A stretch of DNA of 64,000 nucleotides from Thioalkalivibrio thiocyanodenitrificans ARhD 1. Its GTDB lineage: Bacteria > Pseudomonadota > Gammaproteobacteria > Ectothiorhodospirales > Ectothiorhodospiraceae. Both the position numbers and the translations under genes were made by a program. Where the stretch lies: positions 2,915,407-2,979,406 of the forward strand of contig NZ_KB900536.1 of the NCBI RefSeq assembly GCF_000378965.1. Reading direction: 5' to 3'. This document shows positions 1 through 64,000 of this stretch, piece by piece (position 1 is the stretch's first letter; each line of letters begins with the position of its first letter). The notes below the pieces were generated by a model. The model saw nothing but the letters and a program-made list of their open reading frames with translations, made no database searches and had not been told where the DNA came from.

Positions 1-11
1 TGGCACATGCG

Positions 12-389
12 ATGCCGCGCTCGAACTTCGCTTTCGTGCGAGTGACCTTTACAGTCCCGGGAGAATTAAGCCCAAGCATGGTTGCCAACCTGTCACAGAA
101 AGATCTTCGATACTTAACCGAATTGGAAATGAGTTCTTTGGTGCGTGATGGGGGTATCAATGTTCTCGAATACAACGATTTTGAGAAAACGGTGATCGAT
201 GGTCATCCTGCTCTTATTGGAGGCTACCGACGCGAGGGGCCGTTGGGGACAGTTCGCGTTATTATGCAGTTTGTGTATACAGATGCGGCAGCTATTAAGC
301 TTACGGCATCATATAGAGAGTCTGAAGAAGGCATGTGGCAAGGTGTTATTGCAAGTATCATTTCCTCATTTAAAGTAAAAGTGGAATAA
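12..389 (+). CDS. Hypothetical cassette protein, possibly 5' partial
   Basis: A 125-residue protein that I do not recognise. It looks like one compact alpha/beta domain, with no signal peptide or obvious membrane segment. The reading frame stays open to the left edge of the window, so the true start may lie upstream and the ATG at 12 is only the first visible one. Codon use and base composition are AT-richer than the core genes after 13 kb. An attC-like site follows 77 bp downstream, so this is most likely the gene of an integron cassette. No function can be assigned. Confidence 0.6.
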   Translation: MPRSNFAFVRVTFTVPGELSPSMVANLSQKDLRYLTELEMSSLVRDGGINVLEYNDFEKTVIDGHPALIGGYRREGPLGTVRVIMQFVYTDAAAIKLTASYRESEEGMWQGVIASIISSFKVKVE

Positions 390-465
390 AAGGCGAGTGC
401 AATATTTTCGGTTTATGGGTAACGGGTAGAATGAGAAGTCAAATGAAGAGAAGCTTAATTTTTAT

Positions 466-521
466 GGCCAACAACCTAATTCACCGGACGGCTTTAGCCG
501 CCAGTGATTAGCACGTTGGGC
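466..521 (+). other. attC-like recombination site 1
   Basis: A 56-bp imperfect palindrome. It begins with GGCCAAC (R''-like, one mismatch to RYYYAAC) and ends with GTTGGGC, which fits the GTTRRRY core site. The inner arms TCACCGGACGGC and GCCGCCAGTGA pair across a short loop, as expected for a folded bottom-strand attC. Cleavage would fall after the G at 515. It separates the first cassette from the restriction-modification cassette. Confidence 0.75.
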
Positions 522-585
522 CTCAAGAGACCCCGTAGAGAGATTGCGATAAAATTATAGATATTCATGATGATGGCTCGACTTG

Positions 586-1020
586 ATGAGGAACGAATTG
601 GCGGACACACTCTCCCCGCAAGAACGAAGCAAGCGAATGTCCCTTATCCGGGGTACAGGAACGGCCCCGGAAATGAAACTTCGTCGACTTGTGCATGGAA
701 TGGGATTTCGTTACCGCCTACACATTAAGGATCTGCCCGGGAAGCCGGATTTGGTGTTTCCTTCAAGGCGCGCGGTGATTTTCATGCACGGATGTTTTTG
801 GCATCGCCACAAGGGATGCAGGCTTGCAAGGCTTCCGAAATCGAAGCTGGACTTCTGGGGGCCAAAGTTGGAGGCAAATAGGAAACGGGATTCGCGTAAT
901 CAACGACGGTTGAAGGACTTGGGATGGCGCGTGTTGATTGTATGGGAATGCCAAATGGCGGATGTCGACCGAGTATCCGCTGTTGTTAGGGAATTCCTGC
1001 AAAAACAGGAGGTTGAATAA
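586..1020 (+). CDS. vsr: Very short patch repair endonuclease (Vsr)
   Basis: Strand-specific nickase that repairs T:G mismatches arising from deamination of 5-methylcytosine at the partner methylase site. The 144 residues match the usual Vsr length. The conserved KPDLVF stretch carries the metal-binding Asp, HGCFWHRH carries the histidine cluster, and WRVLIVWEC lies near the C terminus. A Met stands at the Thr that precedes the first His in the E. coli enzyme. A TTG lies directly before the ATG at 586, so the start could be one codon earlier. The stop overlaps the methyltransferase start (TAATG), implying coupled translation. The Vsr-methylase-endonuclease order is typical of type II systems with C5 methylation. 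Identification is confident; the exact specificity is inferred from the neighbours. Confidence 0.93.
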   Translation: MRNELADTLSPQERSKRMSLIRGTGTAPEMKLRRLVHGMGFRYRLHIKDLPGKPDLVFPSRRAVIFMHGCFWHRHKGCRLARLPKSKLDFWGPKLEANRKRDSRNQRRLKDLGWRVLIVWECQMADVDRVSAVVREFLQKQEVE

Positions 1021-2234
1021 TGAAATCAGTTGAGCTTTTCGCGGGGGCTGGTGGTCTGGCCATGGGAGTATCCTTGGCTGGATTCGAATCCTTGGCTGTC
1101 ATAGAGCGCGACAAGTGGGCGTGCGACACCATACGAGAGAACCAGCAGCGAGGGTTTCCCGTGGTGAAGGGTTGGCCCCTTTGGGAGGGCGATGTTCGCG
1201 AATACGATTGGGACGCCATACCGGAGGACATCGACCTAATCGCTGGTGGCCCCCCTTGTCAGCCCTTCTCCATGGGTGGTCGGCACAAGGCGTTCGGGGA
1301 TGCGAGGGACATGTTCCCGGCGACGGTCGACATCGTGCGGCGCCTGTGTCCGAAGGCTTTCGTTATCGAGAACGTAAAGGGGATTACTCGATCCAGCTTC
1401 GCGAACTACTACCAATACATCCTCCTGCAGTTGGAATTCCCGGAGGTGGTGAGACGTGATGGAGAAACATGGCCGGATCATCTGAAACGGCTTCAAGAGG
1501 AAAAAACCTCCGGAGCACTTCACTTGAAAGGCCTCACATACAACGTCGTTCCGACGTTGGTGAATGCGGCCGATTACGGAGTACCCCAGAAGCGGGAACG
1601 TGTCTTCATCGTTGGCTTCCGTGCTGACTTGGGCGTTGAATGGTCCTTCCCAAAGTCAACGCATAGCCTTGACTCGTTGCTGCGGTCACAATGGATCACC
1701 GGGGACTATTGGGAACGCCACCGTATCGCGAAGTCGCATCGCCCGAATGTCCCGGATCGTCTTCTGGGGCGCGTTCGGCGGTTGGCGTCGGAGCTCATTC
1801 CGTCCGAGGAGAAGCCGTGGAGAACGGTGCGGGATGCGTTACAGGATGTTCCAGATCCCCGTCGACCCGGCGCGCGAGACTTTCTTAACCACCGATTCCA
1901 GGATGGCGCCCGGGTGTATCCGGGGCACACCGGTAGCCCACTTGATTTGCCTGCAAAGACGCTCAAGGCGGGAGATCATGGTGTCCCCGGTGGCGAGAAC
2001 ATGATGGTTAGGGACGATGAGACCGTTCGATACTTCACTGTCCGTGAATCCGCCCGATTGCAGGCCTTTCCCGATGGTTACATTTTTCATGGGTCGTGGA
2101 CCGAGACGATGCGCCAACTGGGGAATGCGGTACCGGTTTCTCTTGGTCGGCAGGTTGCCGCTTCCGTCGCGGAGCAGCTCGCGGAGACGGAGATCAGAAA
2201 ACTTGTCGGCCAGCAGGATAGGAAGAGGGCATGA
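1020..2234 (+). CDS. DNA (cytosine-5) methyltransferase of an Eco29kI-like system
   Basis: Transfers a methyl group from AdoMet to C5 of cytosine and protects the host from the adjacent nuclease. The C5-methylase motifs appear in order: motif I ELFAGAGGLAMG near residue 6, motif IV GGPPCQPFSMGG with the catalytic Cys near residue 80, motif VI ENVKG near 118, motif VIII QKRERVFIVGF near 190, a variable region around 200-300 expected to hold target recognition, and motif X LGNAVPVSLG near 367. The 404-residue length is normal. It overlaps vsr at the start and the endonuclease at the end (4-bp ATGA), so the three genes are one translational unit. From the partner nuclease, the expected recognition sequence is CCGCGG; that is inference. 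Confidence 0.95.
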   Translation: MKSVELFAGAGGLAMGVSLAGFESLAVIERDKWACDTIRENQQRGFPVVKGWPLWEGDVREYDWDAIPEDIDLIAGGPPCQPFSMGGRHKAFGDARDMFPATVDIVRRLCPKAFVIENVKGITRSSFANYYQYILLQLEFPEVVRRDGETWPDHLKRLQEEKTSGALHLKGLTYNVVPTLVNAADYGVPQKRERVFIVGFRADLGVEWSFPKSTHSLDSLLRSQWITGDYWERHRIAKSHRPNVPDRLLGRVRRLASELIPSEEKPWRTVRDALQDVPDPRRPGARDFLNHRFQDGARVYPGHTGSPLDLPAKTLKAGDHGVPGGENMMVRDDETVRYFTVRESARLQAFPDGYIFHGSWTETMRQLGNAVPVSLGRQVAASVAEQLAETEIRKLVGQQDRKRA

Positions 2235-2875
2235 CGGAAAGAAAAGTTCTTCCATTCAATCCCCTCGACAAACGGCATCTGGGGGAAAGCGTTGGACAGG
2301 CTATGCTCCGTCAGCCGGTAACTCCGATGGCGGAGATTGCCCGTTTTGATGGTGCTGGAGTCTATGCGATCTACTACTGTGGTGATTTCCCCGCGTATAA
2401 ACTGATCGCTGACCGAAATCGAGGCGAAGCGTTTTCGGCACCCATTTACGTTGGTAAGGCAGTGCCGAAGGGCGCGCGAAAAGGCGGGAACCTGGAATCG
2501 AACCCTGGGAGCGTGCTGTATAGCAGACTTATGCAGCACAAGCGAAGCATTGAGGAGGTAGAAAACCTGAGTATTGATGACTTCCACTGCCGTTTCCTGA
2601 TTGTAGACGACATTTGGATTCCGCTTGGTGAGTCATTGCTAATCGCCAAGTTCGATCCGTTATGGAATAAATTGATTGATGGTTTCGGCAACCATGACCC
2701 AGGGAAAGGGCGACACGCGGGATTGCGTCCACGGTGGGATGTGCTTCATCCAGGTCGTCCGTGGGCGGATCGCTGTCGATCGCGCGATGAAACGGCAGAA
2801 CAGATAATCAGAGAGGCGCGTGATTATCTGCGAAACAACCCACCTCCCGACGACACCACAATGATAACAACATGA
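2231..2875 (+). CDS. Eco29kI-like type II restriction endonuclease (GIY-YIG family)
   Basis: 214 residues, the same length I recall for R.Eco29kI, which belongs to the GIY-YIG nucleases and cuts CCGCGG. The first GIY-like strand is GVYAIYY at 43-49 and the second is PIYVGK at 71-76. The downstream helix LYSRLMQHKR supplies an Arg and a His near 99 and 103, GESLLIAKFDPLWN supplies the metal-binding Glu near 134, and an Asn lies near 146. All catalytic positions of the family therefore look intact. It starts inside the methyltransferase stop (ATGA overlap). An attC-like site begins 28 bp after the stop, so the whole three-gene system sits on one large integron cassette of about 2.45 kb. Family identification is confident; CCGCGG specificity is inferred. 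Confidence 0.9.
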   Translation: MTERKVLPFNPLDKRHLGESVGQAMLRQPVTPMAEIARFDGAGVYAIYYCGDFPAYKLIADRNRGEAFSAPIYVGKAVPKGARKGGNLESNPGSVLYSRLMQHKRSIEEVENLSIDDFHCRFLIVDDIWIPLGESLLIAKFDPLWNKLIDGFGNHDPGKGRHAGLRPRWDVLHPGRPWADRCRSRDETAEQIIREARDYLRNNPPPDDTTMITT

Positions 2876-2903
2876 GCCGCGCGGTAATCCGTACCAATGA
2901 AAG

Positions 2904-2972
2904 GCCCAACAAGGCGCTCCACCGGACGGCAATTCCGCTACGCTCCATTGCCGCCGGTGAGCTGTGGCGTTA
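2904..2972 (+). other. attC-like site 2, interrupted by a group II intron
   Basis: Starts with GCCCAAC at 2904 (fits RYYYAAC). Paired arms of the type CACCGGACGGC and GCCGCCGGTGA are separated by a short spacer. It ends in GTTA at 2969-2972, where the intron sequence begins, so the second core site is split after its fourth base. The arms closely resemble attC site 7 at 13143, suggesting both cassettes derive from the same resident integron family. Confidence 0.75.
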
Positions 2973-3656
2973 GCGCGCCGCGCAAAGCGTGGCGCATCTG
3001 GTCGGGTGAGAGTCCCGACATGGTAAGGGTGAACCACCCACCATTACCGAGTGTTGCGCCTCTGGCGGAACGGTGCCTTGGTCACGAAGACTGGAGCATG
3101 CGTGAACAAGAGAGGTGAAGCGTACACAGGGTATGTTGCAGGCCGTTTGGAGACGTAGCTCCTTAGAGATGGAATCGCTTCGAAATGAACAGTCCCGGTT
3201 GGCCAGCGTTGTAACGCGCGTGAAGCCCATACGAAGCAGGCGCATTGGTGAGCCTGTAGAGAGCCGGCGGAGTTCTCAAGCTGCGGCATGTAACAAGAGA
3301 TGCGTCATGAACGCGGGAGGCCCCATGGGCTCCAAGGGAAGGGTAAAGTACAGCGGACCGCTACAAACGGGAGGCTGGCTTGAAGGCCGATGGGGAGTCG
3401 GATCACTCCATAGTACTCGGAGACGGTAGGGCCGATCACATGGGGAAGGGAGTGACAGTCATGTGTAGCTTGCAAAGGCAACTCGCGCCGGACAATGTAG
3501 GGCCGGAGTACGACGAGCCAACCTTCTTGCAGGGACTATCTATGAGCAGCATTGCTGCTTCTACGAATGTGAGCATGATTGAAGAGCCCGGTGCGGGAAA
3601 ACCGCACGCCGGGATCTGTGCAGGGGGCGCCGGGTAACCGGCGTCCCTACTGCGAC
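2973..3656 (+). mobile_element. Group II intron copy A, deleted for its reverse transcriptase
   Basis: The 5' end (GCGCGCCGCGC...) lies directly after the GTTA half of attC 2. Ribozyme sequence runs to about 3440, then comes the start of the intron ORF (residues MGKGVT... from 3440). After about 100 bp the ORF jumps to the 3' ribozyme part. The domain V hairpin starts at 3584 with GAGCCCGGTGCGGG and its complementary arm, and domain VI ends near 3650 (CCCTAC). Relative to copy C, about 1.3 kb encoding the maturase is missing, so A is an ORF-less derivative that could only splice or move with help in trans. The exact 3' end is ambiguous (3650 or 3656), because copies A and C share the following TGCGAC. 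Confidence 0.8.
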
Positions 3657-4139
3657 GCGCGCCGCGCAAAGCGTGGCGCATCTGGTCGGGTGAGAGTCCC
3701 GACATGGTAAGGGTGAACCACCCACCATTACCGAGTGTTGCGCCTCTGGCGGAACGGTGCCTTGGTCACGAAGACTGGAGCATGCGTGAACAAGAGAGGT
3801 GAAGCGTACACAGGGTATGTTGCAGGCCGTTTGGAGACGTAGCTCCTTAGAGATGGAATCGCTTCGAAATGAACAGTCCCGGTTGGCCAGCGTTGTAACG
3901 CGCGTGAAGCCCATACGAAGCAGGCGCATTGGTGAGCCTGTAGAGAGCCGGCGGAGTTCTCAAGCTGCGGCATGTAACAAGAGATGCGTCATGAACGCGG
4001 GAGGCCCCATGGGCTCCAAGGGAAGGGTAAAGTACAGCGGACCGCTACAAACGGGAGGCTGGCTTGAAGGCCGATGGGGAGTCGGATCACTCCATAGTAC
4101 TCGGAGACGGTAGGGCCGATCACATGGGGAAGGGAGTGA
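3657..4139 (+). mobile_element. Group II intron copy B, 5' fragment
   Basis: Its 483 bp match copy A (2973-3455) at an exact offset of 684 bp, with no difference that I can see by eye. It starts directly at the 3' end of copy A, so the two are head to tail. It breaks off inside the first codons of the intron ORF, where the IS3-family element begins; three bases (TGA) are shared by intron and IS terminus. The 3' half of this copy is absent. Confidence 0.8.
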
Positions 4140-4175
4140 ACCGCCCCGGGAATTGCGGAGGCTGGTTGGTTTAAG

Positions 4176-5027
4176 TCAAGCCGCCATTACGGCCTGACTG
4201 GCGAGTTGCCGATAGTAGTTTGCCTCAGCTTCCACCGGCGGAATATACCCCAAGGGCTCCATCAACCTCTGATGATTGAACCAGGACACCCATTCCAGCG
4301 TCGCCAGCTCCACCGACTCCCTGGACCTCCAGGGGCCGCGGCGATGGATCAGTTCCGCCTTGTACAGGCCGTTGATGGTCTCGGCCAAGGCATTGTCGTA
4401 GCTGTCGCCACGGCTGCCGACCGACGGCTCGATACCGGCTTCGGAAAGTCGCTCCGTGTAGCGAATGCTGACGTATTGCGACCCGCGGTCGGAGTGATGG
4501 ATCAGGGCATCGTTATGCTCGGGCTGCCGAGCGTAGAGCGCCTGCTCCAGGGCATCGAGCACGAAGTCCGTGGTCATGGTGCAGCTGACGCGCCATCCCA
4601 CGATGCGCCGTGCGAAGACGTCGACAACGAAGGCCACGTACAGCCATCCCTGCCAGGTCGAAACGTAGGTGAAGTCCGACACCCAGAGCTGGTTGGGGCG
4701 CTCGGCCTGGAACTGCCGATTAACCCGATCCAACGGACATGGCGCCGATCGGTCCGCCACGGTGGTGCGAACCGTCTTGCCACGGCGTGCCCCCTGCAAG
4801 CCCAGGCGGCGCATGAGCCGCTCCACGCTACAGCGCGCCACGGAAACACCTTCGCGGTTGAGTTGCTTCCAGACCTTGTCGGCGCCGTAGACCTGGAGGT
4901 TGGCCTCCCAGACACGCTCAATGTGTGGAACCAGCCGCTCATCGCGCTTGGCCCGGGCACTGCGCAGATCCGGATTGCGCCGCCGGGCCGCATGGCGCCG
5001 GTAGGCCGATGGGGCAACCTGCAACAC
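4176..5027 (-). CDS. IS3-family transposase OrfB (DDE integrase domain)
   Basis: Catalytic half of the transposase, normally made as an OrfAB fusion by a -1 frameshift. 283 residues are visible from the first ATG, but the frame is open upstream into the end of orfA. An HTH_21-like region is followed by the rve core. The three catalytic acidic residues are visible in WVSDFTYV, HHSDRGSQY and ALAETINGLYK. The frame is intact to the stop, so the element may still be active. It lies inside the inverted repeats of the IS3 element at 4137-5454. Confidence 0.92.
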   Translation of the reverse strand: MLQVAPSAYRRHAARRRNPDLRSARAKRDERLVPHIERVWEANLQVYGADKVWKQLNREGVSVARCSVERLMRRLGLQGARRGKTVRTTVADRSAPCPLDRVNRQFQAERPNQLWVSDFTYVSTWQGWLYVAFVVDVFARRIVGWRVSCTMTTDFVLDALEQALYARQPEHNDALIHHSDRGSQYVSIRYTERLSEAGIEPSVGSRGDSYDNALAETINGLYKAELIHRRGPWRSRESVELATLEWVSWFNHQRLMEPLGYIPPVEAEANYYRQLASQAVMAA

Positions 5028-5080
5028 TTTGCAGATCGGCTCGACCCCATAGGCGTCCCGGTGCTGATCGATGTAGGCGT

Positions 5081-5404
5081 TTACGACTTCAGTTTGCGGT
5101 CGAGCTCCGCCTGCGCGAAAAAAGCGCTGGCGGTACGCAGGATCTCATTGGCGCGCCGTAACTCCTTGTTCTCGCGCTCCAGGTCCTTGATGCGCTGCGT
5201 CTCGGCCGTGGTCATGCCTGGCCGCGCACCCGCATCAATCTCCGCTCGCCTGACCCACTCCAGCAGCGTCTGTGGCACGCAGCCGATCTTTGGGGCTATC
5301 GACTCCACAACCGCCCACAGCGACGGGTACTCCCCACGGTGCTCCTGGACCATCCGCACCGCCCGCTCACGGACCTCAGGTGAAAACTTGTTTGACTTGT
5401 TCAT
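5081..5404 (-). CDS. IS3-family transposase OrfA (helix-turn-helix)
   Basis: 107 residues that bind the IS ends. An N-terminal helix-turn-helix resembling [18 protein letters not shown] is followed by a leucine-zipper-like coiled coil ([17 protein letters not shown]). Both are typical of IS3 OrfA. The 3' end overlaps the open frame of orfB, where a programmed frameshift is expected. Intact. Confidence 0.92.
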
Positions 5405-5613
5405 GGCTCCATTCTCTCAAGAGTTGGAGCCTCCGCGATACCCGGGGCGGTTCACTGCGGCATGTAACAAGAGATGCGTCATGAACGCGGGAGATCCCAG
5501 GGGCTCCCAGGGAAGGGTAAGGAGCGCCGAACCGCTGCAAACGGGGAGGTGGCCTGAAGGCTACTGGGAAGTCGGATCACTTCATAGTACTCGGAGACGG
5601 TAGGACCGATCAC

Positions 5614-6981
5614 ATGGGGAAGGGAGTGACAGACATACGCGGCCCGCAAAGGCAACTCGCGCCGGACACTGTAGGGCCGGAGCTCGACGAGCCAACCTTC
5701 TTGCGGGCGTTATCCACCAAGGCGAGCCGAGCGAAGGCTCACCGATTCCAAAATCTCTATGGCTGTCTGGACGAGGCGCTGCTGCACCGGGCTTGGCGAA
5801 AGCTCAACAAGCATGGGGCGGCGGGCGTGGACAAGGAGACGGTGGTCCAGTACGGAAGGAACCTGGGCGCCAACATCAGGCGGCTGGTAGAGCGTCTCAA
5901 ACGGGGTGAGTACCGGAGCCGACTGATTCGGCGTCAGTACATTCCCAAGGGGAACGGCAAGGAGCGGCCACTGGGCATACCGGTGGTTGAAGACCGGCTG
6001 CTGCAAGGCGCGGCGCGACTGCTGCTCGAAGCGATCTACGAAGCTGATTTCCAACCCGCCAGCTACGGCTACCGGCCGAAGCGGGGTGCGAAGGATGCGG
6101 TCGGAGATCTCACCTACGAGCTACAGTTTGGCCGGCATGGTTACGTCGTGGAAGCGGATATTCAGGGCTTCTTCGACAACATCGACCATAAGTGGCTGTT
6201 GCGGATGCTGAGCGAGCGGGTTGACGACAAGCCGTTCCTCGGACTGATCGACACCTGGCTAAAAGCGGGGATACTGGAACGCGATGGCACGGTCATCCAC
6301 CCGCACACGGGGACACCGCAAGGTGGGGTGATCTCGCCGGTACTGGCGAACATCTATCTGCACTACGTATTGGACCTGTGGTTCGAGCGGGTGGTGAAGC
6401 CGCGCTGTCAGGGGCAGGCGCAGCTCATCCGCTATGCGGATGACTTTGTCTGCACCTTCCAGTATCGGGGCGAGGCCGAGGCCTTCTACCGAGTGCTGCC
6501 CAAGCGGCTGAACAAGTTCGCTTTATCGGTGGCGCCGGAAAAGACTCACCTGCATCGCTTCAGTCGATTCCATCCGGGGCGCAACCGGCGGTTTGCCTTT
6601 TTGGGCTTCGAGTTCTACTGGGAAGCCGACACGAAGGGTACGCCGCGGGTATGGCGTCGGACGGCGAAGAAGAAACTGCGCAACAGTATCCGGGCGTGTA
6701 AGGAATGGCTCAAAGCCAATCGGCCCAAGCCGTTGGCTGCCCTGCTCACGACCCTGGCCCGGAAGGTCCGTGGTCACTACAACTACTTCCGGGTGGTGGG
6801 CAATAGCCGGGGCCTGTGGGCGTTCTACAAGGAAGTGGTAAAGCTGTTGTACAAGTGGTTGAATCGACGCAGTCAGAGACGAAGCTTGACATGGTCGAGG
6901 CTGAATCGGGTGCTGGAGCGCTTCGCGTTTCCGCGCCCCGCCCAGCCCGTCCGGCCAGCAGTGAATCGGGGGCTTGCGTGA
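5614..6981 (+). CDS. ltrA: Group II intron reverse transcriptase/maturase (LtrA-type)
   Basis: 455 residues that reverse-transcribe the intron and assist its splicing. Reverse transcriptase blocks are visible: RQYIPKGNGKERPLGIP near 108-123, ADIQGFFDNIDH near 181-192 with a catalytic Asp, GTPQGGVISPVLANI near 233-247, and the YADD active site at 274-277. A maturase (X) domain fills the C-terminal third, ending in the RSQRRS..W region common in proteobacterial introns. I see no HNH endonuclease domain, so retrohoming would use the En-minus route. The frame is intact although the surrounding intron is 5'-truncated. I chose the first ATG, inside intron domain sequence shared with copy A; a GTG five codons later is an alternative start. 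Confidence 0.93.
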   Translation: MGKGVTDIRGPQRQLAPDTVGPELDEPTFLRALSTKASRAKAHRFQNLYGCLDEALLHRAWRKLNKHGAAGVDKETVVQYGRNLGANIRRLVERLKRGEYRSRLIRRQYIPKGNGKERPLGIPVVEDRLLQGAARLLLEAIYEADFQPASYGYRPKRGAKDAVGDLTYELQFGRHGYVVEADIQGFFDNIDHKWLLRMLSERVDDKPFLGLIDTWLKAGILERDGTVIHPHTGTPQGGVISPVLANIYLHYVLDLWFERVVKPRCQGQAQLIRYADDFVCTFQYRGEAEAFYRVLPKRLNKFALSVAPEKTHLHRFSRFHPGRNRRFAFLGFEFYWEADTKGTPRVWRRTAKKKLRNSIRACKEWLKANRPKPLAALLTTLARKVRGHYNYFRVVGNSRGLWAFYKEVVKLLYKWLNRRSQRRSLTWSRLNRVLERFAFPRPAQPVRPAVNRGLA

Positions 6982-7016
6982 GCGCTGGTCTTGCTACGCG
7001 AGTGAGTATGTTTGAA

Positions 7017-7083
7017 GAGCCCGGTGCGGGAAAACCGCACGCCGGGATCTGTGCAGGGGGCGCCGGGTAACCGGCGTCCCTAC
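7017..7083 (+). ncRNA. Group II intron domains V and VI (copy C)
   Basis: Domain V is the hairpin GAGCCCGGTGCGGG / CCGCACGCCGGGATC around a GAAA-like loop. It is followed by domain VI, a stem CGCCGGGTAACCGGCG, ending in CCCTAC. The same block occurs at 3584-3650 in copy A. This is the catalytic core signature that identifies the element as a group II intron rather than a retron. Confidence 0.85.
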
Positions 7084-7109
7084 TGCGACGCACTCAAGGA
7101 GCTAGAACG

Positions 7110-7334
7110 ATGAAGCACTCTCAAGAAGAAATAAACGAAATCTGGGATAACGTGAAGGCTGACAAATATGCAGGTGCTTCAGCTCAGCACCAACCAATGA
7201 TATGCAGCGACGATGATGCAGAACAATGCATTAGTATCCCCAACTCAGAGGGTACTGCCCGAGAGCTATATTCACGTAGAAACAAAGATGAAGAATGGAA
7301 AGTCGTCCCATATGTAGGCGAGCAAAAGTCTTGA
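7110..7334 (+). CDS. Small hypothetical cassette protein
   Basis: 74 residues, acidic and polar, with no signal peptide or membrane segment. It has a clear AAGGAG ribosome binding site 8 bp before the ATG. It lies directly downstream of intron copy C and is followed 13 bp later by an attC-like site, so it is the gene of a small integron cassette. Composition is AT-rich compared with the core genome. I do not recognise the family; possibilities such as an antitoxin or a defence accessory are unsupported. Confidence 0.6.
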   Translation: MKHSQEEINEIWDNVKADKYAGASAQHQPMICSDDDAEQCISIPNSEGTARELYSRRNKDEEWKVVPYVGEQKS

Positions 7335-7347
7335 TGCCGGAATTAAG

Positions 7348-7419
7348 TGCTAACAAGTGCAGGCTGTCGGACAAATTACTCGCTTCGCTCGCAATTTGCC
7401 GCAGCTGCAAGCGTTAGAA
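7348..7419 (+). other. attC-like recombination site 3
   Basis: About 72 bp, from TGCTAAC to GTTAGAA. Internal arms GTGCAGGCTGTCGGACAAATT and AATTTGCCGCAGCTGCAAGC are partly complementary, and a short palindrome (GCTTCGCTCGC) sits at the tip. It fits the RYYYAAC / GTTRRRY layout with small deviations. It separates the 74-residue cassette gene from the truncated gene at 7429. Confidence 0.7.
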
Positions 7420-7428
7420 GGCGGGGAC

Positions 7429-7686
7429 ATGGCAGATTCGCGGAGCTTGGCCAGTCCACATTCGCTGATATGGCATTACTACGAATGCCTTAAGCGGCAG
7501 ATACGACGAGTACCGACCGACGCATCTGATGCGGTGCAAAAGCAGGAACTCGCACTGGCGCTGTTCCTGGCGGTATCAGTTGTGGAGACGTTCATCAATG
7601 CATTCTTTCGTGTAGTGATAGAAGAAGACGATTACCGGGTGTACAAGTTTGGTAATTACCCGACACACGGGGCCTCCGGTAGTTGA
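7429..7686 (+). pseudogene. Cassette gene truncated by an IS481-family element
   Basis: Starts with ATG at 7429, eight bases after a GGCGGGG purine stretch and just past attC 3, so it is the first gene of a cassette. The roughly 70 native residues include a hydrophobic helix (LALALFLAVSVVETFINAFF). The frame then runs into transposon sequence around 7660 and ends at a stop at the IS border. The rest of the gene and its attC are missing. The family is not recognisable from the remaining part. Confidence 0.55.
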
Positions 7687-8235
7687 TCATGCCGCCTTTT
7701 TTTCCACGTTGGCGTCGTCCTTGGGGACGATGGGTGGAAGCTTCTTTGTGCCGAGCGCTTCGCGCAGCGCCTGAGCAGGGGTTCGGCCCTTCAGGCGATA
7801 GCCCTGATGGCTGCGCCTGAGGTTGTAGAACTCGAGGAACCTGTCCAGATCGCGCTGGATCTCCTCGGGCGAGAGATACCAGGTCTGGCGCCCGGCGACG
7901 CGGAAGCATTCATCGAGCAGCGTGCGGTTCATGCGCTCGACAAAACCGTTGGTGCGTGGGCTGCGGATCCTGGTGGTGCGATGTTCGATGTCATGGAGCG
8001 CCAGCAGCAGCTCGTAGGGGTGCTGCTCGGGACGCCCGCAGAACTCGCGCCCGTTGTCGGTGAGGATCGCTTTTACTGCCACGCCCAAGGTCTCATAGAA
8101 GGGCAGCACCCGGTCATAGAGCAGATCAGCCGAGGTGATGGGCATCTTCGAGGTGTAGACCTTGGCGAAGGCGAGTGAACAGAAGGCATCGACCACGACC
8201 TGGACGTAGACCTTGCCGACGCCCTTGAGGGCAAC
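7687..8235 (-). pseudogene. IS481-family transposase fragment
   Basis: The frame carries the DDE core of an IS481/ISL-type transposase: LKGVGKVYVQVVVDAF with the first Asp, LTDNGREF with the second, and TNGFVERMNRTLLDE with the Glu, then FYNLRRSHQGYRLKGRTPAQAL at the C terminus. The N-terminal helix-turn-helix region is absent. Similarity stops near 8235 and the frame runs on for about 30 codons into unrelated sequence next to the Y1 transposase gene. This is therefore a 5'-truncated, inactive copy, different from the complete IS481 element at 9839. Confidence 0.85.
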
Positions 8236-8321
8236 AAAACAGAGGACACCCAAGATCCGGTTGACAACCCGGATCAATGGAACTAGCTTCAATTCAACCA
8301 CTTGGGACAAGGAGAGCCCCA

Positions 8322-9338
8322 ATGACGCGAGCAAGAAGGGAACTCGTTCATCCGGACACCACCCCGTACTACCACTGCATCTGCCGCTGTGTGCGGCGGG
8401 CGTTTCTGTGTGGGCACGACGCCTTCTCCGGCAAGAGCTACGCGCACCGCAAGCACTGGGTGCTGGAGCGCCTTCGGGCGTTGCAATCCGTGTATGCGGT
8501 GGACATCTGCGCCTATGCGGTGATGTCCAACCATTACCACCTGGTGGTGCGTCTGGATCCGGAGCTGGCCCGGGGCTGGTCTGACGAGGAGGTGATGGCG
8601 CGCTGGAACCGGCTGTTCTCGCTGCCCGTGCTGGTGACCCGCTACAGGGCCGGCGAGACCGGTACCGCGGCCGAACGGGCGCAGGCCGGGGCCATGATCG
8701 CCGAATGGCGCGAACGCCTCGCCGATCTGTCCTGGTTCATGCGAAGCCTCAACGAATACCTGGCACGGCGGGCCAACGAGGAAGACGGCTGCAAGGGCCG
8801 CTTCTGGGAAGGCCGCTTCAAGAGCCAGGCGCTGCTGGATGAGGCGGCGGTGCTCACCTGCATGAGCTACGTGGACCTCAACCCGGTGCGGGCCAAGTTG
8901 GCCGATACACCGGAAGAGTCGGACTTCACGTCGATTCAGCAGCGCATCGTGGAGTATTCCCGTGCATCGAAGCATCCGCCGGAGAACAAGCCGGAACCTG
9001 AAAGGCCGCGGCTGATGGCGCTTGCGACCCCTGCGCAGGGCGGGCATCCCAACCGGTTCTCATTCTCCACCGAGGACTACCTGGAACTGGTTGACTGGGC
9101 CGGGCGGGCCATCCGGGCGGACAAGCGCGGCGCGATCCCCGGAGACCTGCCGCCCATACTGTCGCGCCTCGGCCTGAATCCGGAACAGTATCTTCGCCAT
9201 GTGCGCCGGGGGGGCCGTGGCCATCACGTGGCCGCCCTGGGGCACGTGGACCGGCTACGCGAGGCTGCCGCGCGCCTGGGGCGGCGGTTCCTGAAGGGAA
9301 TGAGTCAAGCGCGCCGGCTATATCAGGTGCACGGCTGA
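8322..9338 (+). CDS. Y1 (HUH) transposase of the REP-associated type
   Basis: 338 residues. The HUH signature is NHYHLVVRL near residue 70 and the catalytic Tyr probably lies in WFMRSLNEYLARR near 150, as in TnpA-REP (RAYT) enzymes that process REP hairpins on single-stranded DNA. GRFWEGRFKSQALLDE and MSYVDLNPVRAKL are typical of this family. The start at 8322 is preferred because AAGGAG lies 8 bp upstream. A REP-like hairpin (ATCCGGTTGACAACCCGGAT) lies just before the gene. The product may be functional. It sits in the damaged part of the cassette array and has no visible terminal repeats. Confidence 0.88.
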   Translation: MTRARRELVHPDTTPYYHCICRCVRRAFLCGHDAFSGKSYAHRKHWVLERLRALQSVYAVDICAYAVMSNHYHLVVRLDPELARGWSDEEVMARWNRLFSLPVLVTRYRAGETGTAAERAQAGAMIAEWRERLADLSWFMRSLNEYLARRANEEDGCKGRFWEGRFKSQALLDEAAVLTCMSYVDLNPVRAKLADTPEESDFTSIQQRIVEYSRASKHPPENKPEPERPRLMALATPAQGGHPNRFSFSTEDYLELVDWAGRAIRADKRGAIPGDLPPILSRLGLNPEQYLRHVRRGGRGHHVAALGHVDRLREAAARLGRRFLKGMSQARRLYQVHG

Positions 9339-9503
9339 GCGGCCGATGATCGTGCGATGTGATGGAGCCGCTGCTGCCAATGAAGTCTTGGGTGTCCTCG
9401 AAGTCTCTAAGGGAAGTACTGTGTCGACTTGGGCATCACAAAACCTGGTGCGGTCCCAAGCCAAGCGCCTCGCCAGAAATGGGAGGCCGCGAAGAACGAA
9501 ACC

Positions 9504-9836
9504 ATGATAACGTTCGCGGAAGTGAAAAAGCTTGTTGTCTACCCGATGTTGTTGGCCCAGTTCATTGGGATCGTGCACGAGCTCAAACCGAGATTCTTAA
9601 ACGGGCGGACGCCGCGCAATTTTATTAAAGAAGATCATCTTTTCCCGGCGCTTGCCTCACTCGGGAATTTCTCAGGTAATTCGTCTGAAATTGTGAAGGG
9701 ATACCGTTCTAGGAATATTCGCGTGACCATTGCTGAGAATTTCGATTTTCGCCTTGCTCGAGTTAGGGGGCGGCACGACCTTAGCCCATTCGTATATCGC
9801 GATGTGTGGGATGTGAGCGGCCGGGAAGATAGGTAA
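9504..9836 (+). CDS. Hypothetical protein
   Basis: 110 residues from the ATG at 9504; an in-frame upstream start at 9429 is possible but lacks a good ribosome binding site. The protein is basic in its middle part (KGYRSRNIRVTIAENFDFRLARVRGR). I recognise no family. The IS481 element begins within a few bases of its stop, and an attC-like site lies just beyond that IS, so this may be a cassette gene whose attC was separated from it by the insertion. Confidence 0.5.
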   Translation: MITFAEVKKLVVYPMLLAQFIGIVHELKPRFLNGRTPRNFIKEDHLFPALASLGNFSGNSSEIVKGYRSRNIRVTIAENFDFRLARVRGRHDLSPFVYRDVWDVSGREDR

Positions 9837-9838
9837 CC

Positions 9839-11104
9839 AAATAGTCGGGAGACATGGGTAACAGTCACCGACGTCGTTTGAGCTGGCCATAGGCATCTTC
9901 GATCTTCATGAGCCGTTCGTGCAAGCGGCCGAGTTTGAGGGGTCCGAAATAGACATTCCAGATGCCGTCATCGATCTCTTCCAGTCCGACATATTCTCCG
10001 GCGCACACGATGGAGACGTTGACCCAATCGCTGCGCCAGCGGATGCCGCCGTTGGCGCTGACGTAACGGATTTCGAAGCGATCCGGGTATTCAAGCGCGG
10101 GCAGGCGGTCCGGCATGGGCCGGGTGGACGGCTGGTACTGGGAAGCCGGGGTGTGCTGATCGAGGGCTTCGTGGGGGCGTTCGTGGTTGAACTCTTCGCG
10201 AAAGGCGTTGAACTTGCGTTGTTGGGCGCGCAGCGTGGCGGCGGGCGGTCGGGTGGCTTCGGCTTTGAGGGTTCGGTGCATCCGCTCGTGGCGACCGTTT
10301 TGTTGCGGTTTGCCGGGTTCGATGAACTCGGGCAGGACGCCGAGACGGACCCACCAAGCGGAGAGTCTGGAGAGCCTTGCCAGGGTGGTGGTGGCGAAAG
10401 GCACGCCGTTGTCGGTGCGGATCCGCTGCGGCAGCCCGTACTCTTTGAAGACGCGGGTAAAGACGGGCTTGGCGACGTTGACGGCGGTGGAATGCAAGCC
10501 CTGACAGGCGAGCAGAAAGCGGGAATAGCCATCGGTGATGGTGAGCGGGTAGCAGTAGCGGCCATCTCCGGTTCTGAACTCGCCTTTGAAGTCCGCGCTC
10601 CAGAGTTGGTTGGGCGCGGTGACGACGGTGGTGGGCTTGCCGGGATGGCCGATGCGCCGACGCTTGCGTTGTTTTGGCACCAGGCCGTGGCGCTTGAAGA
10701 TGTCGCACACAGTGGAGCGGTGTGGCAATGACCAGTGGCGATGCTTTTTGCCTACCAGGGTCAGGATCTTCTTGCCGCCCCAGGCGGGGTGTCTACGGCG
10801 TGCTTCGAGCAGTGCGGAGACGATATAAGCGGGCGTCTCATTCGGAGATGAGCGTGGTCGTCGGGATTGGTCTTCGAGTCCGGCTGGGCCATGGGTGAGA
10901 TAACGGTTGACCCACTTATAGCCGGTCTTGCGGCTGATGCCGTAGAGCTCGCACAGCTCTTCGAAGGAGAGACTGTGACGCAGGTAATCGGCGATGAATT
11001 GTGTTTTCTGGTCCATGGGTGATGTTTGACTCCAAGGCATGGGGCACCTCCTGGGCTGCCCCGGATTATCATCCAACTGTCACCCATGTCCCCAGACTAT
11101 ACTG
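9839..11104 (-). mobile_element. Complete IS481-family insertion sequence
   Basis: The ends carry matching inverted repeats: near the left end ATAGTCGGGAGACATGGGTAAC, and the reverse complement of the right end reads ATAGTCTGGGGACATGGGTGAC. Just outside the right end the motif CATGGGTAACAGT occurs again, which blurs the exact border. It contains one intact transposase gene. It lies between a hypothetical gene and attC 4, within the cassette array. Confidence 0.8.
9865..11040 (-). CDS. IS481-family transposase
   Basis: 391 residues from the ATG at 11040; a start at 11016 is also possible. An N-terminal helix-turn-helix (SFEELCELYGISRKTGYKWV) is followed by the DDE core with Asp in LWSADFKGEF, Asp in RTDNGVPFA and Glu in NGRHERMHRTLK. 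A C-terminal domain of about 90 residues (RFEIRYVSANGGIRW...) is common in this branch of the family. The frame is intact and the element has both ends, so it may be active. Confidence 0.93.
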   Translation of the reverse strand: MPWSQTSPMDQKTQFIADYLRHSLSFEELCELYGISRKTGYKWVNRYLTHGPAGLEDQSRRPRSSPNETPAYIVSALLEARRRHPAWGGKKILTLVGKKHRHWSLPHRSTVCDIFKRHGLVPKQRKRRRIGHPGKPTTVVTAPNQLWSADFKGEFRTGDGRYCYPLTITDGYSRFLLACQGLHSTAVNVAKPVFTRVFKEYGLPQRIRTDNGVPFATTTLARLSRLSAWWVRLGVLPEFIEPGKPQQNGRHERMHRTLKAEATRPPAATLRAQQRKFNAFREEFNHERPHEALDQHTPASQYQPSTRPMPDRLPALEYPDRFEIRYVSANGGIRWRSDWVNVSIVCAGEYVGLEEIDDGIWNVYFGPLKLGRLHERLMKIEDAYGQLKRRR

Positions 11105-11136
11105 TTACCCATGTATCCAGACCGTACCATGATTGA

Positions 11137-11196
11137 GTCTAACAATACGCTCAACCGGACGCTCGTACCTCGCGCCGGTTAGCTATGCGGTTATAA
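11137..11196 (+). other. attC-like recombination site 4
   Basis: 60 bp from GTCTAAC (perfect RYYYAAC) to GTTATAA (a deviant GTTRRRY). Arms CTCAACCGGACGC and GCGCCGGTTAGC pair imperfectly. It stands between the IS481 element and the small membrane-protein cassette. Confidence 0.68.
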
Positions 11197-11218
11197 GGCA
11201 AATTAGCAGGGGTAAAAT

Positions 11219-11524
11219 ATTAATACTATTTATAGCATCGGATTTGTTCTAATTGCCGCAGCGATCGGTTTTTCCCTTTACATTAGAACAGGGCAAGATA
11301 TTAATTCGTTGCTTATAGTAATTTACGTTTCTGGCTTTCTCGCACTTTCTGGCTTATTTATCGTATATCCAGGAGGTGCAAAAGTCAGAAGTGAACGGGG
11401 TGATAAAGTCAAGGTTGGAAATATAAATAATCTATCCAAAGGCCAAACTTTGACTCTGTTTATTTGGTTTATTGTCATTGGTGCTTATCTAATCTACCGA
11501 ATAGAATTTAAATATGCTTTATAA
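11219..11524 (+). CDS. Small membrane protein of a cassette, start uncertain
   Basis: The frame is open from 11216, just after an in-frame stop, and encodes about 101 residues with three hydrophobic stretches (GFVLIAAAIGFSLYI, LLIVIYVSGFLALSGLFIVY, LTLFIWFIVIGAYLIY). No ATG exists in the N-terminal part. The candidates are ATT at 11219, ten bases after AGGGG, or TTG at 11309, which would remove the first membrane helix. I favour the long form because the coding pattern and hydrophobic helix continue upstream. The gene is AT-rich, fills a cassette between attC 4 and attC 5, and its stop lies within attC 5. Function unknown. Confidence 0.55.
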   Translation: MNTIYSIGFVLIAAAIGFSLYIRTGQDINSLLIVIYVSGFLALSGLFIVYPGGAKVRSERGDKVKVGNINNLSKGQTLTLFIWFIVIGAYLIYRIEFKYAL

Positions 11525-11581
11525 CTTATAAGCATTTATCCGCCATGCTGCGCACGGCGGATAAACGCTTATAAGTTAGGG
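11519..11581 (+). other. attC-like recombination site 5
   Basis: 63 bp from TTATAAC to GTTAGGG, with a strongly palindromic interior (CTTATAAGCATTTATCCGCC pairing with GGCGGATAAACGCTTATAAG around a short GC-rich loop). The most symmetrical attC of the array. It overlaps the stop codon of the membrane-protein cassette gene. Confidence 0.8.
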
Positions 11582-11597
11582 CCAAAAAGGAAAACAC

Positions 11598-11990
11598 ATG
11601 GTTGATGTTGTCGCTTCAGTGCAGAACGCTCTCGATATACTGGGGAAGCTGCGCACCTTGGCCAAGAAGATCGAAAACGCTGAGTTCAGTATGTTGCTCG
11701 CCGATCTTTCTAGCGAACTCGCAGATGCCAAACTCGAGGTCTCGGAACTGAAAACGAAGCTGGCCAGTGCGAACGAAGAAAAACATAAATTGGCGGCGCT
11801 TCTGGCTTCGCGAGCCAGTGGGAAGCCCACGCTTCACGAAGGCGTCTATCAGTTTGAGGGAGAAGAAGGCTTGTTCTGTACGGCGTGCTTCGATACCCAA
11901 GAAAAGAAGGTCAGAGTTACAGCGCTAACTGGCCCGTTCAAAACCTTCGGGAAATGGGAGTGCCCGTCGTGCAAAGCGGTATACGGGTAG
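11598..11990 (+). CDS. Coiled-coil protein with C-terminal zinc ribbon
   Basis: 130 residues. The first 75 form a long amphipathic helix (LADLSSELADAKLEVSELKT) that should be a coiled coil. The last 45 hold two CxxC knuckles, CTAC and CPSC, separated by about 27 residues, as in a rubredoxin-like zinc ribbon. It has a short AAAAAGG ribosome binding site. It is a single-gene integron cassette flanked by attC 5 and attC 6. The layout suggests a cytoplasmic oligomer with a metal-bound end; similar short coiled-coil/ribbon proteins occur in cassettes and phages, but I cannot name a function. Confidence 0.7.
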   Translation: MVDVVASVQNALDILGKLRTLAKKIENAEFSMLLADLSSELADAKLEVSELKTKLASANEEKHKLAALLASRASGKPTLHEGVYQFEGEEGLFCTACFDTQEKKVRVTALTGPFKTFGKWECPSCKAVYG

Positions 11991-11993
11991 CGG

Positions 11994-12064
11994 CCCTAAC
12001 AAATGGATCTATCCGACCCACAAAAGCTGTCGCTTTTGCGGTCGGCTAACCCTTAACGTTGGGC
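11994..12064 (+). other. attC-like recombination site 6
   Basis: 71 bp from CCCTAAC to GTTGGGC (perfect GTTRRRY). The arms GATCTATCCGACC and GGTCGGCTAAC pair partly, and the tip is the palindrome AAAAGCTGTCGCTTTT. It starts four bases after the zinc-ribbon gene stop. Confidence 0.78.
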
Positions 12065-12092
12065 GTCATAATCTACCAGCGAGGCGGAGCGC

Positions 12093-13133
12093 ATGCTTTT
12101 CTATCTAGATGACCACGATAAGACGTCGCTTACTGAAGTTCCGGCATCTTCTCTGGCGACCCTTGGCTGGCTGGAGAAGGATCTGGAAGAGATGCTGGCG
12201 AAGCACATTGATAAGGTGGTCCGCGAAGATCAGCTGCTCGTGATACATCAAGAACGTAGGTATCAGGAGGAACCTGACATCCTCGGTCTGGATGAGAGCG
12301 GAAATCTGCACATCTTCGAGTTGAAGAGGTGGAGATCAAGCTCAGAGAACTTGCTTCAGGTGCTTCGGTACGGACAACGCTTCGGGCGCTACGATTACGA
12401 TGGCCTGAATCACTTGTTTCGAAACTATCTGCTGCGTGTAGGCAGCGCCCCTGAGCGGGAGTTGGTGGTCGCGCACAAGGAATACTTCGAACTCGAGGAA
12501 GCTCTTTCCATATCAACCTTCAACAAAGAGCAGCGATTTGTCGTCGTAACGGACGGACTAGATCGAGAGACTCGAGAAGCCATCGACTATTGGAGTCAGC
12601 ACGGTCTGCCGGTTGCCGCTTTGCCGTATCATGTCTATCGCACCAATAGCGGAGATTTGCTTTTCGAGGTTTGGCCGTACGGTCCAAAGGGCGATACCTT
12701 CATGGAGATTCCGGACGGACTAGTAGTGGTGAATACAAACTCGACCTATATGCCTGATGTATGGAAGGAGATGTTAAGCGAGCAGAAAGCCGCAGCGTAC
12801 TATGGTAGGAAGACCGCGGTCTCAGGTATCCCGAAAGGAAGTCCCATTGCCTTATATCATACCGGTGTTGGAATAATCGCCTTCGGAAGGACGACTGACA
12901 CGCTTCGGCGCGCACCCTGTGGAGATGATCCGGACGAAGAGTATTACGTGCCATGCGAGTTTGAGGCAATGGTAGATCCAGTGTCAGAGCCACACAAGGC
13001 AGTAAGTGCGAGGGAAGTCAATGAAGCCCTCGGCGCAAGCCATAGATTTCGCCTAACTGCTTACACCCTGCCGCCAGATGCGGTGGAATTTGTCCGCAAG
13101 TCTCTTCGAGAAAAGGCAGATACGGCCGACTAG
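12093..13133 (+). CDS. PD-(D/E)XK nuclease-like cassette protein
   Basis: 346 residues. Near residues 68-80 it carries EPDILGLDESGNLHIFELKRW, where the Asp, the Glu and the Lys are spaced as in the PD-(D/E)XK nuclease fold (RecB or NucS-type core). A preceding conserved Glu (WLEKDLEEML) could complete the metal site. The rest (about 150-346) is an alpha/beta region that I do not recognise, perhaps for target binding. No signal peptide. It lies alone between attC 6 and attC 7 and is the last gene of the array. A DNA-acting role such as defence or repair is inferred from the motif; no partner methylase is adjacent. Confidence 0.7.
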   Translation: MLFYLDDHDKTSLTEVPASSLATLGWLEKDLEEMLAKHIDKVVREDQLLVIHQERRYQEEPDILGLDESGNLHIFELKRWRSSSENLLQVLRYGQRFGRYDYDGLNHLFRNYLLRVGSAPERELVVAHKEYFELEEALSISTFNKEQRFVVVTDGLDRETREAIDYWSQHGLPVAALPYHVYRTNSGDLLFEVWPYGPKGDTFMEIPDGLVVVNTNSTYMPDVWKEMLSEQKAAAYYGRKTAVSGIPKGSPIALYHTGVGIIAFGRTTDTLRRAPCGDDPDEEYYVPCEFEAMVDPVSEPHKAVSAREVNEALGASHRFRLTAYTLPPDAVEFVRKSLREKADTAD

Positions 13134-13142
13134 GCGGACGAC

Positions 13143-13214
13143 GCCCAACAATGCGCTGCACCGGACGGCATTTCCGCTGCGCTCCAATGCCACCGGTGAG
13201 CTTCGGCGTTATCC
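13143..13214 (+). other. attC-like recombination site 7, end of array
   Basis: 72 bp from GCCCAAC to GTTATCC. The arms CACCGGACGGCATT and AATGCCACCGGTGA pair. It closely resembles attC 2 at 2904. It is the last attC visible; beyond it the sequence becomes GC-rich core genome and the lipA 3' end begins 56 bp later. Confidence 0.78.
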
Positions 13215-13269
13215 AACCAAAACCTCTGTGCCTCCTCCGCGTCCTCTGCGTTATATCGCCCGTATCAAC

Positions 13270-14232
13270 TCAGACCTCGGACATCACCTTCTGTGCCTGC
13301 TGGTCAGCATGGTACGAGGATCGCACCATCGGTCCGCTGGCCACCTGGCTGAAACCCATGTCGTAGCCGACTTCCGCCAGGCGGTCGAACTCTTCCGGGG
13401 TGACGTAACGCTTCACCGGCAGGTGATGCAGGCTGGGCTGCAGGTACTGGCCCAGGGTGAGCATGTCGCAGCCGTGATCGCGCAGATCGCGCATCACCGC
13501 CTCCACTTCGTGCAGCTCCTCGCCGAGACCCAGCATCAGGCCGGACTTGGTGGGTGTCCCGGGATGATGTTCCTTGAAGGCCCGGATGAGCTTCAGTGAC
13601 CAGTCGTAGTCGGAACCGGGGCGGGCCTCCCGGTAGAGGCGGGGCACGGTCTCCAGATTGTGGTTGAACACATCGGGCGGCGCCTCACCGAGGATCGCCA
13701 GGGCCACATCCATGCGGCCGCGGAAATCCGGCACCAGGATCTCGATGCGGATATCCGGGTTGTGGGCGCGGGTGGCGCGGATGCACGCCACGAAGTGGGC
13801 GGCGCCGCCGTCGCGCAGGTCGTCCCGGTCCACGGAGGTGATGACCACGTATCGCAGGTTCATGCTGCGGATGGTGCGCCCGAGGTTCTCGGGTTCGTCC
13901 TCGTCCAGCGGGTTGGGCCGGCCGTGGGCCACATCGCAGAAGGGGCAGCGCCGGGTGCAGATGTCGCCCATGATCATGAACGTGGCCGTGCCGTGACCGA
14001 AACACTCGCCCAGATTGGGGCATGCCGCTTCCTCGCACACCGTGTGCAGGCGCTGTTCCCGGAGCACGCGCTTGAGCCGCTGCACCTCGGGGCTGCCGTG
14101 ACTGCGGGCGCGGATCCATGCGGGCTTGCGCAACGGGCGCTCGGTGGGCTTGATCTTGACGGGGATGCGCGCGACCTTGTCGGCGGCGCGCTGCTTGACA
14201 CCCCGGATCGGGGTCTCGCGTGCTTCACTCAT
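13270..14232 (-). CDS. lipA: Lipoyl synthase
   Basis: Radical-SAM enzyme that inserts two sulfurs into the octanoyl group on lipoyl domains of pyruvate dehydrogenase, 2-oxoglutarate dehydrogenase and the glycine cleavage system. Both cluster-binding motifs are present: [12 protein letters not shown] for the auxiliary sacrificed cluster and CTRRCPFC for the AdoMet cluster. The C-terminal [11 protein letters not shown] element with the cluster-ligating Ser is also visible. The start at 14232 (MSEARETP) gives 320 residues, the family length; a frame extension to 14280 lacks support. lipB is not adjacent. The gene ends against the integron array, so it probably marks the core-genome boundary. Confidence 0.96.
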
Positions 14233-14541
14233 GATTTCGTTGTCTCTCGATGTCAATGGCGCGAGCCGAATGGCCGGCATTCCCGTGCCCTTTCAGCATG
14301 ACCGGCACCGGCCTGATCCGGGATGTCGGCCCGACCCCGGGCGGATGCGATCACACCCGTGGACTGCATGCAGGCGGGACCTCTCGAAAACCGCCATGCC
14401 GCGTGGCGCGGGCGTCCGGTGCCGCGCGCTGCGTGTCGCGTGTCCGCGATGCGCCGGCCGGGCCGTATGGAAACCGGGGCCCGTTGCGCAATTGTCGCAC
14501 AGCGATGCCCCGATCCCAATGCCGGGCCGGCATGCCGGTCG
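14233..14541. other. Intergenic region without recognised gene
   Basis: About 309 GC-rich bases between the metY-like gene and lipA, both on the minus strand. Open frames here are shadows with no ribosome binding site. Small GCCGG/CCGGC inverted motifs near 14273 and 14304 could be a terminator for the upstream gene, but there is no T-run. It should hold the lipA promoter; I cannot pick one out. Confidence 0.5.
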
Positions 14542-15816
14542 TCAGCGGGCGGCGGCCAGTGCCTGGGTGATGTCCTCGAGGATGTCGTCGATGTGCTCGA
14601 TGCCCACGGACAGGCGCACCATGTCCTCGGATACCCCTGCCGTGGCCAGTTCCTCCGCCGAAAGCTGACGGTGGGTGGTGGTGGCCGGGTGGCATGCGAG
14701 CGTCTTGGCGTCGCCGATATTGACGAGCCGGGTGGCCAGTTGCAGCGCGTCGATGAAGCGCGCGCCGGCCTCCCGTCCACCCTCGATGCCGAAGGACAGG
14801 ATGCTGGCGGGACGCCCGTCCATGTAGCGCCTGGCATGCTCGTGATCCGGGTGATCCGGCAGGCCCGCGTAACTGACCCAGCGCACGCCCTTCCGGGCCT
14901 TGAGGAACTCGGCCACGGCCAGCGCGTTCTCGCAGTGGCGATCCATGCGCACCGCAAGCGTTTCGATGCCCTGGAGGATCAGGAAGCTGTTGAACGGCGA
15001 GATGGCCGCACCCATGTTGCGCAGCGGCACGACCCGTGCCCGGCCGATGTAGGCGGCGGCCCCGAGTGCCTCCGTGTAGACCACGCCATGATAGGACGGG
15101 TCGGGCTCGCACAGGCCGCGGAAGCGCTCGGCGTGCTCGGCCCAGGGGAATTCGCCGGAATCCACGATCACGCCGCCGATGGTGGTGCCGTGGCCGCCCA
15201 TGTACTTGGTGAGCGCGTGTACCACGATGTCAGCGCCATGCTCGAACGGCCGGCACAGGTACGGACTCGGCACGGTGTTGTCCACGATCAGCGGCACGCC
15301 GTGAGCGTGGGCCAGATCCGCCATGGCCCGCAGGTCCGCGACATTGCCCGCCGGGTTGCCCACGGATTCGCAGAATACCGCCCGGGTGTCGTCGTCCATC
15401 AGGGTCTTCATGGCCTCCAGATCGCCGGGCGGCGCGAAGCGCACATCGATACCGTAGCGCGGGAAGGTATGGGCAAACAGGTTGTAGGTCCCGCCGTAGA
15501 GCGTGCTGGTGGTGACGATGTTGTCCCCCGCCTGGGCAATGGTCATGATCGAATTGGTGACCGCCGCCATGCCGGATGCCAGCGCCAGTGCGCCCACGCC
15601 CCCCTCCAGGGCCGCCACCCGCTGCTCCAGCACGTCATTGGTGGGGTTCATGATGCGCGTGTAGATGTTGCCCTGTACCTTCAGATCGAACAGATCGGCG
15701 CCGTGCTGGGTATTGTCGAAGGCGTAGGACGTGGTCTGGTAGATGGGTACCGCCACGGCCTTGGTGGTGGGGTCCGGGCTGTAGCCCGCATGGATGGCCA
15801 GGGTCTCGAACTTCAT
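14542..15816 (-). CDS. metY: O-acetylhomoserine sulfhydrylase (PLP, Cys/Met metabolism family)
   Basis: Pyridoxal-phosphate enzyme that joins sulfide to O-acetylhomoserine to give homocysteine. 424 residues, within the MetY range and longer than MetB/MetC (about 380-400). Family motifs are QTTSYAFDNTQHGADLF near the start, SGMAAV, IVDNTVPSPYLCRPFEHGAD, and the PLP-binding Lys in HALTKYMGGHG. The C terminus SVGIEHIDDILEDI is also typical. AAGGAG lies about 9 bp before the ATG. The start overlaps the stop of the upstream gene (ATGA), so the two are coupled. Direct sulfide use fits a sulfur-oxidising host, but that ecological point is inference. Confidence 0.9.
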   Translation of the reverse strand: MKFETLAIHAGYSPDPTTKAVAVPIYQTTSYAFDNTQHGADLFDLKVQGNIYTRIMNPTNDVLEQRVAALEGGVGALALASGMAAVTNSIMTIAQAGDNIVTTSTLYGGTYNLFAHTFPRYGIDVRFAPPGDLEAMKTLMDDDTRAVFCESVGNPAGNVADLRAMADLAHAHGVPLIVDNTVPSPYLCRPFEHGADIVVHALTKYMGGHGTTIGGVIVDSGEFPWAEHAERFRGLCEPDPSYHGVVYTEALGAAAYIGRARVVPLRNMGAAISPFNSFLILQGIETLAVRMDRHCENALAVAEFLKARKGVRWVSYAGLPDHPDHEHARRYMDGRPASILSFGIEGGREAGARFIDALQLATRLVNIGDAKTLACHPATTTHRQLSAEELATAGVSEDMVRLSVGIEHIDDILEDITQALAAAR

Positions 15817-16433
15817 GGGGTCCGGCTCCTTGTGCTGTGGATGGATGGAGTGGTCTGTGGTTGCCCGTGTGCGGGGCACGGCCGTGGTCCGGCTGTGCCG
15901 CGCGGTGTGTCATCGTGGCGAAGCGCCCATGTGGGCCGCATGGCATCATCGATCAGCCCATGGGCTTCGAGCCAGGCCCGGGCATCCCCGGCATCCTTGT
16001 AGAACCAGTCACGGGCACTGCCCAGGCGGAAACTGTAGCCCCAGGCGTCCATGTCCTCCATGAGCCGTTCGCGGCCCACGCCGGGCAGTTCGTCCGCCAG
16101 CAGGATCTGCAGGAAGCACACGGCGCACTCCTCCAGATCGTCCCCGCCCGCGTCCGTGTCCAGGCAGGCACGGCGTTGCGGGTCCATGCACAGGTAGTGA
16201 CAGGCCTCGTGCAGGGCGGAGTGCAACGGGGTATCGGGACTGATGTGCAGCCGGCAGCCCTGCAGACCCGCTTCGGGCGCCCCCCAGTAGGAGCCCGGCA
16301 GCGCCGCGGTGACGGAATGCTCGCACAGTGTCATGCCATATCGCCCGATCAGCACGGCGAGCGCCTGCCTCAACGATGCGTTCAGGCGCAGGATCGGGGG
16401 TGGAAGGGCGGGACTGGCGGCGGAATCGGTCAA
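15813..16433 (-). CDS. Hypothetical protein with HExxH motif
   Basis: 206 residues, no signal peptide. Around residue 75 it has ALHEACHYLCMD, an HExxH zinc-protease-like motif, followed at about 110 by acidic and Cys-containing segments (DDLEECAVCFLQILLADELPG) that could add a third ligand. The C-terminal 30 residues are low-complexity Pro/Arg/Thr, probably not structured. It overlaps the metY start by 4 bp. I know similar proteins only as conserved hypotheticals, so metallopeptidase activity is inferred from the motif alone. Confidence 0.65.
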   Translation of the reverse strand: MTDSAASPALPPPILRLNASLRQALAVLIGRYGMTLCEHSVTAALPGSYWGAPEAGLQGCRLHISPDTPLHSALHEACHYLCMDPQRRACLDTDAGGDDLEECAVCFLQILLADELPGVGRERLMEDMDAWGYSFRLGSARDWFYKDAGDARAWLEAHGLIDDAMRPTWALRHDDTPRGTAGPRPCPAHGQPQTTPSIHSTRSRTP

Positions 16434-16566
16434 GAAAACCTCTTCGGGGTGACTATACGCGCGGGGCTCGGTATAGGTATCATAAGAATAATAATGGGTG
16501 GAAATTAAACAAAATCAATAAGTAGATCTCGGAAATCTGTATCTCATAACCGATCGGGAGGAAAAC

Positions 16567-16884
16567 ATGAAGCATCGTTTGGGCGTTCTTGCGTTGGGTG
16601 CCGCCGCCCTGTTCTCAGGGGGGGTCATGGCAGGTGATCCGGCGGCGGGTCAGTTGAAGGCGGATACCTGCCTGGGTTGTCACGGCATTCCGAGCTACAA
16701 AAACGTCTACCCCACGTACCATGTACCCAAGATCGGCGGGCAACATGCCGAGTATCTGGTCGACGCGCTGCGGGCCTATCAGGCAGGCCAGCGCCAGCAT
16801 CCCACCATGCGGGCCCAGTCGGCCGACATGAGCGAACAGGACATGCTGGACATCGCCGCGTTTTTTGCCAATGCGCCGCGTTGA
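16567..16884 (+). CDS. Periplasmic c-type cytochrome (class I)
   Basis: 105 residues with a cleavable signal peptide (MKHRLGVLALGAAALFSGGVMAG, predicted cut after VMA). A single haem-binding CLGCH motif lies near residue 37, and the axial Met is likely the one in HPTMRAQSADMS. The size and the AAFFANA ending match cytochrome c553/c4-domain proteins that carry electrons in the periplasm. A GGGAGG ribosome binding site lies at the correct distance. The next gene encodes a related cytochrome 28 bp downstream, so they form a two-gene operon arising by duplication. Confidence 0.92.
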   Translation: MKHRLGVLALGAAALFSGGVMAGDPAAGQLKADTCLGCHGIPSYKNVYPTYHVPKIGGQHAEYLVDALRAYQAGQRQHPTMRAQSADMSEQDMLDIAAFFANAPR

Positions 16885-16912
16885 GGCGGCCGACCAGATC
16901 GAGGATTAGAAA

Positions 16913-17248
16913 ATGAAGATCATGTTGACCCTGTTCTCCGCCGCCGCACTCGCGTTCGCTTCAAGCCACGCGCTGGCCGGGGACCCCCGTGCCGGGGAGT
17001 CCAAGGCCGAGGCCTGCATCGCCTGTCATGGCGCCGACGGCAACAGCCCCGCGCCCGCCTTTCCGCGCATCGGGGGCCAGTACGAGAGTTACCTGCTGCA
17101 TTCACTGCGAGGTTACAAGTCCGGCGATCGGCCGAATCCCATCATGGCCGATATCGTCAAGGATCTGTCGGACCGGGACCTGCGCGATCTGGCGGCCTAC
17201 TACGCCGCTCAGGACAGCGGCCTGTACGTGCCCCGGCGGGGCCAGTAA
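16913..17248 (+). CDS. Periplasmic c-type cytochrome (class I)
   Basis: 111 residues: signal peptide ending in SSHALAG, one CIACH haem motif near residue 35, and a probable axial Met in PNPIMADIVKDLS. YYAAQD near the end is typical of the cytochrome c4/c553 family. It is second in a tandem pair with the 16567 gene. Together they resemble the two halves of a dihaem c4 encoded separately, presumably donating electrons to a terminal oxidase or receiving them from sulfur oxidation. A strong hairpin follows. Confidence 0.92.
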   Translation: MKIMLTLFSAAALAFASSHALAGDPRAGESKAEACIACHGADGNSPAPAFPRIGGQYESYLLHSLRGYKSGDRPNPIMADIVKDLSDRDLRDLAAYYAAQDSGLYVPRRGQ

Positions 17249-17263
17249 GGCGTCTGTGTGTCT

Positions 17264-17290
17264 ACCGGGGGCCCATGCCCCCGGTATTTA
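17264..17290 (+). terminator. Rho-independent-like terminator after the cytochrome pair
   Basis: ACCGGGGGC and GCCCCCGGT pair around a CCAT loop and are followed by ATTTATCTTT. It lies 16 bp past the second cytochrome stop and may also serve the convergent ibaG gene. Confidence 0.75.
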
Positions 17291-17346
17291 TCTTTAGTCT
17301 TCAGAGGTCGCCCGGGCGCTGATGCCACAGCCCCCGGGCCGGCAGG

Positions 17347-17622
17347 CTATGCCCCGCCCTGGGCCTGCCACTGGGCGGGGGTGAAGGGCCGGATTGTGAG
17401 GGCGTGGACGGCGCCGCTGGCAATCTCCGCTGACACCGTGGCGTAGACCTGCTGCTCGGCCTTCATGCGGGCCTGCAGCCTGGCGCGGACGTTATCCGAG
17501 TCGAGTCCTTCGAACTCGTCGCTCACCACCGTGGCTTCGAATTTGCCGTCGCCGCCGGTCACCCGGACCTGGGCGCCGGGCATGTTCCTGCTGATCAGTT
17601 CCTGGACCTGTTCGGGACTCAT
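17347..17622 (-). CDS. ibaG: BolA/IbaG family protein
   Basis: 91 residues of the BolA-like fold, class II KH-like. The conserved VRVTGGDGKFEATVVSDEFEGLD and HALTIRPFTPAQW segments are present; the latter holds the C-terminal His used with a monothiol glutaredoxin to bind a [2Fe-2S] cluster. It resembles E. coli IbaG (YrbA) more than BolA by length and motif. Those proteins act in Fe-S trafficking and acid response. murA and the mla genes, frequent neighbours of ibaG, are not here. Confidence 0.88.
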   Translation of the reverse strand: MSPEQVQELISRNMPGAQVRVTGGDGKFEATVVSDEFEGLDSDNVRARLQARMKAEQQVYATVSAEIASGAVHALTIRPFTPAQWQAQGGA

Positions 17623-17685
17623 GGGCTGGCCTGTTCCGTGTGTTGCTCAATGGGGCGCCCATGATAACGATTGCGCCGGCATCCG

Positions 17686-18570
17686 TCAGCCGGCGTCGCC
17701 GATGCGGCGCCAGGGCGGGACGGGTTCCGGCTCCGGCGAGAGGCCCAGGTAGGCGCGAAACACCGGCCACTGACTTCCCATCACCTGGTCCAGATAGGCG
17801 GACATCAGATGGGTGCGGTCCACGCCCTCGACCCAGCCGTAGATGGACTGGCGCAACTCCGCCAACGTGTTCACGTTCACGTGAAGGTCATGCACCACGC
17901 GGCGGTACTCTTCCAGGGTGGGATGGACGTCCAGCGTGTCGAACACGGCCTTCAATGCATCCAGCATGGGGCGGGCATTGTCGGCGAGGCCCAGCATCCC
18001 GGGCGTGACTGCCTGGTCACAAGGCTCGTGTCTGCCCAGCCACAGGCTGAAGGCCATGAGCTTGAGCGTATGGTAGATCGGTTCATCCGAGATCAGGACC
18101 ACCAGCAGGTTGCGCCGGTGCCCCTTGAGCGCCAGTTCCCCGTAACGCCAGACACCGTCACGAATGAATTCGGCCAGGCGGATGTGGATCTGAAAGCGCG
18201 CCTGGTGCAACTGGTCCAGGATCAGGAACGTGGGTTCCCCTTCGCTCAGGGCACAGGCCTCCGCCATGATACGGTCCAGCGCGTCGGCCGGCGGCTCTCC
18301 GGGCGCCTTGTCGGTTTCCTCCACAGGCTCGATGCGCACGGGCGGCGGAGGCGGCGGGTCGGTGAATTCATGGTACAGCACGTGCTCGTGACCCAGGGCA
18401 TGCCCCAGCGCGTAGGCAAAAGCGGTGCGGCGACGGTCACCGCTGTCGCCCTCCAGGTTGAGGCAGCGCAGATGCTCCACCGGGGCGGAGAGCAGGCACT
18501 GGAGCGGGTAGCCGAAATCCTCGTCCGAGACGAAGCCGTGTTCCGCAAGCCTTTGTTTCAGTGATGACAT
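17686..18570 (-). CDS. AAA-like protein lacking a canonical Walker A
   Basis: 294 residues, no signal peptide. A Walker-B-like strand FLILDQLHQARF lies near 120, followed by helices and a sensor-like NLLVVLISDEP near 145-155, in the order expected of an AAA+/STAND ATPase. The segment where a P-loop should be (LEGDSGDRRRTAFAYALG, near 40) has no GKT/S. A proline-rich linker (PPPPPP) near 73 separates the two parts. The C-terminal half is helical. I do not recognise a named family; a nucleotide-independent relative of AAA proteins, perhaps a scaffold, is an inference. Confidence 0.6.
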   Translation of the reverse strand: MSSLKQRLAEHGFVSDEDFGYPLQCLLSAPVEHLRCLNLEGDSGDRRRTAFAYALGHALGHEHVLYHEFTDPPPPPPVRIEPVEETDKAPGEPPADALDRIMAEACALSEGEPTFLILDQLHQARFQIHIRLAEFIRDGVWRYGELALKGHRRNLLVVLISDEPIYHTLKLMAFSLWLGRHEPCDQAVTPGMLGLADNARPMLDALKAVFDTLDVHPTLEEYRRVVHDLHVNVNTLAELRQSIYGWVEGVDRTHLMSAYLDQVMGSQWPVFRAYLGLSPEPEPVPPWRRIGDAG

Positions 18571-18714
18571 TTTGTGAAATCCGCTGGCCCTGTCATGATT
18601 ATTGGCAGGCGCGGGGAGATCGGCAAGCGCGATGCCGTCCTGTCCCGACGGACGGTCCCCGGCGACGGCGGAGCGTGACCATTCAACCAGTCAAACCCCG
18701 AAGGAGGTGCCCGG

Positions 18715-19467
18715 ATGCACTTCAGGCAACTGTTCGAACCCGAATCGTCCACCTATACCTATCTCCTGGCCTGCCCGGAGAGCGGCGAATGCGCGCTGGT
18801 GGATCCCGTGGTCGAGACCGTGGAGCGTGATCTTTCCGTGGTGCAGGAAATGGGTCTGACGCTCACATGCGCGCTGGAGACCCATATCCATGCGGACCAC
18901 ATCACTGGTGCGCTCAAGCTCAAGGCCCTGAGCGGATGCCGGATCGCCGGCCCCGCCATGGACGAACTGCCCTGCCGCGATATCGGCGTGCGCGAAGGCG
19001 AGCCGTTTCGCATCGGCACCATCACGCTGAATCCGCTGTTCACCCCAGGCCATACGGATACCCACCACGCCTTCCTGCTGGAGCACCGCGGACTCAACCT
19101 GCTGTTCTCGGGGGACGCCCTGCTTATCGAGGCCTGCGGGCGCACGGATTTTCAGTCCGGAGATGCCCGGACCCTGTACCGGTCCATCCACGATAAGTTC
19201 TTCTCCTTGCCCGATGAGACCCTGGTCTATCCGGCCCACGATTACGAGTCGCGTCAGATCACCACCATCGGGCAGGAGAAGATGCGCAATCCCCGCCTGG
19301 GGGGTGGCAAGACCCTGGAGGAGTTCGTGCAGATCATGGAGGAGATGGACCTGCCCTATCCGCGCAAGATCGATTTTTCCCTGCCGGGCAACGAATTGTG
19401 CGGAGAGTGTCCGGACAATGTGCCGGAGGAGATGAGGCGTCTGTGCGACGTGACCAGACAAGGTTAA
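18715..19467 (+). CDS. Persulfide dioxygenase (ETHE1-like, metallo-beta-lactamase fold)
   Basis: Oxidises glutathione persulfide to sulfite and GSH with Fe(II) and O2. 250 residues. Metal ligands are visible in THIHADH near 60, PGHTDTHH near 112, GDALLIEACGRTDF near 130 and YPAHDYESR near 172; this combination is the ETHE1 signature rather than glyoxalase II. An AAGGAGG ribosome binding site is followed 8 bp later by the ATG. It is cytoplasmic (no signal). In sulfur oxidisers the enzyme removes persulfides made by sulfide:quinone reductase; no SQR or rhodanese is adjacent. Family call strong, substrate by family. Confidence 0.9.
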   Translation: MHFRQLFEPESSTYTYLLACPESGECALVDPVVETVERDLSVVQEMGLTLTCALETHIHADHITGALKLKALSGCRIAGPAMDELPCRDIGVREGEPFRIGTITLNPLFTPGHTDTHHAFLLEHRGLNLLFSGDALLIEACGRTDFQSGDARTLYRSIHDKFFSLPDETLVYPAHDYESRQITTIGQEKMRNPRLGGGKTLEEFVQIMEEMDLPYPRKIDFSLPGNELCGECPDNVPEEMRRLCDVTRQG

Positions 19468-19471
19468 GGGC

Positions 19472-19598
19472 AGTGGCAAGTCTCAAGTGGCAAGTGGCAA
19501 GGAACACCACTGCCCCTCCGGCCCCCGCCCTGACGGAGAGCAGGAAAGTCCCTTGATCTTCCTTGCCACTTGCCACTTGCCACTTGAGACTTGCTACT
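19472..19598. repeat. Inverted pair of 7-bp tandem repeat tracts
   Basis: Left tract 19472-19503 is built from AGTGGCA units. Right tract 19559-19598 is the reverse complement (TGCCACT units) with one unit more; both carry the same variant CTCAAG/CTTGAG insert. They enclose about 55 bp containing a GC-rich hairpin. A copy of the same tract occurs at 32324-32354. Confidence 0.85.
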
Positions 19599-19650
19599 GG
19601 CCCGTTGGTGAGGCGACGGGCCATTCGGCCCGTCGCCTCACCAACGGGCC
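19599..19650. terminator. 24-bp perfect hairpin between convergent genes
   Basis: Arms 19599-19622 and 19627-19650 are fully complementary over 24 bp with a four-base ATTC loop. There is no T-run on either side. The right arm contains the stop codon and the last few codons of the minus-strand gene 19638-20126. It probably acts as a bidirectional terminator or mRNA 3'-end protector. Confidence 0.75.
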
Positions 19651-20126
19651 TTGTCCCACATCTCCGGATTCGCCCAATGGCGCGGGTTGAGCCAGTCGGG
19701 CGTCTTCTTGTAATCCTTCAGATTGAAGCGAAACAGATGGCTGGTGCCTGCCGGGCCGGCATAGCTGCGAACGCGCTCCAGACCGAGTGCCACGAGGTCC
19801 TGTTCGGTCCAGTCGCCGGCTTCTCCCCGGGGAAGCAGCACGTAGAGGCTCTCGCTGTAGAGATCGCGCAGAGAGGCAATCAGGTGCGTGGCGTCCTCAC
19901 GGGACAGCCGGCCCAGGGCGTCCGGTACCAGCACCAGTTCATGGCGCGTCAGCCCCGACATGCCGTCGCCGACCGTGTCCGTGGGCAGCCGTGTGAGCGG
20001 TGTCCGCGGCAGCCGGGCCTGTATCTCGTCGGCGAGGTCGTTGCCGTCGGTGCAGATCACCATCACGGAATCTGGCGCCGAGGTCTCGGCCAGCCTTGTC
20101 AATTCCTGTCTGATACGCAAGTCCAT
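19638..20126 (-). CDS. Conserved protein of unknown function (DUF6231-like)
   Basis: 162 residues, cytoplasmic. An alpha/beta start (VMVICTDGNDLADEI near 22) is followed by LTRHELVLVPDALGRLSRED and LYVLLPRG, giving a Rossmann-like alternation reminiscent of a degraded methyltransferase fold. A C-terminal FNLKDYKKTPDWLNPRHWANPEMW segment is aromatic. I believe it belongs to the gammaproteobacterial DUF6231 group, but this is from memory. Its 3' end lies within a 24-bp hairpin. It is divergent from the YdcF gene downstream on the plus strand. Confidence 0.6.
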   Translation of the reverse strand: MDLRIRQELTRLAETSAPDSVMVICTDGNDLADEIQARLPRTPLTRLPTDTVGDGMSGLTRHELVLVPDALGRLSREDATHLIASLRDLYSESLYVLLPRGEAGDWTEQDLVALGLERVRSYAGPAGTSHLFRFNLKDYKKTPDWLNPRHWANPEMWDKARW

Positions 20127-20215
20127 GGCATGCCCCGGGTGGTCGATGGAGGGGACCGTGCGTCGCTATACTGCGTGCCGGGCGATTGGATCCCGACCAG
20201 TATACAGGAGGCCTT

Positions 20216-20956
20216 GTGCCGACGATCCTGGAGCTGCTGATCATGCCGCCGGCCAGCGGGTTCATCCTGATGCTGCTGGGTTTGGTGCTGTGGCGTCTGC
20301 CCCTCGGCCGGATGCTCGCCTTCGCGGGTGCTGCCTGGCTGTATGTGGCGGCGACGCCCGTCTTCGCCGGTTGGCTGCTCGGCGGGCTCGAGCGCCCCTA
20401 CCGGATCGACCCGCCGGTTCCTGCCGGGGCGCAGGCCATCGTGGTCCTGGCCGGCGGCCGCTACGCCCATGCCCCGGAGTACGGCGGCGGGACCGTCAAC
20501 GCCGCCTCGCTGGAGCGCCTGCGTTACGGCGCGCGTCTGCATCGCCGGACCGGCCTGCCGCTGCTGGTCAGCGGCGGCCGGGTGGGCGGCGGGGAGCCGG
20601 AGAGTGAGGCACGATTGATGGCCGGTGTGCTGGAGGATGAGCTGGGTGTCAGCGTGCGCTGGCATGAGGAACAGGGCCGGAACACCATGGAGAACGCCCT
20701 GTTCAGTGCGCGCATGCTGCGCCCGGAGGGCATCGATCATGTGTTGCTGGTTTCCCATGCCCTGCACATGCCCCGGGCGGCCTGGAGCTTCCGTCGCGCG
20801 GGCCTCACGGTCACCCCGTTCCCCACGCGCCGCGTCAGCGGCGACCCCGTCCGGATGAGGTTCACGGACTTCCTGCCGCAGCCGTCGGCATTGTGGTATA
20901 CCGGGCAGGCGCTCCATGAATATCTGGGGCTGGCGTGGTATCGGTTGCGCCATTGA
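20216..20956 (+). CDS. YdcF/ElyC family membrane protein (DUF218)
   Basis: 246 residues from GTG at 20216, chosen because CAGGAGG lies five bases before it. Two N-terminal membrane helices (about 12-60) precede the DUF218 domain, with its characteristic AIVVLAGGRY, LLVSGG near 125, E.....NT.EN.. (EQGRNTMENA near 158) and VLLVSHALHMPRA. ElyC and SanA of E. coli belong here and affect envelope/peptidoglycan integrity; the catalytic activity is unsettled. The next gene starts 52 bp later on the same strand. Confidence 0.85.
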   Translation: MPTILELLIMPPASGFILMLLGLVLWRLPLGRMLAFAGAAWLYVAATPVFAGWLLGGLERPYRIDPPVPAGAQAIVVLAGGRYAHAPEYGGGTVNAASLERLRYGARLHRRTGLPLLVSGGRVGGGEPESEARLMAGVLEDELGVSVRWHEEQGRNTMENALFSARMLRPEGIDHVLLVSHALHMPRAAWSFRRAGLTVTPFPTRRVSGDPVRMRFTDFLPQPSALWYTGQALHEYLGLAWYRLRH

Positions 20957-21008
20957 CGTATCCCGCCAGGGGGTAGTGACTCAAACAAGGGACGCATGGG
21001 GCAGGGGC

Positions 21009-22595
21009 ATGGACAAACACGCGTTGGGAATGATCGAGATCATCGGGGCTGTCGATGGCCGTGAAGGGATTGCCGGGGAGGACATTCGCGCCGCCCTGTC
21101 GGCCGGCCCGCTTGATCTGGTGCACGGGGAACGGTTCACGGGCCGGCCGGTTACCCGGATCTTCGCCACGGCATCGACAGTGGTCAAGCTGCGCACCGAG
21201 GTGAAGTTCTCACCCAGGGACATGCGGCGATGGGTGGATCGGACCCTGACGCGGGAAAGGGAACTCGACGCCCATCATCCCTGCAAGACATGGTTTCTGC
21301 TTGAGACCGATGGCGTGCTCGTAGCGGGCAATGCCGCGCCCAGGCTGGAGCCGCTGCACAGGGCCCTCGAGGATCTGGACGGACAACGGGTCATTGGGCA
21401 TCTGGATGCGGTGTGGGATCTGTATCTGCGGGTGGCCGAGCGCACGGCGTTGAGGCTGGACGAGGGGTTGTCCAACTTCGGCCTCGACGGGGACGGAAGG
21501 CTCTACTACCTGGACGACGATACCTACCGCTGGGACCGTTTCATCTCCCTGACGCAGTTGATCGGGGTGCTGTTTCGCCAGTACCCCCGGCTGATGGATC
21601 CCGTGATCGACGATCTGGGCAAGGCCCTGGCGGCACGCGTGATGAGCCATTTCGGGGATGAGCACTGGTTGCGGGTCATCGCCGAGGAGATGCGCGGACT
21701 GTTCTTTGCAAACAATGCGCAGCGTCGCAGGGCAGAGGGGTTTGTCGGTGCCCTGGATCAGGCCTACCGCGAGGCGGCGGGTATTGGCCAGGCCCATGAC
21801 CCGGGCGTGGACCGGTTGCCGCCTCCGCCTGCCGATGCCGCGTCCCTGGACGGGGACGGTGAACCCTGGGCGGTTCTGGCCGATGTTCATTCCAATCTGC
21901 CGGCCCTCGAGTGCGTGCTTGGTGAGTTGAAGAGGCTGGGCCTGCGCAGGGGAGTCGTGCTGGGAGACATCGTCGGCTACGGTCCGCATCCCGAGGCCTG
22001 CATCGAGCAGTTGGCGGCGAGCGGGTTTCACGTCGTGATGGGCAACCACGATCACGCCGTGGCCTCCGGCGTGACCGGACGGGGTTTCTCCGCAAATGCC
22101 CGTTGGGCCATCGACTGGACGAGACGGCGTCTGCCGGAGCGTCACCGCGCCTGGCTGGCGCGCCTTCCCCTGTACCTGCGTGGTGATCGTTGGCTGGCGG
22201 TGCATGGGGCACCGCGGGACAAGTCATTCTTCAACGGTTATGTCTATCGGCAGACCTACGAGGAGAACCTGGCGGTATTGGCGGAGCGACAACTGTCGGC
22301 GTGTTTTCACGGGCATACACACATGCGCGGCGTGTACTACGCGCGGGGCAATGTGCGGGGTCAGGCAGAGGCGCACACGCTTGATCTTTCCAGGTACGAC
22401 GGCGTTCTGGTCTGTCCCGGTTCCGTCGGTCAGCCCAGGAGCGGTGTCCCGGGGGCGGAGTTCGCGGTCTGGGCACCGAAGACACGCAGGCTCGAGTTGA
22501 TGCGCCTGGGCTACGATCCCGATCCTGTGTTGCGGGACATGGAGGCCGGGGGGTTCCCGGGCGCGTTGTCGGAGAGACTGCTGCGCGGCCGGTGA
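21009..22595 (+). CDS. Kinase-like domain fused to a metallophosphoesterase
   Basis: 528 residues from ATG 21009. The C-terminal part (about 285-528) is a calcineurin-like phosphoesterase of the YfcE/MJ0936 type: LADVHSNLPALE, GDIVGYGPHPEA, MGNHDHAV, VHGAPRD and FHGHTHMRG supply the metal ligands in order. The N-terminal part (1-260) looks like an aminoglycoside-phosphotransferase/lipopolysaccharide-kinase relative, with VVKLRTEV as a possible ATP-lysine strand, RLDEGLSNFGLD as a catalytic loop (Asp...Asn) and YLDDD as the metal-binding Asp. A phosphoryl-transfer domain and a phosphate-removing domain on one chain suggest opposing control of one substrate. The fusion is visible; the function is inferred. 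Confidence 0.75.
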   Translation: MDKHALGMIEIIGAVDGREGIAGEDIRAALSAGPLDLVHGERFTGRPVTRIFATASTVVKLRTEVKFSPRDMRRWVDRTLTRERELDAHHPCKTWFLLETDGVLVAGNAAPRLEPLHRALEDLDGQRVIGHLDAVWDLYLRVAERTALRLDEGLSNFGLDGDGRLYYLDDDTYRWDRFISLTQLIGVLFRQYPRLMDPVIDDLGKALAARVMSHFGDEHWLRVIAEEMRGLFFANNAQRRRAEGFVGALDQAYREAAGIGQAHDPGVDRLPPPPADAASLDGDGEPWAVLADVHSNLPALECVLGELKRLGLRRGVVLGDIVGYGPHPEACIEQLAASGFHVVMGNHDHAVASGVTGRGFSANARWAIDWTRRRLPERHRAWLARLPLYLRGDRWLAVHGAPRDKSFFNGYVYRQTYEENLAVLAERQLSACFHGHTHMRGVYYARGNVRGQAEAHTLDLSRYDGVLVCPGSVGQPRSGVPGAEFAVWAPKTRRLELMRLGYDPDPVLRDMEAGGFPGALSERLLRGR

Positions 22596-22606
22596 TGCGG
22601 TAAATA

Positions 22607-22641
22607 GCCGCCCCCGGGGCCGTTGCGGCCCCGGGGGCGGC
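22607..22641. terminator. 16-bp GC hairpin between convergent genes
   Basis: GCCGCCCCCGGGGCCG (22607-22622) pairs perfectly with its complement at 22626-22641 across a TTG loop. It lies between the fusion gene stop and the convergent Roadblock gene stop, so it likely terminates both. No T-run. Confidence 0.7.
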
Positions 22642-22652
22642 GGGCGCCGATC

Positions 22653-23063
22653 TCAGGGGCAGAGGGCGGCGACCTTGGGAAGGGCGCCGCGCACGGCGCT
22701 CCACCCCATGCCCAGGTTGGCCTTGCGGCCGGTGATGAGCACCATCAGCGCGCTGGGCTTCTCAGGGACGATGGACATGAAGTGGTAGGTCTTCTCCGTT
22801 GCCATCTGAACCTCCTGGATCAGGCGGCGAGGCTCCGGCTCGCCGCGCTGGTCCGCGAGCAGGGATTCCACGCTCGAGATGGTCTTGCCGCGGAACATGT
22901 CCACCGCGGCTGCGGCTACCGCGTCCAGATAACTCTGGGTGAAGTAGGGGACATTGTGCGCGACGCTCAGCAGCAGACCGGAATCCAGGTCGACCACGGC
23001 GGCGCCAAGCGCATCCGGAACATCCTTCACCATTTCATTGCACAGATCGTTTAGGCTTGCCAT
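22653..23063 (-). CDS. Roadblock/LC7 domain protein
   Basis: 136 residues of a single Roadblock/LC7 fold: helix LNDLCNEMVKDVP, strands GAAVVDLDSGLLLS and KTYHFMSIVPEKPSALMVLIT, then a C-terminal helix. Proteins of this fold dimerise and regulate small GTPases such as MglA (the partner MglB) or act in GTPase conservons. It is the last gene of a four-gene unit with a second Roadblock protein, a small GTPase and an unknown protein, all on the minus strand. Confidence 0.88.
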   Translation of the reverse strand: MASLNDLCNEMVKDVPDALGAAVVDLDSGLLLSVAHNVPYFTQSYLDAVAAAAVDMFRGKTISSVESLLADQRGEPEPRRLIQEVQMATEKTYHFMSIVPEKPSALMVLITGRKANLGMGWSAVRGALPKVAALCP

Positions 23064-23103
23064 TGACGTTACTCTCCTTCGGTTGGTGGGACCAGGTCCC
23101 CTG

Positions 23104-23514
23104 TTATTTTGGGTGGGTGCGTTGAGGGATGGCCTTGCCGATGGACTCGGCCGCGTTGCGGCTTGCGCTGAGGAGCATCCCGAGGTTGGCTTCGTTGCCG
23201 CTGAAGGTGCTCAGCGTCAGTTTGGCGGTAATCCTGAGCGTGACGACGTAGCCGTCGCTGTTTTCCACGATGACAAATCTGCATTTTCGCTGCTGGGCTT
23301 CACGCGCGATTGTCTCGCCCAGGGCGAGCAGCGAGCTGGTCATGGCGGCAATGCGGTCGCTGGGCAGATCGCGATGGGTGACGCTGAGCACCGCATGACC
23401 GTCAATGGTGGCCAGCACCGCGCCATAGGCCCCCTGCGTGCGTTCCATCACCCGCGCGAGCGTTTCCTCGCAGACTCGTCGGAAATCGTCGGGCAGCGTC
23501 AGCGTTTCGGGCAT
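23104..23514 (-). CDS. Roadblock/LC7-like domain protein
   Basis: 136 residues from ATG 23514, 22 bp after the GTPase gene. DFRRVCEETLARV, YGAVLATIDGHAVLSVTHRD and RFVIVENSDGYVVTLRI make up the Roadblock alpha/beta layout. EANLGMLLSASRNA near the C terminus parallels KANLGMGWSAVRGA in the neighbouring Roadblock protein, so the two are diverged paralogues and may form a heterodimer. Probable regulator or GAP of the upstream GTPase. Confidence 0.82.
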   Translation of the reverse strand: MPETLTLPDDFRRVCEETLARVMERTQGAYGAVLATIDGHAVLSVTHRDLPSDRIAAMTSSLLALGETIAREAQQRKCRFVIVENSDGYVVTLRITAKLTLSTFSGNEANLGMLLSASRNAAESIGKAIPQRTHPK

Positions 23515-23536
23515 GGAGATCCTCTGCGGGTCATGA

Positions 23537-24064
23537 CTAGGCGAATTCCAGGTTGGACAGGAGCACATTGAGCAGCATGAGCACGTCGGTCTCCCGGCGT
23601 ATGTCCGCGGTGAGGACCGGGTAGACCAGCCCCCGTTGTTCCAGGTAGTCCTGGAAGTCCTCGATCGGCGGCCCATCCGGGTGATCGGCACGGGTCACTG
23701 CGATCACCACACCCGTGCGTTCGATGAAATCCGCGAAGTTGTCCAGGTAGATCTCGAGATCATCCAGCGGGGCGGGCCGACTGTTGTCCAGAAGGATGAT
23801 CAGGCCCAGCCCGCCCTGCACCAGGATCTGCCACATGTGGGCGAAGCGGCGCTGGCCCGGCGTGCCGTAGAGGCGCAGTTTGGTGCCGTCGTCCAGGGTG
23901 ACCTCGCCGAAATCCATGGCAGCCGTGGTGTGGTCCTTGCTGGACAGGAGTTCATCGGTGGCATCCACGTCCGTGGACACGGGGGGGATCTCGCTGATGG
24001 CCCCGATGGCGGTGGTCTTGCCCGCGCCCGGGGGGCCGGTGAATATGAGCTTGATCTCGGACAA
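23537..24064 (-). CDS. Small Ras-like GTPase of the MglA/bacterial conservon type
   Basis: 175 residues from TTG at 24064 (preceded by GGCGGAG at suitable distance; the longer frame to 24199 has an arginine-rich non-native start). G1 is FTGPPGAGKTTAIG, G3 is GTPGQRRF where a Thr-Pro replaces the usual Asp-x-x start, and G4 is TRADHPDG in place of NKxD. A Pro-rich switch I (PPVSTDVDATDEL) fits MglA-like GTPases rather than translation factors. It is flanked by two Roadblock genes downstream and an unknown partner gene upstream (19-bp gap). Confidence 0.88.
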   Translation of the reverse strand: MSEIKLIFTGPPGAGKTTAIGAISEIPPVSTDVDATDELLSSKDHTTAAMDFGEVTLDDGTKLRLYGTPGQRRFAHMWQILVQGGLGLIILLDNSRPAPLDDLEIYLDNFADFIERTGVVIAVTRADHPDGPPIEDFQDYLEQRGLVYPVLTADIRRETDVLMLLNVLLSNLEFA

Positions 24065-24083
24065 CGGTTTCTGCTCCGCCTGG

Positions 24084-25055
24084 TCAGTTTGCGGCCGTGG
24101 ATCCGAGCCCGAGGCGTCTCCTGATCCTCGAGAACAGGCCCTTGTCCGCCGGTTTGCGCCCCGCGCCGTCACGGGCATGCGCCGCCCGCTCCTCCTCAAT
24201 ATTCAGGTAACCGCAGAACATGCAGGCGCTCAGGAACGCGGCCACGTCGCTGATGGCCACGTTGGTGCGTTGAGAGATGGCTGCGGGAGACACCGGGCGT
24301 CGCGCGATCTGGGCACAGAGCAGGGGATAGTGGTCGCGGAAATGCAGGACGCCCAGATCGGGCCACCGCCGGAGGGAAACCGGGGTCTCAATGGTCATGG
24401 GTGCCGGCAGCTTTCCCTGGCTGCCCGAGATGGCCGCCTCCCACCAGAGCCGCACCAGCGGTCCCGATTGCAGCGTCCGGGCCGCGTTGCCGAGCCCCGC
24501 GGCGGTGGCGGGCCGGATCTGAAGCTCGCTTGCCGGCGCCCTGCAGATCGGCTCCAGATCGACCAGCCGTGCCGGAAAGTAGTAGCGGTTGCGGCCCGGG
24601 TCGGTCATCAGCGTGAATTCCCGGAAGTCGATCGTCAGGGCCGCGGACCGGTCGCAGTCCGACAGCAGGTCATACAGCCTGCCGGGGCGCGTATCCGGCT
24701 TCGCCACGGGTTTGCTGCCCTGCTCCTGCGTGCCGCTCAGGGACGCAAGCAGGGTTTGCAGGTCCCAGAACCGGACCGGCCGGGCCAGTGTGACGCAGTC
24801 GATATCGCCCGGGGACGGGCCGTCCCCGTAGCACACCAGAGTCCGGGCGGGCGGTAGCCGTTGGGGCGTCCCCGTGGCCAGCACGTCGGCGTCGACCACC
24901 AGCACATCCACGGGCTCCCCGGGTTTGCAGATTCGCGGATGCAGGTTGACGCGTCCCTCCAGGATGCCCAGGAAGGACTCGAACAACTGCCGGTCCCGCG
25001 CAGGGAGGCCCAGGAACGCGATGGTCAGCGTGGTATCCGGTGCGTCGGTGATCAT
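24084..25055 (-). CDS. Unknown protein, first gene of the GTPase-Roadblock unit
   Basis: 323 residues, no signal peptide. It opens with an alpha/beta segment (TLTIAFLGLPARDRQLFESFLG) that has no P-loop lysine, then VDVLVVDADVLATG and LVCYGDGPS, which looks like a receiver- or Rossmann-like fold. The C-terminal third has a winged-helix-like stretch (PVSPAAISQRTNVAISDVAAFLSACMFCGYLNIEE) and a basic tail. It heads the operon with a GTPase and two Roadblock proteins, so it may be the effector or scaffold of that switch. Not assigned to a family. Confidence 0.65.
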   Translation of the reverse strand: MITDAPDTTLTIAFLGLPARDRQLFESFLGILEGRVNLHPRICKPGEPVDVLVVDADVLATGTPQRLPPARTLVCYGDGPSPGDIDCVTLARPVRFWDLQTLLASLSGTQEQGSKPVAKPDTRPGRLYDLLSDCDRSAALTIDFREFTLMTDPGRNRYYFPARLVDLEPICRAPASELQIRPATAAGLGNAARTLQSGPLVRLWWEAAISGSQGKLPAPMTIETPVSLRRWPDLGVLHFRDHYPLLCAQIARRPVSPAAISQRTNVAISDVAAFLSACMFCGYLNIEEERAAHARDGAGRKPADKGLFSRIRRRLGLGSTAAN

Positions 25056-25541
25056 GCGCGTCTGCCGGCCGGGGCGCAGATGCGCGGTTGGCGGCGACTC
25101 AGAGACCCGGGCCGATCCCCGTGGGGTCCGGCGGGCAAGGCGTTGGCTTTTATCATCGTTATAGGTTCAGCCTGGCTATCGACAGGTCGTGCGGTCAAAA
25201 GATTTCGGGTACCCCCCGGAACCCGAATACCTCGCGGATACTAAGGTATATTGTGCGGGGTATCACAATCGATCCCGATGGTCGGCGGGATATCGCGGAT
25301 GACCGGCCCGGGACGCATTTCTCGTTTTTCCCGCGCTGGAGGTTGGTCGGTGTATCCGGGATGTTACCCGGGGTCCGAACGGAACTTTCCGCAGGCGGTT
25401 TGGCGCGTGAGTGCGTATCAACGGTTAAGGCCGGGACGAGCTTGATCCGGGCATCCGAGGCTGCCTCGCCGCCGAGATTCGCCACGATCGGCGCGTGCCC
25501 GTACCTCATTCCGGGCTGATTCGTGCAGTTTCCCCGGTGCG
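25056..25541. other. Divergent intergenic region, no gene seen
   Basis: 486 bp between the divergent GTPase operon and the autotransporter gene. AT content rises around 25215-25270 (ACTAAGGTATATTGTGCGGGG), where promoters for both directions are plausible, but I cannot fix -35/-10 pairs. Short frames here lack ribosome binding sites. Confidence 0.45.
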
Positions 25542-28500
25542 ATGGAATGCGATATGGTCCCGGGGGCGGGTTCGCAGGCACGCGCGGAATCAGCGGGGGA
25601 GGCATTGTTGTTTTTCACGGCTCAGGCACCCGATGCTCAGTCAGGCCGCCCGGTGATCCCGGATCGCATCGCCGCGGTGCGGATATCACGTCCGGCGGGT
25701 TCGAGCGGAACCATTAGCAGGCGGGTCAGCGCGCGAGGTCTGGTGGGCGTCGCAATCATGGTGCTTGCGGGCACCGGATCGGCGCGGGAGGCGGGTGCGG
25801 GATCCGATGGTTTTCTGGACACACCGGTCCACATGTCGGGGGCGGTGATGGAGCGCGCATCCCGGTGGGCCGCCGGTTCACCGGGGTTGGTCGACGAAAC
25901 GGCGGACGCCGAGCGGCCGGATACTTCCGGCGAAGCGTCCGCCGATACAGGCTCCGGGTCGCCGGCGCGGACCATCGGTCTGATGGGGGCGGGCGCTGCT
26001 CTGACGGCTGTGCTTGTCCATCGTGGCGGCCGGGGAGGGCGCGGCGAGCCGGTGGCCCCCTGGTTTGATGACGGAGCACTCCGGGAGCCGGACGAGACGC
26101 TGGCCGCCGGGATCCGCCAGAGCCCGGCGTACCGGTTCATCAATCAATGGTGGCTGGAACATGCGGGCGAGCGCCCGAACCCGTACGACCTGATGGGGCT
26201 GTCCTACGCCCATTCCGCCGGATACCTGGGCGATGGGGTGGTCATTGCGGTGCTCGACGAAACCTTCCAGGCGGCGCCGATCAACCCCGGCACCCATCCG
26301 ATGTTTGCCGAGCCCGGCAAGGTGGTCGGCATGTTCAACGACATGCCGGAAGCGGTCGTCGATCCGGAACGCTCCATTGATGGGAGCCACGGTACGCATG
26401 TGGCCGGCCTCGCGGCGGGTAACAGCGCGACGATGACCGGCGTTGCGCCGGCGGCACAGCTCTACCTGGCTTCGTACGTGGGGATCGGCGACGTGGATTA
26501 TCGACCGCGTCGCTGGGGTGAGAGCTTTCAGGCGAGCGGGTCGGTGGGTGCGCGGGTTCACACCAACAGTTGGGGCTGGGACGAATTCGATACCGACACC
26601 TGGGGCCGCCAGGGCCTGGATACAAGGCGGGTGCAGGAACTGGTACGCGACCCGCGGACAGCGCTGAACAACTGGCTCGGGACTCCGCTGGAGCCGTGGC
26701 ATGGCGTGTTTGCGGACTACGCGGATGCCAATGGCTTTTCGGTGGCGGCCTATGCCGACAACCCGGGCCTCGCCATCGAGGCCTTCTACAGCAGGGTCCA
26801 GGCGGGGAGCTCCGGCCCGACCCCCGGCTTCGAGGGGGCGGATTGGGACCGGTTGGCCGGCGACATGCGCAGTTTCCAGACCGACAGTGACGGGGTGATC
26901 GTGTGGGCCCTGTCCAACTTCCGGCTGGAGGGCCCCGATGGGCAACCCTATGCGGACGGCAGCGCGGCGATCGCCGAACTGTATCCGGCCTTGCAGGACG
27001 CCTGGCTCACGGTGGCCAACGTCAATGTGGCGCGCACGCCGGCAGGCGAGATGCGTGCGGTCCTGATGTCGTCCGGCTGTCAGCAGACAGCGCCATATTG
27101 TCTGTCACACAATGGCACCGCCGTGAACTCCGCCGTGCCCGTCGACGGCTTTGGCCAGAAGACGGGGACCTCCATGGCGACCCCGCAGGTGGCCGGTGCC
27201 ATGGCCGTGCTCGCCGAAGCCTTTCCCGGGCACAGCGGTTCGCAGCTGGTCAACCGGGTGTTGGCCACGGCCAGCAACTTCAACGACTGGCAGGATCTGG
27301 AGCAGTGGGGCGTGCGCTGGTATGGCACCCTTACGCTACCCGACGGCAGCGAAGAGCGTGTGGAGCTGATCGATAATTCCGGGTCCGACGGCCCCGGGCC
27401 CCTTGCCCGGGGGCCCGGGCAGATCGGCGAGGTGGATTTTGGCAACGGCATCACCCATGCCTATTCGGAGGTCTTCGGTCACGGGTTTGTGGACCTGGTG
27501 GCAGCGCTTCAGCCGGTGGGCGTCCTGCACGTGCCCATGGGCCGTTCCTTGAACAGCGCGCACCGCTCGGGGCTGCAATCCAGCCGGATGATCCCCGGCC
27601 CCGCTGTCGGCGACGGCCTGTCCCGGGATCTGGCCGGCCGGCGCGTGGCGGCGCTGGATGGCCTCGACGGCGCCTTCATGGTGCCCTTGGGGGATCTCGT
27701 GGGTGAGACGGGGCGTACGGCCGACCATCATGCCCTGCTGCAGCGTTTCGGCCGCTCGCCGGACCTGATGCGGGTGGAACTGGGGCCGGGCACGGTGCTG
27801 GAGACCGCGTTCAGCCCGGCCCGCAGCCATGCCATGCGCCTCGAGGAGCGGGAGACACCCCGCATGGACGTGGCGGAACTGGGTTTCCGTCATGATCCCG
27901 GTGGCCGGGCCCGGTTCCGGTTCGATCTCAATCGCGACCCCGCGACGAACTACGGCCTGCAGGCCACGGGCACGGTGGTGCCGGAGCATATGGCCAGTGA
28001 CGGGGTGTTTGCCAACCCTCTCCTGGCCTTCGCGCGTGAGGGCCGGAACGCAGGCATGGACCTCTCGCTGGGCAGCAGGACCACAATGCGCCTCGGTGCC
28101 TTTCAGGGCCGCGACAGGTTCAGATCTCATGACGGCAGCGGCGACGGTGCGCGGGTGCAGGGCACCGTGGGCGAGTTGGCGTTTGCCTTCGGAGGGGAGG
28201 CGGAACCGTTGGCCGGTCTCGCATTGCAACTGGCGATGCTGCAGGAGGATGACACGCTGCTCGGCGGCCGTGGCGGCGGGGCGTTTGATCTCGCCGATGA
28301 TACGCGACACACGTCCGTCGGCCTGTCCGGCGAGATCGCCCTGGGGGGCTGGTTCCGGGGTGCGGACGTGCGTCTGGCGGGCAGTGCGCACAGGGTGTTC
28401 ACGCGTCCCCGGGCCGGCGGGGTCTCACTGTTCGAGGACGTCTCGTCGATCGAGAGTCACGCCTTCAGCCTCGGCCTGATCGGCCGGGACCTGATCGTCG

Positions 28501-28787
28501 ACGAGGACCGCTGGGGGTTGGTGCTGAACCAGCCGCTGCGGGTGGCCAGTGGCCATGCGGACCTGCAACTACCGGTGGGTCATGACGGCACGGACCTGCG
28601 CCACGAGTCGGTACGTGCCCGTCTGACGCCCTCGGGGCGCGAGACCCGGTTCGAGGTCTTCTACGGTCGTACGGTATCCCCGACGTTCGATGTGCAGGGC
28701 AGTGTCATGCTGCGCAGGCAGCCGGGTCATGTCCGCACCGCCCCCGATGAAGGCCTGGCCCTGCTGAACGCCAACCTGCGATTCTGA
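25542..28787 (+). CDS. S8 serine protease autotransporter
   Basis: 1081 residues, type V secretion. Signal-like hydrophobic stretch RGLVGVAIMVLAGTGSA near 65-82, so the true start may be later than the ATG at 25542 (for example a GTG at 25652). The subtilase triad is visible: Asp in VVIAVLDETF near 237, His in GSHGTHVAGLAAG near 283, Ser in GTSMATPQVAGAM near 543. A linker leads to a C-terminal beta-barrel (about 790-1081) ending in aromatic NANLRF, as needed for Bam assembly. The passenger should be displayed on or released from the surface. It is a single gene; targets are unknown. Confidence 0.88.
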   Translation: MECDMVPGAGSQARAESAGEALLFFTAQAPDAQSGRPVIPDRIAAVRISRPAGSSGTISRRVSARGLVGVAIMVLAGTGSAREAGAGSDGFLDTPVHMSGAVMERASRWAAGSPGLVDETADAERPDTSGEASADTGSGSPARTIGLMGAGAALTAVLVHRGGRGGRGEPVAPWFDDGALREPDETLAAGIRQSPAYRFINQWWLEHAGERPNPYDLMGLSYAHSAGYLGDGVVIAVLDETFQAAPINPGTHPMFAEPGKVVGMFNDMPEAVVDPERSIDGSHGTHVAGLAAGNSATMTGVAPAAQLYLASYVGIGDVDYRPRRWGESFQASGSVGARVHTNSWGWDEFDTDTWGRQGLDTRRVQELVRDPRTALNNWLGTPLEPWHGVFADYADANGFSVAAYADNPGLAIEAFYSRVQAGSSGPTPGFEGADWDRLAGDMRSFQTDSDGVIVWALSNFRLEGPDGQPYADGSAAIAELYPALQDAWLTVANVNVARTPAGEMRAVLMSSGCQQTAPYCLSHNGTAVNSAVPVDGFGQKTGTSMATPQVAGAMAVLAEAFPGHSGSQLVNRVLATASNFNDWQDLEQWGVRWYGTLTLPDGSEERVELIDNSGSDGPGPLARGPGQIGEVDFGNGITHAYSEVFGHGFVDLVAALQPVGVLHVPMGRSLNSAHRSGLQSSRMIPGPAVGDGLSRDLAGRRVAALDGLDGAFMVPLGDLVGETGRTADHHALLQRFGRSPDLMRVELGPGTVLETAFSPARSHAMRLEERETPRMDVAELGFRHDPGGRARFRFDLNRDPATNYGLQATGTVVPEHMASDGVFANPLLAFAREGRNAGMDLSLGSRTTMRLGAFQGRDRFRSHDGSGDGARVQGTVGELAFAFGGEAEPLAGLALQLAMLQEDDTLLGGRGGGAFDLADDTRHTSVGLSGEIALGGWFRGADVRLAGSAHRVFTRPRAGGVSLFEDVSSIESHAFSLGLIGRDLIVDEDRWGLVLNQPLRVASGHADLQLPVGHDGTDLRHESVRARLTPSGRETRFEVFYGRTVSPTFDVQGSVMLRRQPGHVRTAPDEGLALLNANLRF

Positions 28788-29306
28788 ATACCGGTCCAGC
28801 CGCCCTCCGTGATGTTCCTTGCCGCTTGCCGCTTGCCGCTGACTACCCGCGGGTCCGCACCGGCATCCTTCTCTCCCCCGGTCTCCCGGCTCCGTCCAGG
28901 GCGCCGGCCCTCGTGGAGTTTGCGCCGGCGGGGGCAGACGTCACATGGGGGGCGGTTGTCGCCAGGGTGTGCCAGTGGCGGGTTGGCACCGGGAGCGCGG
29001 TATCGGAGATTGTCAAGGCGCGTGTGCCGGGCGGACCGGCCTGAAGATGTGTTATTGGGATACACGTCCCAGCCCCGGCAAGTTCAACCGGCGTTACCCG
29101 TCAGCGAACTATACTTTGGGATAACGCTTGGCAAGGGATTTCCACCGCGGGTTCGGCGGCGGCGGGGCGGTCACTCCGTCCCGGGCACGTGATGCCCCGG
29201 GCGTCTGCCGGGCTCCCAATGAATACTCTCAAGTATCTGATTCTGCGTGCCTTGTGCGCACATGATCAGCGCTGCTTCTTCGTCCTCAGGGCAGGAGGTG
29301 ATCATC
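28788..29306. other. Intergenic region with a short 7-bp repeat tract
   Basis: 519 bp between the autotransporter and the MEMO gene. At 28818-28840 there are three GCCGCTT units. I see no convincing gene; the frames present have no ribosome binding sites. ATACTTTGGGATAA near 29110 is AT-rich and could be part of a promoter for the MEMO gene. Confidence 0.5.
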
Positions 29307-30131
29307 ATGAGCATGGAAATGAGGCGGCTGGCAGAGCCGGTGCGTCCGGCTGCCGTGGCCGGGCACTTTTATCCGTCGGACCCGGGGCAGTTGCGCACCA
29401 CGGTGGGCAATCTGCTGAACGCGGCGCAAGGCGAGGATCGGCACAATGGTGCTCGTCCCAAGGCCCTCATCGTGCCCCATGCGGGGTACGTGTATTCGGG
29501 TCCGGTGGCTGCCCGGGCCTACGCGCGGCTGGGGGACGCGGCGCCCCGGATCCGGCGCGTGGTGTTGCTGGGGCCGGCCCACCGGGTGGGTTTCTATGGG
29601 ATCGCCGCGCCGGAGACCGCGTATTTCGAGACGCCCCTGGGTTGGGTCGAGGTGGATGAGACCTCGCTGAGACGTGTCTGCGCCCTGTCCACGGTATTCC
29701 GTTTCGAGGGGGCGCATGCGCCCGAGCACAGCCTTGAGGTGCAATTGCCGTTCCTGCAGCAGGTGCTGGGCGACGGATTCTCCCTGGTGCCGCTGGTGGT
29801 GGGCGGTGCCACGGCCGGCGATGTGGCGACGGTCCTGTCGCTGTTGTGGGGCGGGCCGGAGACCCTGGTGGTGGTCAGTTCCGATCTGAGCCATCACCTG
29901 GACTATCACAGTGCCCGGGAGGTGGATGAACGCACCAGCCGGGCCATCGAATCCCTGAACGACGAGGCGATCGCGCCCGGATTCGCCTGCGGCCGGTTGC
30001 CCGTCCAGGGTCTGTTGCAGGTGGCCCGGGCGCAGGGGCTGGGTGCCCGGCGCCTGGATCTGCGTTCCTCCGGAGACACGGCCGGCCCCCGGGAGCGCGT
30101 GGTGGGCTACGGGGCCTTCGAGTTTTCCTGA
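29307..30131 (+). CDS. MEMO family protein (AmmeMemoRadiSam system protein B)
   Basis: 274 residues from ATG 29307, with CAGGAGGTG eight bases before. RPAAVAGHFYPSDPGQL at the start, VPHAGYVYSGPVAARAY near 60, LLGPAHRVGFYG near 92, EHSLEVQLPFLQ near 145 and SSDLSHHLDY near 193 give the His/Cys pattern of MEMO1 relatives, which bind metal. In many bacteria this gene lies with AMMECR1 and a radical-SAM gene, the three forming a system of unknown chemistry; neither partner is adjacent here. Cytoplasmic. Confidence 0.88.
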   Translation: MSMEMRRLAEPVRPAAVAGHFYPSDPGQLRTTVGNLLNAAQGEDRHNGARPKALIVPHAGYVYSGPVAARAYARLGDAAPRIRRVVLLGPAHRVGFYGIAAPETAYFETPLGWVEVDETSLRRVCALSTVFRFEGAHAPEHSLEVQLPFLQQVLGDGFSLVPLVVGGATAGDVATVLSLLWGGPETLVVVSSDLSHHLDYHSAREVDERTSRAIESLNDEAIAPGFACGRLPVQGLLQVARAQGLGARRLDLRSSGDTAGPRERVVGYGAFEFS

Positions 30132-30221
30132 TCGGCCGGAGATGTCCGGTCCCGATACGCCGTTGACCCGTCGGGTGGGCCTACCTTGTGCGCGACGGGC
30201 GCCTCGTCTACCGTCCTTCGG

Positions 30222-32288
30222 GTGTATGCCAGGAACACCGCCGCCCTCGTGATCTGCCTGCTCTGCGGGCTGATGATTGTGCTTGCGCCGGCGCCGGTGC
30301 GGGGCGTGGACTCGGTGGAGCTGGCCATTGATGCCCTGGCGGGCGAGGGCTGGCAAGTGGACACCCTGCGCGTGGTGCTCCGCCCGGGGGAGGAACATCA
30401 CGGGCTGGAGTTGCAGGCGGACACACTTCGCCTTGGCGAGGAGTTCGAACTGCGGGCGGTGCATGCGGAGTGCGCCGCGATGCGCCTGCGGGGCCTGGGT
30501 GGCGATTGTCCCGACGGACGCATCCGCTTCGAGCATCCCTGGCTGGGTGCCCAGACCCTGCCTGCCCGCTTCAGTTATGCCCATCCGGGCCGTCTCGACC
30601 TGCAACTGGAAGGCCTGCTGCTGGCCGGCGGCCCGGTGGACGTGCATGTGAAAATGGATGACGGGCAATGGGAGCTCGATGCCCGAGGCGAAGGACTCGA
30701 CCTCCAGGCCCTGGCCGCCCTGTCCGCCGACGCCGGCTGGCCCTGGCCGGTGACGGCTTCCGGCGATGGCCGCCTGACGTTCGCGGCCCGGGGCCGTGGG
30801 GCACTGCCCGACACCCTGGATCTTGACCTCTCCGTGGGCGATACCGCGTTCTCCAGCGAGGACGGCCTGCGTGCCGGCGAGGCCGTGGATGCGGACCTGG
30901 CCGTTGCCGTGGCCCGCGAGGACGGCGGCTACCGGGTCGAACTGACCGGCCGATGGACGGGCGGCGGCGTGTACCTGCATCCGGTCTACGTGGAGGCGGA
31001 CGTCCCGGTGAGGCTGTCCATGCAGGGCAGCATGGATCTGGCGGCCAGGGTACTCACGGTCGATGGATTCGAACTGGATCATCCCGGTGTACTGGGCATT
31101 GCGGGCCGGGGCACCTGGGCCATCGATCGCGGATTGTCAGGCCTTGAGGCCACCGTGCAACTGGATCGGATGGATCTGCCGGCGGCCTACGAACTCTTCG
31201 GCCAACCGTTCCTGCCGGGCACTGCCCTGGGTGTGCTGGATACCGAGGGGCTTCTGGCCGGCGGGTTGCGCCTGCATGAAGGATCGCTTCAGGAGGTGGT
31301 GCTCAACGCCTCGCGGGTCACGGCGCATGACCGCATGGGGCGCTTCGCGGTGCAGGGTCTGGATGCCGCGCTGCACTGGCGGGCGGCCGGCGACGCGCCG
31401 CTTTCCCGGGTGTCCATGGACGGTGGCCATGTATACGGTATCGCCCTCGGCGCATCGCGTTTCCGGCCGGTCATCGGGCGGGACGGGTTTCACCTGCCGG
31501 AGCCCGTGCATCTGCCCGTGCTGGACGGCGCGCTGGAGATCCGCGACCTGCGGGTGGCTGGACTGGACGGGGGCGACGCGCGCTGGCAGTTCGACGGCGG
31601 GCTCACCCCCGTCAGCATGGAGCAGCTCACGGCCGCCCTGGGCTGGCCGGAACTCTCCGGCACGCTGGCCGGCATCATTCCCGAGGTGCGCTACGAACAG
31701 GGCCTGCTCACGGTGGGCGGCCGGCTGCTGGTGCGTGCCTTCGACGGCAGCGTGACCCTGGGGGAACTGCGCCTGCGTGACCCCCTGGGTGTCGCGCCGG
31801 AGTTCTCCGCCCAGATCCAGATACGCGATATCGATCTGGCACAGCTCACCCGCACCTTCGATTTCGGCCGCATCACCGGGCGCCTGGAGGGGGACGTGCG
31901 GGACCTGGTGCTGGTGCGCTGGGCGCCGGTGCAGTTCGACGCGGAGCTGCGCACGCCGCCTGGTGACACCTCCACCCGGCGCATCAGCCAGCGGGCCGTG
32001 GACAATCTCACCCAGGTGGGAGGCGGCGTGGGCGGTGTGCTGTCGGGTGGGTTCCTGCGTTTCTTCGAGGATTTCGGCTACCGGCGGCTGGGTCTGAGCT
32101 GCCGGCTGGTGGGCGAGGTCTGCCACATGGACGGCGTGGCCCCGGCCGCGCAGGGATATTACATTGTTCAGGGCGCCGGCCTCCCGCGCATCGACGTGAT
32201 CGGATTCACCCGGCAGGTGGCCTGGCGGGATCTGGTGGCGCGGCTCGCCGTGATCATCCAGGACAGCGGCGGACCGGAAGTCCGATAA
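30222..32288 (+). CDS. ydbH: YdbH/AsmA-like envelope protein
   Basis: About 688 residues from GTG 30222, which gives a clean signal anchor (MYARNTAALVICLLCGLMIV). A TTG at 30186 is the alternative start. The body is a long series of beta-strand repeats typical of AsmA-like bridge proteins, and the C-terminal domain (GRITGRLEGDVRDLVLV...RRISQRAVDNLTQVGGG) matches the YdbH/DUF-type end. In E. coli YdbH works with the lipoprotein YnbE and with YdbL, sharing with TamB and YhdP the transport of phospholipid to the outer membrane. A YdbL-like gene follows at 33054, which supports the call. Confidence 0.75.
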   Translation: MYARNTAALVICLLCGLMIVLAPAPVRGVDSVELAIDALAGEGWQVDTLRVVLRPGEEHHGLELQADTLRLGEEFELRAVHAECAAMRLRGLGGDCPDGRIRFEHPWLGAQTLPARFSYAHPGRLDLQLEGLLLAGGPVDVHVKMDDGQWELDARGEGLDLQALAALSADAGWPWPVTASGDGRLTFAARGRGALPDTLDLDLSVGDTAFSSEDGLRAGEAVDADLAVAVAREDGGYRVELTGRWTGGGVYLHPVYVEADVPVRLSMQGSMDLAARVLTVDGFELDHPGVLGIAGRGTWAIDRGLSGLEATVQLDRMDLPAAYELFGQPFLPGTALGVLDTEGLLAGGLRLHEGSLQEVVLNASRVTAHDRMGRFAVQGLDAALHWRAAGDAPLSRVSMDGGHVYGIALGASRFRPVIGRDGFHLPEPVHLPVLDGALEIRDLRVAGLDGGDARWQFDGGLTPVSMEQLTAALGWPELSGTLAGIIPEVRYEQGLLTVGGRLLVRAFDGSVTLGELRLRDPLGVAPEFSAQIQIRDIDLAQLTRTFDFGRITGRLEGDVRDLVLVRWAPVQFDAELRTPPGDTSTRRISQRAVDNLTQVGGGVGGVLSGGFLRFFEDFGYRRLGLSCRLVGEVCHMDGVAPAAQGYYIVQGAGLPRIDVIGFTRQVAWRDLVARLAVIIQDSGGPEVR

Positions 32289-32323
32289 GGGGCAGGGACG
32301 AACATCTCATGTTTGCCGTGGAC

Positions 32324-32354
32324 CTTGCCACTTGCCACTTGAGACTTGCCACTG
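32324..32354 (+). repeat. 7-bp tandem repeat tract (TGCCACT)
   Basis: CCTTGCCACTTGCCACTTGA continues into GACTTGCCACTG. It is nearly the same as the right tract at 19559-19598, including the GAGACT interruption. It lies 35 bp after the ydbH stop. Confidence 0.85.
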
Positions 32355-32511
32355 CCCTCAAGCCCGGCACCGGTCATCCCGCGCCGGCCGGTCCGGCCCG
32401 CGGGCCCGCCTTGACCGGCCGATCGCCGCGGACTACCGTGCCTGCAGGGATCACGAATCCTCCAGCGGCCCCCGGGGCCGCGCGGGCACACCTTCGCGAG
32501 GGACGCACACC

Positions 32512-32910
32512 ATGGATCGATCATTGACCGACGCCCGGATCAGGGAACTGGAGACGCGCCTGCGGGAGCGCCTGCGGGTGCTCGTGGAGGAGACCCGGCA
32601 GATCCTGCTCAGGTCCGACCAGGAGCCTTACATCGTGCTTGCCGGGGAGGTCCAGGATGTCGGCGAGCAGTCCGTGGCGGATCTGCTGGTGGATCTCGAT
32701 CTGGCGGACGTGGATCGCCACATCGAGGAGATCCGTGACGTGGAGGCCGCGCTGCTGCGCATTGCCGGCCGGACCTACGGCGTGTGTACCGACTGCGGCG
32801 GCGATATCGTCTACGAACGCCTGGATGCCTACCCGACGGCCAAGCGCTGCGCACGTTGCCAGAGCCATCACGAGAAGACCTACACCGCGCCGGGTGAGCC
32901 CACTCTTTAG
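32512..32910 (+). CDS. DksA/TraR family zinc-finger protein
   Basis: 132 residues. An N-terminal coiled coil (TDARIRELETRLRERLRVLVEETRQ and the following helix) precedes a C4 zinc finger with CTDC near 99 and CARC near 120. Proteins of this family insert the coiled coil into the RNA polymerase secondary channel. The tip normally has a DxxDxA motif; here the corresponding loop reads DLDLADVD, so at least one acidic residue is present. It sits between the ydbH- and ydbL-like genes, which is not the E. coli order. It could be a DksA paralogue rather than DksA itself. Confidence 0.85.
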   Translation: MDRSLTDARIRELETRLRERLRVLVEETRQILLRSDQEPYIVLAGEVQDVGEQSVADLLVDLDLADVDRHIEEIRDVEAALLRIAGRTYGVCTDCGGDIVYERLDAYPTAKRCARCQSHHEKTYTAPGEPTL

Positions 32911-33053
32911 GGGCTCCTGCATGAACCCCGAACACAGGGTCCAATACCGGGGTACATGCATGCCGGTTAAGCTGCCGTTCACCCACCTCCGCGCATGCTC
33001 GCGCTAGAATCGGTTCATGTGCTGAACCTGTACCCCCTTCCGAGGAGCCTCCG

Positions 33054-33668
33054 ATGAAAACCCTGCCTGTCGCTGTCTGGATGCTGGTGGCGCTGGCGCT
33101 TTCCGCCTGCGTCACGGTCAACATCTATTTTCCGGCCGCCGCTGCCGAGGATGCGGCGCGCACCATCGTGCGTGACGTGCTGGGAGCGCCGGAGGAGGTG
33201 CCCCGTCAGCAGCCGGGGGATGCCGCACCCGGGCCGGGCAGCCGATACGACGGGGCCGCGATCCGGTGGGCCGGACAGGTGCTGGAGGTGCTGGTGCCCG
33301 CGGCCCATGCCCAGCAGCCGGATATCAGCATCCGTTCGCCGGCCATTGACGCCCTGCGCCAGTCCATGCGTGCACGCTCCGCCGAGTTGCAGCCGCACTA
33401 TCGCAGCGGGGCCGTCGGTTTCACCCGGGAGGGCACGGTGGCGATCCGGGATCTCAACGCGGTACCCCTGCGCGACCGGGCCACGGTGCAACGCCTGGTG
33501 GCCGACGAGAACAACGATCGCACGGCGCTTTACCGGGAGATCGCCCGCGCCAACGGCCATCCCGAGTGGGAGCGCGATATCCGCGATACCTTCGCCCGCG
33601 TGTGGGTGGAGGAGGCCCCCTCCGGTTACTGGTACCAGGATGCCGGGGGCGCCTGGCAGCAGAAGTAG
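33054..33668 (+). CDS. YdbL-like lipoprotein (DUF1318)
   Basis: 204 residues, signal peptide with lipobox LALSAC (Cys near 19), so outer-membrane or periplasmic lipoprotein. CVTVNIYFPAAAAEDAA resembles the start of YnbE-like lipoproteins, while the C-terminal part (KxxRxxRxxxLxPxYxxGxVGFTREGTVAIRDLNAVPL...VADENNDRTALYREIARANG) is the DUF1318/YdbL domain. It may therefore combine the roles that E. coli splits between YnbE and YdbL. A GAGGAG site lies before the ATG. It is partner to the YdbH-like gene upstream. Confidence 0.82.
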   Translation: MKTLPVAVWMLVALALSACVTVNIYFPAAAAEDAARTIVRDVLGAPEEVPRQQPGDAAPGPGSRYDGAAIRWAGQVLEVLVPAAHAQQPDISIRSPAIDALRQSMRARSAELQPHYRSGAVGFTREGTVAIRDLNAVPLRDRATVQRLVADENNDRTALYREIARANGHPEWERDIRDTFARVWVEEAPSGYWYQDAGGAWQQK

Positions 33669-33674
33669 TCATTC

Positions 33675-35963
33675 ATGAAGGGGTCACGGACAGGCGATAC
33701 CGGGACCCGCGGGGCTTCGGTGCTGCCCCTGCAGCCCGCGGCCCACGATGTCTGGGACCGCAAGTACCGGCTGCGGGACGCGCTGGGGCACCCGCTGGAG
33801 GAGACACCTGGGGAGACCCTGGCGCGGGTGGCCCGGGCCCTTTCGGACGTGGAGGCCACGCCCGAACTGCGCCGCCATTGGCAGGAACGCTTCCTCTGGG
33901 CCCTGCATCACGGCGCCCTGCCCGCCGGGCGGATACTGGCCAACGCCGGTGCCCGGGACCACAAGCGCGGCACTTCCACCATCAACTGCACCGTCTCCGG
34001 GACCATCCACGACACCCTGGACGACATCCTCGGCAAGCTGCGCGAGGCGGGCCTGACCCTTCAGAGCGGCGCGGGCATCGGCTACGAGTTCTCGACCCTG
34101 CGGCCCAAGGGGGCCTGGGTGGCCGGCGCCGGCGCGCGCAGTTCGGGTCCCTTGTCCTTCATGGACGTCTACGACCAGATGTGCCGCACCATCGCCTCCG
34201 CCGGCGACCGGCGCGGCGCCCAGATGGCCACCTTCCACATCGGCCATCCGGATGTGCTGGAATTCATCGAGGCCAAGCGCGAGCCCGGCCGCCTGCGCCA
34301 GTTCAACCTCTCCCTGCTGGTACCCGATGCCTTCATGGCGGCGCTGGAAGCGGGTGACGACTGGCCGCTGGCCTTTGCACTGACGCCCGCGGAGCAGGCA
34401 CGCACGGGGACGGATACCAACGATCCGAGACAGGTGGTCTGGCGCGACTGGCCGGTGACCGGGGGCTATATCACCGACGAACACGGTCGCACGGCGTGCC
34501 GGGTGCATCGATGGATTGCGGCCCGGGAACTCTGGGACCGGGTGATGCGCGCCACCTACGATCACGCCGAACCCGGCGTGCTGTTTATCGACCGAGTGAA
34601 CGCGGAGAACAACAACGGCTTCTGCGAATCCATTCGTGCGTCCAACCCCTGCGGCGAGCAGACACTGCCCCCCTACGGGGCCTGCCTGCTGGGTTCGGTG
34701 GACCTGACCCGTTTCGTGCGTCAACCTTTCACCGGCAAGGTCACCTTCGACTGGGACACCTATCGGGAGGTGGTCGCCGTGTTCACCCGCATGCTGGACA
34801 ACGTGGTGGAGGTGCACGGTCTGCCCTTGCCCGAGCAGGGCGCTGCGCTGGCGCGTACCCGCCGCCACGGCATGGGTTTCCTGGGGTTGGGCTCGGCGCT
34901 GACGCTCATGGGGATCCGCTACGACAGCCCGGACGCGGCCGCCTTCACTGCCCGTGCGGCCAGAGAACTGGCGCTCACCGGCTGGCGCACGGGCCTGGCA
35001 CTGGCCCGGGAGAAGGGGCCGGCGCCGCTGATGAACGAAACCTTCACCATCACCGAGGCGATGCTTGCGCGTGACCCGCGCATGGTCGAGGACGGTGTGC
35101 GCGCGGGCGACAGGCTGCCCGGCCGGGTGCTGCATGCCCGCTACAGCCCCTACATGCAGCGCATCGCCGGGATCGATCCGGATCTGGTGCATGCCCTGGA
35201 GGAGGAGGGTGCGCGCTTCACCCATCACAGTGCCATCGCCCCCACCGGCACCATTGCGCTGTCCTTCGGCAACAATGTGAGCAACGGCATCGAGCCCAGT
35301 TTCGCCTTGAATTACCTGCGCAATATCCTGGGCCGCGACGGCGCCACCCGGGACACGGTGGCGGTGACCGCCTACGAGCTGCTGGCCTGGCAGGCCTGGG
35401 TGGACCCCGATGCGGACCCTGACGCGAAGGACGGCCCGCACCGCCTGCCCGAGGCCTTCGTCACCGCCGGTGACATCGCGCCCCGCGCCCATCTGGCCAT
35501 CCAGGCCGCCGCACAGCCGTGGATCGACGCGGCCATTTCCAAGACCGTCAACGTGCCCACTTCCTGCGCCTTCGACGACTTCCGCGAGTTGTACCGTGAG
35601 GCCCATGCCGCGGGTCTCAAGGGTTGCACCACCTACCGCCTCAACCCCGCCGCCTTCCAGGGCGTGCTGCTGCGCCCCGAGGATCTCGCCCACAGCCGGT
35701 ACCGCTTCATGCTGCGGGACGGCCGCTGCGTGAGTCTCGCCGGGGATCGCTGGGTGCGTTACGGCGATCAACGGGAACTGGCGGCCAATCTCTACGCCCG
35801 GCTGCGCGAGCGGGGCATCCGCGAGACCGCGGGCGAACTGCCGGACCTGCTGCCCGAATGCATCGACCCGCCCGGCGACCCGGTGGAGATCAACGTGCCG
35901 GTGGTGGAGGTGGCCTGCGAGACACCTCATGGCGTGTCGCCGGTGTGTCCGGTTTGTGAATGA
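33675..35963 (+). CDS. nrdJ: Adenosylcobalamin-dependent (class II) ribonucleotide reductase
   Basis: 762 residues. It makes deoxynucleotides by B12 radical chemistry, with or without oxygen. Active-site elements are STINCTVSG near 98 (reducible Cys), GAGIGYEFS, the NPCGEQ loop near 330 (Asn, thiyl Cys, Glu), APTGTIALSFGNNVSNGIEPSF near 525, and a C-terminal redox pair CPVC. This layout is the B12-dependent group of the NrdJ type. No small radical-generating subunit is adjacent. Starts six bases after the YdbL-like stop. It links to the cobalamin riboswitch and receptor at 55.5 kb. No ATP-cone domain is visible. Confidence 0.93.
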   Translation: MKGSRTGDTGTRGASVLPLQPAAHDVWDRKYRLRDALGHPLEETPGETLARVARALSDVEATPELRRHWQERFLWALHHGALPAGRILANAGARDHKRGTSTINCTVSGTIHDTLDDILGKLREAGLTLQSGAGIGYEFSTLRPKGAWVAGAGARSSGPLSFMDVYDQMCRTIASAGDRRGAQMATFHIGHPDVLEFIEAKREPGRLRQFNLSLLVPDAFMAALEAGDDWPLAFALTPAEQARTGTDTNDPRQVVWRDWPVTGGYITDEHGRTACRVHRWIAARELWDRVMRATYDHAEPGVLFIDRVNAENNNGFCESIRASNPCGEQTLPPYGACLLGSVDLTRFVRQPFTGKVTFDWDTYREVVAVFTRMLDNVVEVHGLPLPEQGAALARTRRHGMGFLGLGSALTLMGIRYDSPDAAAFTARAARELALTGWRTGLALAREKGPAPLMNETFTITEAMLARDPRMVEDGVRAGDRLPGRVLHARYSPYMQRIAGIDPDLVHALEEEGARFTHHSAIAPTGTIALSFGNNVSNGIEPSFALNYLRNILGRDGATRDTVAVTAYELLAWQAWVDPDADPDAKDGPHRLPEAFVTAGDIAPRAHLAIQAAAQPWIDAAISKTVNVPTSCAFDDFRELYREAHAAGLKGCTTYRLNPAAFQGVLLRPEDLAHSRYRFMLRDGRCVSLAGDRWVRYGDQRELAANLYARLRERGIRETAGELPDLLPECIDPPGDPVEINVPVVEVACETPHGVSPVCPVCE

Positions 35964-35969
35964 ATGCGC

Positions 35970-36010
35970 AGAGACAAGAGACAAGAGACAAGATGCAAGA
36001 GACAAGAGGC
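35970..36010 (+). repeat. 7-bp tandem repeat tract (AGACAAG)
   Basis: AGACAAGAGACAAGAGACAAG continues through a degenerate unit to AGACAAGAGGC: three perfect units, one variant, one more unit. It starts six bases after the nrdJ stop. The remaining 220 bp to the next gene hold no recognised feature. Confidence 0.85.
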
Positions 36011-36231
36011 AGGACAATCCCGCTTTATCCGCAGATCGGGTTCCGGCCCGACGCGGCTGCTTGTTGCAGCCACATCGCTTGCGACTCCGTAAGCCGGGAG
36101 CCTTCTTGCCACAGAGGGCACGAGGCAGCCCCAGGGCCGGTGTGGCTCCTCGTGACCAATGAGTTCGTCGTTGATCAGCCCGGAGAAACACTTCTATACT
36201 TCCCTTCCTCCTCATGCAAAAGGACAAGGCA

Positions 36232-36465
36232 ATGAGAACCATAACGATAGCCGCGTTCGTGTTGAGCATCCTCACTACATCCGCGGCAGCGATGATGGGC
36301 GCGGGAGATACTCCGAAGGGCACGTTCTGCAAAGTCAAGGATGTTTGCGTCATCGCGCAAACCGAAGGCGACTGCACAAAGATCGGTGGTCAGGCATTCG
36401 AGACCGAGCAGGCATGCATGAGCGGCAAACCGACCCCGAGCCAGGCGCCAAGAGAATCCAGGTGA
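36232..36465 (+). CDS. Small secreted cysteine-containing protein
   Basis: 77 residues. Signal peptide MRTITIAAFVLSILTTSAAA, then a short mature part with Cys in FCKVKDVCVIA, DCTK and ACMSG: four cysteines that could form two disulfides. A Pro/Arg tail ends in the overlap with the caspase gene (GTGA), so the two are translated together. Composition is less GC-rich than the neighbours. I know no family; the genetic coupling makes it a candidate partner, inhibitor or substrate of the caspase-like protein. Confidence 0.65.
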   Translation: MRTITIAAFVLSILTTSAAAMMGAGDTPKGTFCKVKDVCVIAQTEGDCTKIGGQAFETEQACMSGKPTPSQAPRESR

Positions 36466-37373
36466 CGACTTGGTATGCAGGCCCTTTCCCGGTTGCGCGA
36501 GGAAGGGGCCTGCGGCGGTGGGCGTTGGCAGCGGTCTTGCTGCCCGTCTCCGTTCTGGGCGCGACTTTGGCGTCGGCTACGGACCCGGCCCATGTTCGGC
36601 CCTTCGATCCCGCGGCCATCCATGTGCTGGCGATTGGATCCTGCCCGCCGTGGAGACCGGACTTCAACGACTGCGAACGCGATGTTTCGCTGTTCACCGA
36701 GGCGGTCCGCGATACGATCGGAGTTCCGCCCGATCAGATCATCACGCTGGTCGACGAGCAGGCAACGGCAATCGCGGTCCGGCAGACCTTCCTGCAACTT
36801 CAAACCTCCATGGCGGAAGGATCGGTCATCATTGTCTATTACAATGGACACGGAACACTGTTGCCAAAAGAGGACGGCGCCAAAGGCGAAATGCAGGAAA
36901 CCTTCCTGCTGTGGTCGGAGTCGGCACCCTTTGCCGCGCTCTATGCAGTTCATGCCGGGATCTGGATGACGGATCGGGAGCTGGCTCAATTGATCGGCAC
37001 GCTGCAGATCCGCGACGCGCTTGTGGTGCTCGATACATGCTATGCCCTGGGTGCATCGAATGAAATGATGGCCCGGGCAGATGGATCCGAACTCGAAGGT
37101 GTCGCGCTCATGGCGTCATCCCTTGCCCACGAACGATCATGGGCGAGTGAACAGTCGGCCATTTTTACCCGCAACCTGGTAAACGCGATGCGCTCGGGAT
37201 CGGCAACACTGCACGAGGCGTTTCAGAAGGCAGGGCCGGGAACGGTCTCGGAGGCGGCCGAGCTTTGCGCGGATGCCGGATCGATCCGCTCTGGCGGGGA
37301 TTGCGCACCGCAGGATCCCGCGTTGGTCGATCCGGGCGGGATCACCGGGCGCTTTCATCTGGTCGGCAGATAA
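36462..37373 (+). CDS. Caspase-family (peptidase C14) protein with export signal
   Basis: 303 residues from GTG at 36462, which overlaps the previous stop. The N-terminal hydrophobic segment WALAAVLLPVSVLGATLASA acts as a signal peptide or anchor, so the protease domain should be periplasmic. The caspase-like fold shows IHVLAIGSC near 50, the catalytic His in YYNGHGTLL near 127, and the catalytic Cys in ALVVLDTCYALG near 190, with Asp before the Cys as in metacaspases and orthocaspases. A long insertion between His and Cys contains MQETFLLW. Cytoplasmic bacterial caspases act in defence, but an exported one with its own small cysteine protein is unusual. Confidence 0.85.
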   Translation: MTTWYAGPFPVARGRGLRRWALAAVLLPVSVLGATLASATDPAHVRPFDPAAIHVLAIGSCPPWRPDFNDCERDVSLFTEAVRDTIGVPPDQIITLVDEQATAIAVRQTFLQLQTSMAEGSVIIVYYNGHGTLLPKEDGAKGEMQETFLLWSESAPFAALYAVHAGIWMTDRELAQLIGTLQIRDALVVLDTCYALGASNEMMARADGSELEGVALMASSLAHERSWASEQSAIFTRNLVNAMRSGSATLHEAFQKAGPGTVSEAAELCADAGSIRSGGDCAPQDPALVDPGGITGRFHLVGR

Positions 37374-37385
37374 CAGACCGCCGAA

Positions 37386-38618
37386 ATGCCTGTGCCAAGC
37401 ACGATCGATACGCGTGCCGTCGAACGTGTGCTGTTCCTCGACCGGCTACGACTGGCGCTGATCCTGCTCATTGTTCTGGAACATGCGACGCTCGCCTATA
37501 CGGGCGTCGCCAGAATCGATCATTTCGAGCCATTGCGGTCCGGCTGGTATGTGGTGGACGCTGCCGGGGGCGGGTTTCTTGAGTTCATATCAAAGGCCCG
37601 CGTGCCATTCGCTATCCCGTTGCTGTTCCTCATCTCCGGATTCTTTTTTGGGACGAGTATGCGGAGGCACGACGTCCGTTCATACGCTGAACGCCGTTTG
37701 TGGCGCCTGGGTCCCCCCCTGCTTCTGATCGCATTATTGTTCGCGCCGATGATGTATGCCGCGACCTGGTCCCTGACCTGGCGCGCGATTCCGCTTGCTG
37801 ACGTTATGCGGACTTTGTTCTTCGAGCGCTGGCAGATCGGTCACGGCTGGTTTCTCTGGATACTGCTGCTGTTCAATGCAGCGGCGCTGTGCTGGCGTGC
37901 GGTTCATCCGGGATCGTATGAAGCGCCCGGGAAGGCCCTGCGCAAGGCCATGCAACGCGGCCGGCTGATGGTTCCCGGATTGATCGTGGCGCTGGCCTTT
38001 ATCGGCTATGGCGCATCGTGGATGCTGGCAAACCACGCTCCATCCGGATTCTGGCGGATCGTCAGCGGACCGTTCTTCTTCGTCGAGCCACTGATTGTCG
38101 TCAGCGCCTTGTACTTTGTCCTTGGTGTGGCGCTCGGCCAGTCACTCAATGCAGACACGTTGTCCCAGGCCTTCCGTGGTATCACATCCCATTGGGGAAT
38201 CTGGGCGCTGATCGCCGCATTCTGTTTCGCTGTATTGATGCTGCCCGATGACCATCTGCTATCGGTGGGGCGCTTCCATGCGGGGCCCTTCGGCACGTTT
38301 CCGCTCGACGTGCTCTTTGCTCCTCTTTACTGCGCTGCGATTTCGATCGCGTTGCTCGCGTTCTTCGCGGGCCGGCGGCATCGGCCGTCGCGCGTCCTGG
38401 ATTACCTGTCGCGCAATTCGTTCGGGCTCTATGTTTTCCATCTTCCGATCGTGGTCGGCTTGCAGTATCTGCTGATACCGGCCTCACTGCCGGGACCGGT
38501 CAAGGCCGTGATCACGGCCGGAGGGACGATGGCCATCTATCTTCTCATGATCCGGGGCTGGGGCCTTATGCGCCAGGATAGGCCGGCAACGACGCCGCAG
38601 CACCGTACAGCGAACTGA
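37386..38618 (+). CDS. Acyltransferase 3 family membrane protein
   Basis: 410 residues with about ten membrane helices. It starts with the family signature FLDRLRLALILLIVLEHAT, where the His near 33 is the catalytic one; RVPFAIPLLFLISGFFFG and a C-terminal YLSRNSFGLYVFHLPIV are also typical. Members O-acylate exported sugars, glucans (OpgC) or lipopolysaccharide. It begins 12 bp after the caspase gene and has the same strand and composition, so it is likely co-transcribed. The substrate is unknown. Confidence 0.87.
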   Translation: MPVPSTIDTRAVERVLFLDRLRLALILLIVLEHATLAYTGVARIDHFEPLRSGWYVVDAAGGGFLEFISKARVPFAIPLLFLISGFFFGTSMRRHDVRSYAERRLWRLGPPLLLIALLFAPMMYAATWSLTWRAIPLADVMRTLFFERWQIGHGWFLWILLLFNAAALCWRAVHPGSYEAPGKALRKAMQRGRLMVPGLIVALAFIGYGASWMLANHAPSGFWRIVSGPFFFVEPLIVVSALYFVLGVALGQSLNADTLSQAFRGITSHWGIWALIAAFCFAVLMLPDDHLLSVGRFHAGPFGTFPLDVLFAPLYCAAISIALLAFFAGRRHRPSRVLDYLSRNSFGLYVFHLPIVVGLQYLLIPASLPGPVKAVITAGGTMAIYLLMIRGWGLMRQDRPATTPQHRTAN

Positions 38619-38693
38619 ACCGGATCGGGACATGCAGTGCCGGCATTGCGGCACCTGGTGTCACGGTTTTCCTTCCTGGCCTCCACGGATAAG

Positions 38694-38731
38694 CGCCTCA
38701 CGCCTCACGCCTAACTCCTCCCGCCTCACGC
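38694..38731 (+). repeat. 7-bp tandem repeat tract (CGCCTCA)
   Basis: CGCCTCACGCCTCACGCCTAA followed by a degenerate unit and CGCCTCACG. It lies between the acyltransferase and the Mrp operon, 15 bp before mrpE. Confidence 0.85.
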
Positions 38732-38746
38732 TGTTAAGCTAGGCCG

Positions 38747-39277
38747 ATGCCAACTGTCCCCACAGCGCGGTTGAGTCGGCGCGGTGCCAGGGTGCGGCGG
38801 TTTGCCGTGACGCTGGTGCTGGCGGCGCTGCTGTGGTGGGTGCTGGCGGAAGGGCGGGGGCTCACCTCGCCTTTTGCCTGGCTGGCGGTCGCGGGGGCGG
38901 CGGTGTCGACCCTGTTTCTGCCCCTGAGCCGGCCGTTTCGCCTGAGTCTCGCGGCCCTGCCGCGCTTTGCGGCTTTCTTCCTGCGTGCTTCGGTGATGGG
39001 CGGCGTGGACGTGGCACGCCGGGCCATCTCGCCGTCCATGCCCCTGGAGCCCGGGTTCGTGCGTTACACCACGGCGCTGCCCCACGGGGCGGCGCTCACC
39101 TTCTTCATGGCGGTGATCAGCCTGCTGCCCGGCACGCTCAGCGTGCGCCTCCAGGGACGCCTGCTCACCGTTCACGTGCTGGACACCCGTCTCCCGATTC
39201 GCGCATCCCTGGAGGCCCTTGAGACGCACGTCTCGCGGGTGTTTGTCATGGGCGCCCGCCCGGGGGGTGAGCCATGA
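38747..39277 (+). CDS. mrpE: Na+/H+ antiporter subunit MrpE-like
   Basis: 176 residues with about three membrane helices near 20-75 and a cytoplasmic domain (LPHGAALTFFMAVISLLPGTLSVRLQGRLLTVHVLD) characteristic of MnhE/MrpE. First gene of a nine-gene Mrp operon in which most genes overlap by 4 bp. It needs the other subunits for Na+ or K+/proton exchange at the inner membrane. Confidence 0.88.
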   Translation: MPTVPTARLSRRGARVRRFAVTLVLAALLWWVLAEGRGLTSPFAWLAVAGAAVSTLFLPLSRPFRLSLAALPRFAAFFLRASVMGGVDVARRAISPSMPLEPGFVRYTTALPHGAALTFFMAVISLLPGTLSVRLQGRLLTVHVLDTRLPIRASLEALETHVSRVFVMGARPGGEP

Positions 39278-39543
39278 GCGCCTTTCTGCTGGCGGCTGCG
39301 CTGTTCCTTCTCGCCACCATCGGTGCAGGCATGGTGCGGGTGCTGCGCGGGCCCACGGCAGGCGACCGGATGCTGGCCGCCCAGTTGTTCGGCACCACGG
39401 GTGTGGCCATCCTGCTGATCCTCGCCGAGGCCCTCGGGCAGCCGGCGCTGGTGGACGTGGCCCTGGTGTTTGCGCTGCTGGCGGCGGTGGCCACGGTGGC
39501 CTTCGTGCGCAAACCCGCCGAGCCCGGGGAGGACGAGCCATGA
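39274..39543 (+). CDS. mrpF: Antiporter subunit MrpF-like
   Basis: 89 residues, three hydrophobic helices; the VRVLRGPTAGDRMLAAQLFGT motif is the MnhF/MrpF hallmark. It overlaps mrpE and mrpG by ATGA at both ends. Confidence 0.9.
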   Translation: MSAFLLAAALFLLATIGAGMVRVLRGPTAGDRMLAAQLFGTTGVAILLILAEALGQPALVDVALVFALLAAVATVAFVRKPAEPGEDEP

Positions 39544-39833
39544 TCGACGTGACCAGTGTCGTGCTGATCCTCGCCGGCCTGGTGTTCTTCGCCGCCGGCA
39601 GCGCCGGCATGCTGCGGTTTCCCGATGTCTACACCCGGCTGCACGCGCTCACCAAGGCCGACAACCTGGGTCTCGGGCTCGTGGTACTGGGCCTCGCGCT
39701 GCAGGCCGGGGGCGTGGCGCCGGTGCTCAAACTGCTGATCATCTGGGTCCTGGTGCTCATCGCCGGTGCCGCCGCGTGTCACCTGGTGGCGCAACGGGCC
39801 TGGAGCCATTTCGGTGAGGAGGAGGATCGGTGA
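39540..39833 (+). CDS. mrpG: Antiporter subunit MrpG-like
   Basis: 97 residues from ATG 39540. FFAAGSAGMLRFPDVYTRLHALTKADNLGLG is the MnhG/MrpG signature. Three membrane helices. A longer frame upstream is ignored because the ATGA overlap with mrpF fixes the start. Confidence 0.92.
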   Translation: MIDVTSVVLILAGLVFFAAGSAGMLRFPDVYTRLHALTKADNLGLGLVVLGLALQAGGVAPVLKLLIIWVLVLIAGAAACHLVAQRAWSHFGEEEDR

Positions 39834-40111
39834 ACGGCTGGTTGCTGGCCTTCGACGTGCTGCTTCTGGTCAGCCTGGTGTGGGTGGCGTGGCGGACGCT
39901 GGCCGAAACGTCGGGCGGGCTGTTTCGTGCCGTGGTGCTGTTCATCGCCTTCGGCCTGCTGCTGGCGCTGGCCTGGGTGCGGCTCAGCGCGCCGGACGTG
40001 GCGCTGGCCGAGGCGGCCATCGGCGCCGGGGTCACCGGCGCGCTGCTGCTGGTGACGCTCGCCAGGCTGGAGCGGAGCAATGACGACGCGGACAGGGGGG
40101 ACGACTCCTGA
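39830..40111 (+). CDS. DUF4040 subunit (MbhD / MrpA C-terminal-like)
   Basis: 93 residues, three helices. AWVRLSAPDVALAEAAIGAGVTGALLL matches the MbhD-like module that in classical Mrp systems forms the C-terminal part of MrpA. Here it is a separate gene, as in Mbh/Mbs-type complexes and in split Mrp operons. The overlaps (ATGA at its start, one base at its stop) suggest tight stoichiometric synthesis. Confidence 0.85.
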   Translation: MNGWLLAFDVLLLVSLVWVAWRTLAETSGGLFRAVVLFIAFGLLLALAWVRLSAPDVALAEAAIGAGVTGALLLVTLARLERSNDDADRGDDS

Positions 40112-40770
40112 TGCGTGCGGCGACCCTGCTGTCCGGCGTACTGGCATGGGTGATCGCCCTGCTGCTGGCCGCGGTCCTGTGGCCGCTTGCGCCGATTGAG
40201 GGATTGCGTGTCCCCGTGGCCGGGTCCATGGATGCGTCCGGTGTGGCACACCCGGTCACCGCCGTTCTGCTCAACTTCCGCGCCTATGACACCTTCCTGG
40301 AGCTGGGTGTGCTGCTGCTCGCCGTACTGGGGGCCTGGTCCCTGGGCCGGCACACGCCGCTGCCGGCACGCCCCGTACCCGGTCCGGTGATGCCCGGTAC
40401 CCTGCGCCTGCTCATCCCCGTGGCCGTGGTCACCGGGATCTATCTCCTCTGGGCCGGCAGCCATTCCCCCGGCGGTGCCTTTCAGGCCGGCGCCGTACTG
40501 GGCGCGGCCGGCGTGTTGTGGGTGCTCTCACGACCCCGGGACCTGCCGGCCCCGCCCTCGCCCCTGCTGCGCGCGGGCCTGGTCGCGGGCGCAGCGCTGT
40601 TTCTCGCCGTGGGCACGGCCGGGCTCATGGCAGGGCACGGGTTCATGGGGTACCCGCCGCCCCGGGCCGGCGCGCTGATCCTCGTCATCGAGACCGCGGC
40701 AACGATCTCGATCGCCCTGACGCTGGTGGCGCTGTTCCTGGGGGGCGCGCCTGTGAAGTCGGAAGGGTGA
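40111..40770 (+). CDS. mrpB: Antiporter subunit MrpB-like
   Basis: 219 residues. A short N-terminal MbhE-like part (DASGVAHPVTAVLLNFRAYDTFLELGVLLLAVLG) is followed by the MnhB domain (LLIPVAVVTGIYLLWAGSHSPGGAFQAGAVLGA). The MrpA tail and MrpB therefore appear joined in one protein, whereas they are split in Bacillus. It ends before a repeat-filled spacer of about 190 bp, the only gap in the operon. Confidence 0.88.
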   Translation: MRAATLLSGVLAWVIALLLAAVLWPLAPIEGLRVPVAGSMDASGVAHPVTAVLLNFRAYDTFLELGVLLLAVLGAWSLGRHTPLPARPVPGPVMPGTLRLLIPVAVVTGIYLLWAGSHSPGGAFQAGAVLGAAGVLWVLSRPRDLPAPPSPLLRAGLVAGAALFLAVGTAGLMAGHGFMGYPPPRAGALILVIETAATISIALTLVALFLGGAPVKSEG

Positions 40771-40965
40771 ATTGGGAAGTGAGAAATGAAGGGCAAAGTG
40801 ATATGTGTAGATGTGGAGGTGCGAAGTGAATAACCGCTCAAAAGATTCCACGTTTTCCAGGCATCCGCGCAACCTGCAGTCCCCGGGTTCGCCGTCTTCA
40901 TTTCCCGCTTCCCAATTCCCAATTCCCACTTCATCCCCCACTTCCCAATTCCCACTTCGCACTTG
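40771..40965. repeat. Inverted 7-bp-type repeats in the operon gap
   Basis: Left part 40771-40792 reads ATTGGGAAGTGAGAAATGAAG. Right part 40897-40965 contains TTCATTTCCCGCTTCCCAATTC, its complement, then CCCAATT/CCCACTT units repeated. The pair could fold into a stem within the mrp mRNA. The TTG start of mrpC lies in the last unit. Confidence 0.8.
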
Positions 40966-41274
40966 ATTTCCCTCTACCTCATCGGCGGCGCCGTCCTCTT
41001 CGCCTTGGGCCTGCACGCATTGGTGGCGCGTGCGCACCTGATCCTCAAGGTGCTCGCCGTGAATGTCATGGGCTCCGGCGTGTTCATGGTGCTGCTGGCC
41101 GCGGCGGCCAGGGGCGAGGGCGCTCCGGATCCCGTGCCCCACGCGCTGGTGCTCACCGGGATCGTGGTCGCGGTGAGTGCCACGGCATTCGCCCTGGCGC
41201 TGATTCTGCGGGTTAAAGCACTGACCGGCGTGGCGCGGTTGCCGGACGGGGAACAGGAGAAACAACGGCCGTGA
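40963..41274 (+). CDS. mrpC: Antiporter subunit MrpC-like
   Basis: 103 residues with three helices, NuoK-related (LYLIGGAVLFALGLHALVARAHLILKVLAVNVMGSGVFMVLLA). The only fitting start is TTG at 40963, at the very edge of the repeat tract; no good ribosome binding site is visible, so translation may depend on read-through from mrpB or be reduced by the repeat insertion. Confidence 0.83.
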   Translation: MISLYLIGGAVLFALGLHALVARAHLILKVLAVNVMGSGVFMVLLAAAARGEGAPDPVPHALVLTGIVVAVSATAFALALILRVKALTGVARLPDGEQEKQRP

Positions 41275-42707
41275 CAGGCGTCGACTGGGCCGCCTGGGCG
41301 GTGGCCGTGCCTCTGGCGGGTGCGCTGCTCGCCGCCCTGATGCCGAGGGTCGGCCCCGGTGTGGGGCTTGCCACCGCGCTCATCACGGGGATCGTTTCTG
41401 CCGGCGCTTCGGCACGGGTGTGGCTGGACGGGCCCGTGCGCGCGGGGCTCGGCGGCTGGGACGTGCCCCTGGGCATCGCCCTGTACCTGGACGGGCTGTC
41501 AGCACTGTTGCTGCTCATGACCGCGGTGGTGGGGATCGCGGTCAGCGTCTACGCCCTGGCCTATGTGCGCCCGGACGCCGCGCGCGGCAAGTTCTGGGCC
41601 CTGTGGCTGTGGCTGTGGGCGTCCATGAACGCGCTTTACCTGTCGGGCGACGTGTTCAACCTGTATGTGGCCCTGGAACTGCTGGGCCTCGCCGCCGTGG
41701 CCATGGTCGCGCTGGCCGGCGGCGCGGCCGCGCTCACCGCCGCCATGCGTTACCTGCTGGTGAGCCTGCTGGGTTCGCTGGCCTATCTCATGGGGGTGGC
41801 GCTCCTGTATGCCGCGTACGGGCTCCTGGACCTGGCGGCCCTGGGGCAGGTCATGGGCGACGACCCGGCCGCGCGGCTCGCGGCGGCGCTCATGACCGTG
41901 GGCCTGCTCATGAAGACGGCGCTGTTTCCGCTGCATGTATGGCTCGCCCCCGCCCACGGCAGCGCGCCGGCACCGGTGAGCGCGGTGCTCTCCGCGCTGG
42001 TGGTCAAGGCCTCCTTCTACCTTGTCCTGCGTCTGTGGCTGGATGTGTTTCCCGCGCCCGAGAGCGGCGCGTTCGCCCTGCTCATGGGCGGGCTCGGTGC
42101 CGGTGCGCTTCTGTGGGGATCGCTGCTGGCGCTGCGCGCGCAACGGCTAAAGCGGGTGGTGGCCTATTCCACCGTGGCGCAGCTCGGGTATCTCTTCCTT
42201 GCGTTTCCCCTGATGCTGGCCGTGCCATCGGCCTGGCAGGCGGTGGTGTTCTTCGCACTGGCGCATGCCAGCGCCAAGGCGGCGGTATTCCTGGCGGCGG
42301 GCAGCCTGCAGCGGGCCGCCGGTCATGACCGGCTGTCGGAGCTGGGCGGCGTGATGCGCCATGAGCCCATGAGCACTTTTGCGCTGGGCATCGCCGGCGC
42401 CAGCCTGGTGGGACTGCCGCTCACCGGGGGGTTCATCGCCAAATGGCTGCTGGTCGAGGCGGCGATCCAGGGACAGGCCTGGGGCTGGGCGATCCTGGTG
42501 CTGGCCGGGGGGCTGTTCTCCGGCGCCTATGTATTCCGGGTGCTGGGCCATGCCTTCGTGCGCGACAGGGCCGCCGTGCGCCGCGAGTCGGTGCCCGCGC
42601 TCATGGCCTGGTCGGTGCTGGCCCTGGCCCTGGTGTCGGTGGCGCTGGGCTTTGCCGGCGCCCCGGCGCTGGAGTTGCTCTCCCGTCACGGCGCGGAGGG
42701 GTCATGA
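41271..42707 (+). CDS. mrpD: Antiporter subunit MrpD-like (NuoM/NuoN family)
   Basis: 478 residues, about 14 helices. The proton-pumping subunit core is visible: LYVALELLGLAAVAM with its Glu near 138, LLMKTALFPLHVWLAPAHGSAPAPVSAVLSALVVKA with Lys residues near 217-245, and RLKRVVAYSTVAQLGYLFL. Start is GTG-type at 41271 overlapping the mrpC stop. It is the first of three paralogous large subunits in the operon. Confidence 0.88.
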   Translation: MTGVDWAAWAVAVPLAGALLAALMPRVGPGVGLATALITGIVSAGASARVWLDGPVRAGLGGWDVPLGIALYLDGLSALLLLMTAVVGIAVSVYALAYVRPDAARGKFWALWLWLWASMNALYLSGDVFNLYVALELLGLAAVAMVALAGGAAALTAAMRYLLVSLLGSLAYLMGVALLYAAYGLLDLAALGQVMGDDPAARLAAALMTVGLLMKTALFPLHVWLAPAHGSAPAPVSAVLSALVVKASFYLVLRLWLDVFPAPESGAFALLMGGLGAGALLWGSLLALRAQRLKRVVAYSTVAQLGYLFLAFPLMLAVPSAWQAVVFFALAHASAKAAVFLAAGSLQRAAGHDRLSELGGVMRHEPMSTFALGIAGASLVGLPLTGGFIAKWLLVEAAIQGQAWGWAILVLAGGLFSGAYVFRVLGHAFVRDRAAVRRESVPALMAWSVLALALVSVALGFAGAPALELLSRHGAEGS

Positions 42708-44218
42708 GCACGGACACGCCCTGGCTGCTGGTGTTCATCCTGATGAGCTCCCTGGTGCCGGGGGTGGTCATCTTCTTCCTCAGTGAACAAAGCCACCGCC
42801 TGCGCACGGCGCTCAACCTGGCCGGCGCCGGGCTCAAGCTGGTGCTGGTGGGGGTATTGCTGGCCGGGGTGCAGCGGGGCCAGACCTACGAGCTGCGCGC
42901 CGTGCTGCTCCCGGGCGTGGAGCTGGTGCTGGCGGCGGACGCCCTGTCGCTGTTGTTCGCCGCGTTGTCCACGGTGCTGTGGTTTGTCACCACCGTCTAT
43001 GCCATCGGATACCTGGAGGGGTCTCCGTACCGCAGCCGGTTTTTCGGATTCTTCAGCCTGTGCGTGAGCGCCACGGTGGGCATCGCGTTCTCGGGCAATC
43101 TCATCACCTTCCTGATCTTCTACGAGATCCTTACGCTGGCCACCTGGCCGCTGGTGGTGCACCGGGGCACGGCGCAGTCGCTGCGTGCAGGGCGCATCTA
43201 TCTCACCTACACGCTGGCGGGCGGCGCCCTGCTGCTGGCGGCGATCGTCTGGCTGGCGGTCCTGGCGGGATCCGGGGATTTCGTGCCGGGCGGTTATCTC
43301 ATGGGTCTGGAGCAGGATCATGCGCCGCATCTGAAGCTGATCTTTGCGCTCCTGGTGGCGGGATTCGGGGTCAAGGCCGCGCTGGTGCCCCTGCACAGCT
43401 GGTTGCCCCGGGCGATGGTCGCCCCGGCGCCGGTGAGCGCCCTGCTGCATGCGGTGGCGGTGGTCAAGGCGGGCGCCTTCGGTATCGTGCGCGTGGTCAA
43501 CGATGTCTATGGCACCACCCTCACGCTTGTCCTCGGGCTCGCCCTGCCGCTCATGGCACTGGCCGTGATCACCATCGTCTACGGTTCCGTGCGCGCCTTG
43601 TTCACCGACGACATCAAGCGCCGCCTGGCGTTCTCCACCGTGAGCCAGGTGTCCTACATCGTGCTGGGCGTGGCGCTGGCCGGGCCGCTGGGTGCCGTGG
43701 GCGGGCTGGTGCATCTGGTGCACCAGGGGCTGATGAAGATCACCCTGTTTTTCTGCGCCGGCAATTTTGCCGAGACGCTGGGCATCCACAAGGTGGGTGA
43801 GATGAAGGGGGTGGGGCGGCGCATGCCGCTGACCATGCTGTGTTTCACCGTCGGTGCCCTGGGCATGATCGGCGTGCCGCCTTCGGCCGGGTTCGTGAGC
43901 AAGTGGTACCTGGGCCTCGGCGCGCTGCAAATGCAGCACTACTGGGTCCTGGGTGCATTGGTGGTCAGCAGCCTGCTCAATGCCATGTATTTTCTGCCGC
44001 CCGTGATCGACGGCTGGTTCCGCCGCCGGGAGACGGCCTGGCCGGGCTCCCATCTGGATCATACCCGTTTCGAGACCCACTGGATGCTGCTGGCGCCGAC
44101 CCTGTTCGCGGGTGCGCTCGGCCTGGGGGCGGGCGTCCTGGCGGGCATGCCCCTGAGCCCGCTGGACTGGGTGTCGCTGATCGTGGAGCGCGATTACGCC
44201 CCGGAGGCCGGCTCATGA
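42704..44218 (+). CDS. Second MrpD/NuoM-like proton-conducting subunit
   Basis: 504 residues from ATG 42704 (ATGA overlap). Motifs FLIFYEILTLATWPLVVHRG, FGVKAALVPLHSWLPRAMVAPAPVSALLHAVAVVKAG and IKRRLAFSTVSQVSYIVLG show it belongs to the same antiporter-like superfamily. It is closer to subunits annotated as NADH/ubiquinone/plastoquinone (complex I) protein near Mrp genes than to MrpD itself. Probably fills part of the MrpA role. Confidence 0.85.
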   Translation: MSTDTPWLLVFILMSSLVPGVVIFFLSEQSHRLRTALNLAGAGLKLVLVGVLLAGVQRGQTYELRAVLLPGVELVLAADALSLLFAALSTVLWFVTTVYAIGYLEGSPYRSRFFGFFSLCVSATVGIAFSGNLITFLIFYEILTLATWPLVVHRGTAQSLRAGRIYLTYTLAGGALLLAAIVWLAVLAGSGDFVPGGYLMGLEQDHAPHLKLIFALLVAGFGVKAALVPLHSWLPRAMVAPAPVSALLHAVAVVKAGAFGIVRVVNDVYGTTLTLVLGLALPLMALAVITIVYGSVRALFTDDIKRRLAFSTVSQVSYIVLGVALAGPLGAVGGLVHLVHQGLMKITLFFCAGNFAETLGIHKVGEMKGVGRRMPLTMLCFTVGALGMIGVPPSAGFVSKWYLGLGALQMQHYWVLGALVVSSLLNAMYFLPPVIDGWFRRRETAWPGSHLDHTRFETHWMLLAPTLFAGALGLGAGVLAGMPLSPLDWVSLIVERDYAPEAGS

Positions 44219-45882
44219 CTGCGGCAATGCTTCTGCTGGTGCCCCTGCTGCCGCTGGCCCTGGCCGCAATCGTGATGATGCCCGGCGCCGCCGCGGTGCG
44301 GCGCCTCACCCCCTGGGCGGTGCTTCCCGGGCTCGTGGTGGCGGTGTGGTTTCCCGAGGGTGCCCAGTCTGTCTACCCGTGGTTGCTGCTGGGCCTGGAG
44401 TTGCACCTGGATGTGCCGGGGCGCGCGTTCCTGCTGCTCACCGCGCTGCTGTGGGGCGCCGCCGGCCTGTATGCCCTGGGCTATATGCGTGGCGATGCGC
44501 GCGAGTGCCGCTTCCACCTGTTCTTCCTGCTGGCCATGAGCGGCAACCTGGGCCTGGTGCTGGCCGCGGATGCCGTGGGTTTCTACGTGTTTTTCGCCCT
44601 GATGAGTCTGGCCTCCTACGGCCTGGTGGTTCACGCCGGCGGCGCGCAGGTGCGTCGGGCGGGACGCATCTACCTGATCCTGGCCGTGCTGGGCGAGGTG
44701 GCCCTGTTTGCCGGCCTGGTGATGCATGTCTCCGTGGCGGGGGGGGTGCACTTTGCCGAGCTGGCCGCCGCGCCGTTGTCGCCCGTCACCGCCGGTTTGC
44801 TGCTGACCGGCTTCGGCATCAAGGCGGGCCTGATCCCGTTGCACGTGTGGCTGCCCCTGGCCCACCCGGCGGCGCCGACCCCGGCCAGTGCCGTGCTCTC
44901 CGGGGCCATGATCAAGGCGGGCCTGCTGGGCCTGCTGCGCCTGCTGCAGGTGGAAGGGCCCGGCTGGCCGGAACTGGGCGCGCTGCTGCTGGTGCTGGGG
45001 CTTGCGGGGGCCTTTCTGGCGGCCCTGGCGGGGGTCATGCAACAGCGGCCCAAGACGATCCTCGCCTACTCCAGCGTCAGCCAGATGGGCTTCATGATGA
45101 CGGGGGTGGGGCTCATCTTCCTGCTGCCCGATGCCGGTGAGGCGCTGCTGGTGGCGGTGCTGCTCTATGCCGTGCACCACGGCCTTGCCAAGGGTGCGCT
45201 GTTCCTGGGGGTGGGTATCGTCGAGCGCAGCCGTGCCCCTTGGGCGATGGCGGTGCTGGCGCTCCCGGCCCTGGCCCTGGCGGGGCTTCCCTGGACCAGC
45301 GGCGCCGCCGCCAAACAGGCGCTCAAGGCCCCGCTGGCTGAGGCCCCCGCCTGGGCCGGCACGGTGGAAACGCTGCTGACATGGGCGGCGGTGGGCACCA
45401 CCCTGCTCATGGTCCGCTTCCTGTGGCGCATGGGTGCGAGCGGTGAGCAGGGCCGCAGCGCCTTGCCCTGGCAGATGCTGCTGCCCTGGCTGGCCCTGTC
45501 CTCGGCGGCCCTTCTGCTGCCCTGGATCGCACCAGGCGGGGCCGATCCGGCCTGGTCGCTGCTGTGGCCCCTGGGGCTCGGTCTGCTGGCCGCGTTCAGC
45601 GCGGCACGCGTGCTGTGGGGACGCCGGCTCCCCAATGTGCCGGAAGGGGATCTGCTGGTGCCGCTGGAACGGGCGCTCCTGGCGGCGGCCGCCATGGTGC
45701 GCATGATGCCGTTTCTGTGGCTCGGCTATGGCGAGGCGCTGACACGTGCGCGTTTCCGTCTCGTGTGGCGACGCGTGCGTCACCGCATCGCACGGCTTGA
45801 GGCAATCCTCTCGCGCTGGGAGAGCGTGGGCATCCTGTTCATGATGCTCGTGGTGGCGGTGTTCTGGACCCTTCGCGTTTGA
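44215..45882 (+). CDS. Third NuoL/HyfB-like proton-conducting subunit
   Basis: 555 residues from ATG 44215. FYVFFALMSLASYGLVVHAGG, TGFGIKAGLIPLHVWLPLAHPAAPTPASAVLSGAMIKAG and RPKTILAYSSVSQMGFMMTG give the family core. A longer C-terminal region (about 430-555) includes a single extra helix ending in VGILFMMLVVAVFWTLRV. It resembles HyfB/HycC-type subunits. Last gene of the operon; an inverted repeat follows 21 bp later. Confidence 0.85.
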   Translation: MTAAMLLLVPLLPLALAAIVMMPGAAAVRRLTPWAVLPGLVVAVWFPEGAQSVYPWLLLGLELHLDVPGRAFLLLTALLWGAAGLYALGYMRGDARECRFHLFFLLAMSGNLGLVLAADAVGFYVFFALMSLASYGLVVHAGGAQVRRAGRIYLILAVLGEVALFAGLVMHVSVAGGVHFAELAAAPLSPVTAGLLLTGFGIKAGLIPLHVWLPLAHPAAPTPASAVLSGAMIKAGLLGLLRLLQVEGPGWPELGALLLVLGLAGAFLAALAGVMQQRPKTILAYSSVSQMGFMMTGVGLIFLLPDAGEALLVAVLLYAVHHGLAKGALFLGVGIVERSRAPWAMAVLALPALALAGLPWTSGAAAKQALKAPLAEAPAWAGTVETLLTWAAVGTTLLMVRFLWRMGASGEQGRSALPWQMLLPWLALSSAALLLPWIAPGGADPAWSLLWPLGLGLLAAFSAARVLWGRRLPNVPEGDLLVPLERALLAAAAMVRMMPFLWLGYGEALTRARFRLVWRRVRHRIARLEAILSRWESVGILFMMLVVAVFWTLRV

Positions 45883-45903
45883 GGGGCGCGCCGGGAAGCA
45901 GTG

Positions 45904-45991
45904 GTAGGTTGGGGTGAGGAACGAACCCCAACACGCCGGGCCCCGGGGGATCTCCGCCATGTTGGGGTTCGCTGTGCTCACCCCAACCTAC
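45904..45991. repeat. Intergenic palindromic repeat (GTAGGTTGGGGTGAG type)
   Basis: GTAGGTTGGGGTGAG at 45904-45918 is inverted at 45977-45991, and inner GAACCCCAACA / TGTTGGGGTTC-like arms also pair. The same family occurs at 62874-62990. This kind of dispersed palindrome is common in gammaproteobacteria; here it follows the mrp operon and may end its transcript. Confidence 0.8.
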
Positions 45992-46155
45992 GGTTCTGTT
46001 GGTTTTTCCTCTGTGACCTCTGTGGCTCAAAACGCCTTCTGATCCGCCCAGGCATCCCAGCGCCTTTCCCGGGTGTGGCACACTGTGAACGGCGGTTTCG
46101 GGGCGTGGAGGACCGCATGCCCCGCGTCGGGCCCATGGATCGTCCTGGAGCACCC

Positions 46156-46704
46156 ATGACTTACAGTCTCACGGATCTGGTCGGCAATATCGGCGTGGCG
46201 ATGATCGTGTTCGCGTATTTCCGGCTGCAGATCGGGCGCTGGCGGTCCCGGGACCTCCCTTATCTGCTGTTCAATCTGCTAGCCCGCATATCTCACCACC
46301 CTTCTACTGCGGCCGCCGATATGCTCGCTGTGACGAGGCGTCTGCTGCGCTGCGCAGTCCCTGCTCCGCTGGCAGTCCAGGGCGTGCGTCCTGCACGCCC
46401 GCTCGGCGGACTGCGAAGGTCCACCGGACCTTCGGTTCCGCCTCGCCCCTCCAGGCGGCTTGACGTAGTGTCGGCTACGCTGGCGCCGTCTTCCGGTCCG
46501 CGCGCCCCGTCACAGCGGCATCTCGACGCCCTCGCTACGAACGGTGGTGAGATATGCGGGCTTGGCGCCATACTGGTCGTCGTATCCCTGGTGTTCGATT
46601 TCAACCTGTCCACCATGATCCTGCAGATCTTCTGGATCGTGATCAGCCTCGTCGGACTCGCGCACCTGTACCGCGACCGCCACCGCATGGAGACCGGCCC
46701 ATGA
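46156..46704 (+). CDS. CBU_0592-like small membrane protein carrying an in-frame 94-codon insertion
   Basis: The native protein is about 88 residues: MTYSLTDLVGNIGVAMIVFAYF...LLFNLL joined to GAILVVVSLVFDFNLSTMILQIFWIVISLVGLAHLYRDR, two to three membrane helices of the CBU_0592 type. Between these halves lies a 282-bp element with 20-bp inverted termini (separate entry). Because 282 is divisible by three and the element has no stop in this frame, the gene remains one open frame of 182 residues. The insert encodes an arginine/proline-rich, unlikely-to-fold segment right in the first loop or second helix, so the product is probably inactive. The stop overlaps the yihY start (ATGA). Confidence 0.75.
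   Translation: MTYSLTDLVGNIGVAMIVFAYFRLQIGRWRSRDLPYLLFNLLARISHHPSTAAADMLAVTRRLLRCAVPAPLAVQGVRPARPLGGLRRSTGPSVPPRPSRRLDVVSATLAPSSGPRAPSQRHLDALATNGGEICGLGAILVVVSLVFDFNLSTMILQIFWIVISLVGLAHLYRDRHRMETGP
46281..46562. mobile_element. 282-bp MITE-like element with 20-bp terminal inverted repeats
   Basis: Left end AGCCCGCATATCTCACCACC (46281-46300) and right end 46543-46562 are perfect reverse complements. The interior is GC-rich with no transposase. Removing 46281-46562 restores CTGCTTGGCGCC, coding the expected LLGA of the host gene, so the insertion is nearly clean (no duplication, or a 2-bp CT one). It must be mobilised in trans by a transposase recognising these ends; none of the IS elements in this window share them. 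Confidence 0.85.
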
Positions 46705-48014
46705 CACTGGTCGATATTCAGACTCGCCTGCGGGGCGTGCTGGAATACCGGGACCTGCGCAGCCTGCCTGCCTGGAAGCGCCCGCTGATCGGCGCCCTGC
46801 GCATCGTCTGGGGTATCGCCCGGGAGCTGGCCGAAGGGCAGCTCACCCTGCGCGCCATGAGCCTGGTGTACACCACGCTGCTGTCCATGGTGCCGCTGCT
46901 GGCCCTGGCGTTCTCCGTGCTCAAGGCATTCGGCGCCCACAACCAGTTGGAACCGTTGCTTCTCGGCGTGCTCGAGCCCCTGGGAGAGCAGGGCGTGGAG
47001 ATCGTCGAGAACATCATCCATTTCGTGGATAACATGCGGGTCGGTGTATTGGGCTTCATCGGGTTGATCTTCCTCATCTACACGGTGATCGCCCTGGTCC
47101 AGAAGATCGAGACCGCCTTCAACTACACCTGGCGCATCAGCGGCACCCGGGGGCTGGCACAGCGTTTCAGCAACTATCTCAGCGTGATCCTGGTGGGTCC
47201 GGTGCTGGTGGTTTCGGCAATCGGCATCACCGCTTCCGTCATGGCCACTTCGGTGATGCAGCAGGCCATGGAGGTGCAACTCCTGGGCGACGCGGTGCAG
47301 CTGGCCGGGCGCATGGTGCCCTACCTGCTGATCATCGGCGCCTTTGCATTCGTCTATGTGTTCGTGCCCAACACCCGGGTGAGGATCTTCCCGGCCCTGG
47401 TGGGGGCGGTGGTGGCGGGCCTGCTGTGGCAGAGCACCGGCTGGGTCTTTGCCGCCATGGTGGCGGGCTCCACACGCTACGCGGCCATCTACTCCAGCTT
47501 CGCCATCATGATCATGCTGCTCATCTGGCTGTACCTGTGCTGGCTGATACTGCTGATCGGTGCCAACGTCGCCTTCTTCGTGCAGTACCCGGAGTACATG
47601 CTGGTGCGCCGGGGCGAGGTGCGCCTGTCCAGCGCGCTCAAGGAGCGCCTGGCGCTGCGGGTGATGCAGCTGATCGGCGCCCGTTTCCATGCCGGTCGCG
47701 GCGCCCTGAAGCTCGATGATCTGGCCCACGAACTGGACATGCCGGTGGAGGCCGTGGCCCGCGTCACCGACGCCCTGCGTGCTGCCGGTCTGCTGGTGTC
47801 CACCGGTCAGGACCCCGTTGCCTACGTGCCCGGACGTGACACCGACCAGATCACGCTGAAGTCCTGCCTGGACGCGGTGCGCGGCGCCGACAGCACCGTG
47901 CCCGGCCCACGGGAGGAGGATCCGCGGATCGACGAGCTGGTGGAGGAACTGGACCGGGCACTGGGGGAGCAGCTGGAGGGGAGGACGTTACAGGCGCTTA
48001 TCGAGCGCCTTTAA
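46701..48014 (+). CDS. yihY: YihY/UPF0761 family membrane protein
   Basis: 437 residues. The YihY (formerly RNase BN) domain with six helices spans about 40-290: LRAMSLVYTTLLSMVPLLALAFSVLK, ALVQKIETAFNYTWRI and YAAIYSSFAIMIMLLIWLYLCWLILLIGANVAF are the conserved pieces. A C-terminal winged-helix-like region (LKLDDLAHELDMPVEAVARVTDALRAAGLLV) of about 100 residues is common in gammaproteobacterial members. Function is not settled (it is not a nuclease). ATG overlaps the previous stop. Confidence 0.9.
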   Translation: MTLVDIQTRLRGVLEYRDLRSLPAWKRPLIGALRIVWGIARELAEGQLTLRAMSLVYTTLLSMVPLLALAFSVLKAFGAHNQLEPLLLGVLEPLGEQGVEIVENIIHFVDNMRVGVLGFIGLIFLIYTVIALVQKIETAFNYTWRISGTRGLAQRFSNYLSVILVGPVLVVSAIGITASVMATSVMQQAMEVQLLGDAVQLAGRMVPYLLIIGAFAFVYVFVPNTRVRIFPALVGAVVAGLLWQSTGWVFAAMVAGSTRYAAIYSSFAIMIMLLIWLYLCWLILLIGANVAFFVQYPEYMLVRRGEVRLSSALKERLALRVMQLIGARFHAGRGALKLDDLAHELDMPVEAVARVTDALRAAGLLVSTGQDPVAYVPGRDTDQITLKSCLDAVRGADSTVPGPREEDPRIDELVEELDRALGEQLEGRTLQALIERL

Positions 48015-48053
48015 CAAAGGATGAAGGATGGATGAACGCAACTCTCCCCTTTC

Positions 48054-48172
48054 GTAGGAGCCCGCTCCCGCGGGCGATGGCCCAAGGCCCCGGAGGATCG
48101 CCCGGAGGACCGGGCTCCTACAGAGCGATGGCCCGGGGCCCGGACGGATCGCCCGCGGGAGCGGGCTTCTAC
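48054..48172. repeat. Large inverted repeat of the GTAGGAGCCCGC type
   Basis: GTAGGAGCCCGCTCCCGCGG (starting 48054) is inverted at 48148-48172 with one mismatch; inner GATGGCCC / GGGCC segments repeat. It is flanked on the left by GGATGAA units (48015-48037) and on the right by their complement (48209-48285), making a nested inverted structure between yihY and the convergent START-domain gene. Confidence 0.8.
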
Positions 48173-48208
48173 GCGGCTTGACAGACCACCGGGACCGGTC
48201 AAGCCTTG

Positions 48209-48285
48209 TTCATCCTTCATCCTTCATCCTTCATCCTTCATCCTTCATCCTTCATCCTTCATCCTTCATCCTTCATCCTTCATCC
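48209..48285 (+). repeat. Eleven perfect TTCATCC heptamers
   Basis: 77 bp of uninterrupted TTCATCC units, the longest heptamer array in the window. It covers the last codons and the stop of the convergent minus-strand gene 48266-48694, so that protein ends MKDEG from repeat DNA. Confidence 0.95.
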
Positions 48286-48694
48286 TCAGGCGCGTCTCCA
48301 CACGCCCGACGATCTCGTCACTGAGTCTGCGCACCAGCGGTGTGACCGCCCTGTTCACCATCTTCTCCATCAGGCGGCTCCTGAGGCTGTACTCCAGCGT
48401 CAGGGTGATGCGGGTGCCGCCTTCTACGGCGGTGAGCCGGTAGGTTCCGCGGTTGTGCACGCCCGTCACCGAGCGCCAGGCCAGGCGCTCGTGCGGGGTG
48501 CATTCGATCACCTCCACCTCGAAACCCAGGCTCAGGCCCGCGGCGCGCACCTGCCAGCGATAGCGGTCTTCCCCGAGCGGCGTGACCGCCTCCACCGACT
48601 CGGAGTAGAGGGCGAAGTCCTCCACCCGGCTGATGAGCGCGAACACGGCCTCGGGGGCGGCCTGGATCTCCACTTCATGTTCGATGACGGGCAA
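48266..48694 (-). CDS. SRPBCC (START-like, RatA/Coq10-type) protein
   Basis: 142 residues: EIQAAPEAVFALISRVEDFALYSESVEAV at the start and a C-terminal amphipathic helix (RLMEKMVNRAVTPLVRRLSDEIVGRVETRLR), the hydrophobic-ligand-binding START fold of the polyketide cyclase/Coq10 group. The last five residues are encoded by the TTCATCC tandem array, so the natural stop was probably lost or shifted by repeat expansion. The ligand is unknown. Convergent with yihY. Confidence 0.8.
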   Translation of the reverse strand: MPVIEHEVEIQAAPEAVFALISRVEDFALYSESVEAVTPLGEDRYRWQVRAAGLSLGFEVEVIECTPHERLAWRSVTGVHNRGTYRLTAVEGGTRITLTLEYSLRSRLMEKMVNRAVTPLVRRLSDEIVGRVETRLRMKDEG

Positions 48695-48706
48695 GGGGGG
48701 CCTGGA

Positions 48707-48778
48707 TCAAAGTTCAAGATTCAAGATTCAAAGTTTAAAGCTCAAAGCTCAAAGCTCAAAGCTTAAAGTTCAAAGTTC
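48707..48778. repeat. 7-bp tandem repeat tract (TCAAAGC and variants)
   Basis: TCAAAGTTCAAGATTCAAGA continues to three perfect AGCTCAA units and then degenerate ones. Much more AT-rich than the surroundings. It lies directly upstream (on the minus strand) of the START-domain gene, so its promoter or 5' leader is within or beyond the tract. Confidence 0.85.
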
Positions 48779-48781
48779 CTG

Positions 48782-48880
48782 CGGGAGTATGTGATCTGCC
48801 TGGTCAAGGGCAAGGATGTGCGCCATATCGGCCTTGAGCAGATGGAGGAGGCGGCGCTGGGGAGAAAGAAGTCCGACTGA
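48782..48880 (+). pseudogene. Possible 3' remnant of a coding gene
   Basis: A 33-codon frame reads REYVICLVKGKDVRHIGLEQ and continues to a stop after AALGRKKSD, and looks like the C terminus of an enzyme rather than random sequence. Its 5' side is cut off exactly by the heptamer tract ending at 48778, so the rest may have been lost there. I cannot name the parent with confidence. The following 150 bp before the phosphoesterase gene show nothing recognisable. Confidence 0.35.
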
Positions 48881-49047
48881 GGGGGAAGGTGGATAAGCGA
48901 AGCGCATCCCCCGTGCGGATAGTGTCCTCTTCTCCCGGATGCATCCTCTTCAGGCAGGTCGGGCCACCCACGCCCTGACCCGCCGAGGACAAGCGCGGCG
49001 CGGCGTCCTCAAGGCGATCCCTCGGCCTGCAAAAAGGCGCGCGTCAC

Positions 49048-49899
49048 CTATCTGAAAGGCCTATCCGTTGACGTGGCGCGCAGCCACGCAAGTTCCGGGG
49101 GCAGTTCGATCGGTCGTGCACCGTCGGCCACAGGGCGGGGATCACTCGCGGCCAGGCGGCCATGATCCGACCAGTGGATCAGGTGCAAGGAGCCGCTGTG
49201 ATCCTCAATCAGGGCGGTGCAGTGTTCCACCCAGTCGCCGGTGTTGCAGTAGATTACGCCATGGTCAGAGTGCATGGTGGCCTTGTGGATGTGCCCCCCG
49301 ATGTAGCCGTCGTAACCCCTTTCCAGCGCGGTTCGGGAGGCGGCCGTCTCGAAACGGGAGATGTAGTCCCGGGCACGGCCTACCCGGGCCTTCGCCCAGG
49401 CCGAGAGGGACCAGTAGGGACGCCGCAGGCGTCGACGTGCGCGGCCGACAAAGTGGTTCATCCAGAGGAGCAGGTGATATCCCTTGTCGCCCAGCCAATG
49501 CTGGATCCGACCATGGCGGATCTTGTCATCAAACTCGTCGCCGTGGCTTACCAGAAGCCGTCGCCCGTCGGCGGTCAGGTGTTCGAGGTCGCGCAGGATT
49601 CGCACGCCGCGAACCTCCGCGCCGACCAGTGCACGCAGGGCCGCGTCGTGATTGCCCGGGATATAGATCACCTCTACGCCCCGGCGGCAGAGCGTGAACA
49701 CCTGCTCGATCACGGCAGTTTGTGCGCCATCCCAGTGGATGCGCCGACGCATGGCCTGGATGTCGATGATGTCACCGACCAGGACGAGACGTTCGCAATC
49801 CAGTCGTTCGAGAAAGTCCGCCAGGTAGGCGGCGCGGCACTGGCGGGTGCCAAGATGAGTGTCCGAAATGAACGCGGCTCGACAACGGAATGCTGACAT
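49048..49899 (-). CDS. PlcP/LpxH-like metallophosphoesterase
   Basis: 283 residues of the UDP-2,3-diacylglucosamine diphosphatase-like group: ISDTHLGTRQCRAAYLADFL, LVGDIIDI, IPGNHDAALR, SHGDEFDD and GYIGGHIHKA carry the two-metal ligands. Automatic annotation would say LpxH, but SDTHLG with an 80-residue helical cap also describes PlcP, the phospholipase C that strips phosphate head groups from PE/PG under phosphate limitation. The neighbours (GT4 glycosyltransferase, OlsB-like, PAP2, DgkA, PhoX) favour PlcP. LpxH cannot be excluded from sequence alone. Confidence 0.8.
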   Translation of the reverse strand: MSAFRCRAAFISDTHLGTRQCRAAYLADFLERLDCERLVLVGDIIDIQAMRRRIHWDGAQTAVIEQVFTLCRRGVEVIYIPGNHDAALRALVGAEVRGVRILRDLEHLTADGRRLLVSHGDEFDDKIRHGRIQHWLGDKGYHLLLWMNHFVGRARRRLRRPYWSLSAWAKARVGRARDYISRFETAASRTALERGYDGYIGGHIHKATMHSDHGVIYCNTGDWVEHCTALIEDHSGSLHLIHWSDHGRLAASDPRPVADGARPIELPPELAWLRATSTDRPFR

Positions 49900-49998
49900 G
49901 GCAGTGCTCCCCTTCTATGCCGTGCCGGCCACACCGGCGTGCTCCGCAGAGATCTGTCTAACGCCTTCGGGCAGCTGTTCAGTGCCGCCCAGGGGCCT

Positions 49999-50358
49999 TC
50001 ACACCAGGACCAGCACCCAGACCACCAGGGCGTGCGCGAAGGCCACGAACACCGCTGCGGATCCCAGGTCCTTGGCCCGGGCCGAGAGCTTGTGCCGTTC
50101 TCCGCCGAAGCGGTCGATCGCCGCCTCGATGCCCGAGTTCAGCAGTTCGACGATCAGGATTACGAACAGGCTACCGACGAGCAGTGCGCGTTCGAGCCCC
50201 GCGTCGGTCAGCCAGAAGGCCGCGGGTACGAGCACCAGGCAAAGCAGCAGCTCCTGGCGGAACGCCTCCTCGTGCCGGAAGGCCGAGCGCAGGCCGGTCC
50301 AGGAATAGCCGAAGGCCTTGATGATCCGGGTCAGGCCATGATGCGTGCTGTATGCCAT
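49999..50358 (-). CDS. dgkA: Diacylglycerol kinase
   Basis: 119 residues, three membrane helices, the small integral-membrane type. HEEAFRQELLLCLVLVPAAFWL and VELLNSGIEAAIDRFGGERHKLSARAKDLGSAAVFVAF carry the catalytic Glu residues and the family signature. It phosphorylates diacylglycerol to phosphatidic acid, which would recycle DAG produced by PlcP-like or other head-group turnover. 26 bp downstream of the OlsB-like gene. Confidence 0.95.
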   Translation of the reverse strand: MAYSTHHGLTRIIKAFGYSWTGLRSAFRHEEAFRQELLLCLVLVPAAFWLTDAGLERALLVGSLFVILIVELLNSGIEAAIDRFGGERHKLSARAKDLGSAAVFVAFAHALVVWVLVLV

Positions 50359-50384
50359 GCGGATTGACCGGCCTCGGGCAAAGG

Positions 50385-51149
50385 TCAGGACACGGGTTCG
50401 CGCGCGAAATGCCGGAGATAGCGCTGCGGTATGCGCCGGACGTCCAGAAGGACAAGGACATCCGCCACGCCGAAATCGGGGTCCCAGCAGGGCTCACCGC
50501 AGATCCAGGCGCCGAGGCGCAGATAGGCCTTCAGGAGCGGCGGGGCCGGGCGGGTGACGGTATTCCCAACGACCGGCGGGATGGGTCGACGCGGGCGCAC
50601 CGTGAACGTCTCCGGTGCCCGATGGTTCGCCAGAAGGTGACTTATCAGCCCATAGGCCGAGGTGTCTTGCGGGGTGAAGGGGATGCTGGCGCAACCCATC
50701 ATGTAGGCCACCCGGCGCTCGATCATGATCCGCGCCAGTCCAGTCCACAGGGCCTGGATGGCCGCGCCGTTCCTGTGATCATGCCGTACGCAGGTGCGGC
50801 CGACCTCCATGACCCGGCCCGGCAGTGTCTCCAGAGCGCCGAGTTCGAACTCGCCCTTCGAGTAGAATCCCCCGGCGAGCGGCGCCACGTCCGACATGAG
50901 AATCCGCGTGGTCGCCACCACTTCCTCCGTGTCGATGAGCCGCACCAGGAGGTGATGGCAGAAGGCGTCGTAGACATCGGCGTCGATGCCCTGATCTGCG
51001 CCGGAAGGGCGAGCGCCCAGTTCCTCCATGAAGACCTGATGGCGCAGGCGCTGGCAGGCAAACACTGCCGAAGGCGTCGAGGCAAGCTCGGTGGTCAGTG
51101 CGGGGCATGCAGGTACTATCCAGGGGTGCTGTTCGGCCAGGTGCGCCAT
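50385..51149 (-). CDS. OlsB-like N-acyltransferase (ornithine lipid synthesis)
   Basis: 254 residues from ATG 51149. It shows the GNAT-like acyl-ACP acyltransferase pattern: ACQRLRHQVFMEELG, DVYDAFCHHLLV near 80, EVGRTCVRHDHRNGAAIQALWTGL near 135 and MMGCASIPF. The first enzyme of ornithine lipid synthesis (OlsB) looks like this, as do some PEP-CTERM-associated acyltransferases. The second enzyme, OlsA, is not adjacent. Ornithine lipids replace phospholipids at low phosphate, matching the surrounding genes. Confidence 0.75.
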   Translation of the reverse strand: MAHLAEQHPWIVPACPALTTELASTPSAVFACQRLRHQVFMEELGARPSGADQGIDADVYDAFCHHLLVRLIDTEEVVATTRILMSDVAPLAGGFYSKGEFELGALETLPGRVMEVGRTCVRHDHRNGAAIQALWTGLARIMIERRVAYMMGCASIPFTPQDTSAYGLISHLLANHRAPETFTVRPRRPIPPVVGNTVTRPAPPLLKAYLRLGAWICGEPCWDPDFGVADVLVLLDVRRIPQRYLRHFAREPVS

Positions 51150-51271
51150 GGTCGTGTTCCCGCTCTCGTGGACGGGGATAGTCTGAGAGCGGAAAGTGGC
51201 AATATGGTGAAGCGCGAGTGAACGGTGCGTGAATCCGTCAGTGCGCGTGTCGGGCGCCATGCCGACGGGCT

Positions 51272-51832
51272 TCATGGGGCGCCGCCCGGTACCGGAGAGA
51301 GCGAGATGGAGCCGCCCGCGATCATCGCGCCGATGATCGCGCCTGCCAGTACATCGCTCGGGTAATGCAGGCCCAGTACGGGCCGCGATGCGGCCACGAG
51401 TATGGTGAACGGAACGACCACCCAGAGCCACGCCGGCAGGTGGCTCAACAGGACGAGCGAAAAGGCGACCGCGTGAAGTGTGTGCCCGGACGGGAAGCTG
51501 TACTCGTCAAGCGGCGGTGTGCGCCGAATGATATTGTCGCTGATCATGAAGGGGCGCGGACGGCCGGTACGGCCCTTGAGCCACTTGTACACGATCAGGC
51601 AGGTGAGCCCGGTCAGGGTCATGTGCACGCTGATCTGCAGTCCCTTGACGCCGTGCACCAGCGGGAGGATCAGCATCAGGGAGTACCAGAACACGCCGTC
51701 TCCGAGGCGGCTGATCAGGGCGAAGAATCGGCCCACGTGCTCACGGCGGTTGGCGCGGTTCAGGAGCCTGCACAGCGAAAGATCCAGTGCCTGCATGCGG
51801 GCGAGACCGGGAGAGGTGGTCGAGGCGGACAT
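51272..51832 (-). CDS. PAP2-family membrane phosphatase
   Basis: 186 residues, five to six helices. The three phosphatase motifs are present: KGRTGRPRPF, YSFPSGHTLHA and SRPVLGLHYPSDVLAG. It acts on lipid phosphates such as phosphatidic acid or undecaprenyl pyrophosphate. The start is four bases after the glycosyltransferase stop, so the two are coupled. Dephosphorylating PA would supply DAG, the acceptor for the neighbouring GT4. Confidence 0.9.
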   Translation of the reverse strand: MSASTTSPGLARMQALDLSLCRLLNRANRREHVGRFFALISRLGDGVFWYSLMLILPLVHGVKGLQISVHMTLTGLTCLIVYKWLKGRTGRPRPFMISDNIIRRTPPLDEYSFPSGHTLHAVAFSLVLLSHLPAWLWVVVPFTILVAASRPVLGLHYPSDVLAGAIIGAMIAGGSISLSPVPGGAP

Positions 51833-51836
51833 GGTT

Positions 51837-53042
51837 TCAGCCTCCTGCGGGTTCCTGGCACAGCCGTTGGAGTATTTGCTCGTGGCGCCGGCAGATCCTG
51901 GACCAGTCGAGCTCAAGGGTCGTTTCGCGCGCGGCAGCGGCGAGCCGGGCGGCCTGCGCGCGATCCGCCGCCAGTTCGGTGGATGTCCTGACAAATCCCT
52001 CGCTGTCAGAACAGGCCACCGTGCGGCCGTTGCGGCCGTCAACGATGTGCTCGCGCGCGGCTGCATAATCGAACGCCAGCACCGCCAGGCCGCTGGCCAT
52101 GGCCTCGAGCGTGACGTTACCGAAGGTTTCGCTCAGGCTGGGGAACAGGAAGATATCGGCCGAGGCATAGTGCTCGGCGAGGGCCGCGCCCGTCTGCATC
52201 CCCGCAAAATGCACCTCGGGGTGGGCGGCGGCGAGGTCCCTTCGGGCCGGACCGTCCCCCACCACCACCATGCGCGCGCCGGGAACCTGTTCACGGGCAT
52301 GCTCGTAGGCCCTGAGGGCAAGCGGCAGGTTCTTCTCCGGTGCGACACGGCTGACCATGAGCATGACCCGGTCGTCCGCGCCGGCGCCCCATGCCTCGCG
52401 CAGGTCGGCCCGGCGATGACGGGGATGGAACTGATCGGTATCGATCCCGCGCGCCAGTACCTCCAGCCGCCGAAAACCCTGGCGTTCCAGTTCGATCACG
52501 AGTGAGCGGGTCGGAACCAGTGTCAGCCGGGTCCGGTTGTGCAGGGTGCGCAGGTAGCGCAGGGCCACGGGCATGAGCGGACCCAGGCCGTAATGGGCCG
52601 TGTACTGATGAAAGTTGGTGTGGAAGTCGCTCACTACCGGGATGTTCAGTGCCCCGGCCGCACGAACGGCCGACCATCCCAGCGGACCCTCGGTGACGAT
52701 GTGCACCACATCCGGACGTTCCCGCCGCCAGCGCCTCTTCAGCAGGCCGGTACAGGGCAGTCCCATGCGCAGCTCGTGGTAGCGCGGCAGTGGCATGCCG
52801 CGCAGGACGAGGGTATCGACCCCGTCGATCCCGACGCCCCTATCGACGCCTCCCTGGCGTAACCGTATCAGAGTGACGTCATGGTGCGCGCTCAGCCCCT
52901 CCACCATGCGATGGATCGTCATTGCCACGCCATTGACCTCCGGCGGCCATGTCTCGGTCACGACCGATATGCGCAGACGAGCGAGGCCACCGCCGGCGGC
53001 GGCCGGCAGATCATTGGAAAGGTTCATGGCGGAGCCGTCCAT
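51837..53042 (-). CDS. GT4-family glycosyltransferase, probably lipid-directed
   Basis: 401 residues. N-terminal domain RISVVTETWPPEVNGVAMTI, acceptor-side HTNFHQYTAHYGLG, C-terminal nucleotide-sugar part ARGIDTDQFHP, MVSRVAPEKNLPLAL and FPSLSETFGNVTLEAMASGLAV (E-x7-E motif). It resembles the branch often labelled alpha-mannosyltransferase MgtA/Agt, which makes glycolipids from diacylglycerol. First gene of the GT4-PAP2 pair. A Pho-box-like site lies 34 bp before the start. An alternative ATG is at 53027. The sugar and acceptor are inferred. Confidence 0.85.
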   Translation of the reverse strand: MDGSAMNLSNDLPAAAGGGLARLRISVVTETWPPEVNGVAMTIHRMVEGLSAHHDVTLIRLRQGGVDRGVGIDGVDTLVLRGMPLPRYHELRMGLPCTGLLKRRWRRERPDVVHIVTEGPLGWSAVRAAGALNIPVVSDFHTNFHQYTAHYGLGPLMPVALRYLRTLHNRTRLTLVPTRSLVIELERQGFRRLEVLARGIDTDQFHPRHRRADLREAWGAGADDRVMLMVSRVAPEKNLPLALRAYEHAREQVPGARMVVVGDGPARRDLAAAHPEVHFAGMQTGAALAEHYASADIFLFPSLSETFGNVTLEAMASGLAVLAFDYAAAREHIVDGRNGRTVACSDSEGFVRTSTELAADRAQAARLAAAARETTLELDWSRICRRHEQILQRLCQEPAGG

Positions 53043-53075
53043 GCGGGCACTGTGCCTGACGAACTTTTCAGCCGG

Positions 53076-53093
53076 GTGACGGATCGATGACGA
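53076..53093 (-). promoter_or_regulatory. Candidate Pho box upstream of the glycosyltransferase
   Basis: Read on the minus strand: TCGTCAT, four bases CGAT, CCGTCAC. Two 11-bp-spaced half-sites match CTGTCAT/CTGTCAC at 5 and 6 of 7 positions. A weaker third half-site TCGTCAG follows further downstream. It would place the GT4-PAP2 genes under PhoB control. Confidence 0.5.
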
Positions 53094-53174
53094 AGGCGTT
53101 TAACCCGGACATTGCACCAGGGCGGTGGGGCCGGGTCCCGGTGCAGCCCGCTCGTCTTAGTCGGTTGACCGCCA

Positions 53175-53203
53175 GAAGAAAAAAGGCCCGCGCGAGGCGG
53201 GCC
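53175..53203 (-). terminator. Rho-independent terminator of phoX
   Basis: On the minus strand GGCCCGC CTCG GCGGGCC-type hairpin followed by CTTTTTTCTT. It lies about 57 bp after the phoX stop and separates it from the GT4 promoter region. Confidence 0.88.
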
Positions 53204-53259
53204 AGAGCAGGAGGAGACTGAAAAGGTGGGGCGTCCCTGCCCCCGGTTTCGCTCCTTGA

Positions 53260-55287
53260 TCACGTGCCGACCACGCCGCCGTCGTCCCTGGTGATGATCA
53301 CCGTGGCGGAGCGGGCGCGGGCGTTGCCGCCGTCGGGCCAGTTGGAGGCCACCTGGGGGAAGATCTCGCCGCTCTCGCCCGGGTGCTGGATGTTGATGAA
53401 CAGTGTGCGGTTGTCCGGCGTGGAGATGCAGCCGGTCACCTCCTGGCCCAGGGGACCGACGAAGAAGCGACGGATCTCACCCGTGTAGGGATTGGCGGCG
53501 AGCATCTGGTTGTTGCCGAAGCGGCCCTGCTCGGCACGTTGCTGGCTGCCGCCCATGTCCGTCTGGATCCAGAGCACCCCGTTGTGGTCGATCCACAGGC
53601 CGTCCGGACTGGCGAACATGTTGGTCTCATCCAAAGGCTCGCCGTCGAGCTTGCGACTGTCGTCGGTGGGACCGCCAAGGACGAAGATGTCCCACTCGAA
53701 ACGCAGCGCCCAGGGGCGGTTGCCCTGCTCGCGCCAGCGGATGATGTGGCCGAAGTCACTGTTGGCGCGGGGGTTGGCCGCATCCACCGGGTTGCTCGCC
53801 CCGCCCCGGGTGGAGTTGTTCGTCAGGGCGAAATAGACCTCGTTGGTCTGAGGGTGCACGGCGCCCCACTCGGGCCGGTCCATCTTGGTGGCACCCACCA
53901 CGTCGGCGGCCAGACGTGTGTTCACCAGCACGTCGGCCTGGTCCCTGAAGTCCACGCCGGCGGCGGCTGCCGCATCGCGGAAGGCCTTGTCGCGGATGTC
54001 CAGGGCGCGCCATTCGCCGGTGCCGTCATCGTGAAACACGGCAACAAACAGCGTGCCCCTGTCCAGGATGTCGCCCCTGGTCCGGCTGGGCTGGTAGCGG
54101 CCCTCGGTGACGAACTTGTAGATGTACTCGTTGCGGGCATCGTCACCGGAATAGAAGGTCAGGGGCTGACCGTTCTGCGCCGGAGCGAACACCACGCCCT
54201 CGTGGGCAAAGCGGCCCAGGGCGGTGCGCTTGACCGGGGTGCTCTCGGGATCGAAGGGGTCGATCTCCACGATCCAGCCCTGGCCGTTGGGCTCGTTGCG
54301 ATAGTCCTCCGTGGCGGACAGGCCCTTCACGGAGGCGTCGAAGCGGGCATACGCGTCGATGTGGGTGACGGTGTCCCAGCGGTAGCGGGTGTTGCCGGTG
54401 GGCACACCGTAGCGGGCCAGTTCGCGAGGACGCTCGCCGCTGCGATAGGCGAAGTAGCCGGCCCAGTTCTCCTCGCAGGTGAGGTAGGTGCCCCAGGGGG
54501 TGAAGCCGTGGGCGCAGTTGTTGAGGGTACCGCGGGTCATGGTGCCGTCGGGGCTGTACCTGGTCTTCACCAGGTCGGAGCCGCGCACCGGGCCGCTGAT
54601 CTCCATGGGGGTGCCGGCGGTGATGCGGCGGTTGTACTCGCCCTTCACCACTTCCCACTCGCCGTGGGCCACTTCGCGCACTTGCACCACGGACACGCCG
54701 TGTGCGGCCACTTCCTTGCGCACCTCGTCCTCGATTACGCGGGCACCCCCCACGATGGTGGCGCCGTTGGGATGCAGCTTGGGCTGGTCGATGTATTCGT
54801 GGTTCATGCAGATCAGGCCATGGAGGTTGGCCTCGTCACCGCTGCCCAGGGGGAAGAAGTGGATGCCGTCATGGTTCATGCCGATCTGGCATTCCTGGTC
54901 GGCGCCGGTGTTCAGCCCGCCGTCCACGTAGGAGGGGTAGTCGCCGCAGATGGGTGTGCCCCAGGGCAGGAAGGGCCTGGCGGTGTAGCCGGCGGGCACC
55001 ACGGTGGTGTCTGCGATGGACACGGGTACGGGAGTGAAACCCAGTTCGCCCTTCAGGCCGAAAGGGGGTCGGCCCTGGGCCCGGGGCGGCAGGAAGCCGG
55101 GGGCAGCCAGGGCACCGGCGCCGGCGGAGGCGAACACGCCCGCCATGGCCGCGGCGATACCGCCACGCATCACATCGCGCCGGGAGACACGCTTCTCCAG
55201 TATGCTGGCGAAGGTGGGGTTGCCGGAGGTATTGCTCGGGATCTCGTCGCCATCGGTGGCGTGAAGCAGTTGTGTCTTGTCTTTCAT
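53260..55287 (-). CDS. phoX: PhoX-type alkaline phosphatase, Tat-exported
   Basis: 675 residues (DUF839). The N terminus has a twin-arginine signal VSRRDVMRGGIAAAMAGVFASAGAGALA near 33-60, so the folded enzyme with its Fe/Ca cofactor is exported by Tat. PhoX landmarks include ICMNHEY near 150, AHGFTPWGTYLTCEENW near 265, TYSGDDARNEYIYKFV-like segments and NMFASPDGLWIDHNGVLWIQTD near 555. A GAAGGAG site precedes the ATG. It releases phosphate from organic esters under phosphate limitation, agreeing with the adjacent lipid genes. Confidence 0.93.
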   Translation of the reverse strand: MKDKTQLLHATDGDEIPSNTSGNPTFASILEKRVSRRDVMRGGIAAAMAGVFASAGAGALAAPGFLPPRAQGRPPFGLKGELGFTPVPVSIADTTVVPAGYTARPFLPWGTPICGDYPSYVDGGLNTGADQECQIGMNHDGIHFFPLGSGDEANLHGLICMNHEYIDQPKLHPNGATIVGGARVIEDEVRKEVAAHGVSVVQVREVAHGEWEVVKGEYNRRITAGTPMEISGPVRGSDLVKTRYSPDGTMTRGTLNNCAHGFTPWGTYLTCEENWAGYFAYRSGERPRELARYGVPTGNTRYRWDTVTHIDAYARFDASVKGLSATEDYRNEPNGQGWIVEIDPFDPESTPVKRTALGRFAHEGVVFAPAQNGQPLTFYSGDDARNEYIYKFVTEGRYQPSRTRGDILDRGTLFVAVFHDDGTGEWRALDIRDKAFRDAAAAAGVDFRDQADVLVNTRLAADVVGATKMDRPEWGAVHPQTNEVYFALTNNSTRGGASNPVDAANPRANSDFGHIIRWREQGNRPWALRFEWDIFVLGGPTDDSRKLDGEPLDETNMFASPDGLWIDHNGVLWIQTDMGGSQQRAEQGRFGNNQMLAANPYTGEIRRFFVGPLGQEVTGCISTPDNRTLFINIQHPGESGEIFPQVASNWPDGGNARARSATVIITRDDGGVVGT

Positions 55288-55502
55288 GGTGGGCTCCTTC
55301 TTCCTGGGTCAGGATGGGGTTGCATTGCAGCCGGGAAGTCTGGTGGGTCTCTGTGACAACCCTGTTTAGCCCTGGTGTGATTTCGATGAAGCGGGAGCCC
55401 GTTCACACTTCACTCTGCACTCCGAAACCGTTACCATGCCCGGCCATTCACGCTGCGTGAATGCATAAGACGCCGGCCTCCGGCCGGCAACCATGACCCA
55501 TC

Positions 55503-55710
55503 AGGTGTTCCGCCCCGAAAATGCCGGGCGCGGAATGAAACGGGAAGCAGGTGAGAGGCCTGCGCTGCCCCCGCAACGGTGATGGGAGGGTCATGGAGCG
55601 GAAGCCTGCTCCATGACCCCGCGAAACGAGCGCCACTGCGCCCTGGGCGTGGGAAGGTGTTTCGCGGGATCGATGCGCTCGATACTCCCCAAGCCCGGAG
55701 ACCGGCCTGA
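55503..55710 (+). ncRNA. Cobalamin riboswitch
   Basis: The conserved elements appear in order: GGGAAGCAGGTGAGAGGCC at 55542, CTGCCCCCGCAACGGT at 55565, the B12 box GCCACTGCG at 55632, GGGAAGGTG at 55651, and a closing AAGCCCGGAGACCGGCCTG ending near 55709. It lies 117 bp before the btuB-like start, so binding of adenosylcobalamin should shut off the receptor. Confidence 0.95.
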
Positions 55711-55827
55711 CGGGTTGCAACCGGACTGCGGTGGGCCGTCTGGCGGATTCCGGCGTACGCTGATGCGTGGCGCCCGCCCGCCCGTCATGCCCGCCCGGCC
55801 ATCTTCAGTGGCTTGCGGAGGGCAACC

Positions 55828-57642
55828 ATGCGACATATTTCTTTTCGATCCCGGTCTCTCGCCGGACTGGGCCTGATCCTGTCGGCACACGCGGCGGCCA
55901 TGCCCGCCCATGGTGCCGATGTCCTGGACCCCATCATCGTGACCACGGCCACCCGAACGGCCGTGACGGCGGACGAGACCCTGGCGCCGGTGACCATCAT
56001 CACGCGCGAGGACATCGAGCGGACGCCGGCGGTGGATGTGGCGGATCTGCTGAATACCCATGCCAATATCGACGTGGCACGCAACGGGGGCTTCGGTCAG
56101 CCGGTGTCCACCTTCATTCGCGGTGCCAACAGCAGTCACACGCTGGTGCTGGTGGATGGCGTGCGCATCAACCCCGGCACCATCGGGCTGGCTGCGCTGC
56201 AGAACATCGATCCGGCCCACGTCGAGCGCATCGAGGTGGTGCGCGGTCCGCGCTCGGCCCTGTACGGCTCCGATGCCATCGGCGGGGGGATCAACGTCAT
56301 CACCCGCGAGCCGCCGGAAGGGGGGCGCTGGGAGGCGTCCGCCGGTGCCGGAAACCATGGCGCCCGCAGCGGGCGCGCCTCCGTTGGCGGGGCGCAGGGA
56401 CCGTGGCGGGGTGGAGTGTCGGTGAGTCACTTCGAGGCCGACGGCTATCCGGTGGTCTCCGATGCCGAGACCGATCACGGTCATCGCAACACCTCGTTCA
56501 ACGCCCATGCCGGCGTCGATCTGGGGGCCTGGGACGTGGATCTGAACCACTGGCAGGCTGAAGGGCGTACCGAGTACTGGAGCTTTGGCGACCTGAGCCA
56601 GGATTTCCTGGATCGGGTCACGGCGCTCACGGGACGTTACGGGACCCACGGCCCTTCCTCGGGCCGGCTGCGGGTGACCTATCATCGCAGCCGGATCGAC
56701 CAGAATGACGAGAACTTCCTTGGCGACCTGGACCATGCCCACACGACCCGCACCGGCGTGGAATGGCAGCATGATCACGCCATCGCCCCCAACCAGTTGT
56801 TGACACTGGGGATCGGCTGGGAACGCGAGGAGGTGAATGCCCTGTCCTTCGGCACCCGTATCGACGAACGCAATCACGTGCGCTCCGGCTTCGTCCAGCA
56901 TGATCTGGAAGCGGGGCCGCACCGGGTGATCGGCGCCTTGCGCGTCACCGACCACGACGCCTTCGGCAGCCGCACCACGGGGAATCTGGACTACGGGTAC
57001 CGGCTGTCATCCCGGTGGCGTCTCACCGCGGGCGCGGGTACCGCCTACCGCGCGCCGGACAACACCGACCGTTTCGGCTTCGGCGGCAACCCGGACCTGC
57101 GCCCCGAAACCTCGCGCAGCGTGGAAGCGGGCGTGCGTTTTCAGCCGGCCCCGGGCACGCGGTGGCGGGCTGTCGTGTTCGAGAACCGCATCCGCGATCT
57201 GATCATCTTTGACGGTACGCGGATGGAGAACGTGGAGCGGGCGCGCATCACCGGACTGGAGGTATCCGTGGACCACCGTGCCGGGCCCTGGCGCAGCCGT
57301 GCGGAGCTTCTCTGGCAGACGCCGCGCAACGAGACGCGCGACGAGCGCCTGCCGCGCCGGGCCCGGGAACGGGCCGCGTTCACCCTGGCCTACGATCAGG
57401 GCCGCTCGGACTACCAGGCGCAGGTGGTGGCCGTGGGCGGACGCAAGGATTCGAGCTTCAGCGATGAGACGCTCTCCGGCTATGGTCTGCTGAACCTGTC
57501 CGCCGGCCATCGCCTGAGTGGCATCTGGATGCTGCGGGGCACGGTGGAGAATCTGCTGGACCGGGATTACGAGACCGCCGCGGGCTATCCCGCGCGCGGG
57601 CGATTTGTCATGCTGACCCTCTCGGCCGGGGGCGGCCTGTAA
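55828..57642 (+). CDS. btuB: TonB-dependent vitamin B12 receptor (BtuB-like)
   Basis: 604 residues from ATG 55828 (GGAGGG at -11). Signal peptide ending AHAAAMPAHGAD, TonB box-like DPIIVTTATR, plug domain VTIITREDIERTPAVDVADLLNTHANIDVARNGG...RGANSSHTLVLVDGVRINPGT...ERIEVVRGPRSALYGSDAIGGGINVIT, and a 22-strand barrel ending in LSAGGGL instead of an aromatic residue. The upstream cobalamin riboswitch identifies the ligand class. Supplies B12 for NrdJ and other enzymes. No btuCDF nearby. Confidence 0.93.
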   Translation: MRHISFRSRSLAGLGLILSAHAAAMPAHGADVLDPIIVTTATRTAVTADETLAPVTIITREDIERTPAVDVADLLNTHANIDVARNGGFGQPVSTFIRGANSSHTLVLVDGVRINPGTIGLAALQNIDPAHVERIEVVRGPRSALYGSDAIGGGINVITREPPEGGRWEASAGAGNHGARSGRASVGGAQGPWRGGVSVSHFEADGYPVVSDAETDHGHRNTSFNAHAGVDLGAWDVDLNHWQAEGRTEYWSFGDLSQDFLDRVTALTGRYGTHGPSSGRLRVTYHRSRIDQNDENFLGDLDHAHTTRTGVEWQHDHAIAPNQLLTLGIGWEREEVNALSFGTRIDERNHVRSGFVQHDLEAGPHRVIGALRVTDHDAFGSRTTGNLDYGYRLSSRWRLTAGAGTAYRAPDNTDRFGFGGNPDLRPETSRSVEAGVRFQPAPGTRWRAVVFENRIRDLIIFDGTRMENVERARITGLEVSVDHRAGPWRSRAELLWQTPRNETRDERLPRRARERAAFTLAYDQGRSDYQAQVVAVGGRKDSSFSDETLSGYGLLNLSAGHRLSGIWMLRGTVENLLDRDYETAAGYPARGRFVMLTLSAGGGL

Positions 57643-57874
57643 ACGGCGCCGGCCGTTCCAAAGGGAAAAGCAGGAATCGGGAGGTGAGAATGATGCACCT
57701 GGTGGACCGGTGCGTTGCGTCTGAGACAGTGCCGGTCCTGAATGCTGAAGGCGTCGAGGTGCCAGGCGGGCAGGGAGAGTCCCTGAAGCAGACGCCGCAT
57801 TGCCTGCGCGTCCGCTCCCCCTGCGTTCCGTATCCGCGCTGCGCGTATCACCGGTGATCGGAGCAGCCGGAAAC

Positions 57875-58786
57875 ATGTACCGGATCGGCATCGACCTGGG
57901 GGGCACCAAGACCGAGATCATCGTTCTGGATGAACACGGGCAGGTGCGGCTTCGGCGCCGCGTGCCGACGCCGCGGGACGACTACGAAGGCACGCTGTCC
58001 ACCGTCGCCTCCCTGGTACGCGAGGCGGAAGCGGAACTGGGCACGAGCGCCACCGTGGGCGTGGGCACGCCGGGGGCCGTCTCGGCGCGCACCGGGCGCA
58101 TGAAGAACTGCAATTCCGTGTGGCTCAACGGCCGGCCGCTGCGCGAGGATCTGGAGGCGCGCCTGGACCGGCCGGTGCGCATCGCAAATGACGCCAACTG
58201 TCTGGCCCTGTCCGAGGCCACCGACGGCGCGGGCGCCGGCGCGGCGGTGGTGTTCGCCGTGATCCTCGGTACCGGCACCGGGGCGGGGCTCGTCGTGGAC
58301 GGCCGGCTGCTCACCGGGGCCAACGCCATCGCGGGCGAGTGGGGTCACAACCCGTTGCCCTGGTCCCGGGAGGATGAGCATCCGGGCCCCGAATGCTACT
58401 GCGGCCGTCGCGGGTGTCTGGAAACCTGGCTGTCCGGATCCGGCCTGGCCGCCGATCACCGGCGCATGACCGGCCAGACCCTGGATGTGCGCACCATCGC
58501 GGCCCGCGCGCTCGGCGGGGACAGAGATTGCGCGGCCACGCTTTCGCGCCACGAGGACCGCCTGGCGCGTGGGCTTGCCCATGTGGTCAATATCCTGGAC
58601 CCCCAGGTGATCGTGCTGGCGGGCGGGGTGTCCGCCATCCCCGGTCTGTATGCCGGTGTGCCCGAAAGATGGGGGCAATATATATTTTCAGATCAAGTAG
58701 ATACGAGAATTCTTCCGGCCCGGCACGGAGATTCCAGCGGTGTTCGGGGCGCCGCCTGGCTGTGGCCGGCCGCCCCGGAGGCCTGA
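57875..58786 (+). CDS. ROK-family sugar kinase
   Basis: 303 residues from ATG 57875. N-terminal phosphate loop IGIDLGGTKTEIIVLD, LNGRPLREDLEARLDRPVRIANDANCLALSEA with the catalytic Asp near 107, ILGTGTGAGLVVDG, GEWGHNPLPW, and a CxCGxxGCxE zinc motif (CYCGRRGCLETWLSG). The best match by motif is the fructokinase/N-acetylglucosamine kinase (Mak/NagK) group. No sugar transporter adjoins it, so the substrate is open. Confidence 0.9.
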   Translation: MYRIGIDLGGTKTEIIVLDEHGQVRLRRRVPTPRDDYEGTLSTVASLVREAEAELGTSATVGVGTPGAVSARTGRMKNCNSVWLNGRPLREDLEARLDRPVRIANDANCLALSEATDGAGAGAAVVFAVILGTGTGAGLVVDGRLLTGANAIAGEWGHNPLPWSREDEHPGPECYCGRRGCLETWLSGSGLAADHRRMTGQTLDVRTIAARALGGDRDCAATLSRHEDRLARGLAHVVNILDPQVIVLAGGVSAIPGLYAGVPERWGQYIFSDQVDTRILPARHGDSSGVRGAAWLWPAAPEA

Positions 58787-58826
58787 GCCCCATGGCCACG
58801 AAACTTCTTTGAAAAAGTCAGACGGT

Positions 58827-58838
58827 TGACTATAGTCA
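58827..58838. promoter_or_regulatory. Perfect 12-bp palindrome, candidate TetR operator
   Basis: TGACTATAGTCA is its own reverse complement; flanking GTCAGACGGT...GTGACT extends the symmetry loosely. It is 80 bp upstream of the dsrE-like gene, whose operon includes a TetR regulator, and overlaps a TTGACT hexamer that could be a -35 box. Confidence 0.5.
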
Positions 58839-58917
58839 GTGACTTCCCCGGATCGCGAGGGGTATTAGACAATCCCTCCGCTTAGAGAGGGATCATCCAC
58901 TCAAGCAGGAGTCACTC

Positions 58918-59385
58918 ATGTCTGAGAAGAAACTGGCCATCATCGCCACCAAGGGTTCGCTGGACTGGGGCTATCCCCCTTTCATCCTGGCCTCCACGGC
59001 GGCTGCACTCGGCTACCAGGTTCAGGTATTCTTCACCTTCTACGGTCTGCAGTTGCTCAAGAAGAACATGGACGTGAAGGTCACGTCCCTGGGTAATCCC
59101 GGGATGCCCATGCCCATGCCCATGCCGGTGCTGCTTCAGGCCCTGCCGGGCATGCAGAGCATGATGACCATGATGATGAAGAAGAAAATGGCCTCCAAGG
59201 GTGTCGCCAGCCTCGAGGATCTGCGGGCGCTTTGTCTGGAAGCGGACGTGAAGATGATCGCCTGCCAGATGACGGTGGATCTGTTCGATATGCCCACCTC
59301 CGAGTTCATCGATGGCATCGAGTACGGAGGCGCCGCCACCTTCTTCGAGTTTGCCGGCGAATCGGATATCACTCTATTCATCTGA
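58918..59385 (+). CDS. DsrE/DsrF-like family protein (DsrE2 type)
   Basis: 155 residues. KLAIIATKGSLDWGYPPFILASTAAALGYQVQVFFTFYG is the DsrE fold start; a Met/Pro/Lys-rich loop (PMPMPMPMPVLLQ, MMTMMMKKKM) may be a membrane-contacting hairpin as in DsrE2. The functional Cys is likely the one in LEADVKMIACQMTVDLF near 122. DsrE2 proteins carry sulfur between rhodanese, TusA and oxidation enzymes in sulfur oxidisers. GGAGT site before ATG; the stop overlaps the tetR start. Confidence 0.88.
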   Translation: MSEKKLAIIATKGSLDWGYPPFILASTAAALGYQVQVFFTFYGLQLLKKNMDVKVTSLGNPGMPMPMPMPVLLQALPGMQSMMTMMMKKKMASKGVASLEDLRALCLEADVKMIACQMTVDLFDMPTSEFIDGIEYGGAATFFEFAGESDITLFI

Positions 59386-60002
59386 TGACTGAACAACTTG
59401 CCAAGAGTATGCCCCCCGAGGCGGTCGGCCGTGGCGCGGAGAACCGGGAACGGATCGTCGCCGCGGCCGACCGCCTGTTCTACGAGCGGGGATTTCAGGC
59501 CACTTCCTTCAGTGACATCGCCGAGGTGGCCGGTGTACCCAAGGGCAACTTCTATTACTACTTCAAGACGAAGGATGCGCTCCTGGAAGGCGTGATCGAG
59601 TGGCGGCGCAGTTGCCTGAAGGCGCTTCTCGATAACCTGAACCGCACCTACGATGAACCCCGTCCTCGGCTCATGGCACTGCTCCAGGGCCTGTGTGCGG
59701 GAGAGGATGACATCGTGCGCTATGGCTGCCCCATGGGGACCCTGAGCGCGGAACTCTGCAAGACCGGTCACCCGCTGCGTGCACGCGCGCAGGCCCTGCT
59801 GGAGATCATCCGCGACTGGATTGCCGCTCAGCTGGAGGCCATGGGGCAGGCCGATGCACCGGAGTTGGCCCGCGAGATCCAGACCCGCAGCCAGGGCGTG
59901 ACCCTGCTGGCCCACGCGTATGGCGACCACGGCATGCTGACCGAAGGCATGGCGCGCGTGCGGCGCTGGGTCGAGGCGGTGCTGGACGGTCGTACTTTTT
60001 GA
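59385..60002 (+). CDS. TetR-family transcriptional regulator
   Basis: 205 residues. Helix-turn-helix ERIVAAADRLFYERGFQATSFSDIAEVAGVPKGNFYYYFKTKDALL near 25-70. The C-terminal ligand domain resembles the TetR_C_33/AcuR-like group with two cysteines (YGCPMGTLSAELCK near 115-125, and SCLKALL) that could sense reactive sulfur or electrophiles. It starts in the stop codon of the DsrE gene (TGATG), so the operon likely regulates itself through the palindrome at 58827. Confidence 0.9.
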   Translation: MTEQLAKSMPPEAVGRGAENRERIVAAADRLFYERGFQATSFSDIAEVAGVPKGNFYYYFKTKDALLEGVIEWRRSCLKALLDNLNRTYDEPRPRLMALLQGLCAGEDDIVRYGCPMGTLSAELCKTGHPLRARAQALLEIIRDWIAAQLEAMGQADAPELAREIQTRSQGVTLLAHAYGDHGMLTEGMARVRRWVEAVLDGRTF

Positions 60003-60442
60003 ACCGGGGCACGGATTATCTCGTCGCGTTCGGCGGCGGTTTTCACGGTATCCTGCGCTGGCCACAGCTGGATGGGCTCTGGGCCCGCCTTCTGGCGCGG
60101 GCCGGTGACGGCTGGTACGTCTATGCCGTGGGCGAGCCGCCTCCCGATACGCCGGCAACGGCGCAGGCGCTGCGGCGATTCGTTTCCGAGATGGACGTCC
60201 TGCTGCGCGAGGACCATGACGAGGACTATTGCGGCGTGGTCTACGTGGACAACCCGGACTCACCACGCTTCGTGAAGATCTACGACCCGAACCACCTGGG
60301 CAGCAGCTGTGGGAGCGGCGCGCTGCGGATCCTGCCCGGCTGGACCCTGTCGCTTGCGCCGCCGGTGGACCTGCCCCATGCATTGCCCCAGACCGGCAGC
60401 CGCAGGCGCTGGTGGCAGAGGCTGTTTGGAAACGGGAAGTGA
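59999..60442 (+). CDS. Conserved hypothetical protein
   Basis: 147 residues starting at TTG 59999, overlapping the tetR stop by four bases. YLVAFGGGFHGILRWPQLDGLWARLLARAGDGWYVYAVGEPPP and YCGVVYVDNPDSPRFVKIYDPNHLGSSCGSG resemble a family found next to DsrE/TetR genes in sulfur bacteria, but I cannot name it. No signal or membrane segment; basic C terminus. Co-transcription with the DsrE-TetR genes is likely. Confidence 0.65.
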   Translation: MNRGTDYLVAFGGGFHGILRWPQLDGLWARLLARAGDGWYVYAVGEPPPDTPATAQALRRFVSEMDVLLREDHDEDYCGVVYVDNPDSPRFVKIYDPNHLGSSCGSGALRILPGWTLSLAPPVDLPHALPQTGSRRRWWQRLFGNGK

Positions 60443-60476
60443 GAACGGGGAGGTGGGAATGCAGCCACCATCCCCC

Positions 60477-61310
60477 TCAGCGTACTGTAGTTCGGGACGA
60501 AGCCGGGCCTACGTTATCCTTCGATTCATCCTCCATCCTCCATCCTCCATCCTTCATCCTTCCCAAAACCTCCCGCTCCCTGAGTTCCCCGAGGATCTCG
60601 AGCCCGCCCCGAATGACCGCCTCCGGGTCGTCATGTCCCAGTTCCGTCGCGATGTCTTCGAGCAATGCCCGCGCCGATCGACGTTCGTTGTGCTGAATGA
60701 GATGAACCAGCCGGGCGGTGACCGGATTGAGTTCCAGGAAGGCGATGCGATCCGCGGACGTGCGATGCATCATCAGGTGTGTGGGTGTGTCCGGGACCTG
60801 GCCCGGGCGGTTCCCGGGACCGATGCGGTGTACCGGAAAGCGGTAGCCCAGCAGCCAGGCCAGGGGTGAGAGCAGGGGTTTCTCCTCCAGAAGGTCCGTG
60901 TCGACGGGCAGAGGCTGCCACCCGGCCGGGGCTTCGGCCACCGTCAGGGCCACTTCCGCGTACTCGTAATGGGCCAGCTCCGCCAGGAACGGCGGGTCCC
61001 CGGCGTGCGGATTGCGACCATCCTGCAGCCAGGCCACGAACTCCCGGCCGATCTCCAGGAAGTAGGGGGTCGATGCCCGGTGGCCGCGCAGGAAATCACG
61101 CACCAGCTCATGCCAGGCGGCATCCCCATGGAGACCCCGGATCACCGGGAAGCCGCGGGAGAGAAACCCTTCCACGTTGTTGTAGATCAGCTCCCGGTAG
61201 ATTCCGATGCGCCGATCCTCGACGCCGTGCGGCGGTGGATGGGCCTTCGGATCCCGCAGGTGGGCGGTGAGGGCATGCTGAAGCTGCTGAAAGCGCGGTA
61301 CCCTGTTCAT
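60477..61310 (-). CDS. HvfC/BufC-family (DUF2063) peptide-modification partner
   Basis: 277 residues. The N-terminal half is the DUF2063 putative DNA-binding-like helical domain ([39 protein letters not shown]), the C-terminal half a winged-helix-like region ending in [11 protein letters not shown]. HvfC/BufC assists the MNIO enzyme in modifying cysteine-rich precursor peptides. The last 25 residues ([15 protein letters not shown]...) are encoded by a heptamer repeat tract and are surely not native. Start overlaps the MNIO stop (ATGA). Confidence 0.83.
60525..60559 (+). repeat. Five 7-bp units (TTCATCC/TCCATCC)
   Basis: TTCATCC, three TCCATCC, TTCATCC in a row. Same unit family as the array at 48209. 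It lies inside the 3' end of the HvfC-like gene. Confidence 0.92.
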
Positions 61311-62152
61311 GAGGTCGCGGCCCGTTCCTGCAGCCCGCGGATGGTGTCCACCTCGTCCAGCAGCTTTTCCACCGGCGGGAAATTGAAATCCCGTTCCAGC
61401 AGGGTGGGGAACACGCCGAAGTGGGCGTAGGCAGTCTCAAGCAGGGACCACACCGGGTTGATCACCTCCGCCCCGTGCGTGTCCACGATCAGGTCCTGCG
61501 CCTCGTTGTAATGGCCGGCCACGTGGGCGTACACGATGCGTTCACCGGGCAGTCCCTTGAGGAAGGCCGCCGGGTCGTAGCCGTGGTTCACGCTGTTGAC
61601 GTAGATGTTGTTCACGTCCAGCAGGAGATCGCAGTCGGCCTCGGACAGGACCGCGTTGACGAACGCCAGTTCGCTCATCTCGGCGCCGATGGCCGCGTAG
61701 TAGGATGCATTCTCCAGGGCGATGCGCCGCCCCAGGATATCCTGGGCCCGGCGCACGCGTTCGGCCACGTAATGCACCGCCTCCTCCGTGAAGGGGATGG
61801 GCAGCAGGTCGTAGAGATGCCCGTCGTCGGAGCAATAGGACAAGTGCTCCGTGTACAGGCGGATGCCGTGTTCATCGAGAAAGGCGCGGATGTCGGCAAG
61901 CAGCGCCTCGTCCAGGGGGGCGGGGCTGCCGATGGACAGGGACAGGCCGTGACAGACGAAGGGAAAGCGTTCCGTGAAGGCACGGAACTGCCGGCCCATC
62001 CGGCCGCCCACGCCGATCCAGTTTTCGGGAGCCACCTCCATGAAATCCACGCGCCCGGGCGCGGCGGTTTCCAGGTCCTCCATCAGATCCCGGCGCAGGC
62101 CGAGCCCGGCCCCGTGTACCGCGTAGCGGGTTCTGGATTCGTTGTCCGGCAT
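61307..62152 (-). CDS. MNIO family enzyme (DUF692, HvfB/BufB-like)
   Basis: 281 residues, TIM-barrel multinuclear non-haem iron oxidase. Metal ligands are visible: [11 protein letters not shown] near 67, YTEHLSYC near 100, ALENASYY near 145, [16 protein letters not shown] near 178, YAHVAGHYN near 208, VDTHGAEV and LLERDFNFP near 257. Such enzymes convert cysteines of bufferin-type precursor peptides to thiooxazoles or oxazolone-thioamides that bind copper. I find no precursor peptide gene next to it. Confidence 0.9.
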
Positions 62153-62419
62153 GATCCTTAGAGAATTGTCGTGGGTTCAGTTCATTGTACGCAAGAAGCT
62201 CCGGAGGGGATTCAGGGCCTGCTCTTCTTCTGATCCGCCAGTTGAACGAGGGGGACGCAGAGTCGCGGAGGGCGCGGAGTCACTCATAGAAAAAACTCCG
62301 CGTTCTCCGCGTCTCTGCGTTACAGTCCCCTTGTCCGCGCAAGCCCGTCGGTACACCGAGCCACGTGCCCAACGCTTGCGTTCATTCCGTCAATCCTGTC
62401 AATCCTGCCCATTCATCCC
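62153..62419. other. Divergent region upstream of the MNIO gene
   Basis: 267 bp holding the promoters of the MNIO operon (minus) and the DUF1841 gene (plus). There is an inverted GGACGCAGAGTCGCGGAG / CTCCGCGTCTCTGCGT pair at 62260-62320, a common genomic repeat. No peptide gene with cysteines is present on the minus strand, where the bufferin precursor usually lies. Confidence 0.5.
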
Positions 62420-62845
62420 ATGTACGAGCAAGCCTCCCGTGAACAGCTCCGCCGCATGTACGCCGAGGCCTGGCGCAAGCGCCGGTCAGGGGACGCTCTG
62501 GAGCCACTGGAGCGGCAGATCGCCGAGCTGGTGGCCGAACACCCAGAGTACCAGCCCATGCTGGAGGGTCCCGATGCGACGCTCGCCGCCGAATTCACCC
62601 CCGAGGGCGGGCGGTCCAACCCCTTTCTGCACATGGGCATGCACTTGGCCATCCGCGAGCAGGCGGGTACCGATCGCCCCACGGGCTTTACCGAGGCCTA
62701 TCAGCGTGCGGTGCACAAGCTCGGTGCCCACGAGGCCGAGCACGCCATCATGGAATGTCTCGGCACGGCACTCTGGGAGGCCCAGCGCGGCGGACGTATG
62801 CCTGATGAGCAGGCCTATCTGGAATGCGTAAGGCGGCTGGCCTGA
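62420..62845 (+). CDS. DUF1841 family protein
   Basis: 141 residues, cytoplasmic and helical. LRRMYAEAWRKRRSGDALEPLERQIAELVAEHPEYQPML, NPFLHMGMHLAIREQ and HEAEHAIMECLGTALWEAQR define the family; three histidines in HxGMH and HxxEH could bind metal. Widespread in beta/gammaproteobacteria, function unknown. Monocistronic. Confidence 0.88.
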   Translation: MYEQASREQLRRMYAEAWRKRRSGDALEPLERQIAELVAEHPEYQPMLEGPDATLAAEFTPEGGRSNPFLHMGMHLAIREQAGTDRPTGFTEAYQRAVHKLGAHEAEHAIMECLGTALWEAQRGGRMPDEQAYLECVRRLA

Positions 62846-62873
62846 GGGCCAGCCGCCAGAGACAGGATGCAGT

Positions 62874-62990
62874 CTCAGGTTGGGCTTCGCTGCGCTCAGC
62901 AGTCGTAGGTTGGGGTGAACGCAGTGAACCCCAACGCGGTCGCTCGTCGATCCCGGCTCGTCGGGCTTCGTTGCGCTCAGCCCAACCTGC
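62874..62990. repeat. Intergenic palindromic repeats (AGGTTGGG type)
   Basis: AGGTTGGGCTTCGCTGCGCTCAG and GTAGGTTGGGGTGAACGCAG with the inverses GTGAACCCCAAC and GCTCAGCCCAACCT. Same family as 45904-45991, here two units nested. Confidence 0.8.
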
Positions 62991-63073
62991 CAGTACCGGA
63001 ATGCATCAGGCGTCCGGGTTAAGCGCAGGCACAGGGCACAAGGTAAGACGCACAAGGGGCCTTGACCGTCCCT

Positions 63074-63544
63074 TTACCCTTGTATCTTGTACTTTGTACC
63101 TGCCTTTATCAGCGCATCGACGCTCAGTTTGCCCGGCCCCGTGAACAGCAGCGTCACCAGCATCACCATAAAGAACAGCGGCAGCAGCCAGCCGTTGTCG
63201 CAGACGTTGTAGCCGTTGCCGGCGTGCACGCTGTGCCAGGCGACGATGTCCAGGATAATCAGGGAGATCACGGCAAAGCGGGTGCCCAGCCCGATGACCA
63301 GCGCGATGGCGGCGAGGATCTCCGTCCAGGTGGCCAGGAACCAGGAAAGCCCAACGGGGAGGATGCTGAAGGGGAAGAGAAAGTCATCCTGAATGTGTGC
63401 GAACCAGTTGTCGCCCCGCAGTTTTTCAAGGCCTGCGTTGCCGAACTCGAAGGCCAGCAACAGCCGGATCGGCAGGGTTGCCAGCCATTGCCCGGCGCGG
63501 TCCAGCCCTTCGAAGGCACGTCGTACCACTTCAGCCAGCCACAT
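63074..63544 (-). CDS. DoxX/HvfX-like membrane protein
   Basis: 156 residues from ATG 63544. Four helices: LPIRLLLAFEFGNAGLEKLRGDNWF, LSWFLATWTEILAAIALVIGLGTRFAVISLIILDIVAWHSVH, and a C-terminal pair ending in FTGPGKLSVDALI. DoxX-type proteins named HvfX/BufD lie in MNIO operons, so this gene may belong functionally with 60477-62152, although DUF1841 lies between. A GGAGAG site precedes the start. Confidence 0.83.
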   Translation of the reverse strand: MWLAEVVRRAFEGLDRAGQWLATLPIRLLLAFEFGNAGLEKLRGDNWFAHIQDDFLFPFSILPVGLSWFLATWTEILAAIALVIGLGTRFAVISLIILDIVAWHSVHAGNGYNVCDNGWLLPLFFMVMLVTLLFTGPGKLSVDALIKAGTKYKIQG

Positions 63545-63615
63545 GGGTTCTCTCCTCTTGATCCGGTGGTCGTGTGCCAGTGATACGCGTCGGATCCGGC
63601 GTTGGATGCACGACG

Positions 63616-63987
63616 TCACAGAGCGGAGGAGAATTCGATGGTGGTGCCCGGTGTGGCCAGTGCCAGGGAACAGTGCTTTGGCAGGATCAGGATGCGGGCT
63701 TCCGCCTGTTGCAGTTCACGCGCTTCGGCATACCGGTCCGCCTGCTCCAGCAGGTACTGCAGGGCCAGCCCCAGCCGTGCGCGCCGGGCACGGGGCAGGC
63801 CCAGCCGCTTCCAGCTGCGCAACGCATGATCCTGACCACTGTCACCCAATGCCCTGAAGCGCAAGACGAGCCGGCGTACCAGTTCGTGCTCGCCCAGGCG
63901 CGCTCGTAGGTCATCGACCAGCGCGCGCGGATCCTCCGGGTCGGCATCCGTCAGACCGGTCAGGCCGGTCCCCAGAAACCGGTGCAT
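63616..63987 (-). CDS. Hypothetical protein
   Basis: 123 residues, mainly helical and Arg/Leu-rich (ARLGLALQYLLEQADRYAEARELQQAEARILIL). No motif that I recognise. It is 71 bp upstream of the DoxX gene on the same strand. The ATG at 63987 is the last visible; the gene appears complete, though the upstream context is outside the window. Confidence 0.5.
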   Translation of the reverse strand: MHRFLGTGLTGLTDADPEDPRALVDDLRARLGEHELVRRLVLRFRALGDSGQDHALRSWKRLGLPRARRARLGLALQYLLEQADRYAEARELQQAEARILILPKHCSLALATPGTTIEFSSAL

Positions 63988-64000
63988 GGGTTCTCCCAGA

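Follow-up and report, generated by a model that had tools for sequence, protein, structure and literature searches.

Here we describe a probable five-gene operon, GT4-PAP2-olsB-dgkA-plcP, in a 64,000-nucleotide stretch of the Thioalkalivibrio thiocyanodenitrificans ARhD 1 genome (referred to as the window), and we consider it likely that this operon is controlled by PhoB and remodels membrane lipids. Under low phosphate, PhoB would bind an array upstream of GT4 and switch the operon on. PlcP is predicted to remove the head-group phosphate from phospholipids, yielding diacylglycerol, to which GT4 would add a sugar to give a phosphorus-free glycolipid, while OlsB would acylate ornithine and a separately encoded OlsA would complete the ornithine lipid. 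Additional diacylglycerol would probably come from PAP2, acting on a lipid phosphate (most simply phosphatidate), and DgkA may turn surplus diacylglycerol back into phosphatidate. The PhoX phosphatase encoded beside the operon would scavenge phosphate independently.

Organization of the locus

The sequence-only reading of the window had described six contiguous genes on one strand, and the coordinates, strand and Pfam matches agree: all six genes are present and contiguous on the minus strand at 49048-55287 (Table 1), and in our judgement no further plausible gene lies between them. Five of them, from GT4 to plcP, probably form a single operon and would share one transcript. The gaps are 4 bp between GT4 and PAP2, 26 bp between OlsB and DgkA, and 99 bp between DgkA and PlcP; PAP2 and OlsB overlap by 4 bp if the longest OlsB start is used, or are about 120 bp apart with the later start suggested by the alignment. 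A 217-bp gap with a terminator-like hairpin lies between phoX and the other five genes. Thus, the earlier notion of one locus is correct for the adjacency of the six genes but joins two transcription units. A promoter scan of positions 48600-56000 returned no sigma-70-like promoter. The gene set is linked likewise in several relatives, and the grouping is therefore beyond chance.

Table 1. Positions of genes and candidate regulatory elements in the window
Feature	Position	Strand	Assignment and basis
plcP	49048..49899	-	Metallophosphoesterase, predicted phospholipase C of PlcP family
dgkA	49999..50358	-	Diacylglycerol kinase; PF01219, 112 bits
olsB-like gene	50385..51275 (real start may be 51149)	-	Ornithine N-acyltransferase-like; PF13444
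PAP2	51272..51832	-	PAP2-family lipid phosphatase; PF01569, 79.5 bits
GT4	51837..53042	-	Glycosyltransferase, predicted diacylglycerol acceptor; GT4 domains
PhoB-box-like array	53065..53104	-	Half-sites every 11 bp; shuffle test and conservation
phoX hairpin	53175..53203	-	Terminator-like; scan, folding, same stem in G003 and G004
phoX	53260..55287	-	Alkaline phosphatase, separate unit; PF05787, 536 bits
phoU fragment	48770..48868	+	3'-terminal, convergent with plcP; similarity to G002 PhoU

Probable phosphate control

Control by phosphate, as the earlier reading had proposed, is supported by a Pho-box-like array conserved in five relatives and by linkage of plcP to the pst, phoU and phoBR genes. 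The two best half-sites upstream of GT4 (TCGTCAT-CGAT-CCGTCAC, 53093-53076) belong to an array with shuffle P values of 0.010, 0.007 and 0.007 for two, three and four half-sites, respectively, uncorrected for several tests. An array occupies the corresponding position in G002, G031, G019, G038 and G029, and the alignment of arrays took in four of these six sequences (the window and five relatives). By itself the array of the window is weak, and it gains weight from this conservation. The best Pho site of the window has 10 of 14 consensus matches; among the regions before PlcP genes, 19 of 122 reach 11/14, versus about 1.8 expected. A search of the whole genome with the strict Pho-box consensus, allowing no more than two mismatches, gave 8 sites versus 7 in the reversed control, and the site of the operon was not among them. 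No Pho array was found upstream of olsB in G030 and G013, or upstream of plcP in L039, L040, L043 and L044; those upstream of plcP in L041, L042 and L071 were weak (P 0.02 to 0.32).

The genomic context points in the same direction. Of the 40 plcP loci from relatives, 11 have pst, phoU or phoBR genes no more than 9 kb from plcP (the names pst and phoR being confirmed by family search), and in seven relatives plcP is convergent into pstSCAB-phoU, one of these having phoU-pstB alone on the contig. In one relative, the lipid genes, phoU-pst and phoRB all fall within about 20 kb. The window itself retains a phoU remnant of 28 codons that is 79% identical to residues 212-239 (of 241) of a G002 protein identified as PhoU by NCBIfam, and this fragment was recovered also by a whole-genome search (E 7.5e-8). 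The source genome encodes its own PhoB, which would be expected to act on the operon via the putative Pho box before GT4.

GT4 glycosyltransferase and PAP2 phosphatase

The GT4 domains score about 100 bits in Pfam, and the protein is 32% identical to Agt1. In the GT4 tree, from which the GT4 proteins of G003 and G004 were left out, the window protein falls in a clade of 9 rows (100/99), distinct from the clade of 15 rows that includes Agt1. Since it falls outside the validated Agt clade, we describe it as working like Agt rather than as being Agt, with diacylglycerol as its predicted substrate; PAP2 would probably dephosphorylate a lipid phosphate, most simply phosphatidate. The acceptor of this clade is directly testable.

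It is possible, if doubtful, that these two proteins make no diacylglycerol glycolipid: GT4 would use a phospholipid or polyprenol acceptor, PAP2 would act on undecaprenyl diphosphate or, like LpxE, on lipid A, and lipid remodelling would be confined to PlcP and OlsB. Besides the separate clade of GT4, this reading can draw on its best NCBIfam match (a GlcNAc-phosphatidylglycerol synthase, 134 bits, below cut-off), on its PDB hits, of which the two at E up to 1e-10 are both PimA-type phosphatidylinositol mannosyltransferases, on the best matches of PAP2 to an undecaprenyl-diphosphatase in NCBIfam (69 bits, below cut-off) and to LpxE in the PDB (6ebu, E 2e-11), and on the co-occurrence of GT4 and olsB without PlcP in nine genomes. 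However, the window clade adjoins the Agt1 clade in the midpoint-rooted tree, the second-best NCBIfam model for GT4 is a glucosyl-diacylglycerol synthase (likewise below cut-off), and the PhoB-box-like array lies directly upstream of GT4. Furthermore, the available text of PMC8231724 puts the Agt clade at less than 25% identity to the remaining GT4 proteins, compared with the 32% found here.

Predicted ornithine lipid arm

The label OlsB-like given by the earlier reading is right, although the protein stays below the cut-offs of the NCBIfam OlsB models (148.5 and 142.9 bits versus 320 and 350). The names of these models suggest alphaproteobacterial seeds, so the missed cut-offs are weak evidence. 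The protein matches Acetyltransf_5 in Pfam (PF13444, 105 bits), and it shares 34.7% identity with a protein of Sinorhizobium meliloti whose 511 bits lie above an OlsB cut-off; the PDB search was of little information (best match an AHL synthase, E 0.0037).

In nine of the ten olsB loci read away from plcP in relatives, olsB is accompanied by GT4 and PAP2. An olsA-like (PlsC-type) gene adjoins olsB in six of the seven gaps translated in relatives, the seventh (L111) having another gene order; these genes were recognised by eye, and the G003 protein alone was scored (136 and 126 bits with the NCBIfam OlsA models, below the cut-off of 300). The window operon resembles the OlsBA pathway in its olsB gene, as do the relatives in their olsB-olsA adjacency, but it differs in that olsB is joined to plcP and the OlsA orthologue of the source genome (74% identity) is encoded about 85 kb away. 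In the close relative G002, olsB is lost apart from about 90 bp of its 3' end, and the ornithine lipid arm is therefore dispensable in that genome.

A more speculative reading, which we think rather unlikely, is that GT4, PAP2 and OlsB(A) constitute a self-sufficient module for phosphorus-free lipids without need of PlcP. PAP2 would be a phosphatidate phosphatase that supplies newly synthesised diacylglycerol to a new clade of GT4 lipid glycosyltransferases, and OlsBA would make ornithine lipid; PlcP and a second DgkA, added in some lineages, would create a two-way diacylglycerol/phosphatidate valve under PhoB, preventing as well as reversing phospholipid build-up.

Several observations count against the operon model as a whole: the strict consensus search that misses its site, the 10/14 match of the best Pho site with its uncorrected P values, the loci of relatives in which no array was found, the OlsB scores below cut-offs, the position of GT4 outside the Agt clade, the G002 genome without olsB, and the presence of a diacylglycerol kinase.

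PhoX as a probable separate unit

PhoX, which the sequence-only reading had included in the module, is outside the operon; it is a neighbouring, separate scavenging phosphatase that probably arrived separately. Its identity is clear from the PDB PhoX match (E 1e-136), and near its N-terminus it carries SRRDVM, a twin-arginine signal motif. The hairpin downstream of phoX (stem 53203-53185, then TTTTTTCTTC; seven G-C pairs) folds with z -2.1, and the same stem follows phoX in G003 and G004. The terminator scan found 3 sites in 7.4 kb versus 3.2 in shuffles, so the case for a terminator rests on place, the seven G-C pairs and conservation in two other genomes.

Inclusion of phoX as a functional and regulatory member of a six-gene module was rejected as improbable. 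The terminator-like hairpin is conserved in three genomes; no recognisable Pho box precedes phoX in the window (P 0.75, 0.67 and 0.21 for two, three and four half-sites) and none was found upstream of phoX in three relatives; phoX lies within 9 kb of plcP in none of the 123 other loci; and PlcP and PhoX show no association in a set of 116 genomes (both present in 7; Fisher P 0.38), such counts being confounded by relatedness and incomplete genomes. In addition, the segment 53179-55341 has an 86%-identical counterpart at another place in G003, and phoX is 89% identical in G003 versus 57% in G004 despite the LpxH proteins of these two genomes being close sisters in the tree, which points to separate transfer. 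These results stand against the adjacency of phoX on the same strand, a 35%-identical phoX about 17 kb from plcP in G029 (beyond pst and phoBR), and the dependence of PhoX on PhoBR in Pseudomonas putida as given in the available text of PMC5082522.

Phosphoesterase and diacylglycerol kinase

The sequence-only reading had left the phosphoesterase as PlcP/LpxH-like, and the phylogeny places it with PlcP. In a tree of 40 proteins, including 12 LpxH and two validated PlcP (taken to be PA3219 and SMc00171 by gene order), a very long branch (100/100) parts the 12 LpxH from the window protein and both validated PlcP. The window protein scores 43.7 bits with Pfam Metallophos and is 48% identical to Pseudomonas aeruginosa PlcP, 41% to Sinorhizobium PlcP and 24% to the LpxH of its own genome, with which it has the metallophosphoesterase superfamily in common. 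The metal-site residues D13, H15, D43, N83, H84, H119, H203 and H205, and the D.H, GD..D, GNHD, HGD and GHIH motif positions, are invariant in an alignment of 25 rows. By these sequence criteria the protein is a PlcP family member, predicted to release diacylglycerol from phospholipids; none of the viral contigs searched for PlcP relatives gave a confirmed one. That it is instead a lipid A enzyme of LpxH type, in an envelope-biogenesis cluster without phosphate control, is highly improbable and already largely refuted, since the weak match to LpxH models (43.9 bits, cut-off 134) and the name UDP-2,3-diacylglucosamine diphosphatase carried by many relatives in public records are opposed by the separate clade, by a canonical LpxH elsewhere in the same genome (311.7 bits, cut-off 134), so that the phosphoesterase is not its sole LpxH, and by LpxH scores above cut-off in 54 of the 58 genomes that were searched, including the source genome.

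DgkA matches DAGK_prokar (PF01219) at 112.4 bits (cut-off 22.3); the top PDB hit is likewise a DgkA (E 2e-33), and 112 residues align to 3ze3. The genome carries two copies of the gene, the other being at G000:C1:2854861-2855166. A diacylglycerol kinase spends ATP and refixes phosphate into lipid, an odd fit with phosphate saving.

Comparison with known systems

Both the parts and the strategy are known, and the window operon represents a fuller form of an established phosphorus-saving strategy. If the model is true, the two known routes to phosphorus-free membranes, through glycolipid and through ornithine lipid, come under one Pho-box promoter in Thioalkalivibrio relatives. No case of plcP and olsB within one Pho-box operon was found in the literature searched, and a search for papers on ornithine lipid in Thioalkalivibrio gave none.

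In P. putida BIRD-1, according to the available text of PMC5082522, PlcP, DagK, OlsA, OlsB and PhoX are enriched at low phosphate, and PlcP, OlsAB and PhoX are absent in the phoBR mutant. Nearly the same protein set thus answers phosphate starvation there, and the earlier reading of the locus had in part been anticipated in the literature. The olsAB, phoX and plcP locus numbers in that text are far apart, whereas here a single operon probably unites plcP, dgkA and olsB, and olsA lies apart. The plcP-agt operons of SAR11 HTCC7211, P. aeruginosa (PA3219-PA3218) and Methylosinus OB3b are similar in linking a PlcP homologue to a GT4 glycosyltransferase, and Pho boxes are reported for plcP clusters and P. 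aeruginosa in the available portions of these papers (PMC4796936, PMC8528852, PMC9239053). In contrast, the window GT4 is of another clade and leads the operon rather than following plcP, and the operon adds olsB, PAP2 and dgkA.

Gene layout of the lipid cluster

The six genes listed by the sequence-only reading are all present on the minus strand of the window at the positions it had assigned to them. The GT4, PAP2, OlsB-like, DgkA and phosphoesterase genes are closely spaced. In the literature listings and abstract openings searched, no description of plcP and olsB in a single operon was found.

Features of the lipid cluster and its flanks, with window coordinates
Feature	Position	Strand	Remark
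phoX	55287-53260	minus	first in transcription order
terminator-like hairpin	53203-53185		in the phoX-GT4 gap; folds, z -2.1
GT4 glycosyltransferase	53042-51837	minus	217-bp gap from phoX
PAP2	51832-51272	minus
OlsB-like	51275-50385	minus	start 51149 favoured by alignment with relatives
DgkA	50358-49999	minus
phosphoesterase (plcP)	49899-49048	minus	last in transcription order
phoU 3'-terminal fragment	48770-48868	plus	79% identical over 28 codons to PhoU of relative G002

Identity of the phosphoesterase

The phosphoesterase had been described as PlcP- or LpxH-like, and both the phylogeny and the pairwise identities bear out the PlcP side. The window protein is not the only LpxH candidate of its genome, since a canonical LpxH is encoded elsewhere (contig C1, 3271 kb; 311.7 bits, cut-off 134); on the same model the window protein scores 43.9 bits. 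The gene adjoining the canonical lpxH matches peptidyl-prolyl isomerase models under their cut-offs (best 248 bits). Overall, LpxH was above cut-off in 54 of the 58 genomes searched, this one included. The window protein is 48% identical over 236 residues to a P. aeruginosa protein encoded upstream of a GT4 gene, 41% over 242 residues to a Sinorhizobium protein, and 24% over 209 residues to the LpxH of its own genome. From gene order, we take these two loci to be PA3219-PA3218 and SMc00171, respectively. PA3218 is stated to be the gene immediately following PA3219, the two taking part in the formation of glycolipids (PMC8528852). In a 40-protein tree, a long branch (100/100) separates 12 LpxH proteins, all from this genome and its relatives, from a side where the window protein is found with both validated PlcP proteins. 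Judged by sequence, the window phosphoesterase is PlcP and not LpxH.

The closest named locus is in a Thioalkalivibrio metagenome bin (PlcP 67% identical). The Sinorhizobium PlcP gene adjoins genes for an acyl-homoserine-lactone synthase and a LuxR-type regulator. Homologues of plcP also occur on three P. aeruginosa plasmid records (H14-H16); flanking genes were read for H14 alone, where plcP is followed by a GT4 gene.

The GT4 glycosyltransferase

The window GT4 is 32% identical over 324 residues to the validated diacylglycerol glycosyltransferase Agt1. A tree built from 38 selected rows, among which Agt1 is also present as a copy, divides the GT4 proteins encoded near plcP into three clades: an Agt1-like clade, the window clade (9 rows, 100/99) and a third. 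The window clade adjoins the Agt1-like clade, a placement that depends on the midpoint root, and the tree program warned of long branches meeting between the third clade and the window clade. Because the window GT4 falls in a clade of its own, it would at most be Agt-like in function and is not placed as an Agt member. Its two best NCBIfam models are lipid glycosyltransferases, both below cut-off. Two PDB entries match it at E up to 1e-10, both of the PimA type.

OlsB, PAP2 and DgkA

The OlsB-like protein is under the NCBIfam cut-offs; it shares 34.7% identity with a Sinorhizobium protein scoring 511 bits, above one NCBIfam OlsB cut-off. The nearest solved structure for PAP2 is LpxE, and the window DgkA aligns to solved DgkA across 112 residues. 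A second dgkA of the genome adjoins genes that by eye resemble glycine dehydrogenase.

Among 12 further stretches read in relatives, 10 carry olsB, either away from plcP or in a plcP-less genome, and GT4 and PAP2 are beside it in nine (the exception is G067). The order is olsB-GT4-PAP2 in eight and GT4-PAP2-olsB in locus L111; L105 and L106, continuations of L066 and L069, hold GT4-PAP2 only. A PlsC-type gene was recognized by eye between olsB and its neighbour in six of the seven gaps translated (7 of the 10 loci), and was absent from the translated gap beside olsB in L111. The PlsC-type protein of relative G003 scores 136 and 126 bits on OlsA models (cut-off 300). An OlsA-like gene of this genome (C1:2880652-2881392) is 74% identical, and olsB, GT4 and PAP2 are absent from the 18 kb read around it.

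Of 116 genomes, 31 have both GT4 (E up to 1e-50) and olsB (E up to 1e-15), and nine of these 31 have no PlcP (E up to 1e-20). Seven of these nine are at least 99% complete, and one, G023, has a weak olsB match (E 1.6e-27). These PlcP-less genomes are the basis for reading GT4, PAP2 and OlsB as a PlcP-independent lipid module, which we consider rather unlikely.

Probable phosphate control

The genome encodes PhoB (363.9 bits, cut-off 296.2) with PhoR adjoining (459.7 bits, cut-off 390); phoB itself is preceded, at a distance of 75 bp, by a Pho-like site. Upstream of GT4, at -51 from the ATG, there is a Pho-like array, TCGTCAT-CGAT-CCGTCAC-CCGG-CTGAAAA, with a half-site spacing of 11 bp. Its score for two, three and four half-sites was reached by 1.0%, 0.7% and 0.7% of shuffles, respectively (300 each; several genes tested, P uncorrected). 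The register is the same in G002, G031, G019, G038 and G029, and there the three-half-site score was reached by 0 to 1% of shuffles; these five genomes are related and hence not independent, and four sequences were aligned. In the olsB-GT4-PAP2 clusters of relatives, an array upstream of olsB is clear in G003, G004 and G007, weaker in G005, G017 and G026, and absent in G030 and G013. Matches to at least 11 of 14 consensus positions were found in 19 of 122 regions upstream of PlcP genes (about 1.8 expected). A strict whole-genome search (up to two mismatches) returned 8 sites, the GT4 array not among them, versus 7 for the reversed control.

Probable independence of phoX

PhoX had been counted as a member of the module, which is not supported: the terminator-like hairpin lies between it and GT4, and phoX was found within 9 kb of plcP in none of 123 other loci. 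The 124 loci collected came from relatives (40), plasmid records (4) and genome contigs (80); L180 was dropped for lack of a PlcP frame, 25 were shorter than 12 kb owing to contig ends, and at least two genomes appear twice (L118 with L063, L172 with L050). PhoX is present in 14 of 116 genomes, including this one. The segment 53179-55341, comprising phoX and the hairpin, has a counterpart at another place in the G003 genome (86% identity), and the hairpin stem is preserved in G003 and G004. The window PhoX is 89% identical to that of G003 and 57% to that of G004; the LpxH proteins of these two are close sisters. This pattern fits phoX being a cassette that moves independently.

TonB-dependent receptor genes lie near phoX here (55813-57642, BtuB-like, below cut-off) and in G003 (L098:11235-13364), with only distant likeness between them.

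Association with pst, phoU and phoBR

In G002, pstSCAB-phoU occupies 7 kb between an SRPBCC-type gene and plcP, on the opposite strand to plcP and ending 131 bp from it; PstS, PstA, PstB and PhoU are above the NCBIfam cut-off and PstC slightly below (184 vs 196 bits). Seven loci of relatives share this convergent layout (L032, L041, L042, L062, L063, L065 and L071), L062 being a short contig with only phoU and pstB. In any orientation, pst, phoU or phoBR lies within 9 kb of plcP in 11 of the relatives' 40 loci, excluding L046 (PstB-like match only). Among the 80 named contigs, three more (L141, L164, L195) have phoBR or phoU-pstB matches of at least 42% identity; L118 repeats L063, and L176 and L183, with single weak matches, were uncounted. 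A single 26.7-kb contig of G029 carries the lipid genes together with phoU-pst and phoRB, and a phoX at some distance.

The only full phoU found in the present genome is at C1:1753-1764 kb, beside pst and phoRB. The simplest reading of the phoU fragment is that pst-phoU formerly adjoined the probable lipid operon, an arrangement that G002 retains, and has since been deleted or relocated. Two 7-bp minisatellites flank the SRPBCC-type gene, TTCATCC x 11 (48209-48286) and TCAAAGT x 10 (48707-48778); the second runs up to the phoU fragment and may be the junction left by such a deletion.

Evolution of the lipid cluster

The window PlcP and that of G002 fall in one group of the PlcP tree with those of G029, G031, G037, G038 and G019 (7 rows, 100/99), to which G004 does not belong, whereas among the LpxH proteins G000 (this genome) and G002 group with G003 and G004 (100/97). 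The G003 PlcP, outside the PlcP tree, is 55% identical to the window protein. The GT4 identities agree with the PlcP grouping: they are 67-72% for ten g3 genomes, G019, G029, G031, G037 and G038 among them, and only 51-52% for G003 and G004. From these comparisons, the cluster has probably passed from one lineage to another. In G002 (L032), olsB has been lost, leaving a 3' scar of about 90 bp between PAP2 and dgkA; short similar sequences at both ends suggest a deletion between repeats.

A gene for an ArsJ-associated glyceraldehyde-3-phosphate dehydrogenase is found within the lipid cluster of G038 (L063:7782-8795; 517 bits, cut-off 450), and a matching frame was recognized by eye in that of G029 (L065), a possible link of arsenate with phosphate starvation. 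The latter locus also carries a pyruvate-kinase barrel domain gene (L065:2167-4182, minus strand), antisense between PAP2 and olsB.
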